Of a DNA stretch of 64,000 bases, positions 1 through 64,000 are shown one piece after another. Source of the DNA: Ectocarpus siliculosus (taxonomy: Eukaryota; Sar; Phaeophyceae; Ectocarpales; Ectocarpaceae). How positions within the stretch are numbered: position 1 is the stretch's first letter; each line of letters starts with the position of its first letter. The DNA lies in assembly GCA_000310025.1 (NCBI GenBank), contig FN647790.1, forward strand, positions 341,515 to 405,514. The letters run 5' to 3'. A program made the translations under genes and the position numbers. A model generated the notes under the pieces. The model made no database searches and was not told the DNA's origin. It saw nothing but the letters and a program-made list of their open reading frames with translations.

Positions 1-249
1 GGGGGGTGGGGGGGGGGGGGGGGCGACTGAGGTAGAGGTTGGTATATGAAGACGAAGTAGAAGCAGTAGTTATAATGCACATGTTTTCTTTGATGCTTGC
101 TTCTTTTTTTTTTCCAGCGGAACAAGAGCGCCCCCAGCCGTGCTTCGCGAATGGGTCCCCGTGTAGATCTACTTGGTTGCCAGACAGGGTGGCGCGACAA
201 TGACGACAGACAGCAGCTGGGAGCGGCGCTTTCAGAATGCTCGGCATGG

Positions 250-253
<4 letters not shown>

Positions 254-286
<33 letters not shown>
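254..286 (+). repeat. CTG trinucleotide microsatellite
   Basis: About eleven CTG units in a row. The leucine run in one open frame is a by-product of the repeat. Confidence 0.9.
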
Positions 287-730
287 AAAAGAAGGGGGCA
301 CAGACACCATACCTCCCATCCTCTGCAATAATCGTGTGATGTGACCTTGTCCTACGCTTGACGGTACGCGTCTCGGAACACCGGAACGGCTGAGAGATAA
401 TCAGCTTTGAATGGCCAACTGGTTCAGTGTTATTCCTGTCACAATACTTGAGAATCGCTGCTGTTGCTTGCCCCAGCCAGCACAAGGGCAAGCATCTTAC
501 GATGCTTGCTGAATTCGTTCACCGCTGCCGGTAGACAGCTGTCGAGTTCGCCCAAGCAAGGAAGCAAGCCAAACACGACCACCGAACAACGCAATACAAA
601 AGGAGACTAGCCAGGCAACAAGGGATCAACAACCATCTTCGGAAACGGCCATTCTTACTAATATAGTAATGACTATAATAGTTCTACGATTACATTTCCA
701 CGAATACGCCCCAAATAACGCTTCCCGGTA

Positions 731-918
731 CAGTCGTGGCTCCGATACAAGAGGGTGGTGTGAAAAAGGCCCGCGACCCTGTTGTATCGGAGCCCCCTCT
801 TATACCGGACAACGAGGGCAGCCAACTATCGGGTCGATTCCATGACAACCGATTTCGACCCTTTCACATCGGAGCCCCCTGCGATATAAGGTACCCTCTT
901 ACATCGGAGCCACGACTG
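731..918. repeat. 188-bp inverted-repeat element (MITE-like)
   Basis: The left end CAGTCGTGGCTCCGAT and the right end ATCGGAGCCACGACTG are reverse complements. The match continues through an AAGAGGGT/ACCCTCTT block with about two mismatches, giving arms of roughly 27 bp. Two more copies of ATCGGAGCCCCCT lie inside. It has no coding capacity and no clear target-site duplication. A non-autonomous DNA transposon is the likeliest reading; a hairpin regulatory element cannot be excluded. Confidence 0.6.
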
Positions 919-1021
919 CTGTGGCAGACAACTGTCTTCTCTCGCACCGAAAAAAGGGCGCGCAGCCCCCCCCCATGGAGAGATTCCCCAAACAGTCAAC
1001 GAACGCAACACACGCGCTTTC

Positions 1022-1047
1022 CACACACACACACACACACACACACC
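1022..1047. repeat. CA dinucleotide microsatellite
   Basis: An uninterrupted run of about twelve CA units directly downstream of the reductase stop codon on the minus strand. Confidence 0.9.
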
Positions 1048-1051
1048 CTAG

Positions 1052-1318
1052 CTATCCCTGACAAGATATGCAAACCTCCCCGTATATCTCTCGCTCTTTG
1101 GGGAGCAGCGACGACGCGATCTCAGTCGCGGGGCCCCCCTCGGCGTTCGTTCTCTTCCGCGACGCCCCCGAGGCGGGGTCTATTGTGAAGGGGATGGCGT
1201 CGGCCGCGGGGCGAGTGCGCAGGTAGTACATGCCGGTCTTGAGGCCCTTCTTCCACGCGTAGAAGTGCATGGAGGTCAGTCGCCCGTAGTCCGGGGCCTC
1301 CACAAACAGGTTCATGCT
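1052..1318 (-). CDS. RNR1: ribonucleotide reductase large subunit, C-terminal exon only
   Basis: The enzyme reduces ribonucleoside diphosphates to deoxy forms for DNA synthesis, in complex with the small subunit in the cytosol. The exon follows a CTCACAG acceptor and starts Ser-Met-Asn-Leu-Phe. It carries the highly conserved class I block [20 protein letters not shown] and then [14 protein letters not shown], as in eukaryotic R1 proteins. After a variable linker it ends CISCQG-stop, the mobile C-terminal CxxC pair that re-reduces the active site. About 88 residues are present of some 800 usual. No upstream exon with R1 motifs is visible between 1319 and the DnaJ start at 3328, where it should lie. 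The junction is a homopolymer-rich, probably misassembled stretch, so the gene is truncated here by assembly or is a partial copy. Family assignment is firm; whether the copy is functional is open. Confidence 0.9.
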
Positions 1319-1368
1319 CTGTGAGTGCGGTTTTTTGTGAAATGTTCCGCGTTGAACAGCAATTGCGC

Positions 1369-1480
1369 ACGCGGGGGGGGGGGGGGGGGGGGCGGGTTTT
1401 CTTGGAAAAAAAGAAAAAAGTTCTTCCCCCCCCGGTGGGGGCCCTTTTTTTTGAAAACCCCCCCCTTAAAAAAAATTTCT

Positions 1481-1512
<32 letters not shown>
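1369..1512. other. low-quality homopolymer stretch, probable unmarked assembly join
   Basis: Two long G runs (1373-1392 and 1481-1512) enclose a block in which nearly every base is in a run of three or more (runs of A, C, T and G of 5-9). This looks like homopolymer over-calling at a read end. It lies directly upstream of the reductase exon, where that gene's preceding intron and exons should be. Confidence 0.6.
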
Positions 1513-3327
1513 CTATGGCGTCGATGCGTTGTTGTGAAGCACTATTCTATGTTATAAGTAGGAGTAGTTGATTTGGTATGCAGAGGTTATTTGTTGACGA
1601 TGCAGCTGCAACAAGAGGCCCAACTCGACGCGGTTGTGGCGGCCGTATGGATTTGTTTTTTGTTAGGAACGTGCAACAGCTCAGCGGCAGGCTGAAGAAA
1701 GGGCTGCTACGAGTTGAAGATTCGATATATGTGTGCGTACCCATTTAGTCTGATAACCACCGCAATACTGGAAATTCAGTGATGGCTGCATCACCACCCT
1801 TGGATTCACAATACAAATAAATTGCCTATATCCGGTACGCAAGATGACCACCGAACTTTCGGGTACATAGTCTGTTATACACAGGGGTATCTTCGCTCCA
1901 TGCCCCATGCGTCACCTCTCTGTCCTCAGAGTGGGCGAATGTCTTAAGGTGTTAGTCTACATCTACAGCACCACAATCCGTGACGGGAGGTTTTGACTGA
2001 ACCCATGCACTGTAGGTGACGTAAGATATCACATCCCCCTGGACCGTTTTTCAAAGCTCGATTACGCTGCAGAAAAAACAGCAGTGGCGTGCCGAAAATT
2101 GTGGCATCGGATCCGCCTCGTCGAGAGCTTTCCGACAACGTTTGGCATCTTCTTTGTCGTGGAGAAATCGAGATTTGAAACCCTATGTACGGAATGCCGG
2201 CACTATTGCGGACCGCACTACTAATGAGGGAACCCGGACTGTACGTACGTGAGGTTCGGCGGAAGCGAATAAATAGAGGCACCGCCGAGCTATTCTAAGT
2301 CGCTACTGCGCCAACGCATGAGAAAACACAGAGGGCGTACACGCCTACAACGCCAACACGTCCGGGTTTCTCCTGCTGAGTGGGAGACCATGTGCGTACT
2401 ACTCTGTACTTGTACAAGTTTTTTTTTTGTTATAGAGCTGGTTTCATGAAAATACACACCCACGATTTGATTGAGTAAGGCAAACTTGTGTGTTTCGCTA
2501 CGCGCCGCACGACGGTATGCGACACTGACACAAAGATTTTGTCGTTGCCCTAGCAGGGCCCCGTTTGTACGCCGTTGCGATCTTACGAAATCCTGGTGGT
2601 GGGGGGCAATCGCCACGCGCACTGCAGCTGTCTTCCCCGTGTGAGTGACTTGGCACCTGCTGCTGTGGGAACAACAATTGTTCCGCTTGGCGTGATAACA
2701 CACATACGTTGCACCGAGTCCACCCCTGCTTCAAAACAAATCTACTACGCAGAGAGCAACAAACGCGAGGCAAGAGTATTGCCAGTTTGCACGCTCCTCC
2801 GGAAGCCCACGCCGACAGGTTTGTAAGTGGGAGCCGCTGGGGGCAGAGAGCAGAGAGGACCGTCGATGGATGATGATGAAATCTGTATCCAACCCACACC
2901 TGACGTTTTGCGGGTGCGACCGTCCACGCTGGAACTTCGGCTTCGGGCGTCTTAGGTTGAGCCCCCTGCGCAGACTGGTGGTCCAAAGGTGCCTTGTCGG
3001 GAGCCATAGTCGTACTCTGTGCGATGCGAGCTCAGGTATGTGGCTGCACGCAGCACCGGTCTTCAACTGAAAACCTTTTGGGGGGGAAGTCAGGTCGTTT
3101 TTCGCGTGAAAAATGCGAGGAGGCATTTTGCGCGTATCTTGTTTTCGCCGCGTTCTCACCAGCTGCAGCGCCAAACCTATGTGGCGCCCATGAGAGCGAA
3201 AACAGCGGGGGGCGAGGAAGAGATGGGTCTACAAGGTCCGGCCGAGCTTCTAGCTCCATGGACGTGGGTTTCCTCGATAGCGCAAAGACGACGGCGACCG
3301 CCACGAACGGCTGCTGTACCCCCAGCC
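1513..3327. other. intergenic region upstream of the DnaJ gene
   Basis: No exon with convincing splice sites and codon bias was found on either strand. It holds one diverged copy of the TA-flanked inverted-repeat family (2018-2192). The right part should contain the promoter and 5' leader of the DnaJ gene; no clear TATA box or other motif stands out. Confidence 0.5.
2018..2192. repeat. diverged copy of the 217-bp inverted-repeat family
   Basis: Its left arm (GATATCACATCCCCCTGGAC then TTTTTCAAAGCTCGATTA) matches the left arm of the element at 54299. Its right arm (GAGAAATCGAGATTTGAAA) matches that element's right arm. The outermost ends have decayed, so exact limits and flanking duplication are not visible. 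Confidence 0.55.
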
Positions 3328-6300
3328 ATGCGGGACATCTGCTGGTGGTGCTGCAATCTTCTTCCGTTCATGCTCCTGCTGCTTCTGCCGTGGATCGAGG
3401 GAGCGGCAGCAGCGGACGAACGCCCGCCGCCGCATGGCAGCAGCAGGAGGTTCCATGACCCCAAGGCTACATTGTACGAGGTACTGGGCGTGTCGAAGCA
3501 CTCCTCGCGGAAGGAGATCAAGCGAGTTTATCTCGGATTGGCCCGCGTGATGCACCCAGACAAGAAGGGGCCCTTCCGCAATGACGAGGTTGCGAGCGAA
3601 GCAAACGACATCTTTGTGAAGGTATGCTGTAGGCGGTTGCCACCGTCCGTCACAGGGGTAGTGTTAGTGTGTGGGGGGGGTTGAATTCAGCAAACGCGAG
3701 AAGAACGAGTGAAAATGCAACACGATGAGGGCTGACGTCAAGGTCTAGTCTCAAGGCCCAGTCTACATCAGCGGTCTTCACGTAAGTACTCTGACGTACA
3801 CAATCGTGTCTACAACAGCACACGATCCAAGCCCATTCGCACCAGGAAGGTTTCGGAAGCCACCACTCGTTCAGGCACGCCGAAAAGGAATGTCAATGCA
3901 TGTACAGTAGTGGGTTCACAAACCACGCCCTCCTCTACGTGGCTCGCTGGTCATTCTCTGTTGTCTGGTTTGTACTGTGTAGACCATGCACACAAAGAGA
4001 TAACGACCCCAAGCCGATGGCCAGGTGTCGGGTACAGTAGAATGGCACAGAGCCACGAAATGGTAAGGGTTTCCTCGCGACAAGTCGGCGCCTTCGGTAA
4101 TTTTACATTGGGGCTTCCCCACCACGTGCTAATCAGTTCCTTAATGCACCTGCCGTTTTCATCGGCAGATCAAGGAGGCGTACGAGACGCTCTACGATCC
4201 TATCCTGCGGCAACAATACGACTTGACGGGCATGAAAGAGGTACACCCGAAGCATGAGATGCCGCCGTTTGTAGCTCAGTGTTGCTGCTTCTACGTGCCA
4301 CTGCTTAGATACCCAGTACCGGCACCTGAATCTTCTGCGCTGAAAAGAGGCTCCTAGACGATACTGTTGGGGTGTACTATGAGCAATCCAGATGCAGCAG
4401 ATTGCTGTCACAATCTCCTGAGTTGCTTGTCGCGGACAACTGGAAACATATAACCTGTTCCCACGAAGGACAGACAAGACACCTTGTACTCGAGACCTGA
4501 TCGCCCACGTTCGGAGTCAACAGGATCCCTCTTTTCTGAATTGCGTTTGCTGCCATGTACCGTCAGGGGGTGAACAATATGCCGGGCGAAGAGGAACCGG
4601 AGGAGAGGTACCAAGACGCCCCCTTCGGCATCTTCATTAGGTTCGGCGGCGGGCGGGGGGGGCTCTCGTTTCGCTACAAAGGCCACGTAAGCGCTGCAGT
4701 ATGTGCTTGGTGTTAGCCAGCGTGGACACGGCGCTGCTTTCCCCTGTCTGAGTCTTGGTTTATCCCCTCTAGGCGAGAACGAGACATCGCAATAAATACC
4801 ACGCGTACGTTTTGGTAGGCATGTTTAGGTGAAGCTAGGAGTCGTCAAGGCTGCCGTCGTTGAGCACCAGTTAAACATTTACCCCTTCAAAACACCTCGG
4901 GGCACATCAGAGTGGGTTCCTGTGGCACTCACATTTTGTGGGACACGTTACTCAAGCGGTCTCTAGGAAAACCAGTTTCACGAAGTCTGGGGCTATTTTG
5001 CTCTGATTCTTCGAGCCTGAAATCTCCGTTGCTTCAGTCACGGCTAATCACAGGCAAGAACTGGTGTGCCTGAAATGCTTGTCATACGACGAGGTGCATC
5101 GAGGGCAGACAGTGGCCCGGCTTACGTTTTCGGGGAGGGGCACAAAGGTGCCAAGCTTTCAAATTTAGCGAAGAACATGTATAGTCTACCGCCAAAGCCG
5201 AATCGGCGTCGCCCGTTGGAGACTCCACTACTCCTTCCCTCAACGATCGGCCAAAAGCGCCCCGCCCTCCTTGACGCTGTCCGTATCCTTCCATCCGCGT
5301 GGTCTCGGTTGCAATAGGGGAAGAGGAGGGCGCCAGACTTGATGGTGGCGCTGCCGGTCACCTTCGAGGAAGCGTTCGAGGGGAAGACGGCAAACGTGAC
5401 CGTCGCTCGCGAGAGGTTGTGCCGCACCTGCGGGGGAACCGGCGCCTCCGAGCCCGGGGAAATGCCCACGGTGTGAAAAACCTCGTGGTGGTAGAGAGAG
5501 AAGAGCGGTCGCTTCCACGGTATCGACGCTCATGGTACGGGTCACCACCCACGGAACCCCGATTCCCCACCGACCACTGTCGTGTCTGTCAACACTCATC
5601 TCACAACATCCGCACGCCACCGATCAGAACGAAACTCCATCAGGCGCGCTAAGACAGCAGTAGATTGTGAGACCTGACCTCGCTTCGCCCGCTCATCGCC
5701 TCCTAGGCTGGCAAGGTTCCGCGGTCTCTGTCGTGCTTCTGTGTCCTGCCCCCGTACTGCAGCCATCCCCGAAGGCAGTGCTGTGCCATCATGCGAACTA
5801 GACACAACTTGCCTTCTCATTCATGACACTGTCGATGGTAGTTGTGATCTATCTCGCCCCTGATCCCCGCCCCCCCTCCTGGTAATAAGGCAACGAACTT
5901 CCATCATACTCAGTACTTTCCTCACTCTTCCTTTCATTGAGCCGACAGGAGGAGATTTGTTGGATATAGATACCAATACGCATGTCCGCTTGATGCACCC
6001 CACGAATCCGCCTTGGGTCCTCCTTTCCTCTCCCGCACAAATTGATGTATCTTGCGTGGACGTCAGAAGTGTTCGCCTTTTCGCCCTGCAGCTAACGTTG
6101 GGCACGCCCTTGTTTTTCTGACGCCACCTTTGGCGTCGCCCCTTGTTGATGCGAACTGTTGTTGTGCCCCTAACGCTACATACAGCAACCACGCCAACGT
6201 GGCAGCACATGACTAACGACGAAACACAACTGAAGAAACTCTGTCTGTTACCAATATGTTTACAACATTGCCGTGCGTTCGTGCAAGTGCTCAAGAAAAC

Positions 6301-9300
6301 GAAACCCTTTCTTCTATATTCTTCGAAAAAAAAACAGTGCAACCTGTGCGAGGGGAAGGGCTACGCCTACCACCTCTTCGCCGTTCACGAGTCCGGCACT
6401 CAGAGCGACCACCATTCCCACGGTGATCGGCACCATCACGATGACGACGCCTCCAGTGGAAACCCGAGGGGCCGCTGCTCGGAGCACCTTGACGGCCGAA
6501 GGGACGGCGTGAGCCACGGCGGCGGTGGGGATGGACTGCCGGGCTACGCGCACGCGGTCAACACCACTTGCAAGGTAAGGCCAGGCGATGGGACCGGACG
6601 CAGATCGTGGTCGGTGTACGAACGTGTAGAAAGCAAGGTCCACACGTTGCCTGCTTCGTACACAGCCCCGCCCACCGCATTGAGATTCGCTTGATGAGCG
6701 TGATCACACGCACGGTCAAAGGGTTTTACCCGAGAGTTAGCGGACACTCTTAACTCCGTGGCTCACGTGAAACATCACACATCCTGCCTGGTGATGAAGT
6801 GTCGTTACCGCAGAACGGGCACAGATTTTCTAGACCCGGGATATTCGATTGTCTCAGGTTGGTTTCGAGCAGACTAGCACGCCACCGCATGGAGTCCACC
6901 ACCACAAAGCGTAAAGCAAGCTAACCGGCAGAGGGGAGGAGCGGCATTTTCCATGGTATACGGTACGCCGTTTCCGTCTCTCCATTCGCCTGTTTCGCTG
7001 AAGATTTGCGAAACGGCTCTCTCACATTCGTTTGGGCCACGGAAGACGACTTCCAACCCTCACAAGATCGCCAAGACTTGCTTAATATTATTTTTCTGGT
7101 TGCGGTCGGGCCCTGCCGTTGTCCTTGCTGTCGTCGCTTCCGTTGCTGCCGTTTCCTGCCAGGTTTGCGGCGGGACAGGAAAGGTGTCGGACGGGGGGTG
7201 TCCTGACTGCCGCGGACGGAAAGTCAAGGTGGAAACCGAAACGTTTGAGGTGAGACAACAACAACAACAACAACAACAACAGCAACAAAAGCATGTCAAT
7301 GATAACCACAACCGCCACGACGACGACGTCGGTAACAACTATGACATTCCTCCTTCCGGACGAAGATCAAGAAGTCATTTTAACTCGTCTCGACGAAAGG
7401 GCCCCAAAGAGCACTTACTGAAGTCCAAGCAAGGCTCACGAGTGTGACAAAAGAAAACGAAGGGCACCGCCATGTTGGTCACACCGACGCAGCAAAATGC
7501 ATTGCGTCGAAACCCTGAACTGCGACTACCCACATGGACGCCGAAATAAGCCCTGAGCTCCGGAAGCGGTGGCCAGCCATGTTCAGATTCACCCCGACAG
7601 CCCTACCTGTTTGTCGACCACTTGCCGAAATAGCCTAGCACGCGCCCTGACCAGAACGAAGACGCTGAGCCCCGTTTTTATGGTGCCCCTGTCCTCGCAC
7701 ACCACACACAAACCCTTCTTCCCTTGGGTGCAGGTGACCCTCCCCGCTGGCGTTCTGCCGGGCCACGCTGTTATCCTTGTCGGCAAAGGGATCGAGCACC
7801 CCGACAAGCTTCCAGGGAGCGTTCAAGTGGTGGCTGTGCAGAATGCCCACCCTAGGTTCGAGCGCCTAGGTGGGACCAGAACTACTTGTGACACCGAGCA
7901 TAATAGCCTTACGCAACGTAGTTGTCCGGGTGATCGCGCAACCCCCGTGCCACCGTCCTAACAGCTCGATTGCTGCTCGTCCAGGAGACTTTGCGCTATC
8001 TATCAAATTCCAACAGGGATTTTGGGACACGGCCCCTTTTGCTCGAGGAGAAAAATGGGAGATCGCGTGGATGAAAGCGATCACGCGGATGGCAAGCGTG
8101 TCTTGTCAGCGCTTCCCGCAAGTGCATTGTTCAGTTCGCCCGTCCTACGTGTCACGTTCAATTTTTCAGGGGTGCCAACCCCGAGACTGAACCTGTAGCT
8201 GAGGCAGGATCAGATGATCAAGTCAGTCCTCGTTAAGGGTTTCGACACCAGTAGGCGCACACACGCCCGTACGGTACAGAACGGGAAAACGTTAGGTGGG
8301 AAAGGTCAGCAGACACACAACGCTGCTGCTTCTGCTGCTCCCGCCGCCACCGCCGCCGTTGCTGCTGCTGCTGCTATTGTTGTTCGACCAACCAAATCAA
8401 CCCAGGCGCCGATCTCATCTACAGGAAGAAGATCTCGCTCATCGACGCCCTCCTCGGGTTCGAACGCATGCTAACCCTGCTCGACGGGACGCGTGTGCCC
8501 ATCGTCCACGACCAGGTGACCATCCTCGGCTCGTCATTCGCATTTTCCGGATCAGGGTAGAAATATTTTAGGCCTAGTTCAGGGGAGGGGCGTTCGGGAC
8601 CGGCGGGAACGCTGCTGGCTGTGCCCGACGGCAGGCGCAGCCCTACAGGACCAGGTTGTTCGGCCACTCGCGTTTTGGCAAATGGCTGACCCCATTCCCT
8701 GGCCGTTTGGTACTAGGATAATCGACCGTCCCCTTCCTTTTCGGCTTCCAACTAGGCCCGCCTACAGGAAAAAACTAAAGTTTGCTAATAAGAAAGCGTA
8801 CTCCTCACACACATACGCCGCCAATCAGGTTGCCCCGCATTTCATTGGAACTCTCCAACCCCGGGCTTCAGGTGGTGGTAACAGACGGAGATCAAGGGCC
8901 TTGCCCCCCTACTTCACGCTACAAGCTGGTATCGGGAACAGCACAACCCAAGTAAGGCATGAGAGCACAACATACCCCCCCGCCGTCATCACCCCAAAAC
9001 ACAGGTTACCCTCTCCGGGTACCAACAGGAACTCCCCGGCCTAGGGTTTCCAGTGGTGGGAGGGGACGGGGATAGGGGATCCCTCGTGATCGACTTTGAG
9101 GTGGACTTTCCGTCGAGGTTGCGGGAGGCTCACCTCGCGGCCCTTCGGGTCGTGCTAACGGAGGAAGAGATCGCCCTTCTGGAGGACGTTCTGAAGCTCA
9201 TGTCGACGAGGAAGGTGCGTAGGAGGTGTTGGTGCTGAAGCCGGCAAGGCGCGAGGGCATGGTTGGTTGCGGTGCTCTCCCTGTCGTAGGAAGAGGAGGT

Positions 9301-10000
9301 GCTTGCCAAGGGAGGTGTCTCTGAAGTTCGTGATGGTGAGCGAGTTTCCGTTCTGGCAGTGGTAGACCCGTAGCACTATTTTGGAGAAAAAAAAGAAGGA
9401 GGACGAGGAGATGCTAATATTGCGAAAAGGGCGAACTCGAATGTATATGGAGGGGGGCAAGAACACTGATCCTTGGACTCGCAGTTCACTGGTTTTGGCG
9501 GTGCTTTCAGCGCGCATGACAGCGTGTGCGGCCAGTGCAAGGCGATATGTCGTTGGTTTTCGGGCAAATGACGTATCTTCAGTCTTGGACAACTACCGAA
9601 AACGCAAAGCAGCCAAGCCCACCCCCCCCCCCGGCTCTAATCTGTCTATGTGTCTTCGCTAATAGACGCTCCTCGCACTTGCAAGCACAATCGTCGCATT
9701 GAGCAGAACGTTTGAGCTCTTTGTGGAGCCCAATCAAGCACCACAAACTCGTCCAGTAGGTATTGTCTTATCTCGTGAGCCCCTCACAACCCGCCACCTC
9801 CCGTGCAGAGCAAAGCCCGGCCGCCCATGGAGCCTCTAGAGTATCTTTACACCCGGATTTGCAGCAGTGACGACGAGGATGACTTTATCAACAACGGCAG
9901 CAACCCCCGTTGCGTTATTGATCTGGTATGGTGGGCCCGACCGCAGCTCGACGACGACGACGACGGTAGTGACTACGAGTCTTACGAGGAATTCCGCTGA
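3328..10000 (+). CDS. type I DnaJ/Hsp40 co-chaperone with signal peptide, 10 exons, 536 aa
   Basis: It should stimulate Hsp70 ATPase and hand over unfolded clients, probably in the ER lumen (compare yeast Scj1). Exons: 3328-3621, 4169-4240, 4567-4686, 5318-5470, 6338-6574, 7163-7249, 7734-7869, 8406-8515, 9005-9214, 9809-10000; all phases close. The start was chosen because it gives a signal peptide (LLPFMLLLLLPW); in-frame ATGs lie upstream. The J domain (about 45-120) has HPD at 76-78. Four zinc-binding motifs follow: CRTCGGTG (199), CNLCEGKG (214), CKVCGGTG (291) and CPDCRGRK (305). The C-terminal substrate domains include KISLIDALLGFER and GSLVIDFEVDFP. Oddities: motifs 2 and 3 are about 70 residues apart instead of about 20, with a His/Asp-rich insert (238-250); the fourth motif lacks its last Gly; the tail is acidic without an ER-retention signal. 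Cytosolic location is possible if the start is upstream. Confidence 0.9.
7255..7288 (+). repeat. CAA/AAC microsatellite directly behind a DnaJ 5' splice site
   Basis: The DnaJ exon ending at 7249 is followed by GTGAG and then at once by the array. It is one of several arrays in this window in the same position relative to a donor site. Confidence 0.85.
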
Positions 10001-11624
10001 TGGTTCGGAGAGGTCTCTAGGGTGCACCTTCCTAGATGGTCGTCGTTCTCGTACACGCACGGGACTCAAGACAAGGAGAGCAACTCGATCGCGGTAGGTA
10101 GCGATGCGACGAGGCGGCCGCTTCCGTGCGACCGTTTCCCGAACGTCCGGAGTGTACACGGCTCGTTCTCAGGCAGAAATGGTTGCTTCGAAACCGACGA
10201 GCCCGGCCTTGTTTGTGCGAGTAGGGATTTTTGGGTTCCTGGGTGTTGCTAGTGAAAAGTGAGTATGTTTGGCGCATGAAGTTTGATTAGTCATGTATCA
10301 GTTGGAACTGAATGGTATGAGAAAACATGGACACCTTTCAATGATCCGTACCTCAACCAATGCGGACACCAAGCGACCAACTAGTCTGCAAGGAGTTCTT
10401 CAACGTCAGCTCGTTCATGTGTAAATTGTCCTAGCTGTCCACCCACCTTCCATTCGTTTCCCAGAGATCTCGGTATCTTCAATGAGCGAGCGCTTTAGTG
10501 GTGAGTGGTCCGTTCCATGTTCAAGAAAATGGTTGATGTTCTCCCCCGGGAGAGGAAGGCAGAGGTGAAGGGAATGGGCCGTTCGCATACGTGTTTGGAG
10601 CCAACGACCAACACCACCTGCCTGCGATATCTATGATATGATATCTGTTCGTCGTGATTTATGTTGTTTTGCCGCGGGAACAAAGAGCCCATAGCTGTTG
10701 CTTTTCGTCACGCCAGTGTCTTGGTGGGCATCCCGCAAGAACGCATTTATTTGGTCCCTTATTCACAATTAAAACTTTCACCTGATCACGAGGAACTTAT
10801 CGGGCACGTATTCAAAGAAACTGGTGGTTGGGCGTGGTAACCTCTCCTTGCCGTTCTTCGCACACTGTAACCATATCTACTCAGGCACATGCTCATACAT
10901 TCTAGTCCTTACACACAATTTTCCGACATGTCCACCACCTCGCGACAACATCATTACAGGTTGTTGACGCCCCCTCCCACACAAAACAGAACGGAGACCG
11001 CCTTAATAGAGTGAAACATATTTGTGGAAGTACATATTTCACGAATGAACCCTGGGCCCTATAGCTATCCATCCCATGGAGCGTCAGAAGTGCTTCTGTC
11101 GCAATGATCCCACTCGTTGACACCACGCTATTGCACACCGGCTGAACAAACGTCTGTGACAAGCTTGCGTCCGCCATAAGAGACTACCAGGCACGGGACG
11201 TGCGAGGCGGTTTCACCGGATAGCTTCCGCGAGATGAACCGTTTATCTTACAGTTTCCCGAAGGCGAAACGAGAATCACTCCTGCAGCCGGCTGTACTTC
11301 ACCACCACTCCCCGCTCCTTCCTTCACTCTCCACTCCTTCCTGATTACAGTAGTCTACCCACAACGCATCTGTCATATTACCAGGTAGTCTATGAGTTTT
11401 CCCTTCGTTGGACTGAATAAGGAGAGTCTCTCGCTCACCCACGCTTCTTTTTAAGTCGTACGCATATTTTCTGCGTCGAGTAGGAAGCTGGCACTTTTGC
11501 TTCGTTTCTTGCTATTCTTGCTCTGTTGCTCGAAGGACGCGGCATTCCAGCTGTGCCGGCTCGTCCTGATCGTCCTCGAGTTTTTTCTCTCCGTGCCCCG
11601 TTCCGGCTCACGCTTATAGCAGCA
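10001..11624. other. intergenic region between convergent genes
   Basis: It lies between the stop codons of the plus-strand DnaJ gene and the minus-strand gene ending at 11625, so it should hold both 3' untranslated regions. No exon, RNA gene or clear repeat was found. Confidence 0.6.
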
Positions 11625-13839
11625 TCATCGCCGCCGTCGAATATAAGTCTCGCTGTCTACAAAACGTCGAGGGTATCTCCAGACTTCGTGCAGCCTAGTG
11701 GCCGCCGCGCTACCGCTGTATAGCCCACTATCGCGCCTTTCGTCAGAGCGCGCGGGGAATGAAAGGACATCATACCCTCGACGATAGTCTCCCGATGTAA
11801 ACGCCGAGACACCGTGAGCCTCCTAGGCGGGGCCTTACCGTAGGGCGCGGGGGGATGGGGGAGGGGGCAAGTTCGAGCCGCTGGTGCTGTCGAGGGCGGC
11901 CGTGGTGCGATTTACTGCGGCGTAGTACCTGTTTCGGGAGAGGCGGCGTCGAGGGTCAGCGGTTCGGTTGGTGAGGAAAAATTGTGTACAATAGTAGCTT
12001 GTTTCACCGGTTGCCTTCCTTGTGGTTTCGGAAGGGCCTGCCTTCCTTCAGTCATGACGCCGAGAAAATGTCGTTTCAATAATCAGGGTCAGTTACACGC
12101 CGTCGAGGACGATTGACATGCTATGTGTAAGATGTCACAGCACGTTCGGGGGGGTGGGAAGAAGAAAACCGCTTTTTCGAGAACTTCATGGCAGTGACAT
12201 CTGTCTTGAATTTTCAGGGACCAACTGGAGCTTTTGCTGATAGTTGCATGCTTCGGAACCATGAGTGCATAGTCAAGGCAGCACCAAAGGAAAACAGAAC
12301 AGCTTGCAACACAACGCTCACGTGTGCAGATCGTCGCGAGTCTCTTTCGGAGGGGAACACACCCCTTTCGCCGGCACTCTCTCCGGCAGCAGAGACCCTG
12401 GCTCCCCTCTCCGTCCCCTCGCCCCGCCGCCGCCTGCTCCGCGCCCGCGTCCGCTCTCCGACTCAGTTTCTCCCGCTGCGCTTTGTGCCTCGTTTCCCCC
12501 CCGACTACCCGTAGCCGACGCCTGCTTGTTGCTGTTATGGCCGTCGTCATTGTCCTTCGTCGCCTCGATTCCCACCTGTGTGTTGTAGTGTCACCGGGAA
12601 TGGCCGGTATAATCAGCTTCTTGCACAAGTACACTTGCATGTCGTCGCGTAATATGTGCATCTGGTGGTTGTTTCATTCACAAAAAAGTCTTTTTGGAGG
12701 TGATGAACTCGGAGGATTGACGTACATCATCCTAACCAAAGGCACATGTGGTCGAGAGGAGACTCCCGAGATATTCCGATGCAATCAATTGTTTCGTTTC
12801 CTCGATTCCCGCGTTCGCCCCCGCTCGCAGCTGGATTAGAAGAGGGGTCCAGTTTGAACCAATGGAGTCGTATGTATTCATTTCCTTACATAGTTCCATC
12901 GTTATCGAAACAGCGCGCTTTTTTGCAATGGACTAGTCGATGCCGCGTCAATGACGTTTAAAAAACAGCAACCCTCGCCTTACCACCCACCTCCGCACGG
13001 GCCGCCGAGACCGCCTCTAATCCTCGCCACACCCCCCTCTGGCCCGCCAGCCCGAAGTAGTCGAACGTGTAGGAGGCGTCGCTGCCATTGCTCCCGCCAT
13101 TGCCACCGCCTACAGCCCCAGTGATGCCACCGGTTGTTGACGCGTACTTCTTTGCAGTGCTTCGGCGGGAGTTGCGGGGGGAAGAGGGGGCGCTAATGCT
13201 GACGGAGGTGGCGTTTTTCCGCCGGGATGAACCATGTTCAGCGCGGAGTGGGGGTGATGCCTGTGGAAAATGAGGTTGTGGTTTGGGTGGAGGGCAAGGA
13301 TAGGGCAGTGTTCTTGAGAGGCAGTTTTTGCAACGTTTTTTTTTTTACTTGGGGCCATTTTTCTGAGGCAAGGATTTACCGCGCCAACCGGCTGCCCTAA
13401 AGAACAACGCCTAATTCCGCCCCCCGACGCTAGCACGAGCGATGTGGGGGGGGGGGCGTACTCATTTGTTGCTTGCCGTAATCATTTGACCATTGACCAC
13501 GCTTCCCTTTCCAGACGGAACAGGAGGGGGGGGGGGGGGGGTTGTGTCGTTTTCCTTTTTCAAATCCGGCCGGTGCTCCCATCTNNNNNNNNNNNNNNNN
13601 NNNNNNNNNNNNNNNNNNNNNNNNNNNNNNNNNNNNNNNNNNNNNNNNNNNNNNNNNNNNNNNNNNNNNNNNNNNNNNNNNNNNAAAGAAAAAAAGAAAA
13701 AGGGCGTTGGGGTATAGAACATGCATTTTCCCACAGGGGGGGGGGGGGGGGGCGACTTTCGATGTCCATCCCAAACGACACTGCTCTCAGCTTGGAGGGG
13801 AGAAGTGGTAGTGATCAAGCATAATCGTTTCGAAGCGTT

Positions 13840-13876
<37 letters not shown>

Positions 13877-16800
13877 TGTCTGGATCTCTTACTCGTCGTT
13901 TTACTCACCCTCCCACCGCCGACCGGCCTCCCGCCGCTGTCACGGCCACGCGGTGACAGGGAACGACACTCCCTGCTCGCCCCACTGCTTGTCGTCCGTG
14001 CCTGGCGACCGCGCCCCTGCTGCTGCTGTTGCTGCTGCTGCTGCTGAGAAATAGGGTGAAAAGTGGCGGGACCGTGGCCGACGCCACCGATGCCATCGCC
14101 ACGGCCGTACCGCCCACCGGCGGCCCCGCGGATTGCGAACCCGGAGCGGCCGCGGTTCGCCTTCGGAGAGAGGCTGCGCGAGCCTGTGTCGGTGCTGTGT
14201 ATTTGCGTTTTTTAGTGTTTTCGTTGTAGGGAATGAAGCCGATTTTTACAGAGGGGGTGCAGTCACGGCGGGAATAGGGGAAGAGGGAAGGATAAGAGGG
14301 AGGGTTGGCGGAAGAAGAAGCGCCTCTCGTGTAGATGTGTTCCTGACGGCCCTGCAGCCGGTGAGGAGTACAAAATCTAGGGACAACGCGCCCTCGTGCC
14401 GCTACTTGCTTCCGGTGGGGTATTGCCTTGTATCGAAGCACGCACCATGGGCCGCAAAGTCAGTAATGCAAAACCTGCTCAAGTCATGACGTTCACGATT
14501 CGTTTCCAATCTACGTATTTTTCCGAACTCCCCTGATCCGTTTGATTTTTCGCTAGAAAAAAACCTTTTATGTATACTACGAAAACTATCGAGTGCACCT
14601 CATGCCCCCCGATCGAAACCCAAACGTCGCGGCGGCCCCATTCCCGTTCGCTGCCGCTGCCGCCCTACCGCGCATGGAAGAAAGCATCGCCGAGGCGGGG
14701 GACACGCACCGCCTCTCCTTCCCCGGGGACGTGCTCCGTCCGTCCCCTCCCCTCCCGCCCACTCCTCCCGGCGCGGGGTAGGTGTTGCGGCCGAGAAGGT
14801 GGAGGTCGGGGCGGCAGCTCGCCGCCTCTTTGTTGGAGCGTGTAGGGGCTGTTCTGGCCATCGAAGACGCCAGTGACAGGAACGCTTTCGCCGTGGACGA
14901 CGTTCCGCTGAAGCTGTAAGTCGGTGGGGGGGCACGTGATGTTGGTTTCGGTGGGACAGGGGGGGGGGGGGGGAGTTGCTTGCCCAGTGCAGTGTTCCGT
15001 AGTCGTTCTTCGGTGGGACGGTTGGGGTGGGCTACTTGCCCAGGACAGTATTCCGTAGTCGGTGTTACCGTTGATTGTGCGTCCCCACGGAGACGGTACG
15101 GAGAGCGCATGGAGTGGAGAACATCTCCCAGGCGTTGTTGGTGAGACACAGCGTGACGAGTGAGCTGCATCCCTGTGTTTACGGATGTGACGTCTCGCGC
15201 GTGCTTGCTTGTGTGCGGAATGTGGCTTTTGCGTACGACAGACAGTCTTATGTCTTCTATCAGAGGCCGCCACCGACGCTGTAGCTGCCTCGCAGTTACC
15301 CTTCACTACTCTGATCGTCGTGACTCTCTTCTTGGCTCAGAGTAAGCTGTCCTCAACCCCATCATCCACAAGACCTACTTGACCGTCGCTCGTCAGTGCC
15401 GCGAAAGCAAACACCAAGAAGAACGGAGGCCTGATTGGGTCTTGATGTGAGCGATGTGCCATTTAGGCTAGAGAGGGAAGGGTGTGTTCATATCGCGTTT
15501 GTTGGCTGTGGTTCTTCAAACCTGGCGACGGTGGGTGTACTCAGTAACACCGACGAGTGTTGTTCAGTCCAAATAGCCTCTTAGCAAGCTACGAAGAACA
15601 AGGGCGAAACAGAAAAACGGTTTTCACCGACCCGGTCGGGAGGGGATGAGAGAGGTCAGAAGACAACGGACGTTACGGACACCCGACCTGGACCCGCTGG
15701 AACACGGGCCTTTTCCGCCAAAACTCATCTTGCCACCTTGTAAGGTTGTTGCTTTCGTCTGTTCATCTGGGACGGTTCGGTGGCACGTTCGTCATCCGCG
15801 AGCGCTATACATTTTCCATTCTTTGACCCACCGAAGGCGATACCGCAAATGACCAGTGGAAAACTCGAAATAGTTCTGGACTTTGTATGGCCGCCCAATC
15901 ATGTGAAAGTAGCTGCCTAAATCTTGCATGCATCAGGCATTGGTGTAACGAATCAGAACCTCAATACTTGTTGAACACAACACGGTTATAAGGCGAGATA
16001 CCTGCACTTCGCCCATCATGTAGCATACGTAGCTCAAGGAACTCTTACCAGTCTGCTTGCCACAAGCGCGACGGGGATGTCAACGGGTGAGGGTAATAAG
16101 AACGGGTCAAAGAGAGAACGGCAGTGTGGATACCTGAGGGAGCGCTCCCTCCGGATTTGGCTGCTCTGCGCCCTCATGTTGTAGGAACGTTTCGTCATGG
16201 GGTCCTGGCCGTTGCTGACGCCTGAAATCACGAGAAGGTAGGCCATCACGGGAGGGGTACGGTAGCCGGAAACTCGCGATGAACTTCCTTTGGATGGCGA
16301 ACACCACGCACACGTCGATACTGTAGTGTCGTTATAGACCTTGGGGCCCTTCACAAGAAGCGCGTTCCGATATTTCAAATACTCATCATTCTTATTTCTT
16401 GGCTTGGTTTCGTTGCAAAGGTGCCCACTGTATCACTTCCGTCATTTATGTTCCAAGTACTCACGAATTCTGAGAATTGGTGTGGTTTCGCTGCGGATAT
16501 GCCGATCGTATCAGCCGTGCCAGACGAGAAAGGCCTTCAGAGAGGTGGGATGGCCAAAAGCCCGCTATTTCAAACTGGCGTCTGCAAGAGCTCCGCCGTG
16601 CGCTACACGGTCTCAGCAACCGTTAATGTGGAAGCTCTTCTGAACGGCACCATGCCACACACGCGTCTGTAAAAAGTTCTTACAGGACCGCGCCAAACAT
16701 ACCCACCAAGAAAAAACATCGGGCGGGACCGAACACAGCACAAAAGCTAACTTCTACACACACAGTGTCCTTGGCTAACCGCTACGATATCCTCCGTGAC

Positions 16801-19279
16801 CGAGTTCGTTGCCCAGTTCATACGCCGTACCATTCAGACCGAGATTGCAAACAGGCACACTCCCGGGATTAGGGTGTAGGCTCACCGTGATATTCTCCGG
16901 GACCTATGCCGTTGGAACGGTGGCCGTCGTTGGCGCTACGAAGAAGGAGCACCCCGTCGCGAAGCGCGACTGATGGTTGACACGACCGAAGCGCGTACGC
17001 ACGCCGCAGGTAGATATTGTTGTTGTCGAAAGAGCAGGAAGGGTTGCACGGCAGTAAGTCATAGTGATGCGAGGTCATTCGGTGCGCCTGCAGTTCGGCT
17101 TTCGCTGAAGCAGCTTCGCAATTTTGCTGTTCAGGGGCGCGTAGCAGTGTCGTGGTGTCGAGGTGCTGGCTGCGATTGTTTCGGCCATGCGTTGTGCTCA
17201 ATCACAACGGTAGAAGCGAATATATGTTGTCGAAAAAATCGAGGTTGTTACACACAGAAGTGGCGCTTTCCTTTTCAGCCATATTGATATGTACTAGACT
17301 TGCAGTTTTCGGGCTTGGGCGATGGGCTATGCTTTCTTTAAGGCTTCCAGCTGGTGGTTCGGGAATTCCCTGTTGTGCGCGCTAAGTGGCGGGAATAGTT
17401 TAATCGACTTGTATAGCGTATGCCAAATCCAAGGTTCGAATGATGCATACAACCACACGGAAATATATTTGGTAGACGCGACAATGACCCAAGAGGTGAA
17501 ATGAGATGGCATCGGAACGGCTATTTCGTATGAACATTGCAACAACAGCGACCAAGAGGTCTTGACACCGTGAGGGAATCGAACCGTGTGAAAAACAGCT
17601 AAAACGTTGTTGACACCCCCGTTAAATCTTTGGGATGTACTACTTAATACGCGACCACACACAATGGCGTATCTGGTACGCTCCTGTGTGAGTACTCCAA
17701 GCTTCGCGTTCACGCTCTACGGTACAACGCCCTTTAGCACGATGCCTCTCGCACGGCATACGTCCATCGCAACGCCCTCCACACGACATAACTATACCCC
17801 CCCAACCGAACCAAAGAACTCCCCTCGGAGTCGATACTCCCATTACGAGCATTCACCTCGTACAAATTCCCTCAAGGCAAACCGCTCAAATTACACACCC
17901 CTCTTGACGCCTCAGCTTCGTTAAACCCTTTGCCTGTCACCAAGCATGTCACCTTGAGCGAAGTCAACCATGCGAGGGGTCGTTCCCATGGAGGACGACA
18001 CCGAGAAGCCGTTTCGGAAGTTCGATAGGGGTGTGCCGCCGGCGCTGCCCCTGAGGTCCCAAGCCTGGGAAGTTCGTACATTTTCAATGCCAGCGGACAA
18101 CGAATTTTGGTGGCCAACAAAAGATGCACACGTGGAACGGAACACAAACCGATGCGATTTCACGCAACGGAAGACAAATTTTCAAGACAAAGAGAACGTT
18201 GCACATCGAATTCCACTCTTTGCATGGGAAACAAAAACACCAGCAGGAAACGTTTCGTCACATCTATTTTTTTCTGGGCGACAGTCTAAACCTGTCGGTA
18301 TGTTTTTTTCGCCCAGGCTGGAGAACGTTCGGGAGGACGGTAAGCTGAAGGGTTTCTAGTGTTGTTGGTTTTCTCCTCCGCTTTTCCCGCTTCGGTAAAG
18401 GGTCACAAGGCTACGAAGTTGTCGCCCGGAACGACCCGTGATAGCAAGGTAGGGAAACAAGAGTGCATCGATGTACCAACCATTCCCAAGAAGAATGCCC
18501 GGACACTAAGGATCACTTCGTCATCCTTTCACGGGTCGCTATCCCTACTAATTGGCGTGGTCACACCAGGCGCAAACCTCCGCAGCCGTACCCTGACATT
18601 CGTACGCATACAATATACACATGACCAAGTTATTCTCGCGGAATGAAGGACGACGTGCATGATACGACGGAGCGCTCAACAACAACGGTCGAACGGTGCT
18701 TGGAAGCATCGGACGATTAGCACCTGTCGGCCGACCGCCCCGGAAGAGGGCTTGGCCGTCCTTCCCCGCTCGTGGTCGCTCGATATGATGGACGGCGAGT
18801 AAGCGCCGGGACCCGGCCCCGCGGCCAGGAACGGAGAGGGGTGGAACCAGACCCCGTCGCGGACAACAGAACCGGTCGCGTGCCTTAGCGGTTCAAGACG
18901 CCGAACGCAGGGAGTTCACAGTTGTTTTTTTGCGGGACGCCCTGTATTGACTCCACATGTGCGGGCGTACTCGGTCTTCCTAGTGTGTTCGTGCGGTCTG
19001 TGTTCTAACAAAGGATCGTTGCTCTGTTTTTGTGCTGCATTATCACCATATACATACCTCACGCTATAGATGTTTACAGAGCCTGCAACTAACCGGGGTT
19101 GGCAAAGCATCATCTGTGGAGGAGCTACGGGATGTATGTACAGAAACGGCGTCGAGAGGTAAGCTTCATCGACGTTCATACCTCTGGTGTTCCGTACTTC
19201 TTGGAGATAGCGGAGGATCCATGTTGGATCGTCTGGAAGTGGACACGCCGATGTGGCCGAAATCCTTGGACTTGGCCAT
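11625..19279 (-). CDS. unrecognised Ser/Gly/Arg-rich protein, 12 exons, 591 aa
   Basis: I do not recognise the family. Exons in transcript order: 19279-19182, 18050-17953, 16969-16886, 16221-16134, 15430-15379, 15172-15069, 14913-14599, 14194-13909, 13260-12991, 12521-12322, 11928-11839, 11715-11625. Every junction is GT-AG, all phases match and the total (1,776 nt) closes on TGA. The start MAKSKDFGHIG follows a pyrimidine-rich leader. The N-terminal part is Ser-rich (STSRRSNMDPPLSPRSTEHQ). The middle has a hydrophobic stretch (FFLVFAFAALTSDGQ, then SLVTLCLTNNAWEMFS). Later parts hold two RSLSP motifs, a nine-residue Gln tract from a CAG array near 14030, and SYTFDYFGLAGQRGVWRG. The last residues are basic (TYIRRRR). 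No catalytic motif is evident. Weak points: the exon at 16221 competes with another open frame just upstream, and the first three exons are short. An assembly gap lies in the intron 13261-13908. Confidence 0.65.
13446..13506. repeat. interspersed repeat, copy 1 (second copy at 50397)
   Basis: A G run followed by GCGTACTCAT, then further blocks GACCATTG and CCACGC, in the same order and spacing as at 50397-50456. It adjoins the assembly gap. Confidence 0.5.
13585..13684. other. assembly gap (100 N)
   Basis: Exactly 100 undetermined bases, flanked by G-rich low-quality sequence. It lies inside an intron of the minus-strand gene, so it does not interrupt a predicted exon. Confidence 0.99.
13841..13880. 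repeat. TGCC tetranucleotide microsatellite
   Basis: About nine TGCC units grading into TGTC, about 30 bases downstream (on the minus strand) of the exon ending at 13909. Confidence 0.9.
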
Positions 19280-21696
19280 GCTCGGACTGATGAAAAGATT
19301 GAGTCCCGACGGATCCACAGTAGGGCATTGGCGACGACGGCGACAGCGACACGACCAGACACAGAAGGAGAGGATAGGAACAGCGGTAGGAGGAATAAGA
19401 CGTGATTAGGACAGAGAACCGTGAGTAGCGTTAGAAGCCACTATTGTCGGCAATCCCGAGGATGCGCACAATAGATAAAACGTACCCCTATGCAGATAAA
19501 ACACATGCATGCGTAGTACAAGGATCACGTCGTCGTGAGTTCCACACAACAGCTTACTACTGTATACATGTAGTGCCAGGGTTCTACATACTGTAGGAAA
19601 TAACCTAGACTACATGACCAGACTCAAATCAAGCCATGTTGTTACGTACAAACCCCTAATCATGGGAGATATTGTCCAACAGCTCAATAGTTTGAGGGAG
19701 CTACATGTTGGTGCAAACTGATCTACTGTACATGTGGCACCCATGGCGGCAGCGGCCACATTTCGGGCTGCGGGGATGGCTTGTTCTCATTCGACAGGCT
19801 TGGGTCTGATGCTACATATGTACATAGTAAACAAACGTCCAGCGGCGCCTGTATTGCGGACAGTGTAGACTTCCCCCGTCTCATCCTTGAGCCCAACTAC
19901 ATGGTATACTACCTGGTTTCACCAACTTTAGGCCGCTCATTGGAGCCGAACGCCCGCTGATCTGGAGCTCGCAGGCCCGACGCTGTGATTGCGCCGAGTG
20001 AACCGCTCAATACGCTGGAGGTCAACCCTACGTCATCGATGCTCGAGACTACGGAAAACGCGACCAATTTCACCAGCAGCATCTCAAATCAAACCGGTTG
20101 TCACCTGAACACGTGTGTGTGCTTACCTGTATGCTCCTGGGCCAACATGCTCTTCTGTGGCGTCTTTCACGCGCCGTACAGTGTCACCCACAACGATGAG
20201 TGAATCAAACCTCTCGGCATCGTCGAATAGCGCTGACATCGTGCGTCGGTGCTACTGACCACAGCGTCCTACCTAACCGGTTGCGCACCACAAAAGCCGC
20301 GAAGGCACGCCGGTGGTGAATTTCGTCCAATCGTCACGGTGTTAGGCAGCACACAGAAGCAGTGCTGGGACAGGGCGATATGTCTCCCGCCTTCAACGAT
20401 AGCTCTATACGGTGCCTGTTGAAAGATTGCGCCGCATTTTTGTTGCGTTTCGGCGAAAAATTATTTCCCAAATCCCCGTCCCCCACACTTGCACACTTTA
20501 CGTAGTACTACATTGTCGCTGCCAAGGCAAATGCCATTACGACAGAGTAGGGAGAAATTGCCTTCATTCCGCCCTAAACTTCTATCTACGAATATAAATC
20601 AAATCTGCATATGTCAGGGTGTGCGTGCGTCCCATCGCCCCACAGTCTTCATGGTGACTTGGGGCTTTATCTGACGCGTCACGCGGGCTCACGCAGGAAA
20701 GGGCGACACAAACCAAGTTACACCCACTCGAGTTTTCATGTCATCTTCTTTATTGCGGCGTGCCTAGTTTCTTAGCGAGAAATACGCCGCCTTTTCCTCG
20801 TCCAGATGCTTCAAGAACGGAGTGTGTACAGTCGAACGGGTTGCTTTCGCGTGATCGCTTTTTCCACAATGTGTTTGAATCCCAGTTCGCGTGACGTTGC
20901 CGAAATTTGAGTTTTCGTGCCAGATCCCAGACGTCAGAATGCTGCCAAATTACAATGTTCACCTTGCAGATCACCAAATGAAGCACTCAATGTATGTATG
21001 GGTCGTGTTTTCATCCCATCTAACATTTTCGCACCACAGCGGGGTCATACCAGAGGAAGGTGAACACCGGAGTTTTCCTGGGGCGTTTTTTTCTTCGCCG
21101 CCTTTCTATTTTACCCCCCTGCGGTGGTTACCTTCATGTATTCACATGTTAACGCGTGACTGAAGAGGTCCGATCTGGGGTCACACATGGATTTTTCTGC
21201 GGCGCAAGCCGTGCGCTATGTAGATACAACCGTGGGCAAGGGTGCCGCCGTCCTTCCCTCAAGAAGCATGGACATTCTCGATTAGCCTCCCTTTGTAATT
21301 CAAAATGTTGGCGAATCCCACGCTTTTCCCATCAAAAGCCGCGCCCGGCAAATCGTCCAGGGTCACTCAAACAAACTACATCACACACTACATTCGAAGC
21401 TCTGTTTACAACCGACAACCGCCCACGCCATTCCATTACCGACAAGAAAATCTCCAGGTCTCCACTGACACAAAAACATTCATTCGCGGCGTATATGAAC
21501 ATTTGCCGTTTTTTGTACATCCAATCCATTACATCTGCATCCTTGCAGCCGCATTGACTAAACTGGCGGGCGTACCGTACAGGGTTGGGAAGGCGAAGCC
21601 TGCCCGCGAAGGCGAAGGCCGTCGCCCCGGAAAAAGGTTTGCAGGGCTAAGTACAAGGGGCTGCGGCCAAGGCCAATCACTACCTTGCGCGGGTGT
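19280..21696. other. intergenic region between two minus-strand genes
   Basis: The left edge should carry the promoter and 5' leader of the gene starting at 19279. The right edge is the 3' region of SHPRH. No exon was found on either strand; open frames are AT-rich and lack splice context. Confidence 0.55.
20749..20754 (-). terminator. candidate poly(A) signal AATAAA for SHPRH
   Basis: On the minus strand the sequence reads GCAATAAAGAAG, about 945 bases past the SHPRH stop codon. Long 3' untranslated regions would make this plausible, but the hexamer alone is weak evidence. Confidence 0.25.
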
Positions 21697-23346
21697 CTAC
21701 TCGAACAAGGCCTTGAGGTCGTCCAGAGAAAGCGCTCTCCTCTCCGAAGTCGCCGCAACGCCCCCGACAATCGAAACCTCTTCCTCTTGTTCTACCACCT
21801 CCTCCCCCCCCTCGTCTTCCTCCTCCTCCTCTTCCACCTCCTCCTCCTCCTCCTCCCGCGCAATACTTTTGTCTTCTTCTCGTCCTCCGGATTGACCACC
21901 GGCACCGCCGATCTGCGGTTGCTCTCCCCCGGCTGCAAGCCTCCCGGTCGAGCACTCGCGGGCCCCCGCTGCCCCCCGCCGGTTCTCTTCTTCGAACCCT
22001 GGACTGCCGGTTGCTGTGCCAGCACCTCCAACCCCGGCCTCGACTCCCCTACCCTCCGACACTGCCATGTCACCTGCAAGACTTCTTCTGGCCACGGCGA
22101 CTGCGGCGGCGGCGGCGGTGCCCGGGCGCCCGGGAGAGGAGGGGTCACTCTTCCCTTTGCCCTTGCCCTTGCCCTTGCCGCGCGGATTGCGTGTCGGTGA
22201 TTGGGGGGAGGTGGCGAGCCTCGCGAGCGACGTCTTTTTTTTGCGCAACCTGCATGGCCGGGGGGGGGGGTAGGGCAGAGAAGTACAGCAACAGAAAAAA
22301 ACAATGATACTCTAGTGTTTGGTCTCTCCATGCCCTCTCTGCCGACACTGCAACACCACAAAAAAACAGCAGCATCACCAGCACAACACTGACCCTTGTC
22401 CATCAGCCCTGTCCATCAGCCCTGTCTAATGCCTTCTGCGGTTAAACTACCGTGCTATCACGGATAACAACAAACGCCCAAACACATGAAGCCTTCGTCT
22501 CATCTCTCGATTCCCCTCCAATACCTCGCGACTATCAAGAAAAACCACCACCATGCGTCTGCCCCACACCTCTCGATGTCCTCCTCAATCGTTCCTCGGA
22601 CGATGAATCGGTGTATGGTCGTCGGCCTCGTCTGTCCCCCCCGGTGCACTCGGTTCACCGCCTGGGCTTCCACGGCCGCGTTGAGGAGGGGCTCCAGCAG
22701 GAAGACATGGTTCGCCTCGACCTTGAGCCGTTTCAAAAAAGTGGCCGCAAAATCACAAACACAAAAGTGGTATAATAATAAAATGTGCCTGAGCAACAGC
22801 GCAGCATATCCTCTACAATACCAACTAGTGAATACTAGTTGATACACGTGTGTTGGATGTGTTTTGTATTGGTTAATTTATAATTTTCAGTGTCGGGGAC
22901 GCAACGTGTTGCGCACCATAACACAGAGAAAACAAAAAACGACGCCCTGTATACAGACAAGAGAAGCATGCCCACACCCCGCGCTGACGTATGACTCGGC
23001 GTGCAAGCCCCAAGTTGTCGCGAAGCTTCTGTGCCAAGGAAACGAAACACTTTCCGCCTCGACGCCAACTTCCCATGTCCCGCCCAGTCCACAGAGGCTT
23101 GTTGTGTATGGTCGAAGAAGAACCGACGTAGTCGACTCACACAGCATCGGTGGAAGCTTCTTATAGGCGGAAGCCCGATTCTACGTCTGGGAGGGTATGT
23201 GAGAGTAAGAGCTGAGAAGAGATCATTAAAGGTTTCGAATATGGCAACAACGAATGACAGAGAATACCTCCTTACGATAGACTTCGGACACCACCAGCAA
23301 TGACAAAAAAACCAAAACCACAGCCAAACCCGAACAACAACAACAA

Positions 23347-23389
<43 letters not shown>

Positions 23390-24134
23390 AACGGCGAACG
23401 CACCAGATTGAGGCCGTGTGAGCCCGTCTTGATGGGGAGCATCAGCGCCCTTGGGCCACCCTCTGCCCGAAACGCCTCCAGGGCAAGCTCTGATCTGTTC
23501 TTGCCCTTCATCCGAGCGTAGCTGTCGGCGTGCGTGGTGTGTCACAAAAGCAAAAGGGACAACCACGCAATATCGCACGAAACACACACACACACACAAA
23601 CACATCAGCTTTGCACCGCAGATGACTGCTGCTGCTGCCCTCGCTGCCGCGTGCCAAGAAGTAGATGACACGACCGCCAACAACAGCAAGCAATCCAGCC
23701 AAAAGATAGCTGAAAAAGGTTGCAGTCGAGAGATTTTCTGCTCATCATTCCGGGTTTGTACTCCGACAGAAAACAGGTACGAGAGCTGCTCACCTGACTC
23801 CGTTCTCCTTGAAAGCTAGCTCCACGATGTCGAGCATGTCGTCCCACTGAGAGAAAACCAGGCACTTGTCGGACGGTCTGCGAAACGACAAACAAAAGAA
23901 AGGTGAGATCGATCGGGGGCGGGGCAGCCTGAGATCGGGCGAGCTCCGCATCTTTGGTCGGCGTTTTGGGAGTTTGCATGCGAATCACTCTCCTGTCCGG
24001 CGGTCTGTCAAAGGACTTGCCCGACAGCAGCCGGCATTGTCACCTTGCCGGCGGACAGGTCGATGGGTCCCATGCGCCCAACAACAACAACAACAACAGA
24101 ACCAGCTGCATCAGCAACAGCAGCATAAAAGAAC

Positions 24135-24169
<35 letters not shown>

Positions 24170-24279
24170 TCAGGAAAAACAGCAACAGCACCGGCAGCAG
24201 CAGCACTGCTCACCCAAGGGCGAGAATATCGCCGACCAAGGCCGTGATCTTCGTGCCCCAGCTACCCTTTACGGGCAAC
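21697..24279 (-). CDS. SHPRH: SHPRH exons: helicase C lobe and acidic tail
   Basis: Five exons encode lobe 2: [50 protein letters not shown] (motif V region), [20 protein letters not shown] and [15 protein letters not shown] (motif VI, with Gly in place of the usual Ile before Gly-Gln). The last exon adds a basic KGKGKGKGK patch, a long Glu run from TCC repeats near 21790-21860, and ends [12 protein letters not shown], which resembles the C-terminus of other SHPRH proteins. Confidence 0.9.
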
Positions 24280-27099
24280 CTGCCGAAGGAAGGACCACAC
24301 ACACACAAACACACAAAACAAGAAAGGCACGGAAAAACGAGACGGCGAAAAAACGATTTCGAGCACGTTGGACAAGTCTTCGAACGGACACAGATATTTC
24401 GCGAAGAGTATGGCCCCCAACAGCAACAGAACGAATTCTTGTTGAGTAACGGAACGAATTCTTGTTGGCTGATGCTGATGCTCCGCTTGTGCCAGTCCTT
24501 GAGACCAACCCCCAAAAGCGATGACGCTTGATTGGACGAGCAACAGCACTGCGGGCCTCTACACAAGCCATGTACACTCTTTGACTCTTTCAGCCGAGCG
24601 TAGACTCACACCAAAAACGCGCCGCCACCTTACTCTTTCGGGGTGCTCGGCAGAGGACTTATCTACGGGGCCTCCAGGGTTTACGTGGAGGATATGTGTA
24701 TGACGGGCATGAGGCGTGGGGATCGTCTCGCCTCCCGCATGTCTGTCATTCTCGAAGCAACAAAAAGGTCTTGAGTCAACCTTCTCTTCTCGTTCGGTCT
24801 CTGAAGAAGCTGCTGCTGCTGCACACAAACACTGGAGGGGCCCTTGGCCCGCGGCACTCCACTTTGACTGGTCGAAAACCTACGCTCACCCAAACGCGCT
24901 GCCATCTGATTGGTCGAGGGTAGACGCGAACCGTACGTCGGCCACAGAAGAAGATCGGCGGCAGGTCGGACACCTGAACCTGCCCGCGCCACCGCTGCCG
25001 ACCTTGCGGAGGAACCCGATGCACCTGCGAAAAAAAAAAGCATTTCCAAGGGAGGAAACAGATTCGAATTTGGTAGAACATAAATAAAATACGAATGAAT
25101 CTGTCGACAACGTGAAAAACGAAGAGAACACACAAAAACTAATAAAGAGGACAAGAGAGGGCGATGCATGGTACGCGTGCGAAAAAGACGGCAGAGAGAA
25201 TGGCGAACACACCATGCACGCCAAAACCAAAGGTTGACACCAAAACAAGTGATGAAAAATAAAAGGCAGGGACGAAGGGAGGCGGAGTAAAGCATCGGAA
25301 ACGCCGACCTCCTGATGCGCCTGCCCGATGCCGAAAGGAAATATTGTCAGATGCGTGTTGTCTCAAGCGTTGCGCCCAATCTCTTTTTGATACATTTTTC
25401 ACAGACGCCAAAAACCCAGACCTCAGCGAGCACGCACACCGTGCTGCATCCAACAATTTCACAGCTTTCATTTTGAAAACCGACACCATGGTACACAAAG
25501 CGCTGGTGACTCTTTGTTTCCCGCTTCGTGGTGAAAAAGAAAACACGCCGCCATTGACCTCCCTGCTCCTCACTCTGGATGGAAAGTATGCCCACAAGGT
25601 AGGCATCCGACTTCCTCCACCAGGTCCTCCTGGCATACCGTGCACTCCCGCGTCGCCCCAGAAAGAGCACCAGACCTGAGCAGGGGCAAAATCAAGCGAA
25701 TGTAAATCGGGTTCTCGGGAATCACAGTGTCATATACGTGTCAGGAGTTTCCTTGAACAAAAAAAGCAGTCTCTGTCTCTACCTCTGCCTCTGTCTCTCT
25801 GTCTATGTGACTCTTTCAATCTGGCTCTCTTTCCCTCTCTCTTTCGCTTAAGCTCTCTCTTTCTCTCTCTCCCTCGTTCCGCCTGTCCCGCTGGGTCACT
25901 CACCCCTCCTCGACAAGCGTCGACAGGTAGGCCAGCTGCCCCCTGCTGCTATCGAGTTCGTGAGCAGCGGCTTGCCTTTCCAGCTCGTACTCTCTGCGTC
26001 TGATGCCCAACAGGCCCTCCGAGAGCACCATCCTGACAGCCACGTACAAAATGATTTTGTTTTTGAAAAAATACATGTAAAAGGTCTCCCTTCGGGACGT
26101 GGGTGTTTACCCTCCCTCAGGTGACGCAAGACCACATGCGCATTGCCCGAAGAGGGACTGTGTGTCTTACAACGCTTGTATTTTCGCACAACACATCGCG
26201 CACGTTGTTATTTTCTACATTAGAGCCAGCTCGAGCGAACAATATTTTGGCAGCGAACACTCAGACTTCCATGATGTCTTTGATTGATGATGGCACATTT
26301 CCGATGAGAACCGAATTTGAAGCCGAAACAACACCACAAATGGGACATGTTCACCACTGCGGCTGGATGCATGTTCTCAGACTTGTCTACATTTGGCCCG
26401 CTGCGAAGTGTAGTAAACGTAGGTACTGCTGTTGGACAATGCGATGACACGAAGAGTCACAGCCAGCCATGAATCATCGAATGAATGAATGAATGAACGA
26501 AATGAAAATGGAGAAGCAAGAGGCACATATTTCAAACCGTCGTATTTGATGGGTTTGATAGGTTTCAGAATTGGTTCGCCAGGCTTTGTCAGCGCGGAAC
26601 GCGTCCCCGGGATTTTGAGCCAGTTTTCGCAACTTTGGCCGTCAACCACACGCGCCACGGAGGCCTACCGAGCTCCGGGCACGGGCGTTAATGTACCGAC
26701 GAGCCTCCTGCGTGACCCTGAGAAGGAGCCGCGAGAAAAGACTCGCTGCCGCGAGAGAAAGAAACGCCGACGCATGAAAATTGACCAAATCTTATATGTA
26801 CATATATGTATTTGACCAACAAGAGACCCCGGCTACTTCCCTGTTGCTCTTCGCATTTGGTGAGGGTAAACCAGCACAGAGGGCACCGCTATGCATTATA
26901 CTCTCTTTGTTTTGACGTAAATTAGACCATGTTGCGGCAAGACTCGTCTAGTCATACGAAGACTCATCGGCCGAAATGAAAGAAACAAAATGGACAGAGT
27001 TGGTGATCGAGTCGCTACTCTTCGGTATACCTTTGTGCTGCGTGAGACGACACGCTGCGATACATCCGGGCAGCAAATAACGACAAGTACAACAACAAT

Positions 27100-27131
<32 letters not shown>

Positions 27132-30100
27132 CCACCACCACCACCACAACAACAACAACCACCACAACAACAACACAGCAACGGCAACAACGAAAACGAT
27201 AACGACAATCCACCTTCGCTGCTCTTCGGTGAGAAGGCCGAGCCGTGCCTCTTCGTCGCTGTCGGCTAGCCTGAGTGGCGTCACACACGACCCCAGCTCG
27301 TCGATGTTGGACAAAAGATCGAGGTGCGCCCTCCACAGAGCCCGCGAAGCCAGCAGCTCCCTCTCCGACGCCTCCCAGGAGGCTAAATTTTTCAAAAATC
27401 GGCAAACATAAAAAGTTGATATTTTTCAGCGTGGTTCAAGAGGCAATCAGCAGAATTGATTCGGCCTGTTCATATTCCGACTTAACTCTCTTTGATTTTC
27501 CTGTCTTCTTCTGTTTTCGGAGAGGCGTTCGTTTGTCCAAGAGACAAGTACCAGCGGGGGTACAAACTTGAGCCAATTTTTTTTCGGAGGCTCTGCAGCT
27601 GGGAACGTTCCGTGCCCTGACTGGTTTCATTTGCTCGCAGTTTTACCTAGGAAGTCCTTGCTCTCTGCACCGAGCGCGGCCCAATCTTGGACCTGTCCCT
27701 GCCGACGGCCCGCGGCACCAGACCCAGAGCCACCAACGGTCTGCCCTCCTCCTCCTCCTCCTCCTCCTCCTCGCGCCTGCTCCTTTATCCACCTCTGGAT
27801 GAGGCGAAGCAACCTCGGAGTGGCGGACGGCTCCTGTTAAACGCAGAGGCCATGCCGCGGTGTTGGATCGATCGACTTTTCCTGGAGACATGGCGGCGGA
27901 GGCACCATCTGGACCAACCAACCAGTCACCGTAACTGTCGTGTGCATGAACAAATTCCCAGAAGCATATATGTCGTCGTGTACGACAACCGGGGATCCAC
28001 TTCGTGCCCTCGAAGGATAGGAGGCGGATCAACGGCCTTGTCTAATCGAAAACGGCCCAAAAAATGGGGAAACTGAACAAACCTCTTGGGTGCGACTGCC
28101 AAGCCGGGAGGAGAACTTCCCGCCACCACCAACCCAGCAAAAAAAAAGCGCAAATCCTCCAACACAACTGCACGTAGCAAGCATCATATACCGTACCCCC
28201 TATTCGTTGATGGGAGAACCAAAAGCATGCTCGATTTGTCACGTCTGAGAATAACGAAGGCTTGCCAAGACACCACTAACCTTGAACGTGTGGCCCTGGT
28301 GGGCGTTGTTGACGCCTGGTCCCGCGTTGTTGGTCCCCTCCCCCCCGGGCCTACGGATAATCAGAGGTCGGTAGATGGTAGTTTAGATGGATAGAGGGAA
28401 AAACGATTGGAACAAACCAACAACTGCTTTACCGACCCTCCGCAGAAGAGTCCTTCGCGGCAGATCGCAAGGATGCGATGATTCCCCTTGTACGATGACA
28501 GGCCGAACACTTCGACAACTCCAATTCCGAACAAGACCTCTCCGGCTGTTACCGGAATTCGCCCCAGGAATCGGCTCACTCACCCGAACCTTGACAGGAA
28601 GGGGGAACCAGCTGCGGACCCCCCCGCGTCGGCGGTGTTCTTTAGCGGTCTCCTGAAGTACACGACGCACGCTTCCCAAGCGTCGATGTGCTCCTCCACT
28701 TTGCAGTGCCTGCCGCGGAGCGGCGCAAATACGAGACGGACGCGCGAACACATGCGGCATTGGAACAGCAATACCGCCATAGACCGCGGAACCAACCGCC
28801 ATCTGGAAACACCCACATTGAATCCTACAATAGAACAATGATTAAGCAAGAATTTGTTGGTATCTCAGCAGAGACGCAATCGGGGGTGCTAAGCGATCAC
28901 AGCCGAGTTGCGTTTGCGCACTATTACCCTGGTTTCCAACACATACAAACTCTACCTCCAGCCAACCTACTGAGCACAATAAACAAGCGAGTTCCACGCA
29001 GGCAACACCACAGACGTTTCATGAGCGCAAACGGTCGGTCATGAGAGAGTACCCCATGGCGAACGCGCGAAAACTCATCAACACTCCAGCAAAGCATGTG
29101 TGGATCGATATCTGACGATTAACGGTATCTGCAACCAGGCCATTGTAATTTCCATTCGGCCCACTCCGATCGACGGAAGAGGAGAGCAGGACTTCGCCCA
29201 GCCCAAATCCCTCGATCCATACGCGTGTCTTCCTCCAAGCCAAACATGAGAAATGCTGTAAGCTGAAGATCATGCAAGCACACGCACTATTATAGTACAC
29301 AAAGCACAAAAGCTGCACTCAACGCATTCGGTTGTCGCATAAGCTCCCGTGAATCAGTTCTGGTGAGAAACTAGCACTAGGGATGAATCCGCACCCGCAG
29401 ATCGGTCCTGTCTTGCCCCAGTCGGCTCGGCAGCGGCGGCAGTTGCTGTTGGAGTGGACCTCCATAGGTCCCGGGTCCGTCGTGAGGGAGTCCAGCTTCC
29501 GCAGGACGTCCTTTCGCTTGGTTTGAGCTTCCTGCGACAAGAGTGGTGTACACGGCCTTGGAATGGCATCCGCTTGCAAATGTTTTGTAGGAGATTCGGC
29601 TCCAACACTCCCTCCAGCACCAATGCCAACCACCATTCTAAGAGACAGATGGGAAGGCCGGCAAGGCATCCAAACAGCAGCGGAATACCTTGATCTTGAT
29701 GGACAATGCCGTCCTGAGGCCGCCGATTGAGGTGAAGTTCGGGAAGCTTCTCCTCACCATTACCGCGTGCTGCCCTGCCTTCTCGTGCAGCAACTCCAGC
29801 TGGGCCTGTTGGTTTTCAAAGAATATCAGGCTGTCACTGTTTTCGTTGCTGCTACTGTTGCTCTTGCTGCTGTTATTGATATTTCTTGTTGTCTCTCTGC
29901 TGCTACTTTTTGTGTCCTCTATCTAGTGCCCGCTTATTCCATACAGAGAGGGGCGGGCGTGGCTGCCACGCAGGGAACAAACAACGCATCCGGAAAGCAT
30001 TTCCGGCCAAGAGCACGAACAAACGCCTTGACCGCATAAGAACGCGATAGACCTTAGGGGGAGCAAGGGCCTCCACCTTCTCGTTTATGTCCCATCATCC

Positions 30101-31037
30101 TATGCTTCCGAGCGTAGAGGTAGGGTCATTCGTTTTCGACCATACCCCCTGTGGGCAGGAAGCCAGTGTCCCTATTTTCGAAGTGCTGTACGTCGCCCGA
30201 CTTTCTCTGACTCGAGAAGCGAAAACGCCTCACTGCCGTACGTGGTCCGTCACGCGGGAGTCTCCGCGGACCGTTGCCTTGCCCCCTCCCCCCCTCGCCT
30301 GCCCTATTAGTTGACTTACCCTCTGGACGAAGTTCCCCTCGTCCCGCGTACTCTCCATGTACCCAAGGGCGACCTCCCACCATTCCACCCTGTTCCATCC
30401 AAGCGCACGGCAAAGACGCACAAAGAACGAAAGTGGACACGTGGTTAGGGCACGGCCTCAGCATCACCCCCCCGTACACACAGACTGAAATGCTCGATAT
30501 CAAAACGGGCCACAGACATCATATCAGAACGGGCCCGGAGACACACAGGCTGCGTAAAACCTGAATCGAGGCTCAACTTTCGTATTTCGACGCCAACGAC
30601 GCGCACAGGACACAACATACCTGGTAGAGTTTAGCGAACCGCTGATCTGTGTTTCTCATCCCTATGTTCTAAATATTCGTCAATAACTGAGTCTTCAAAT
30701 ACACGAAACATGACATTTTACCGGGGGGGCGTTCCGCACTTGTCACCAGAATTGTTCTGTCTCGATGACACCCTTTGTCGCCAGGTAGTGCCCTCTCGCT
30801 TGTGAAGAGACCGAGCTAAGGGGCGTGCGATCACCCGTGTGCAGTGATTACGACATCCTCTGTCCAAGTTGATACTGTGCCCGCACGTCCTTGAAGACTA
30901 CACAATGATTTAGTCTGTCGCTTTCGACACGAAAGACCGTCTCTTGAAATGGCACGCCACAACGTCCGCTGGAGGTTACAGCATACAAATAGTACATGGG
31001 GATACCTAAGGAGACGATGACAACAACAACGACGACG

Positions 31038-31101
<64 letters not shown>

Positions 31102-34100
31102 AAGCACTCAATATCTCTTACCCGCCGATTCTCTTCTTCGCCGCTGCCCGCAGCGCTTCTGCCGACGCCCGGCCCGACTCCTGCAGCTGCAGCCTCGACG
31201 AACGGTGGATCCCAACGGCTGTGGCCACGTAGCCGCCCTTGATACGGCCGACCAGCTGCCGCAGTTCCGACGTCTGCGAGCGCTCGTTCCCACAAAAGTG
31301 TTGCTTGGCATCGGCATGAAAGACGACAACCAAACGGTGCTACCGAAACGCAAGTAGCTTTAACGTGGTGATGCATAACGTCGCCGGGTAATTCCTGCCG
31401 TTGCTACCCACAGCAAGTGCCTCCCTGTAACACAATACGACTCATTGTTGGTGTGGTACTGTTGGTGTAGTACCAACAGTGACACATCGAGTTGGCTCTT
31501 TGGGGGCCGTTGCGACTTCCAGTTGCTCCCCCAAACCGGACAAAAAATTAGGAAGTACGAAGTACTATGTTTGGGGGATGCGATAGTTGTTGTGAACGCG
31601 CTAGACTCACCCGAGCCGGCGGAGCTTGTCCCGCCGGAAGGAGAAGCTCTCGTTCCTTGACGGTGTCAAGCACCTCCAGGAGATTGTGCGCAGCGTGAAG
31701 AATCTGGAGGCTGTCGGCGTCCACCTCCGCCTTCAAATTTTTCCAAAGAGGCGTGAATTTCCATGCGCACGCCACTGGTGGTGAACAACGGCATAAACTC
31801 TGAGATGAAAAATTATGTGCAGTTTGGTCTACTGGTCGATGTTAAAGGCGGCGGTTCGCTGCTGTAATGTACTGTTGCTGCTACAGTACTTCCTCGTGTC
31901 GGGGTACTCTGAAAACGGCCATGCTGCTGCCGTTCCTGTTCCTGTACCTTGTTGAACGAATACGACGTTGGGAGTAACTCGTACAACGTGCTTACCTTCT
32001 AAATTAGGTACATCTACAGCCCGACGAGGTGCAGCTGCTCGACATCACTGTCACAGAAGGCAAACTAAACATTTTGACGGCACTTCGTTTCAACAAGCCA
32101 ACACCAACTCCCCCCCCCCCCCCTTCCTCGAAAACCCCTTCTCTTCCCAAACCACCACCCCCCTGTGTTACAAACTCTCCTCCTACAAAACCAAACACAA
32201 TCCTGATCTCACCTCCCGTAGCTCCACCTCCATCGCCACTTGAACGACGCCTCTACCACCGACGCCCCCCCTCCAGCCGTCACCTGACGCCCGCGGCGCC
32301 CCTTCGTGGCACCAGGAAGTCTCCACCACGATTCGCCACTCCCTTCCCCTTACGCTGCGGTTCGACGGTACCACTACCTCTTGCCACTTTCCGCCGCGGC
32401 TGTCGCTATCGTCGTCTTCGATCTTGCCATCTCCTTGTGCTACTGCTATGTTCGAGGTGGCAGCTGCCGCTGCAGATGTTTTATCATCCCCAGTATCCGT
32501 TGGCCCTGCAGCTGTACCACTGCCGGGCACAACCTGCGTTGTCATCGACAACAGCATGTAACCATCAGCGCCATCATTGCTCGGAGTGAAAAAACATCCT
32601 CATCGCCATATAGATTCATCCATCGCATTGGTGGGAGGTACTGTGTCACATGTTGACAACACTGATTGTCAGCACATCAGGGTTACCATCAACATCAGTT
32701 CTGCGGTAATATCATCCATCGTGGCCATCAGTTTCCGCACCATTGCCGTTCCCGTCATCACAATAAGGAACATGCCACAAATTTCCAACAGCATCGCATG
32801 CAGGGGGCTGGGAGAGGCGGAAAAAGCAATAAGGGGCGTGGTGCGACATCATCCGCCAGACCCCCCATGCGAGCCATGTATCCAATGGAGGCAGAACCCC
32901 AAGCCCGACACTTGATGCCTCTTTCTCTTTGTTTTTGCGGCCGTTTAAGTCGGTACTGTGACTGTTGAGGCCTCGTGGCAACGCATGGAGCCTCGAGCGA
33001 GCAACCAGCAGTTCCTCCGGAGCCTCGAGCCGCAACAATCGATGCCTCCCGAAAGTGTGCAAGGAACAGAACAAAGCAGACACCACACTACTCGAAAACC
33101 ACGCCCTGTTGGTACCACCTGGCACTTTTCAGGAGGATGGCTGTTGGTGGTGCTGGCGGCGGTGTATTCGGTGAGATCGGTTTTGCTGTCATCGTTGCTA
33201 CCGCTACGGCGTAGATCGTTTTGGAGGATGCTGGTGGTGCTGGAATGTTGCGTTGTCCGCTACTTCAAGCTCTGCTGCTGCTGCTACTGGTATCGATGTC
33301 GACGCGTTTCCAAGCCTAGCTTACCGACGACGCCGACGGGGCGTCCATCGAAAAGCGGACGACATCCTCGAACACCCCGGCCTGCGACGAGGCCTGCAGA
33401 GCGCAAACCCGGGGATGCCACACCAGCGTCCCCTGTCGCCGGCGTTCTCCTCCTTCGCCCTCAGAGACCCCCCCTGGTTTCGCCATCACCCCTTCCGCTG
33501 CCTCCGCCGCAACTCCACTGTATCCATTTGTGGCAAAAACTCCATTCGAAGCACCGTTGGGGACTTGGAGCACGGTAGCAGCACCCCCTTGGTCCTGTCG
33601 ACCGGAGACAGCCATACCGATATCAGCAGCGTTATCTTCCCGCCGTGTGCTCTGACGCCCCTTGTTAGGCGCAGGGTCACCTCCGTTTTCTCCCGGGGAA
33701 GCTCTATCGGTGGCGCCAGCGGGTGATGCCGCCGCCGTCGAATCATCACCGTGCCATGCGAACTGGTCCGGATAACAAGGACGCACCCGGATCCGGAGGA
33801 TGCTGGACGATCGCAGCAGGACGCGTACGTAGCGGGGAAGGGCGTTGTCCGTTCAGGAGGAATACTGCACTCGCAACGCATCACCGTCACCAAGTCGCCC
33901 TGAACCACTGTAGCTCCCAAGAGAGAACAATTGTGTCACTACCCCGACTACCATATACGCCTGACGTGCTCCCAATTGCAGTCTCTCGGGGCGGCGGTAA
34001 GGCATTGGCTGGTCGATGATTGAGCCATTCCGGATTTGGGCGGGTCACCCCGTCCGACGGTGTTCAGCATGACGGGTCAGTACTGTTCGGAACGGACCTT

Positions 34101-37100
34101 GCCGAATCTTCCGTCTCTCACGCCTTAACGTAGCTAGTTGACATATAGAGTCATGCGGCTTGAGCCTACAGCAAGGATAGGTGCTGGCGATGAACACGAC
34201 AACAATGCCCGCCCTATTGTACCCGTGCAGAGCATTTTCGCGTCTGTGGTAATCTTGTGGCCAAATAATATGTTATTGTAGATTGCGAACGTGAGCAATG
34301 GCTTCAACGTTCAGTTTGGGCTGTTAGCCTCACGTATCTCTGCGTGGTTCCTGATCAAAATTGGTTCAAGTTCTTGGATTTTAAGGAATTGTTGGACTTG
34401 TGAGGGTCCTGATTTTGTTTCCAGTATCTTGGGTGGACCATTTAATAAAATTATTCACTTCTTGGATGGGGAGCAAACAGAGTAGCTACTGGGGAAGAGA
34501 CCAGAAAAACATTTTCCAACGTGGGTGCGACGTGTACACCGCGAAACAATCATCAACGTCAAACACAACACGAAAGTAGGCGAATTGAACTGCCCTTATT
34601 GAACGCACCAAAAGGACGCCTGGTTGTGTGTCGGCGGCGGGAGGGTAAAAACAAAATGCCAAAACAACACGGCGACAAGTAGGTTACGCATGGCGTCAAG
34701 GGCACAGCAGCGGCACACAAAGAGACATGTCACAACCGTTCTCCGCAAGCGCTCTCCACCTTGAACAAACAACGTGCCGGCGGCAGCGAGCAGAGACGGC
34801 AGCAGCGATGCCCTTGGCGGCAGTAACAAAAGCGTACTTCACGACACGGGCGTTTCGCGATTATTGCGAGGTAACTGTGAGGCTGAGGCCACATGATGGC
34901 GCATGGGGACACAGAACATCATAAAGGGGGCAGAAATGGACCTATTAGTAAGTGAGCATGTCAGACGACAAGTCGACGCTCATACCCACGAAGCTGCCTC
35001 CAAACGCGGGTCTCACCGTTTACGGTCTGCGAAGACCAATCGCGCCCAGGTTGGGTCTCGAACCCTGCGGCATTCGGACGACCCTCCGCCTACCACCGCC
35101 GCCGCCATCGTTCCCCGTCTTCCGCTCGAGGATGCTCCTCCGGCTTCGCTCTCCCCTAACCCCCCTCGTTCCCCTCCCCTCTCACCCATCGCCGTCGTCT
35201 CGGTGTCCTTCGGACCTCCTCCTTCTTCGTCTTCTTCCACCGCGCCTTTCCTCGCCGCGACAGCTTCGCCGCCGACTGCCTCTGCCCCTTGCGGCGTCGC
35301 CGGCGTCGTCTCCCGCTCCGCAACGGCAACAGCGGTCTCGCCGCCTGCCTCCGCGCTAGCGACACCGACAATCGGACCAAGCTCCACCTCCCAGGAGAGC
35401 GTCAAAGGTTTCCGCAGTTCCACGAAAGCAACGGTAGCAGCGGTCGTACCGTGCCGGGAAGCTGCCGCGGTAGGGTTGGGATCGGCGGCGGGCTTGGAAG
35501 ATGGCTGGGCACCGGCGGGATGTTGTTTGAGGCGTTTTTTTGTGCTCGGTGGGAGCATCGTTGTTGACCCGGTGACCTCCGCCCCTCCGGTGACGGGTCC
35601 CGGTGTCCTGCGAAAGCGCGCACAAGATAGAAATGGTGAACGCAGACAATCAAAGACATGAACACAAAGGGACACAGCGAGTACAAACGAAAGCAAACGA
35701 AAAAACAATATGCACTTTCATAAACAACAGAGGCAAAAAAAAAAAACGCAAACCAACCAACAGACAAACGACCGATTACAAAAGCATGATAACAACAATC
35801 AACAACATTAAGAGCAACAGCTGCCTTTGCCCGTATGCTTGTGACCATACGCTATCCTCACCTGTTGTCTTCCGCCATCTGCAGCGCTCTTTGGTAGCTC
35901 GAAACCGAATCCCGCAGGAGAGTCTCGGCCGTCTCGCCGCCACCCTCCCCCTCGCCCGCCGCCGCATCTGCCGTGCGCGCGGCATCACTTCTGTGTTGCG
36001 GTTGTGCAGAGAGTGCAGGCCGGTGTCACCGTAGTATGGTGGCCGTGCACCAGAAATGAAACACCGGGCAATCATTAGGAACGCCACATATGTAGGGGTC
36101 CCGGGAAAAGCACACGGGTCGTGGGAGGGCAACTCTCCGCCCAAACAGTCGAAGAGGTCGAAGGGGGGAAACACACGCCCAAACACGCACAAGTTCTTGC
36201 ATTGCTCGAAACCAGGAGAGAGAAGGGCAACAGCCCTGTTCCAAGCGCACGCACGCACTCCAAACGGCAAGATTATCACGTCGTGTGCCCTGGAGCGCGG
36301 TGAAGTCGACGGACACCGTTCTCAAGGCCAAAGAGTACAAGGTGCAATTGTCCCCGATGTCTGCGAGAAAACACCGCTGCCACTACTGCTTTGCATTGTC
36401 GCATCGTACCACTAGCTTGTGCCCACCAACGGACTGGATCGGCGCAAGGAACCATTAGTCGCACATTGACAAATCCAATCAACAACAACAGCGACGACGA
36501 CGACAACGACAACGACCACGACAACGATCACGACAAATCCAATCAACAACAACAACGACGACGACGATCACGATTACGAAACAGCTCCACGCAGGTCATC
36601 ACCTCCGTTCCTTGGCCTGCAGGATGAGGCGAGCCACAGCCCCCGAGGCGTTGAGGTTCAGGATAGCCTTGCGTTGGGCCTCCTCCGCCTTTAATCGCTC
36701 CGCATCGATCAACCTAGCGAAAGCGGGGGGGGGATTAGATCACCACGGTATATGTTTTAACGAGGGCATTACGAGATAGTAAAGTACTCTCCGCTCACCT
36801 CAAAAAAGTCCAAACACAACATGCCGTACCGTGTGTATCAGTGTCTCGCCGCCAAATTTGCGCACCATGTGACCACGCCGGAGCTGGAAAAAGCACCACA
36901 CACAGCCGAAAAAACAGCCAACGAGACACCCTGAAACAGCACACGCGGCGAGCACCTGTCGAGGATCTGATCCATGCTCAGCCATCGCCCCTCGGCACTA
37001 CCGCCTCCTAGCCTCGAACCCCCGCCGGAGGTCTCGATTCCCCCGCTGCCGATGCAAGGGTGGCAGCACGCCTGCCTGAGTGCCAAGAGGGAGTTGAACA

Positions 37101-37332
37101 TCTTCTCCTCCGTTCCGCTACCGCCTTCTCTGGCCGTTCTGAAACCCAGGGGGGCAAGGTCGAGACGGGGAGGGATACATAGGGGAGCGAGGACGCAAAG
37201 AAACGAAAAACGGACAAAGGGTGGTCGGTAGGGGGCAGGAGTACAACCGTGCTGTCGAAAAACAAATAGTAAAACGCACCGATATAGCAAAGAGAGAAAA
37301 GGGGGGAGACCGAGGCAGAGAGAGAGACAGAA

Positions 37333-37367
<35 letters not shown>

Positions 37368-40300
37368 GAGACAGAGGGACAATGAGAGACAGACAGACAG
37401 ACAACAGAGAGCGAGAGTGAGAACAAGAGACGGAGAGGCAGAGGAAGAGAAAGAAGCAGATACAGATACCGAGAGATAGAAACATAGACAGGCCGACAGA
37501 CCGACAGACAGACAGACAGACCGGGAGGGAGGAGGAGAGGCCCGCATGTTATGGGGCAGGGGGTCGTCAGCGATCGTCGTACGCACTTTTGGGCGTCGGC
37601 GGCCGCTGCCCGGTGCTGCTTCCGGTAGAAGTGCTCCTCCACGCTCGAGAAGGACAGGCGCCGGTCGACGCAGGTCTTGTCGTGTGCGTAAGGGAGAAGA
37701 GAACATCATTGGGGGCACGTCTTATTGTCATTGTTGTTGTCGAGGTTGTCGACGGTAGTGTTGCTGTTGTGGTTCAGCGTGTCCAGCACAAACGTTGAGC
37801 GAATAGGAGACGATGCGAGCACGCGAAGCAGAGATGTGGACAAGACTGGCCCGCTTGCACAACCAAGACCACCTACTGATAAAGAGCGTACATGAGAAAA
37901 GTTGCGATAAAAGTGTTCAAACTTTCACTGTTCTCGCAACTTTATGCGCCCACAAAAGGCGGTGATATTGTTCCGATATTCAGCAATTTCCGCCATGATG
38001 CAAACAAAGTAGTCGTACACACGTTTGTGAGTTACAAAGGCGCACCTGTGGGGGGATGTTGATCTGGGCTGCAACAGATGCCTTGGTGACCCTCCACATC
38101 ACTACGCAAAAGCGCACGCCGGCAACGAAGGCGTAGGAAACACACGTTATGAAATAACGGGCACAGGCAGCAGCAACAATCGGGGCGTGAGCAGCCAAGC
38201 ACACGATTGTGGGTGTTGAATGAAGTGGGGTAGTAGTGTCGGTAGGCGAGAGACACTCTCGGAGGAAGTTTTGTGAACTTGCGGGGTGATGTTCGGAAGA
38301 GCGTGCAGAAAGGGTGTCCAAAATGTCTGGCGCAGAGGGCGGCGCGCCCAAAAGGGCTGCGAAGAGCCAAACCTACCCAACAAAAGAAAGTACCAAGTAC
38401 ACCCGGCCGCACGGAACCAACAACACCAACAACTCTTTGTCGTCTTCCAGGCCGCTAATAAAAGCTGCGAGGGTGTCTTGATGAGCCTTCCCCCAAGAAC
38501 AGTACCGTCCCGTCGCGTTCTGACTTTCTCGGGTCCAATCTCATCGAATGCACACGCCTCTGCACGCGCATTGAGCCTTGCCAAATCTCGTCGAATATTG
38601 ACGTTTTCATCATTTTCCATGGTGCGCAGGCGACTACCTTCTACTGTACCGAAGACGACACCAGAAACACACACACGCACAAGGTTACGCCTAGCCCACA
38701 CAATACCACACCCGGTGGTAATCTTGATAACGGGTGAACAGAGCCCAAAAAGCAAAAATTCTTTTCACATCAAGTAACAAAGGTGAACGAAAAAGATACC
38801 ACCTCCCACACACACACGAAAACATAGCACGCGGTGCTATTTTGTGTACATTTTCACAAGTGTTGCTACCGGGGGTATTTTTTTTCTTGTATATCAAGGT
38901 ACCGTAAAGGTTGCACAAGACACCGCACCCCCTCGACCGAGTTTGAATGATCGATTACTCGCAGCATAAACAGCGACAGTGCCCAAAATGTTGGCGTTGG
39001 AACCGCTATTTCGTCACACGAGACTTCCGAAAACGGAACAATATTTGGTGTCTACATCTTCTTCATCGTGGGGAGATCGAGCTCGAAAGATCGGTCAAAG
39101 GGGGTGTGTGGTGCCTTGTGCAACCTACTGCTGTAGCTGGCTCGCCCACCTGGCTTGAGCGCGGAGACTAGGCGCTCCATGGCGCCCGGGAGTCGGCGAT
39201 CGATCGGCTCCCGGATGGCCTTCGTCCACACCGCCTTGTCGTCGAGAGGTGACGCCTGACGTTTTCGGGTACGGTTTGCATAGAGTCAAGCGCTGGGGTA
39301 AGGGTCTGTACATAACTCTTGCTCGAGGAAACCGATCCCGTGCGGCATGCATTTTTTCGGGCCTCGTTCTACCGGAGTCGCTCAAGTGCCACTAAAGGCT
39401 AGCGTGGAGAGCAGATGGGATGGATACTGAAGATGGAACAGTCCCATGGCGTATTGCACGCAACAAGTACAAGTACTTTTCAAATGCCAAAAACAATGGC
39501 TCACAAAACTCAACGACGCGTAGGTTTGGACGCACAGCTTTGGCTGATGGTCATCGAAAATTACTGCCCGGGACTCGGGTCATTGTTTCCGCTGTAGGTT
39601 ACCAACTACCATATTTTGAACGTCTTGCAATGAACGTTCATGTGGAGGCCCTCAACAGACCATTCCAAATGTGCGCAAATTAGTTTCTACGTATTCAGGT
39701 ATTCTTGGCCCCTTGGCAAGGCATCGGCGTGCTGTTGGAATCTACGACATCTACGACACCGGTGCGGGACGTGCACCTTGAGGAAGACGAGAAGGCCGTA
39801 CAGGTCGTCGATACTGCCCTTCCCGATCGGGGTCCCCGTGACGCACCACCTGTTGCCGCCGTCGCCGCCAAAAAGATGGAAGAAAAAACACACTCAGGGC
39901 AATACAGGAAGTACCGTAGGATCAGCTTTAGATTCTTACATTTCGACAAAGATGCACCCTCAGGTTCTTAACTGCAATTCTTTTCTTAACGGGAGACGGG
40001 AAGGAGCGATGGATGCCTCTTCCCTGGTAACAACAAGGTGTACCCTCTCGGCTTGCCCGACATGCTAGGTGAGCCGATCCAAACACGCGCGAGAATCGAC
40101 TCAACGGATACAAGACGCTGCTGGGACGTCGATGGTGGTTGATGGACAAAACCTCCCAATTCACAGTTTTGAGTCAATTTTTCCGACCAAATGCCCCCTT
40201 TGCCCCCCTTGAACAAGGCGTCGGTGGTCATCGACAATATAAACTCTTGTATATACTACATTTTCCTGCGTAGAAGTAGGGATGAAACTAGTTCTGGGTA

Positions 40301-43300
40301 TGCTGCAATCATCTTATATATATACTCATAGGATGGCGGTCGTGTCGTGACACATTTCGAAGTTTTAGTATGGAAAAAAATAAATGTGGTTGCTTAAATT
40401 GTTTTTTGGTGTGTCGTGGACACGACCGAAACCTAGAGTATCTTCATGGAATTCCTCCTGCGACCGGACGAAGGGCACTTCAATGCGACGCCACCGGGCC
40501 AAGTGAATCTCTGCTGCTGTAGAGAAGTCTTATTTAGCACAGGCACCCGCAGTCATGAACATGTTTCTTAGTTGTATTGTTTCGGATACATTCGGCCGAT
40601 GCACCCACCCCCGAAACAGAGACAAACAATTGACGCGTCGACATGCTGTAGGCCAAGTGCGACCAAACGCATCGTACGTACGAGGCGTCGGAAACGACTC
40701 TTGAAACTACTTGCCTTCTGCTAGCAGCATATATGCGAGGGGAGCAAGAAGTGCACGTCCGCACGGCAGCACCAGCAGCACCACGTACAGCAGTAGTAGC
40801 TGATTGATGATGGATCAGAGCCTTATTTTGTTCACAACATCAACAAGCAGTCAAACTCGTTCCTCCCGCGTTGCTACACAGCAGAGAGTCCTGCATACAC
40901 CCCCATTTGTAAAGTGGCAATGGTGACCTCCGTGTGATGGTTTAGGCCCCAACCACATTTGTTTATCTAACTACGCCTGCTTCTCTGTTTCCAGCCCTTC
41001 GAATGTGTTTCTACAACAGCATCTGGACAATCATCCACACATTCTACCGCTGTATCCATCTCAGCAAACAATCCCACCACGGCGAGACCGGTTCATACCC
41101 GACAATGAGCAGTGTCCAAAAGAAGAGCATGTGGTACGGGACCGTCGGTGCGGGCCCCACCATCCATGACAAGCGACCTTGCGTCAACCTGTGCCATGGG
41201 TTTGTTGCTGCTGCCGAACTACGCGAACGACTTTGATTCGCCCAAGTCTCCCTTCCAGTTGTCCAGCGGTCCAGCTGTCCATGTATGTTCACAAACAAAT
41301 ATTTCGTTCTTTCGGTGGAAAAATAGTATTCGAAAAAACACCGGCGACATTTGTCGTGTCGTGATACCTTCCTTACTTAAAAGTGTTAGGGAAAAAATGG
41401 TATACAAGTACAAGAGCTCAGGACACGGGTGGCTATGCTTACCATCCCGCCCGTCCTTCGTTTGCTCCGCCGCTCTCCGTGTAAGGTGGACACGAACGTT
41501 AATGAGAAGATGCATATACCAAGTGGGACGCTCCTTCCGGGTTGTGGAAAGATGTGAATATTCGCCGCAGACAGATAGACGTAGATGGAGCTGCATACTC
41601 ACCGAAAATGGATGCGATGATGAGTTTGACGCGCTCCTCACAACAAAAACACCGATGACGGAACGAAGAGTGAACAGAAAGGTATTCGCAGACCCTCAAG
41701 AAAATATTTCTTCGCTCAAAAAAACAAATCTGAAGCACCACCAACAACTTGACAGACAGCATTGACTGGTGATGGGTGAACAAAGCTTTTCACGCATTGA
41801 CGCACCCACAGATTCGTATCAATCTCTGCGTGTCGGAGATAGACTCGAGGATTTTTTTTTTCTTTTGTCTTCACTTCAAATCAGCGCTCACAGCGATAGT
41901 GCCGTTTGCTACAACCCGTGGTCACACAGAAGAGCCCCTCTCTACCCTCCCCTCCTGCGGTACGTTGCCTTCGATATTTAATGCGAGAAGAGTTCAGCGC
42001 ACTCTTCCCTCTGTGTACACACGAACTAGCGCTATCCACTAGGCCAGGAGCGGAAGCGAGAGAAAAACTCACTTTGCAAGAAAAGCTCGCTTACGCCGGG
42101 ATTCGAACCCCTGACCTGACCTCTAGAAGGTTTCGAGGTTACCAACTAGACCACCGGGGCGACCGGCATACAGTTTGGATTGGTGTGGGTGGAAGAAACA
42201 CTACACTCAGCAGTGGCTGACGGGGTGCATGCAGGCTGGATGGAAGACACGCACCCCAAAACGTAAAAAAAACTCTCTACGCAACACAAAGATGTTGGTT
42301 CGGAGCAGAACACTGTTCTGTCCGGTCCAATCAGAGTCGCGAATCGTAGTTTTGATCATATCACAACAACAGCAGACGGGCAGATAGATGCAGGTGCGAA
42401 CAACTCCGTTTTCGGCGATGCGGGCAGCTCGCCGTGCACGGTGCGCCTGAGCCTGCGACGGCGGGGTCTTGCGGAGAGAGGGCATCACCCGGGCTCCGCG
42501 AAGTGGGAGGCCGAACGGGGTCGTCCGGTGGGAGGCTGGCGGGGCCCGTTAAGTTTTCGTCTCGATAGTAGAGCAGGGCTAATTCCCCGCTGCTGCGCTG
42601 TGAGGCGTCGAGCTGGAGCTTGAGTGAATAATAGATGTACCTCTACAATTTGTGGTAGCCAAGCCTAGGTACCCCCCCGGGAGGGCCCAATTACATACGG
42701 TACATATATGTGGTTGGGGCCTACATAAACCACCACACAGAGGTCACCATTGCCACTGTACACGTGTATGCAGGACTCGCTGCTGTGTAGCAACGCGGGA
42801 ACGACTTTGACTGTTGTTTGGTGTGAACGAAAAAAACTCTCATTCATCATCAATCAGCTGCTGTACTTGCTGCTGCTGGTGCTGCCGAGTGGGCGTGCAC
42901 TTCTTGCTTCCCTCGCTTGTATGCTGCTAGCAGAAGACAATTGGTTTCAAGAGTAGCTCCTGACGCTTCGTACATACGATGAGATTGGTCGCTCTTGGTC
43001 TGCAGCAATGTATTCGCATCGCTGTCTAGTGGGGGCATCGACCGAACGTATGTCCGAAACAACACCACGAAGAACACACGACTATCTACGCAACGGACGT
43101 ACAGTAGTGTGGACCCACATCGGTTCCAATACGGATGTCGTCATTGCCTCTATTCGCTCTGCCTATCAAACCGCCGCACCCATCCCACGCATACTGGCTG
43201 CCCCGCCCAATGGGGGGCGGGGGGGCAATCGTTCCACCTAGTACAAGATAACCACATACAGCACCACACGCCCGCACATCCCGTCATAGTTGTACGGAGT

Positions 43301-43895
43301 AGAAGCGAAGATTCACTAATCAGAAAACTGCGGACACCTTTTCGCTCTCTCTCGGGGGTGTTATCAATATCGGGAAATAGTAGCGGGAATGGAAAAGGTA
43401 AAAGTGGAAGCGGTTGTAGCTGTGGTAGTAGCAGTAGTAAGGGTAGTGTAGATAGTTTAGCGGTACTGGCACCACAAAGTGTTGTACCTGTGTGTAGTGG
43501 GTATCTTGAGCGCCATCTTCGCCGTCTCCTGGGTGGTGCTTTCCACCATGTGGGCCTCGTCCACGACCACCCTCCACCACTTGAGGGCCGGGAGAGGGGA
43601 CGGAATAACCCGGTACCTTCTCGCAAACACCAGCCAGGGTGGCCGGTGATGCATTTCGTAAACGATTCATTCAGAACACAGCAACAAGGAGATGTTGGTA
43701 TGCGTTCGGGTGCATGCAAGCGCAGCAGTACATGCAAACGTTTGAGAAAAGACGCAGATCCACACACCCTGCTGGTCTGAACTCCGCATAATCTTCCTCC
43801 GAGACGTAGGGTGCAAAAAGTGACAGGGCTGGGGGGGGAACAACTACACTGGACAGAGCGATCGGAACGGTTGTTTATGTGAAGACACCACATTC

Positions 43896-43926
<31 letters not shown>

Positions 43927-46900
43927 CGGCGACGACGACGACAACAACAACGGCACCTTTTCTTTCGGCGGAGACTCGGACGGCCCACCGCCACCGCCGA
44001 ACCGCCGTCCCCGAGCGCCCCCGCGAACTTGCTCTCGGCGTGGTGAACCTCGGCTCGGAGCACCTCAAAGGTCGTCAAGACCACGTCGTACGACGCCAAA
44101 TTCTTCGGAGAGAGCAGCGCGAACGGGTCGCCGCTGCTGCTGTCGGTATCGCTACCACCACCACTAACGTCAGTGGCACTAGACGCGGCCGTTGCCTCCT
44201 GCCCCGTCCCGCTGGCGGCGGCCTGTGCAACGGGATGCCCCGTCGTCTCCGGCGAAGCTCGACCGGTCCCAGTGTCCGAGGGAGTTCCATCTCCCTCGGC
44301 GGGAGGCGTTTGGTCGTCTCCCGGCACTGGCTGTTGGTCTAGGTCGTCTCGGGGAAGCGTGTCCTGGGGCTGGTCTCGATTGGTTCGGGAACCTTGGTCA
44401 GCTCCGGCGGCAGGGGTGGTACTAGTGTCTCGCCTCTTTCCGCTGACGGTGTTGTTGGCGGCGCTGGTGTTTGTGGCATCGTGGTCGCTGTTGCGGCTGT
44501 CGGTTCCAGTGGTGGTGGTGCTGTTGCTGCTGCGTCGTCGTTTGTTTTTGCGGCGCTTCGAAGAGGCGCGCTTTGCCTTCTCCCCCATGGACAGGATCTC
44601 TCGGACCCCGTTGTACACGGCGACCTGCTCTTCCACCAACAATGCCGAGCGTAGTGGGGTTGGATCGGACAGAAAGTACGCGGACGGACGCGGATTTGCG
44701 ATGAGGAGCAGAAAAAAGATAATACCATGTCATGGTTCATTCGCTGGGGAGGGGTTCGAACGTTAAGAAGAAAAATTCATACTCGTCGGCGGTGCCGGTA
44801 TATATCACACCAGCACACCGAAGAGGGACTGCAGATAGTACCAATAGCGCAGTCGCACTGCCTCTTGCCGCCCCCCTCACCCACCCGCTCACATCGCACA
44901 CGGCTCACGTGATTCGACCCTGCTCCAACTCGTCCACGTACTACGACACCACGTCTGCGAATACCCCCATACCTTGAGCGCCCCAGCCTTCGTCCTTGCT
45001 CGGATCTCACGCTCCCACTGGGACCTAATCTTGTGGGGGCAGATGATCAGGGTAGACCCGCAGCGCTGGGAAGCACGAACCCCACACGAAACCGAGCACG
45101 GGGGCAGCAGAGCGGACGGACAGGACACAGAGAACGCGAGTGAGATGATTCTGTGCGTCTCCGACTCCAAGTTATCTTCCGAAACGTACTAGCACTGCGC
45201 ATGCTTAGGCGGCGGTCACGGCTACAGCTGTGTCTCACCACCTTTCGGGAACCTTTTCCCTTTGACTTTCATGCTTGGCAGATTGATTCGGTTTGTTCCG
45301 CATCACCTACAGGGATTAGCGAGATGCACTCCCCAAAACCCAACGCGTTTCACGGAAAAAAGGAAAACACCGGCCACGGGGAAAAAAAGAAGATAAAACA
45401 CCACGCACATACAGAGGCGAACGTCGGTTGGAAGGGGGTCCGCGATCTAGTTATCAGGAGTTTTTGTAGAAATATGAGCTATATAATCCATATTAAACAT
45501 CGAAGCACCCGCGCGCGTGCACCTTTGGGTCCTTGAGCAGGGCAAGACAGGAGCACACAACGCACGTGAAACCCTTCTCTTCCTCTCCGTCCACCCCGGG
45601 GACGAAGCCGCAGCATCCCCCGTGCAACCACCACCCGCAGGCGTCACACTGGACGAAACACAGGTCCCCCGGGGCCAGCGGCTCGTCGTCCCCCCTCCCG
45701 CACACGCACGCTGACCCTTCGTCGGTGGGGGTAAGGTCGTCCCAGTAGCCTGCCAAAGGAAGGGCCCGGTATAGCAAATTGTTGGACTCCACTCATTTTT
45801 TACACCTCGACTTGACCAATTCCAAACTCTGGTACAACCGTAGGCGGGGCAGCCAGAAAACGCAGAGGTATTGCATGGGCCGGCAGCACGCGGCTCAACC
45901 CGTTCAGCAAGTTGAGCACCCTTCGACTCACCGTTTTTGCTCTTGAGTGGCGCCGGCGAATCATGGATCTTGTCCCGTTGGTCTTTCGTGACCGCCGAGG
46001 TGGTGGAACCAACGGGAGGCAACCGCGTTCCGTGGATCACAGGCGAACGGAATGGATTTCCCAGGATGCATCCCAGCATTTCCACCGTCTTCCCCAGTCC
46101 CATTTCCTGAGACAGGCCGAAAAGGAAAATGCCCAGGACGTGGTGTTACTCAATGAGCAGAAGCGCATGGAGTCCGTGCGATTTGGGTCTGGCAACAAGG
46201 GCGAGGCTCCCGCGAAAAAAAAAAGAATCGCATCGAGACATCCAACAAAGGGGTTTCTGATTTCCATGGAACGCTGGGCTGGGATGTTGAAACTCGTTCC
46301 GCGGATAAATGCACCCGGACAACCGACGGGTAGGCCGGTCAGGAGTCAATTCTGGGACGGAATGGACCCTATACCGTCACGGCTAAAGCCACCAAACAGC
46401 GCGACCTCCTCAGTACTTCTGAAAAGCGACCAAAACACGTGCGGCTTCCCCGGCCCCCAGAACAACGACGACCCAATTCAACAGGTACTCCAAGGAAACA
46501 AAAGGCATGCAACACATGAGACTCTTGACTTAAGCTCATGCGTGAGGCTTGGACGCGACAGCGCCAAAAAACCATCACAGGGCGATCCAAACAATACTAC
46601 TGCTGTCCTCCAACTTGAGGAGGCATCGTCCGCCCACCGGTTGAAGCGGGGTGTACGCGTACGCGTACGCCCCCTGCGCGGGCCGCCTCCGCCGCACCGA
46701 TACTCACATCCGCCAGAACGCCTCCGGAGATCCTGGCAAACGCCACCCACTCTTCCGGCAACTCCCTCACGAGCCTCGCCGACGGTACGTGGAACCACAC
46801 CTGGTCAGGGCCCGCGCGAACAACGCGCGTCTCCCGCTTCGTCGCCGTCCTTCCTCGGCGTCCGTCTTCGTCTCCCGTAAGCGTTGCTTTCACCCCCGAC

Positions 46901-49900
46901 AGGGTGGCGGTGGTGGTGGTGGTTTTCGATTGGGGAGCCTTCGCTGATCCCGCACGTGACGCTTTCTTCCTACTCTTTCTTCTGCCCGCCTGTGGGCGTT
47001 CTGGTTCCCTCCGCAGCTGTCCCTGCATCTCGTGTGTCCCACTCCCATTGCCGTCCCCAGGAGCACGGCCATTCTGTGCCCCACTATGCGGCACCAGAGC
47101 AGCAGCGATAGTAGCAGGCTCACCTAAAACAGCACCACCTCGGTCGTCGTCACTTGTTCTCGGTATTCGGTGGCGGTTCTTGCCTCCTTCTTGCCCGAAA
47201 TTGTCTGCACCATTGGCCATAAGGGCGGCGGCGGGGAGGGAGGGGGGCGGGATGAGCGCCAGTCTGACCCATCCGAGGAGAACAGCGTTTTGCTCGGATG
47301 CCACCGACGCCGCGCGGCGGTCCGCGTTACCACCCGCCTCGAGCAGCCCTACCTCCTGCTCCTCCTGCTCCTCCTCTCTACCTTTTCCCTCTCCCTCGCC
47401 CTCGTCTTCAACACCCACGCCTTCGGCGCTAGCCTGGCTCGGAGGCTTGTTCATAGTTGTCGTCGCTCCCTGTGGGCGTGGTACGCAGCGGTGGGGGGCG
47501 GGGGGGCGCAGCCAGCAGCGGAATCGGTGGTGATTACGAATGTCCTCGGTATCGGTTCTGCATGCGATGGAGACGGAGGGGGGACGGCGGCGTGCCTTGC
47601 GTTTCGTACCATCGCGGTGGCACGCGACACGAAGCCGAAAAAAGGTTGCATGATCGCTTGGCCGTATGCTCTACCTAACCTCTGACCGTATTATCTATCT
47701 AACTCCACTACACGCACAGGGACGCACACCTGTAGAACATCCTCAACCCTAAACTACCCTAAACTGTACTAAAGAATGCAGCCGCCCGCGGCACTCTTCG
47801 GGTAGCAAAACATGTCCTCAGTCACCTTTGCTCCTTGGTATTTCTTCGAGCTTCAGAATCCTGGTGAACTTTTTGCTTAGTGCGGAATAACAGAGCACCC
47901 GTGCGGGACACGCCAGCTCTGGCAAGAACTCCGTGCATGCCATGCCCAGCAAAAAAACGGGAAAACCAATACCAACACCTTCTCAACACCGAGCATCCAA
48001 TGGATGGCGGCCTTCTGGTGGTGTCTCAGGTTGACCACCAGCTCTCGGAGCTCCATGAGCGGGGTCGGAGGGCCTGCGTACATATGCATACCACGTTGGC
48101 GGCGACGTCGAATCACGAAAATCACCGGGGTGGGGGGGGGGGGGAGGGCGAGCACGCGGTAAAGGCGAGAGCATCATTCGATCAACAGGTGCCATGGAGA
48201 GCAAGCGGAGTAAGCGAACAGCGTCAAACAAGCGGTCGGGGGGCAGCCTACAGACAAAATTATGTTCTCCTTTCGGAGAAATGAGGGTAAGGAGACAGAT
48301 TCACTCAAGGCCTCCACGGCCTAAATCCCGCACGGCAGTGATGCGGAAGCACCAACCCGTCGGTGCATTGCACCTGTCTATCTTTGAATGCAATCACCCA
48401 AACAAAGCCTGAGACAACAACGACGTACACGCAAATCAATCAGGCTCAGAACACGTTGTGAGTAGAATAGTCAGTTTTACCTCGTTCTATTGCACTACGA
48501 AGGTCTGGGTCGGTGCCTCTGGCCGCATCCAGGGCGTGTAGGATCTCCGCCGCAGATGGAGGCGACCCTTAAACGGTTCAGGACGGTTTCATCGAGTTTA
48601 AAAACAGAATAAAAAAGGAAACGTAAGGTGAACCCCCGCCGGTTGCTCGAATCAAGAAGTACTTTCTGGGCGGGTGTAAATAGACCCGGCCAGAGATGAG
48701 GAGACGTGGAATCTTGCATTGTTCGGGACGGTATACGTGAGATGAAGAATCAGGTGAGAGCCAAACGAAGAACCCGAGCGTCTCTTAACAGGGCGTAACC
48801 GGAGCCCGCCGGACACGGGGAGGCAATCGCTGGGTGATGCAAAGCGGTGGGAGATAGATGCAAAAGAATATCTTCAGGAAGAAGCAAAAGGCTTTGAGCA
48901 AAGAACACCGACTCATCATCAGTCATCGTTGAATGCCTTCTCAACAAACGGTCCACATCGATCTGGGTGCTGCCGCCGCGCACACCGGCAGCCTTCACCA
49001 TGCTCGGCCTTTTGTCCTCTCCGGAAAGGGAGAGGCAACCTTCTCATTTACACTGCCCGACCACAACAAAGATTATGTAGATACACACATATACGCGCCG
49101 ATGTGAACATGTTGCTGAAAATCGAAAAAAGTCAGTCTGGAAAGACAGAGTGAAAAAAAACGACAACAAGCGAAAAAAAAAAACGCCACAAGATGACCTT
49201 TGAAAAGGCACACCCGCGCACGTACCCGAACTACCACCGTGATGCCCGTCCAGCGCCTTCGGGAAAAACCAACCAATCACGAGCTGCCATTTACTCACGC
49301 TCGTCGGGCGCGGTCTGCGGAACGGGGCGGGACGGGACGGAGGAAACGTGTTCGGATCGAGAGAGGGCGTCAGCTACAGCCGCGCCACGCGAAACATTAC
49401 TGTCTAGCCTGCTTGGTCACACAAAGTTATGGATTCTCGTTAACCTTCTGACGTCGTCGGGCGTGGGTTCGGATCTCGGCCGAGACACGCACGAACTGGG
49501 ATTTTTCTGACAATACGCCAAAGCAATGGTGGCAAGAGATTCATTCTTGCGTACGTAAACCTATTCGACTGTGCGGTCGACGAGGGAGAGGAACGGTCGA
49601 ATTCTCCTCACGACAGTAATGAAGGCAAGCCCAGCAAAAGGAAGGTAAGACTTCCAATAAAAGGCGAGAGGCCTTCCTCCCGCGCATCCCCTTCTGGCAC
49701 GTCCAGAAAACACTCCGAAAGGCACAAAAAACTTCGAACAAATGGGATGGCTCACAGGTACACACGTACAGCTAGCGTCCTCAGCATCGAGATCTTTGAT
49801 CTCCCCCCCCATCACACACACGGGTCCACCGATTTAACGTGGCTAGGCGGAGGATCCCTTGTGCCCATGCCAAAAATTATGCTTGGGCTGGTCCTAGCCT

Positions 49901-52900
49901 AGCTGCCAAGCGTGTGTCCCTGGCTCAGGTTCAATCCGAACAAAGAATCAAAACGACAGCCGTTAACAGCTAGGACAAACCGGTCCAATCCGAACAAACA
50001 ACCAAAACAACTGCCGCTTACGGCTTAGACAGTGCTTTCATCGGACTTGCAACACGTCCAGTGACGGCGGGCGACAAATTAACAGGCGGACGCACCCGTC
50101 CTCTCCGAACGCCTTCGACAAGAGATGCAACTCCAGCGACACGTACGACAGAGCACATGATGATGATGATGATGATGATGACGGTGACGTCGATGGCATT
50201 CGCGCGGGTGATGTTGCGGGAGGTGGCGGTGGGACCGAGCACGACGGGGCAACCGTTAACGGTGCCGAACCCGTAAGTGAAGAGGGCGAAGAGGCACCTG
50301 GCGGAGGCGTGTTGTCTGCGACGGGCCTCGCGGCCGTGATGGCAACATACCCGTCGCGGTCAAGATCCTGGCGCAACAGCACAAAAACAAAAGCAAGGGG
50401 GGGGGGCGTACTCATGTTTTGCATGCCTTCGCGGTTAGACCATTGCCCACGCGTCCTCGAGAGGACGGGGCAGGGGAGGGGTCGAGAAAACGGGGCGTAA
50501 AGCGGAGTGGGGGGGGCGCAGACAAGAGTGTTGCATGTCGCGTGGGACCCCTTAAAGAAGAACTCCAGAGGGTTGGTGATAGCCTTCCTTTGCCCTCCGA
50601 GAAGGAAAGCCTCGGGACTGAGAGTTAACGTGCGAGCCGTACACAGCCTGCACCTAATCAATCGACTACCTCGTTGGGGAAGACAAATGATGCCAATGCT
50701 GTTGTAGTCGGTGGTCGGACATGGGTATGTTCCGAGTCCGGAGAGTTACTATTTCGAAGTTTGCTTTATTGACTTTGCGATTCCGGCGCCGACAAAAGTA
50801 AAATCGGCAGCTCGTTGTGGAGGGAGAGCGGCCACATCGCATCACCCTGTAATTGGGGGTGATATTTGGTGTCATGTAAACTATCAGGCTGGTGTCATTC
50901 AGCGTTGCCGCAAACACGCGTTGTTCATGCTACGGCGGTATCGATCGCAGTCGTGTTGAACCCTTTCACCTCGAAGGCGCCGAAAATCTCCGGCGTTACG
51001 CGCAGCATCATCCCCGATCGCACCGCTCGCCCCCCAGGATCTGCGAGAGGATGTTTGGTGGGACACACATCACGGCATTGGTACCAAGTGTCATCATAAG
51101 CAACAAAAATGTATAAGTAGCGCTGATGTCTATATGATGCCTTCGTGCAAAAAAAAACGTTCGTGAGTGAAGATCTAGCCTCGCCCCTCGCGAAAAGAAG
51201 TCTTCCGCGTGGAGCAGCACGCGACGAGAATTTGCTTGTCGCATATTTGGGCGAAGGGGAGACAAAGCGCGGGTAAAACGGGGGTTCAGCACACCGGATA
51301 TCCCTTCAGCCGTGCATACCTCCGACGACCCCCCAGTCCTCACAGAACTCGACGATGACCCCCGTGGAGACTCTTTCTGCACGGCGAAGTGTACGGCAAA
51401 GGGTGCGGGGTGACATTCAGCGGGTCACGGATGTACGTCCCGCGGGGGCTTTTCACGAACGGAATCACGAGGCTATTTCAGGCGTGCTCTCTGGGAAATC
51501 AGTACCTCGGGGGGCACCGCGACATGCATACATGTACCATGGCATGCACTATCGAGCAGACTCCATGTTTTTTCTGTCGAGCAAGGAAGCATCGAAGGAA
51601 TCCACCGGGCATTTCATTCCTCACATGCCATTTCTAGACGCTCGCATGCCCCCACCCACACCCCGCGGATATATCTGCTGGCCTCCATGGTCATCGCTAA
51701 ACAGAGTCGCAGTCTACACCAAACGCAACGCACCAGGCGCGAGCCGTGCACTTCAGGATGACAATATCTTGTCCCAAAGGACAAGCGAAACGTGTGCCAA
51801 CGTTCGATTCCACGAACATCCTTTTTTCCCACGACCCACGATGAAAAACGAACAACTCGAACAAAAACCTGGCGCGTTTTCGTTCGCAATAGTCTCGTCA
51901 CTTATCCCCACCGCTCGCATCATCTACTTGCAAAGCGTTCTTGCCATCCGAGGGGCCGCTACCAAACAAGGGCCACTACACACAAGATCTTCCGTGTGAG
52001 GTGCATGCGGAGAGACCGAACAAGGCCACAGATGCGGGCGAATCAAACGAAACCGTCCGAAGACTCAAAGGAGATCGCCCACCGGCACGGAACACCTAAG
52101 TTTTGCTTTTCCCATCATATCGTCCCTGGATATCGCGGCACGAGGTGTAAATTCGTCGCCACGTTAAGCCCTGAAAACATTGCCGTGTTCGTCAGTCGTG
52201 AGTTCGGCGGCTCGCGGACGTACAATCTGTCATATTGTACATCACACAAAAAATACAGGTTGGGCGCGTTGTGTGTCGTATTTGAATGAATATTTTTTAC
52301 TAATGGGTCCGCAATGATGTAGTGGACTACGATACTGACGCAACGCCTCTTTTTCCTTTTCCGGAAAAACTCACGAGATGACCCCCTCTCCTCGGTGGCG
52401 AAGTCCTCGTCTTCGTCGCCGACGGCGAAACGGCCGACGCAAGCGTTTCTTACGAGACTCGCTCTGCCCGGGGGCGGCGGAACCACAATGCGGAGACCTG
52501 TGCAGGTGTGTTTCAGAGATATATGTGGTGGGGCAAAAAAAAGGAGGCGCGGGGGAGTTTATGGGATAACCCTCTTCGATTCTGGGTTTATTTTGTGTGT
52601 GGTTAGGTTATATCAGCGAAAAATTGACACGTCAGAATTTCAAGTTGAAAGCGGGGCTTAGCGCGGTGGGGGCGGGTGAGATCAAACCTAGACCAGGTCG
52701 CCGGAAACCATGCCCTCCACTATAAATACTATCCTGTTGTAGTGAGAGAAAACAATGTATTATTAACCTTGATTGGCACATGTGGGGTCAACAGCGAGAC
52801 GAAAGAGCACCTGGAGGGTGCCTCCGCAACGACATCAAGCTTCGTGCCCCTGTCCCGCCTTGGTAATTACGGGGTTACGTACCCCCAGACATAAAAAAAG

Positions 52901-53425
52901 CACAACTGCTGTGCGTACAACGATAAGCAAGCGTTCTTCGACACGAGTTACTACGTGCCTCGGCTCGGCTTGTCCGTATGCAAGACTGTTCTTTCTCAGC
53001 GTACCTCGAAGTGCTCGGAGAGACCCCGGCGGGTAGAGAGCTAGGTGCCGCGAACCAATGACGTCGCCAACCACGAGGGCAGATCCTTCTCGGTGCTCTC
53101 TGCGTTGACAAAAATAGAGTTAGACAAAAGCAGGGCGTGATGCATAGGTTCTTCCAACCGGGAATGCCGTTGATACCCAGGTGGTCATCACGCTAACAAG
53201 CGCCACCAAACAAGAATAAAAGTATCACGGGGACGCGACGACTAAATACCGCCTTGAGATAGGAGAACTGCGCTGGTGTCCACAGGACACGCACAAACGA
53301 AAGTCTGTGTGGCGAGAAATCCACAAACACACGAAACACAGCAGTCCTTACATTTTCTGCCGTTTCCTGCCTGAAGAGCTGGGGTTGACCCGGTCCTCCT
53401 CCTCCTCGTCGTCCTCGTCTTCCAT
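21697..53425 (-). CDS. SHPRH: SHPRH: SNF2-type helicase / PHD / RING E3 ubiquitin ligase, about 41 exons
   Basis: Known SHPRH and yeast Rad5 attach ubiquitin chains to PCNA and remodel DNA at stalled forks in the nucleus. The order of parts matches the family: acidic N-terminus, split SNF2 ATPase with PHD finger inside lobe 1, long linker, RING, helicase C lobe and acidic tail. Exons after 48073-47979: 47469-46708, 46106-45932, 45749-45523, 45065-44973, 44624-43957, 43616-43488, 39849-39777, 39255-39150, 38101-38046, 37675-37587, 37138-36956, 36713-36603, 35990-35862, 35607-35017, 33802-33325, 32533-32213, 31730-31611, 31273-31122, 30389-30320, 29805-29689, 29531-29395, 28709-28584, 28350-28281, 27833-27647, 27382-27214, 26032-25904, 25675-25574, 25024-24890, 24279-24214, 23877-23794, 23521-23404, 22721-22570, 22249-21697. 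Every phase matches. The protein, about 2,540 residues, is far longer than human SHPRH because of low-complexity insertions. The N-terminal exons are described separately. Confidence 0.88.
23333..23393. repeat. AAC/GAC microsatellite behind an SHPRH 5' splice site
   Basis: The exon ending at 23404 is followed on the minus strand by GTGCGTTC and then the array, read as GTTGTC units in the transcript. Confidence 0.85.
24079..24205. repeat. CAA/CAG-rich microsatellite behind an SHPRH 5' splice site
   Basis: A mixed array of CAA, CAG and AAC units begins within about 10 bases of the donor of the exon ending at 24214. Sense direction reads CTG/TTG/GTT. Confidence 0.8.
24890..25675 (-). CDS. SHPRH: SHPRH exons: RING-H2 finger
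   Basis: Two exons (25675-25574 and 25024-24890) join in phase. They give CTVC, then CGHTFHPEC, then CPTC, that is Cys-x2-Cys ... Cys-x-His-x2-His-x2-Cys ... Cys-x2-Cys, a complete RING-H2 set. This is the E2-binding module of the ubiquitin ligase. Human SHPRH has a Cys where this protein has the second His. The intron splits the finger at the second zinc-site ligands. Confidence 0.9.
27089..27180. repeat. AAC/ACC microsatellite behind an SHPRH 5' splice site
   Basis: The array begins about 30 bases past the donor of the exon ending at 27214; sense direction reads GTT and GGT units. Confidence 0.85.
31021..31101. repeat. AAC microsatellite behind an SHPRH 5' splice site
   Basis: About 26 AAC/GAC units start about 20 bases past the donor of the exon ending at 31122. 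The long Thr, Val and Cys runs in open frames here are artefacts. Confidence 0.9.
32213..35607 (-). CDS. SHPRH: SHPRH exons: lineage-specific insertion in the linker
   Basis: Three large exons (35607-35017, 33802-33325, 32533-32213) lie between the conserved helical segments [18 protein letters not shown] and [20 protein letters not shown]. In human SHPRH these segments are nearly adjacent. The insert adds about 460 residues rich in Ala, Gly, Glu, Pro and Ser, with [14 protein letters not shown] and [12 protein letters not shown] as the least degenerate parts. Phase continuity and good donors (GTGAGA, GTAAGC, GTGAGA) support the exons. The function is unknown. Confidence 0.7.
36481..36568. 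repeat. AAC/GAC microsatellite near an SHPRH 5' splice site
   Basis: The array lies about 35 bases past the donor of the exon ending at 36603, with the same orientation as the other arrays in this gene. Confidence 0.85.
37316..37520. repeat. GACA-rich microsatellite in an SHPRH intron
   Basis: Imperfect GACA/GAGA units fill much of the intron between the exons ending at 37587 and starting at 37138. Open frames rich in Cys, Leu and Ser across it are artefacts. Confidence 0.85.
38909..39125. repeat. 217-bp inverted-repeat element, copy 2
   Basis: The left arm (GGTTGCACAAGACACCGCAC...CGATTA) and right arm (...GGGGTGTGTGGTGCCTTGTG then CAACC) are imperfect reverse complements of about 50 bp. 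The internal organisation matches the element at 54299. It sits in an SHPRH intron, 24 bases from the exon ending at 39150. Confidence 0.65.
42092..42163 (-). repeat. degenerate tRNA-like sequence (possible SINE head)
   Basis: On the minus strand it has a good internal A box (TGGTCTAGTTGG) and B box (GGTTCGAATCC) at tRNA-like spacing. The acceptor ends do not pair, the T stem keeps only three pairs and the anticodon stem about three. It is therefore not a working tRNA gene but a pseudogene or tRNA-derived retroposon. It lies in the largest SHPRH intron (43487-39850). Confidence 0.4.
43488..45065 (-). CDS. SHPRH: SHPRH exons: rest of ATPase lobe 1 with DEAH box
   Basis: Three exons give [18 protein letters not shown] (motif Ia), [14 protein letters not shown] and [18 protein letters not shown] (motif II). 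Vertebrate SHPRH has DEAQ at this site; DEAH is seen here. Motif III follows in the next exon (39849-39777) as [20 protein letters not shown]. The exon 44624-43957 carries about 150 extra Ser/Thr/Asp-rich residues with a basic [10 protein letters not shown] patch between VAVYNGV and the conserved part. Confidence 0.88.
43895..43951. repeat. AAC/GAC microsatellite behind an SHPRH 5' splice site
   Basis: The donor of the exon ending at 43957 (GTGCCG) runs straight into TTGTTGTTG in the sense direction. Confidence 0.88.
45523..45749 (-). CDS. SHPRH: SHPRH exon: PHD finger
   Basis: One exon encodes CVCG, then [15 protein letters not shown], then FTCVVC: a Cys4-His-Cys3 PHD finger of the type that reads histone tails. 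Its place between motif I and motif Ia of the ATPase is diagnostic of SHPRH. The acceptor TTTGGCAG and phase match the preceding exon. Confidence 0.9.
45932..48567 (-). CDS. SHPRH: SHPRH exons: start of the SNF2 ATPase (Q region and Walker A)
   Basis: Exons 48567-48481, 48073-47979, 47469-46708 and 46106-45932. They encode [37 protein letters not shown] (start of the ATPase fold), a 250-residue Gly/Glu/Lys-rich insertion with [19 protein letters not shown], and ISGGVLAD joined to [15 protein letters not shown] (Walker A). The split of GGVLAD/EMGLGKT by an intron is in phase. Confidence 0.88.
47743..47767. repeat. short telomere-like CCCTAAA tandem
   Basis: Two spaced units, ACCCTAAACT and ACCCTAAACT, with a third decayed one, inside an SHPRH intron. 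Far too short to be a telomere. Confidence 0.35.
50047..53425 (-). CDS. SHPRH: SHPRH N-terminal exons (tentative)
   Basis: Exons 53425-53352, 53099-53005, 52497-52375, 51376-51320, 51040-50970 and 50367 to about 50047, with a possible 31-nt exon at 49256-49226 before 48567. Phases match at each junction up to the last one. The start [15 protein letters not shown] follows in-frame stops and is followed by GRKRQK, a nuclear-signal-like patch. Later segments are [69 protein letters not shown] and [17 protein letters not shown]. The exon at 50367 is open in several frames around a TCA repeat and its donor is weak (GTCCGA or GTGTTG). A separate small gene ending at the TGA at 50040-50038 is the alternative. 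N-termini of SHPRH proteins are poorly conserved, so similarity cannot decide. Confidence 0.55.
50397..50456. repeat. interspersed repeat, copy 2 (first copy at 13446)
   Basis: GGGGGGCGTACTCAT followed at matching spacing by GACCATTG and CCCACGCG. It sits just upstream (on the minus strand) of the SHPRH exon starting at 50367. Confidence 0.5.
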
Positions 53426-55612
53426 GACCGTTCCCTCCCCCACCCCTCCTAGCTCCCCCGCCCCCACCCCTTCTAACCCCCCGGCCACCACCGTGGCTGA
53501 AGAATTCGGCAGCACCGCGCCGCCGCCATCACCAACACCGCTACTGGGCGAGAGACCGCCGTCGGCGGGAGGGCCAGGGGCGGGGGCAGGAGGTCTGCCT
53601 CCGATGCCGTCCCCGGTCACATTCCGCCTGCAGTTGTTGTTTTCGCAAGAGCAGACCGTTCATAGCAGGACAACGTTGACGGCAGCAGGCATCGACGCAG
53701 AAAAGAGTGATCTGGTTGAGAAAAAAAAAATCAGCGTTACCACACATTTTCAGGGCTGCAACTTGGACTGTACATGCGCCCCCCTGCCAACTAGCACCAG
53801 TACATATGAACGAGCTCGATCATATCTGCGAAGAGTTCCAGCTGTAGTTGCGATCCACTCTTTTACCAAGGGGTGAATACACAATCTCTGGTGTTCTTCA
53901 ATTCTTCAACTGCAGAGTACCAAAAACGTGATGTTCGTTGCCGGAGTAAACCTTCGAGCCATAGCCGAGGCGCTCAAAGTTTCGAGATATTCAGCTTGCT
54001 TTCGACGCAATTGGAGGTATTGGCATGCCGCGTTGTGCTGGCCCGCTCCCTCGCTGCGTTGCTGCCGTGTTTAGTATTCTTGTCGCTTGTGGCCCTGGGT
54101 CCTGGCGATGGTGATCCTCATTCTAAAATGCAGACATTCTGTAGACTATACCGCCGGCTGTCGCCAAGAGTATTCTCCCTCGGACAACGCCAAAGGCGTC
54201 AAACGCGTCTCACGGCTGCGTTGGGGATCTCTCTTTCTCGCGACAATTTGCCCCGTTGCTTTGAAGTTGTCGTCTTCAATGTACAGTACTGCTGTATACC
54301 GTATATGACACAAGATAACACACCCCCTGGACCGATTTTCAAAGCTCGATTACTCCACGACGAAGAGGATGCATAAACGAAACAATACATGTTCGAAAAC
54401 CTCTCGACGAGACGGTTCCAACGCCGCCGTTTTCGGCGCTGTGACTCTTCCTGCTGTTGAGAAATCGAGCTTTGAAAATCGGCCCAGGGGGTGTGTTATC
54501 TTGTGTCATATACGGTAATAGACGCGACGTCCTGCAGTATTAAAGTGGCAGTGACAGGGATGCATGCGTACCATGCAAACAAATACTATTTGGCACCTTC
54601 GGGAACGAAACATAAAAACCTTGGTTGATTCAGCCCGAGCTTTCCATGAGGGGAGACGTTTTCGCGATATGACAACCTCCCCGAGAGAAAACCCATGGCG
54701 TGTGAGGTACTGCTGCAAGTGCACGTTGTCTCGCCGTTAGGTCTACTACTGTAACGAGCCGTCCGTACTCTTCAAATATAACATTTCCAGAGGGTGCTAC
54801 TGACAGAGCCCAACTCTGTGGCTCACCTTGAGGTTCTTGAACAACAGTCGAGTTATGGTTGAGAGCAACGCAGAGGAAGCTAGAACTTGTGTTGGAACAT
54901 GATGTGAGTGTTCCTGTTGGTTGTACAAGAGTACTACATACTGCTGTAGGGGTCAACTGCGATACATGTAGTGTACATGCGGTGCGTTAGCCGTTGTCCT
55001 GTGAAGTCTACATCGAGCAGATCTGAACGGGCCTTTTATCGTCAGCACTCACCTAATGGGATTGGCAGCTTTACGCCGGGGCATTACGACAGTCCGAATC
55101 ACCAAGCCCGGCAGGTTCACCAAGTGCAGCAAGCACAGCGAATGAGAAGGACACAGGACAGCGGCTACCAGCAGCAGCAGGCGCTGCGGGGAGTTGTGGG
55201 GAGCGTTGAGGGGGCCTCCAGAGTATATCCCCCCCCCCCCCCCGAAATGTATGCAACGTGTTGGGTGGATCCACGACGATCTCTGATCTGCTCTGTGCTG
55301 CGTAGGTCATCAAAGTGCACGAAAATAAGAAATGTCGACTGGATGTATGCCTCATGAGCTTGGCCTCTCCCTTTTTGGTCAGCAGGAAGCGGACTACAGG
55401 ACACAGTAGGAAAGGTTTATTTTGCACCTGCTGGTGGTTGGTTCTCTCCTTGGGGCCCATTGGATCGATGAAGAACGTTCTGCAGAACGGTGCTTGTGCC
55501 GTGCGGCAACTTCACGACCCCCTCCGATGCAAGTCCCACACTTCACTGTCTCCTGCTGCTCACCCTCTACTCTGCCACCAGTACAGTCGTGATATAGTCG
55601 CTCGACATAAAC
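53426..55612. other. intergenic region between divergent SHPRH and TerD genes
   Basis: It should hold both promoters. No exon is supported except a GC-rich stretch at 53426-53640 that is open on both strands and may be SHPRH leader. One intact inverted-repeat element (54299-54515) lies in the middle. No TATA-like or other shared motif is obvious. Confidence 0.5.
54299..54515. repeat. 217-bp MITE with 53-bp terminal inverted repeats and TA flanks, copy 3
   Basis: The ends CCGTATATGACACAAGATAA and TTATCTTGTGTCATATACGG are perfect reverse complements. The arms run about 53 bases with one mismatch. TA lies on both sides (54297-54298 and 54516-54517). It has no coding capacity. TA duplication and size fit a non-autonomous Tc1/mariner-type element; the youngest-looking of the three copies. 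Confidence 0.8.
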
Positions 55613-58600
55613 ATGTTTGCTCGCGGCGCAGGGAATCTCGAAGAGATCCCTCATGAGTTAGTGCGGCGGTGTACACTCCGATCGCCTGATGACGGTGATG
55701 CGCCTCCGCTCGCTGCTCAACCGGCTGGTCTATCCACTCTTTTCGACACGATGGCTGAAGTGGACATCGGGTAAGAGCCCAATGAGGGCGTGAGAGCTAG
55801 CGAGGGGGAGATAGGCAAATAACTCGCCCGTGTCCTGTAGTAATACGATGGCTTTTAGAGACTTCGGTGAGGTTTCCCACCTCGCGCTTTGGCTGGGTCA
55901 GCGAGGAAAGCTGGCCCTGTTTGGATCCACGACATGATCTATCTTTTTTTGCTACCGGATAAAGGATACACCACGCTGTAGTAGCCCACGAGCCGACGGT
56001 AAACCAACAAATCATCGCCTACAACTCTGGCATACACCTTGTGTTATTGGGATATTGGCTTGTCAGACAAACTGATACTGCAAACGTGACCTATTTTTTG
56101 TGGCACGTCAACGAAAGCGCCCCTTACTGTTTTTTTCTCTCGTCTTCAGATTCCAGTACGTGCAGCAGTGAACAAACAAACGGGCTTTATGGCACGTCAA
56201 CGAAAGCGCCCCTCACTGTATTATTTCTCTCGTTTTGAGACTATCCTAAGACTACAGCTGTCGTGGTCCCGGTTTAGCGTTCCAGAGTGTCACGAAGTTT
56301 GATAACCGCTATTATTATTCAGGGCATCACCGCTACATGCACACCTCTGTTTGCATATACTCCAACCGATGGTGAAACAGCGAATTACAGCAGTATCAGA
56401 GGGCGGAGAGATTCGCATGAGTCCATATGTTGCAGACCGCATGGTCATAATCGCCGCTAGGCTAATATTGTAGAGTTGGTTCACGGGGGACGGCAATCTC
56501 ATCCCCATGAATTAGAAAAAATAGGTTGCTAAACAGCGGTATTGTAAACGACAGAGAGCTTGGGCTCTGGGTGGACTCTCTGAAAATTCGATGTCGGAGG
56601 AGCATGACAGCCAAGAGGCAAGGGAAGGCCCGGATTTGTCAGAAGTCGCCGGCTGTATCGCTCATGAAAAACAACACCCACCTGACGCTCTCTAAACAAT
56701 TTCGCAGTCAACCAAATCGTATCGACCCCGTAACTCACACGCACGCGGCCGCGTGCGGTACTCGTCCTTTTCTCATCCTTTGGCTCGTTGCAGGTGGGGT
56801 TTCCTCAGCCCCAAAGAGTGGTGCAGGACCATGCTGACGTGTAAGCTGGCGAAGCAGTCTCTCCACTTCAAGCACGAGTGGCTGGCGGGACTGGGGTACA
56901 AGCTGATCAAGCAACCCGAGGGGTTCTCCCCCTCCGCCCTGCTGAGCGTTCTTCTTCAGGATCCGGCGTTCAGGTTCGTTCTCGCCTTCCGTCGTTTTGG
57001 TATAGCCCATCGTGCCGCGCGGGAGGGGAAGCAGTTTGTTCGAGGCATGCTTGGGGGTTACATACTAGAGGCAGACACGCCGACGCGGGTTTTCGTTTCA
57101 TCACCATACTTGGGTTAGGCTGAACTCAATATTTCCCGGTAGTTTCGTACCGCACCTTCGGCGCGCTGAAGATAACAACCTCGTAGCATTTCACCCGTCC
57201 AACACCCCCACCAACCGTCCGCTCTTCGTTGTGCGACAACAAAGCGGAGAAACCTGGCGCACGGCACTTCTAACTGGCAAGGTCCACGAGCAAGCGAAAG
57301 CGGGTGCCGCGGCCGTCCACCTTGTCGCCTCTGATACCCCCGCGGATTCGAGAGCATTCTGGACGGCCCGTCTCAAGGCGTTGCTGGAACTCCCCAACTT
57401 CCCGACCGGCGCACAGGTGTGTACGTGTGTAACCTGTATGCGTTTATAGTTGGTTGTGGTACAGTGTGACATCCGTAAAGAGCTTTCCGAGTGCCCCGTG
57501 TGCAGGAGGTTTGACGTGAACTCGTACTCTGTTCAAGAGATAACCAGCACGTTGACAGGGTCCTGAAAACTTCCTTTGAAACGAAGAAGGAGAGTAGGTG
57601 GTTGTGGTGCGATGCTTGGCAAAATTGTTATTGGGTCTGAAGCGTTTTGTGAGGAGCACTGCACAAGACAAATCGCTGATCCGATGTGTAGGCTTGTTCA
57701 CAAACATCGCTTGATGTGCTAAAAATCCATCCCGATGCGCACAAAGAGGGGTACCCAGTCCCATATTTGTCTAGAAACCGGGGCTATGTTGTTGTTTGTT
57801 GCGATGGCGGAAGCGAGGGCCCGGGGTGAATTGTGGGTTTGGTTTGTTTAGTCTATGCAAACGTCGGAGATGTTTCGATCGGATCATTGGACCTGCTTCT
57901 CAACAATAGCATTAGGCTGCGACGCGGTGACGGCAGATGTACAGACCTTTTTTTCCTGCACCCTCTTTGACAGCAACGCCAAAGCAATGCACACTGTACA
58001 CCCTGTGTCCGGTTTTTGAATGAAGATGACGATATATTTTTCTTTTATGTATCCCCTGCTCTTCCACCCTTCTCCGTTCGAACGATTCCATCAACACGCA
58101 GGCGGAAGAGACCAAAACGACGGTTCGCCTTCTTGTGGACCGAGAGACGGGCGCGGGCCTGTCCGCCTTGATGAAGGCGTGCCTGTCGGTGGAAAAGCCC
58201 AACGGAACAACTACGCCGATTGTTCTAGCCACGGTCATCGGCGTGGCGCCTCGCAAACTGGCGGCCCCAGCGCTCCCCGCAGCCAAATCTCCTCCTGCTG
58301 TTCCACCGGCTGCCCCTCCCGCCAAATCGTGGGCTTCCGTCGCGGCTGCTGGCATGCCACCCGCCGCTGCCAAGCAGTCGGAGGCGGCACAAAAATGGCG
58401 GAAAACGGAGAGGAAAGCAGGATCCAAGAAGGTGGGACTGTGGAGAATGGTGACGGAAGAAGAAGTGGAGAAATCCAAGAATATGGAGTTCCTAGACCAC
58501 GAAGGTGAGAAAAAGGCTGGGGAAAGAACTCCTTCCGAAGAGTCGAGCTGTCGTCGTGAGTTCCATTCCTTGGGAGCTTTCAGAACTTTTTTCCTCTTTC

Positions 58601-61600
58601 TTTTTTTTTTTTCTTTGACTAGAATTTGACTCATCGCTGGGTTCGCTGCACCCCTATATTGGGGTTAGCCCGTCCTTGTCTACCAAGGATCTTTCCGGCC
58701 CTCATACCCCCACCGTGTCTGCTGCAGTATAGTACCGTCAAACCCAAAATAAACCTCGTTTCCTCCCTCGGCCCCTACAACGCTATCCCTCAGCCATGTC
58801 ATCCCTCATGGTCAAGGGCGGCGTGGCCTCCATCCGCACGCTGGTGATGCTCATGGGAGGAGTCGCCGTCGATGCCCTGAAGGCGGACGTGAGCACGCTT
58901 CCCAAGCTTAAGGGCCTCAGCATCCCTCGCTCGGTGCGGCGGGCGATGGTCAAGGCCCTCGCGAAAAGCTCGTGGTTCGCTCTCCTGGGCGTCTTCAGGT
59001 GAGAATGAGTGTGCACGTCGATTGGTCGAGTTTCTCGATGATGTTGCTGCTGGGGTCCTTGTTGTTGCTAGTGTGGTATGCACTTCGGTCGTTGCTTGTG
59101 CGTCATGCAGCTTCTCGGTGTTTTCCTGCGTCGCATGACACTACCATTATCTTCGAAGTACAATTTTCATGAAAACCCCACGCTCCCTCAAACGCGACGT
59201 CTGACGTTCACGACTCATTTTCGCTGTCTGCCGTTCGTTGCGCGTTTGTCGATGCTTGATCAATCTGTTTCACGTCGCGGACACGAAAAACAGATTCGGT
59301 GCCTTCTTCAAGAACCTGTTTAAGTGCATCCACATCGCCGAGGTGCTCAAAGACAGGGAGGGCAAAACCAAAACAGAACCGGACAAGGCCAAGGTGTTCC
59401 TCCTCCAAGCGCTTCTGAGGGGCGAGCGCTACCCCCGAACCCAAGCCGCGTACGACGCCCTCGCCAAGGCAGGGAAACCCTGGCACGAGCTCATTGCCGC
59501 CCCTCTCGCTCGGATTGCCGAGGACCCCCTGTTTCGGGTGGCCGACGAATGGACCGCGCCTGGCTTCCAGGAGAGCCTGGCGGGAGCGAAGATCCCGCTG
59601 CCCCGGTGCACGAGCGTGGAGAGCATGCTGTGCGCCCACGGCAACAGAAGAGTCACCTGGCACGCGATTTTCGAGTGCGGCGAGGTTACTTCGAGACAGG
59701 TGCAATATCTGTAATATCGGGGAGGATACGGCGTGCTGTGTGTTAACTAGGCATTACGCTCTCTCGACTGTTAACATTATTTGAACTAGCAAGACAACGA
59801 ATATACTGCCAGCCCATCACCTCCCCCATGCACGTTTTGAATATATTTTCAGATTTTCTAACCATGGTTTTCACCTCCCGGGCGTCTTTCTGTTTGTCCC
59901 CCTTTCAGATTCTCCGGAACGTCGTCAATCTGGCCATGATCAACTTCCCAGTGGAGGTAGTCAAGGTTCAGCTGCTCAAGTCAATCGACGGCGCTCCCAT
60001 GTCGGACCTGCTCAAGGTGAGACCCCGGAATGCCCGGACGACATATGCGTATGTCGTCTCTGCCGCTGTTGCTGCTGCAGTGCTTCCGCTATCGGTGTTG
60101 CTTCTACCTTGTTTTAGCTGCCGTTACTCTCGGATACTACTGTTTCGTTTGCTGTAGATTTATCCCTGGACACGCAGTTAACTGTCTTGTCTTGTTAGTC
60201 ATGTACCCTGCCGCCCTCAACGGTCTGTGGTGTAAGAGACTGGGTGCTATGTTATCCCAGGAACAGCAGATGAGAAAGGACCATGTATTATATATCCTTC
60301 ACGCAAGCCCCTCAGGCAAGCTGGTCACCAACACGCAAGCCCCTCAGGCAAGCTGGTATTCAACACGCAAGCCCCTCAGGCAAGCGCCGGGAGCACACCG
60401 TCGTGTGCTCACCCGGAGGCCCCGCACTTGGTCCTCAACCGCAGACATACCCATCACACCCATACTTCCCATACGCGTATCCCCCACAGAGGATGCACAG
60501 ATCGCACTCATATCCAAGTACCACAAACATGTCTCTTTCGGGTGAAAGAGAAAGGAATCAGTTTCAGTTTAGGTGTCGGTCAGTCAAGCAAATCAGTTCA
60601 CTCTACCTGTCCCTCCTTCTCACCGAAAACGGTCGCCGCGCCGCCACACGCCCGTCAGGTGCACACCTTGCTCAAGAAGACGTTCACTAGTACCGAGGTG
60701 TCGGTTCTCGGCCAAGAAGCGTTCGAGGCGTCCTTCAAGGCCTTCAACAGGATCGAGGCCGACAACAACGCAGTCGAAGAAGACGCCGCCAACCCTTCCC
60801 CCGCGCAGGCGGCGGCACCGCTGTCGCGGAGGGCGCGACGCAAGCGCAAACAACCTCAAGCAAACAACAGGCCGAACGTCCAACTCGCCGCCTTCTTGGA
60901 CCAACAGGCCGAAACCGCCGAGAAGGTTGTGCCGCATGTCCACCCGGAACCACCGCCGAGCAAGAAATCGAAAACCGACGGCGAGGCTTGCCCCAGTGGG
61001 CCGGTTGTGGACGGGGCCGACGCCGGCGCCGCGGCAGAGGTTAAGGAGGGTCCGGACGAGGTGAGGGTGATGCGGGAGTACAGCGTGGCGGACAAGAAAG
61101 GGCAACGGCACCAGATCGTCCGGCCGCGCACGGTTTCGACCAGCTTCGGGCAGCCGTGCGTCGACGCGTACGTCGGCCTGGTGGTCTCGGCGCTGTCCCA
61201 GAAGATGGATCAGCTAGGCTCGCTGCCGGCGTTGTCGTCGCCTCTCGCCAGAATCCCAGGCGGCGCCCGGGGGGACTCGCCCGTTCCTATGGACGCGGAA
61301 CAAACCAGGGACGACGGGTCTTGTGTGGAGGCGGGCGTCATCGTGGGGGCGACCGTTGCAACGGACCAAAAGGCCCGGCCCGCCAAGGAATCAGAGTCAA
61401 ACCCCGGCGAGGCTGGAGCGGAGGGTGGCAACGATAAAAGCGCGAAGGGAAACGGCGTCGTTGGCGTGATATCGTACACTGAGGAGCTGCGCGAGAACGT
61501 CGTCAGGACGGGAGTGCCGCCGCCGCTGCCCAAGTACACCAGGGCCCAGCTGTGGAGAGGAGAGGACCTCTGCCTGGATCAGCTCGGGGCCGGGGGTATG

Positions 61601-63241
61601 AAGGAACTCTTGGTCGGCATCACTTGGTGCGAGCCAAAGGGATCTCGCGACAGGATCGACCTTGACCTGTCGGTGATGGTGAGCTACAATGAATGACTAG
61701 AGACGCCTGCAGCGTTAATGTTCAATGCAACATCCTTGTGGCGGGGGCTTCATCCTTATTGTTGGAGAAGGACTCTCGTGAAGAAACCGGTCTTCTCCGC
61801 CTTTATGTTCTGACGGATACCGGACGTTTCACTCGATGCATCGCCGTTGAAACGTGTGCCAGGTGTACGATTCCGACTGGAACCACCTGGCCGACTGCAG
61901 CTATTCGACCCCGAACCTATCCATCGCTGGTGTACAGCACTCGGGCGACGTCGTGACCGCGCCCTACCCCGACGGCGCTCGCGAAACCTGCACCATAGAC
62001 TTCGCCAAGCTCAGAGAAGGGTTCCCGAAAGCCCGCTACATCGTCCTCGCCGTGTACAGCTACTCTCGCCAGAAATGGGACGATCTAGAAGATGCCTCGG
62101 TTTTCGTGGCAAACCCCCACGTGCTGGGTACGGGCCCCGGGGGCATGTCGGTCATTTGTGCGGCGAGACTGACGGGTTCCGCCACGACCAGTGTCGCTGG
62201 ATACCTCGACCTTGGCAGCCCAGGCATGTCCGACGCAAAGGTGCCGCAGGGAGAAAGCGTCTTCGGCATTCGCCAAAGCGTCCCGGAGAGGAAAGAACCG
62301 GCACCAGCTCCCAGCAACGACGCGCGTGTGCACTTCATTTTCACCGACCAAGAGGCAAGGATCGGCGGCGGTGGACACCACGCACTGGGCTCCAAAGATA
62401 CCGTGGGCACAATTCTGTCGAAGGTGCGTTGTGCGTGGCCCGTAGTCGGGAGATGAACCTTACGATGGCGCAGATCCTGCTGTGCAGAGGATGGCGTTTG
62501 AAATTATGTTCACCTATCAGCCACCCAGCCCCCTTGTTCTCGGCGCATGCATCAAAGTGATACAATTCTGCTGTTTTAATAGGAGAAACAATCGGTGACG
62601 AGTGTTTGCATTGCGATCAGGGGGTCAAGTCTACCATAAGACCACCCTCTCTTGCATTCGTTTGCACTGTCGTCGCGCGTGGAAAACCGAGACAGGTGGA
62701 AGAGTCGCGCAAGAGTGCTGGGAGCCAGAGCCTGGCGGACGCGGCTGCTTTCCAGGCGGCCCTCGCGTGCGACACGGCTCGCATCATCCACGAAGAGCGA
62801 AGCCAGGGTCCGGCTACGCCCACGTTCAGGACCCTGGTTCGGGGGGACGGCGAACCCCGCTTCCGCTTCTACGAGCGGATTGCTGCTGCGCTCGAAGACT
62901 CAAGTCCGATCGCCCCGGCCGCACTCAAGAAGAAGGCCGGCGGGGGTGTCGGCACCTATCCCGCCGCGGCCCTCGGTTCAACCGCCGGCCACGTCGAGCC
63001 GCAGCACACATTGTTTTTCGGCGGAGATTTGGACGACTGGCTCGAGGTGACGCGCCAGCACGAGATCCGAGCTAAGGGGGGCAAAGGCACGCTGACCCTT
63101 GTGAACGTGCGGTCTGCCGAGAAGGGCTGGACGAAAGCCAACGAAGGCAGGGTGCTGAGGGTTAACGGCGCGAGTTCGTACGAGGAGTTGACGCAGGCAG
63201 TGCGCGAGGCACGTGGCGGTGGTGGCGGTGGTGAGAAGTGA
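55613..63241 (+). CDS. multidomain protein with C-terminal TerD domain, 10 exons, 1,286 aa
   Basis: TerD proteins belong to bacterial tellurite, phage and chemical-stress response systems and bind calcium; in eukaryotes the role is unknown. Exons: 55613-55770, 56794-56973, 57143-57416, 58102-58504, 58794-58998, 59294-59699, 59909-60016, 60659-61678, 61863-62423, 62696-63241. All phases close (3,861 nt). The start MFARGAGNLEEIPHELVRR has an in-frame TAG just upstream. Residues about 892-1003 form the TerD fold: MKELLVGITW, then RIDLDLSVMVYDSDWNHLAD, GVQHSGDVVTA, ETCTIDFAKL and ARYIVLAVYSYS. The acidic DLDLS and HSGD positions are kept. Upstream lies RRARRKRK (about 635-642), a likely nuclear signal. 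The N-terminal 570 residues (WGFLSPKEWCRTMLTCKLAK, WHELIAAPLARIAEDPLFRV and others) and the last 180 (TLFFGGDLDDWLEVTRQHEI) are unrecognised. The donor GTTCGT at 56974 is weak. The TerD call is firm; function is not. Confidence 0.85.
56101..56240. repeat. direct repeat, two 50-bp copies 89 bp apart
   Basis: GGCACGTCAACGAAAGCGCC followed by CCT(T/C)ACTGT and TTTCTCTCG occurs at 56102 and 56191. It lies in the first intron of the TerD gene. Confidence 0.8.
60300..60385. repeat. 32-bp tandem repeat, nearly three copies
   Basis: CACGCAAGCCCCTCAGGCAA begins at 60300, 60332 and 60364 with almost no divergence. It lies in the intron before the large TerD-gene exon at 60659. Confidence 0.9.
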
Positions 63242-64000
63242 GCACGCCGATAGGAAGGAGAGAAGCGCTCTTGAATTGCGAAAGGAGGCGTGAAAGAGGG
63301 GAGGACCTGGTTGAGCAACCCCAAACGAAGACGACCTCTCATACATGTACGGTTGGCACGAGCTATGTATGTTAAAGCGTGCATTGTGCGTGGTATTGTC
63401 ATCCAGTGGAAGTTTGTGCCATCAAGGCCGGGTATCAGTCTGAAGGATGCGCAACTACAGTAGGAGGACTCAGTACAATAAGGGTGTATACTATCTGGAA
63501 GGGACGGGATATATAGTAAAGGGGCGTGAAGATACTGGGAGGATAGAGCATGGTGGTACTGCATTTTATATACGTTGATATATAAACAGTCTACTAAAGC
63601 AGTTGTCTCGCCCTTTTTTCGCTCATCCAAGGTGTGGAGTGGGATTGGCCTGGTCGTCGGCGAAAACACCAACCGACGACGATGCACGGTTGGCTCCGTT
63701 GGGGATGCGAGGATAGCTTCTTGCGCCCAGCTTCCGAGTGGGTGTTGCAATGGGTCTTCAGCGTACGTACCCTCTGTTATGGGTACTTAGTTGGGTTTAC
63801 TGTGCTACTTCGAAGGTTCGGTCCCTGTCGCACAGACAAGAGGACGCGCAGCAGGTGCTGAAAAGAGATCCAGACGACCTTTCGATATTATTTCTGGACA
63901 GCAATAACAACAACGACAACAACAACGACGTTTGCCTTGGTGCACGTGTTCGGTGCTGCTGATGGTTGGTTGCTTGAACGCGACAAACTGCCGTATGGTA
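63242..64000 (+). other. 3' flank of the TerD gene
   Basis: No exon, RNA gene or element is evident. A short AAC/GAC array lies at 63902-63930. The first part is presumably the 3' untranslated region; no strong AATAAA hexamer was seen. Confidence 0.5.

Follow-up and report, generated by a model that had tools for sequence, protein, structure and literature searches.

A ten-exon gene of Ectocarpus siliculosus encoding a predicted relative of bacterial TROVE-TerD proteins

The gene at positions 55613-63241 on the forward strand of the window (the whole 64,000-nucleotide stretch analysed) encodes a 1,286-residue protein that is, judged from its sequence, a homologue of a wider TROVE-TerD superfamily, a grouping of our own. 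Its parts are co-linear with those of a long bacterial and phage family, and its helical middle and C-terminal tail score above all shuffled controls. In the bacterial proteins, TerD and the tail come after a predicted Ro60-like ring of helical repeats (TROVE), and the combination is old and one that the window gene shares with them. Our preferred reading, held with moderate confidence, is that the window protein is a RING-less, linker-expanded eukaryotic relative of the bacterial TROVE-TerD proteins and, as we infer, probably an RNA-binding protein of stress response or quality control.

Structure of the gene

Joining the ten exons gives 3,861 bases with no internal stop and one stop codon, and the nine introns, of 169 to 1,023 bases, all have GT-AG borders. 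Exon 1 (55613-55770, residues 1-52) begins with an ATG start and is an open frame that ends at a GT donor. Exon 2 (56794-56973) and exon 3 (57143-57416) have AG/GT borders, and exon 4 (58102-58504) encodes a Pro/Ala-rich and then a Lys-rich stretch. Exon 5 (58794-58998) carries the 5' part of a helical middle, which continues in exon 6 (59294-59699) and is followed there by the start of a TROVE match that ends in exon 7 (59909-60016). Exon 8 (60659-61678) encodes a linker and the first portion of the TerD domain, exon 9 (61863-62423) the rest of TerD and the beginning of the tail, and exon 10 (62696-63241) the end of the tail and the stop codon. All ten exons are on the forward strand. By a codon score for which exons 8-10 served as training data, the model frame is the best of the six in 8 of the 10 exons, these three included; for exons 1 and 3 the score gives no decision. 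Searched with the whole protein, the 189-Mb genome matched at this locus alone, exon by exon, up to E 10. An earlier note made from the sequence had described a ten-exon gene with closed phases, and the exons do rebuild exactly into the 1,286-residue open frame with its nine GT-AG introns.

Several repeats lie in or near the gene. Intron 1 holds a 40-base direct repeat (56097-56136 and 56186-56225, 90% alike) and intron 7 three 32-base direct repeats (60300-60395). An inverted repeat of 62 bases is located upstream of the gene (54297-54358 and 54456-54517, 95% complementary, with 97 bases between the arms) and has, at a guess, the appearance of a small transposable element. No RNA family was found by Rfam at its curated cut-offs across the whole window.

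TerD, the C-terminal tail and the MXAN_6230/SCO0854 family

TerD is the best kept part of the window protein. The domain (61547-62114, residues 875-1002, forward strand) is split by intron 8 (61679-61862). Pfam TerD (PF02342) matches residues 875-1002 at E 2.9e-5 with 24.1 bits, missing the curated cut-off of 25.3 by 1.2 bits. The NCBIfam model NF041916 (MXAN_6230/SCO0854, a family of RING domain-containing proteins) matches the protein at E 4.3e-26 with 91.4 bits, which does not reach its equivalog cut-off of 600 bits, and hhalign aligns residues 899-1174 with a 38-member family at E 6e-22. The D-x-D-L-S and HSGD motifs sit on invariant columns of an alignment of 9 proteins. The TerD domain that the earlier note had placed at about residues 892-1003, with its DLDLS and HSGD, is thus borne out, and the Pfam profile search that the note proposed covers the region in question at a score just below the cut-off. 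None of the 19 aligned bacterial genome members matches PF02342 up to E 1, so the Pfam model is weak for this branch. A six-frame search of the genome with the Pfam TerD model returned nothing at E 0.001, this locus included, because an intron interrupts the domain. The genome search with NF041916 found this locus at 1.4e-12 together with three places at E of about 0.02, which match the RING positions 108-159 only.

The TerD of Ter operons has the DLDLS and HSGD motifs in common with the window TerD and is a short protein, unlike the large window protein. Where ordinary TerD has an acidic loop after HSGD (GDGDDE in one Pseudomonas plasmid TerD, EGDDE in one phage TerD), the window protein reads APYPDGARE. 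The TerD fold predicted in the bacterial family is that of the TerD structures 3ibz and 2kxt. A scan of viral contigs yielded 5 relatives of the TerD part.

The conserved C-terminal tail (62334-62902, residues 1076-1174, forward strand) is encoded by exons 9 and 10. Aligned alone by hhalign, residues 1003-1286 score 43.1 against 23.6 for the best of 100 shuffles, and HMMER gives the tail 14.0 bits, with 3.5 the best among 300 shuffles. Behind residue 1183 no relative was found, and the C-terminal segment has no Pfam match up to E 10. The tail of one bacterial member (L033) corresponds to residues 745-877 of its structure model, a part to which no fold is assigned.

Long proteins with TerD in their last third are common in bacteria. 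The scan of species genomes matched 157 stretches, 125 of which encode relatives; among 80 of these, most are from Streptomyces and other Actinomycetota, and Myxococcota and Duganella are also present. Frames taken from 24 of the 80 loci span 800 to 1,248 residues from stop to stop (L023 is cut by the contig end), and annotated family members have 692 to 921 residues. A protein search of plasmid records with the window protein gave 17 matches, all within residues 863-1048. With a Variovorax member as the query, 31 plasmid records matched, 24 of them over at least 80% of its length, adding Vibrio, Hymenobacter, Segatella, Prevotella and Mycolicibacterium. Members are also encoded by Rhodococcus phage Weasels2 (L103:85-2163) and Lactobacillus phage LpeD (L104:1-2130), and Pfam gives neither of them a match up to E 1; one of the two is complete and the other lacks its start in the stretch used.

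The window protein and the MXAN_6230/SCO0854 family share the order of helical part, TerD and tail, with co-linear matches of window residues 351-473, 899-1002 and 1076-1174. They differ in the long linkers and introns of the former, and in the RING. Prok-RING_4 is present in 19 of 19 aligned genome members and in 4 of 8 plasmid members, the others having a weak partial match or none. The family profile matched 178 PDB sequences, and the 60 listed are chains with a RING or a similar zinc finger, all aligned through the RING. The window protein has 4 Cys within residues 1-340, CxxC occurs nowhere in it, and it therefore has no RING; a Pfam RING match is likewise absent up to E 10. RING-less members also occur in Niallia, in Streptomyces NBC_01724 and in the two phages, where TerD is present and no Pfam RING match was found. 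By BLAST, the window TerD is nearer to members that have the RING (up to 78.6 bits) than to those without it (at most 52.8 bits), a comparison in which most RING-bearing rows were fetched for their resemblance to the window protein.

The helical middle and the descent of the protein

The helical TROVE-like middle (58829-59492, residues 351-473, forward strand) was located by hhalign and is spread over exons 5 and 6, interrupted by an intron. Residues 351-473 align with positions 284-374 of the 38-member family at a score of 41.7. The segment of residues 345-615 scores 40.0 against the same family, and the best of 100 shuffles 24.7. Against a 32-member family the middle scores 33.0, with maxima of 25.8 in 150 shuffles and 22.5 in 28 unrelated window frames. 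The Pfam TROVE match follows in exons 6 and 7 (59565-59944, residues 498-554, forward strand) and lies below the cut-off of 23 bits, at E 0.0023 and 17.6 bits for the whole protein and E 2.5e-4 and 20.8 bits for the segment. The first 570 residues, which the earlier note had assigned to no family, therefore contain a match to the bacterial family and a sub-cut-off contact with TROVE; for residues 1-340 no supported relative was found. No significant family match was obtained for residues 1-340 or 480-615, nor for the pieces tested within 560-898. Residues 175-200 were aligned in family order by the 32-member hhalign run at a score that was not significant, and the segments 712-766 and 848-898 look alike by eye and do not beat shuffles. 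HMMER with the 32-member family gave residues 1-860 3.3 bits, and 300 shuffles reached 3.2. In a PDB sequence search the whole protein matched 0 chains and the middle one chain at E 0.7.

Comparison with Ro60/Rsr was made through a TROVE profile of 8 Rsr proteins. The window protein scores 15.3 against it, below the shuffle maximum of 26.7. The bacterial family aligns with it in the expected register (250-348 with 85-177), weakly, at E 0.056. A Ro60-like and a TerD-like fold were predicted for one bacterial member, and the prediction covers this bacterial member only.

From the LHP-type anchor of the helical part to DLDLS there are 493 residues in the window protein against 205-344 in the family, measured in 36 of the 38 members, those in which both anchors were located by a simple pattern. 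The extra length of the window protein is mostly linker. A basic, nuclear-signal-like patch (60827-60850, residues 635-642, forward strand) was recognised by sequence alone in the expanded linker, and it is the one feature behind the idea of a nuclear role.

A TerD tree of 42 rows separates the window sequence, together with 38 family members, from three ordinary TerD sequences (99/97). The window sequence lies outside the 38 bacterial and phage members with support of 85/87, on a branch of 1.75 that the program flags as long and of unsure place; the 24 genome rows come from loci selected for matching the window sequence, which biases closeness. The middle, TerD and tail of the window protein were probably inherited together, because bacteria and phages hold a long family with these parts in the same order. 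The earlier picture of a TerD that is only short in bacteria and was captured into an unrelated protein is not supported. The accompanying argument, that spliceosomal introns speak against recent transfer or contamination, is upheld: the gene is intron-rich and single-copy, bears no sign of recent contamination, and has a tree position outside the sampled bacteria and phages. We reject the idea that a short TerD was recently fused to an unfamiliar protein, given the co-linear bacterial family. A recent transfer from a sampled bacterium is unsupported, the window sequence being placed outside the 38 members (85/87) on a long and unsure branch.

Two rival accounts of the N-terminal part were weighed against this common inheritance. 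The model may have fused two genes, an upstream one made of exons 1-4 and a downstream one starting at an in-frame ATG at 58796 in exon 5. This ATG lies two bases after the first base of the exon, codon scoring gives exons 1 and 3 no support, and residues 1-340 have no detected homologue. However, exons 1-5 form a continuous frame with GT-AG borders, exons 2 and 4 score best of the six frames in the model frame, and the bacterial members likewise hold about 280 residues ahead of the helical match, so that two separate genes seem unlikely to us. We consider it similarly improbable that only TerD and the tail descend from the bacterial family, with the N-terminal 890 residues being an unrelated eukaryotic protein fused ahead of them. 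Such a fusion would agree with the pieces in 1-340, 480-615 and 560-898 that lack a significant family match, and with the failure of HMMER to part residues 1-860 from shuffles, whereas residues 351-473 match in family order at scores reached by none of 150 and none of 100 shuffles, the TROVE match stands just behind them, and the predicted fold of the corresponding bacterial part is Ro60-like. Joint inheritance of the middle, TerD and tail is the account that we retain.

Proposed function and the neighbours of the bacterial genes

To our knowledge, the biochemical role of TerD is an open question. Calcium binding is reported for the TerD 2kxt in the title of the structure's entry, and the accessible parts of an eLife 2020 paper (PMC7159879) and a review of jumbo phages (PMC7824862) raise the possibility that TerD recognises nucleotide-like signals; the same parts of these two sources do not describe a fusion of TerD with TROVE. 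The available text of PMC7790460 and PMC11277228 describes Ro60/Rsr as binding Y RNA and misfolded RNA, and Rsr in some bacteria as lying within an RtcR-controlled RNA-repair operon. In addition, the former describes a tRNA-like domain in YrlA, and the latter, a review, covers the Ro60 of animals and of some bacteria. Ro60/Rsr combines TROVE with vWA, and the window protein has TerD in the place of vWA. It has no Pfam match to vWA_Ro60 up to E 10, and two Rsr proteins match that model at 2.1e-18 and 2.1e-16. In contrast to Ro60/Rsr, the window protein stays below the TROVE cut-off, and its direct profile match to Rsr is not significant.

In the mechanism that we propose, the TROVE-like part would behave like Ro60/Rsr and bind small RNAs that are structured or damaged. 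TerD, standing at the vWA position of Ro60, would be the sensor of a ligand, which proposals for Ter systems suggest to be a metal ion or a nucleotide-like signal. The protein would then serve in RNA quality control or in the stress response to RNA damage, and its long charged linkers may be a eukaryotic addition for localisation. We infer an RNA-binding stress protein with a TerD sensor because some bacterial relatives adjoin rtcR and a sigma-54 site, Y-RNA-like RNAs, or an RNA ligase. These RNA-repair or Y-RNA-like neighbours also argue against a ligand- or ion-sensing scaffold, a Ter-type stress sensor whose TROVE-like ring no longer binds RNA; this alternative would fit the divergence of the TROVE part (15.3 against Rsr, below shuffles) and the better preservation of TerD, and we give it a low probability. 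Building on the RNA-binding reading, we advance tentatively, as a possibility rather than an expectation, that a functional Ro60-like RNA particle persists in the eukaryote, with TerD instead of vWA as the sensor and a Y-RNA-like partner of its own, and that it belongs to an RNA-damage response broadly similar to that of bacterial TROVE-TerD systems. If true, such a particle would tie the TerD stress domain to RNA surveillance. A eukaryotic TROVE-like/TerD gene, together with bacterial relatives near an RNA-repair regulator or Y-RNA-like RNAs, gives the testable hypothesis that TerD does the signal sensing for a ring engaged in RNA surveillance.

Literature searches for TerD with Ectocarpus found nothing related, and searches for MXAN_6230 and SCO0854 by name, mainly in the open literature, found no papers. 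A TerD domain in a eukaryote may have been published already, in a paper on the Leishmania flagellum (PMC10953051), and the bacterial TROVE-TerD architecture may already be known, for example from Burroughs and Aravind 2016 or Anantharaman 2012.

The RNA-related neighbours occur at a minority of loci. The gene rtcR adjoins the Variovorax family member and, of 12 annotated family loci that were fetched, is named at this one alone. An exact sigma-54 site, TGGCACG-N4-TTGCA, lies 56 bases before the annotated start of the Variovorax family gene (L004:3402-3417). It is the sole exact site in 124 loci; loose sigma-54-like matches occur at 4 of 6 other loci scanned, none of them exact. An RNA ligase gene is found within 4 kb at three near-identical Vibrio loci. 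Directly upstream of the TROVE-TerD genes on Hymenobacter and Segatella plasmids there are hairpins resembling those of Y RNA, together with tRNA-like RNAs that have long insertions (L107:7598-7895 and L108:7615-7955). The two RNAs, of 112 and 123 bases, are classed as tRNA by Rfam and receive no call from ARAGORN. GGUCAA and AUUACC are opposed in hairpins around and inside them. In this they look like Y RNAs of the YrlA type. The GGUCAA/AUUACC module, a pattern picked after inspection of these two loci, is absent from the window. Over the whole fetched loci it was found 9 times (5 of them at these two loci) with 6.2 expected, which is no commoner than chance, and therefore its clustering alone speaks. 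Within 400 bases upstream there are 2 and 3 copies at the Hymenobacter and Segatella loci and none at the 35 others (2 of 37 loci in total), and shuffles of the two upstream stretches contain the module in 9 of 4,000 cases.
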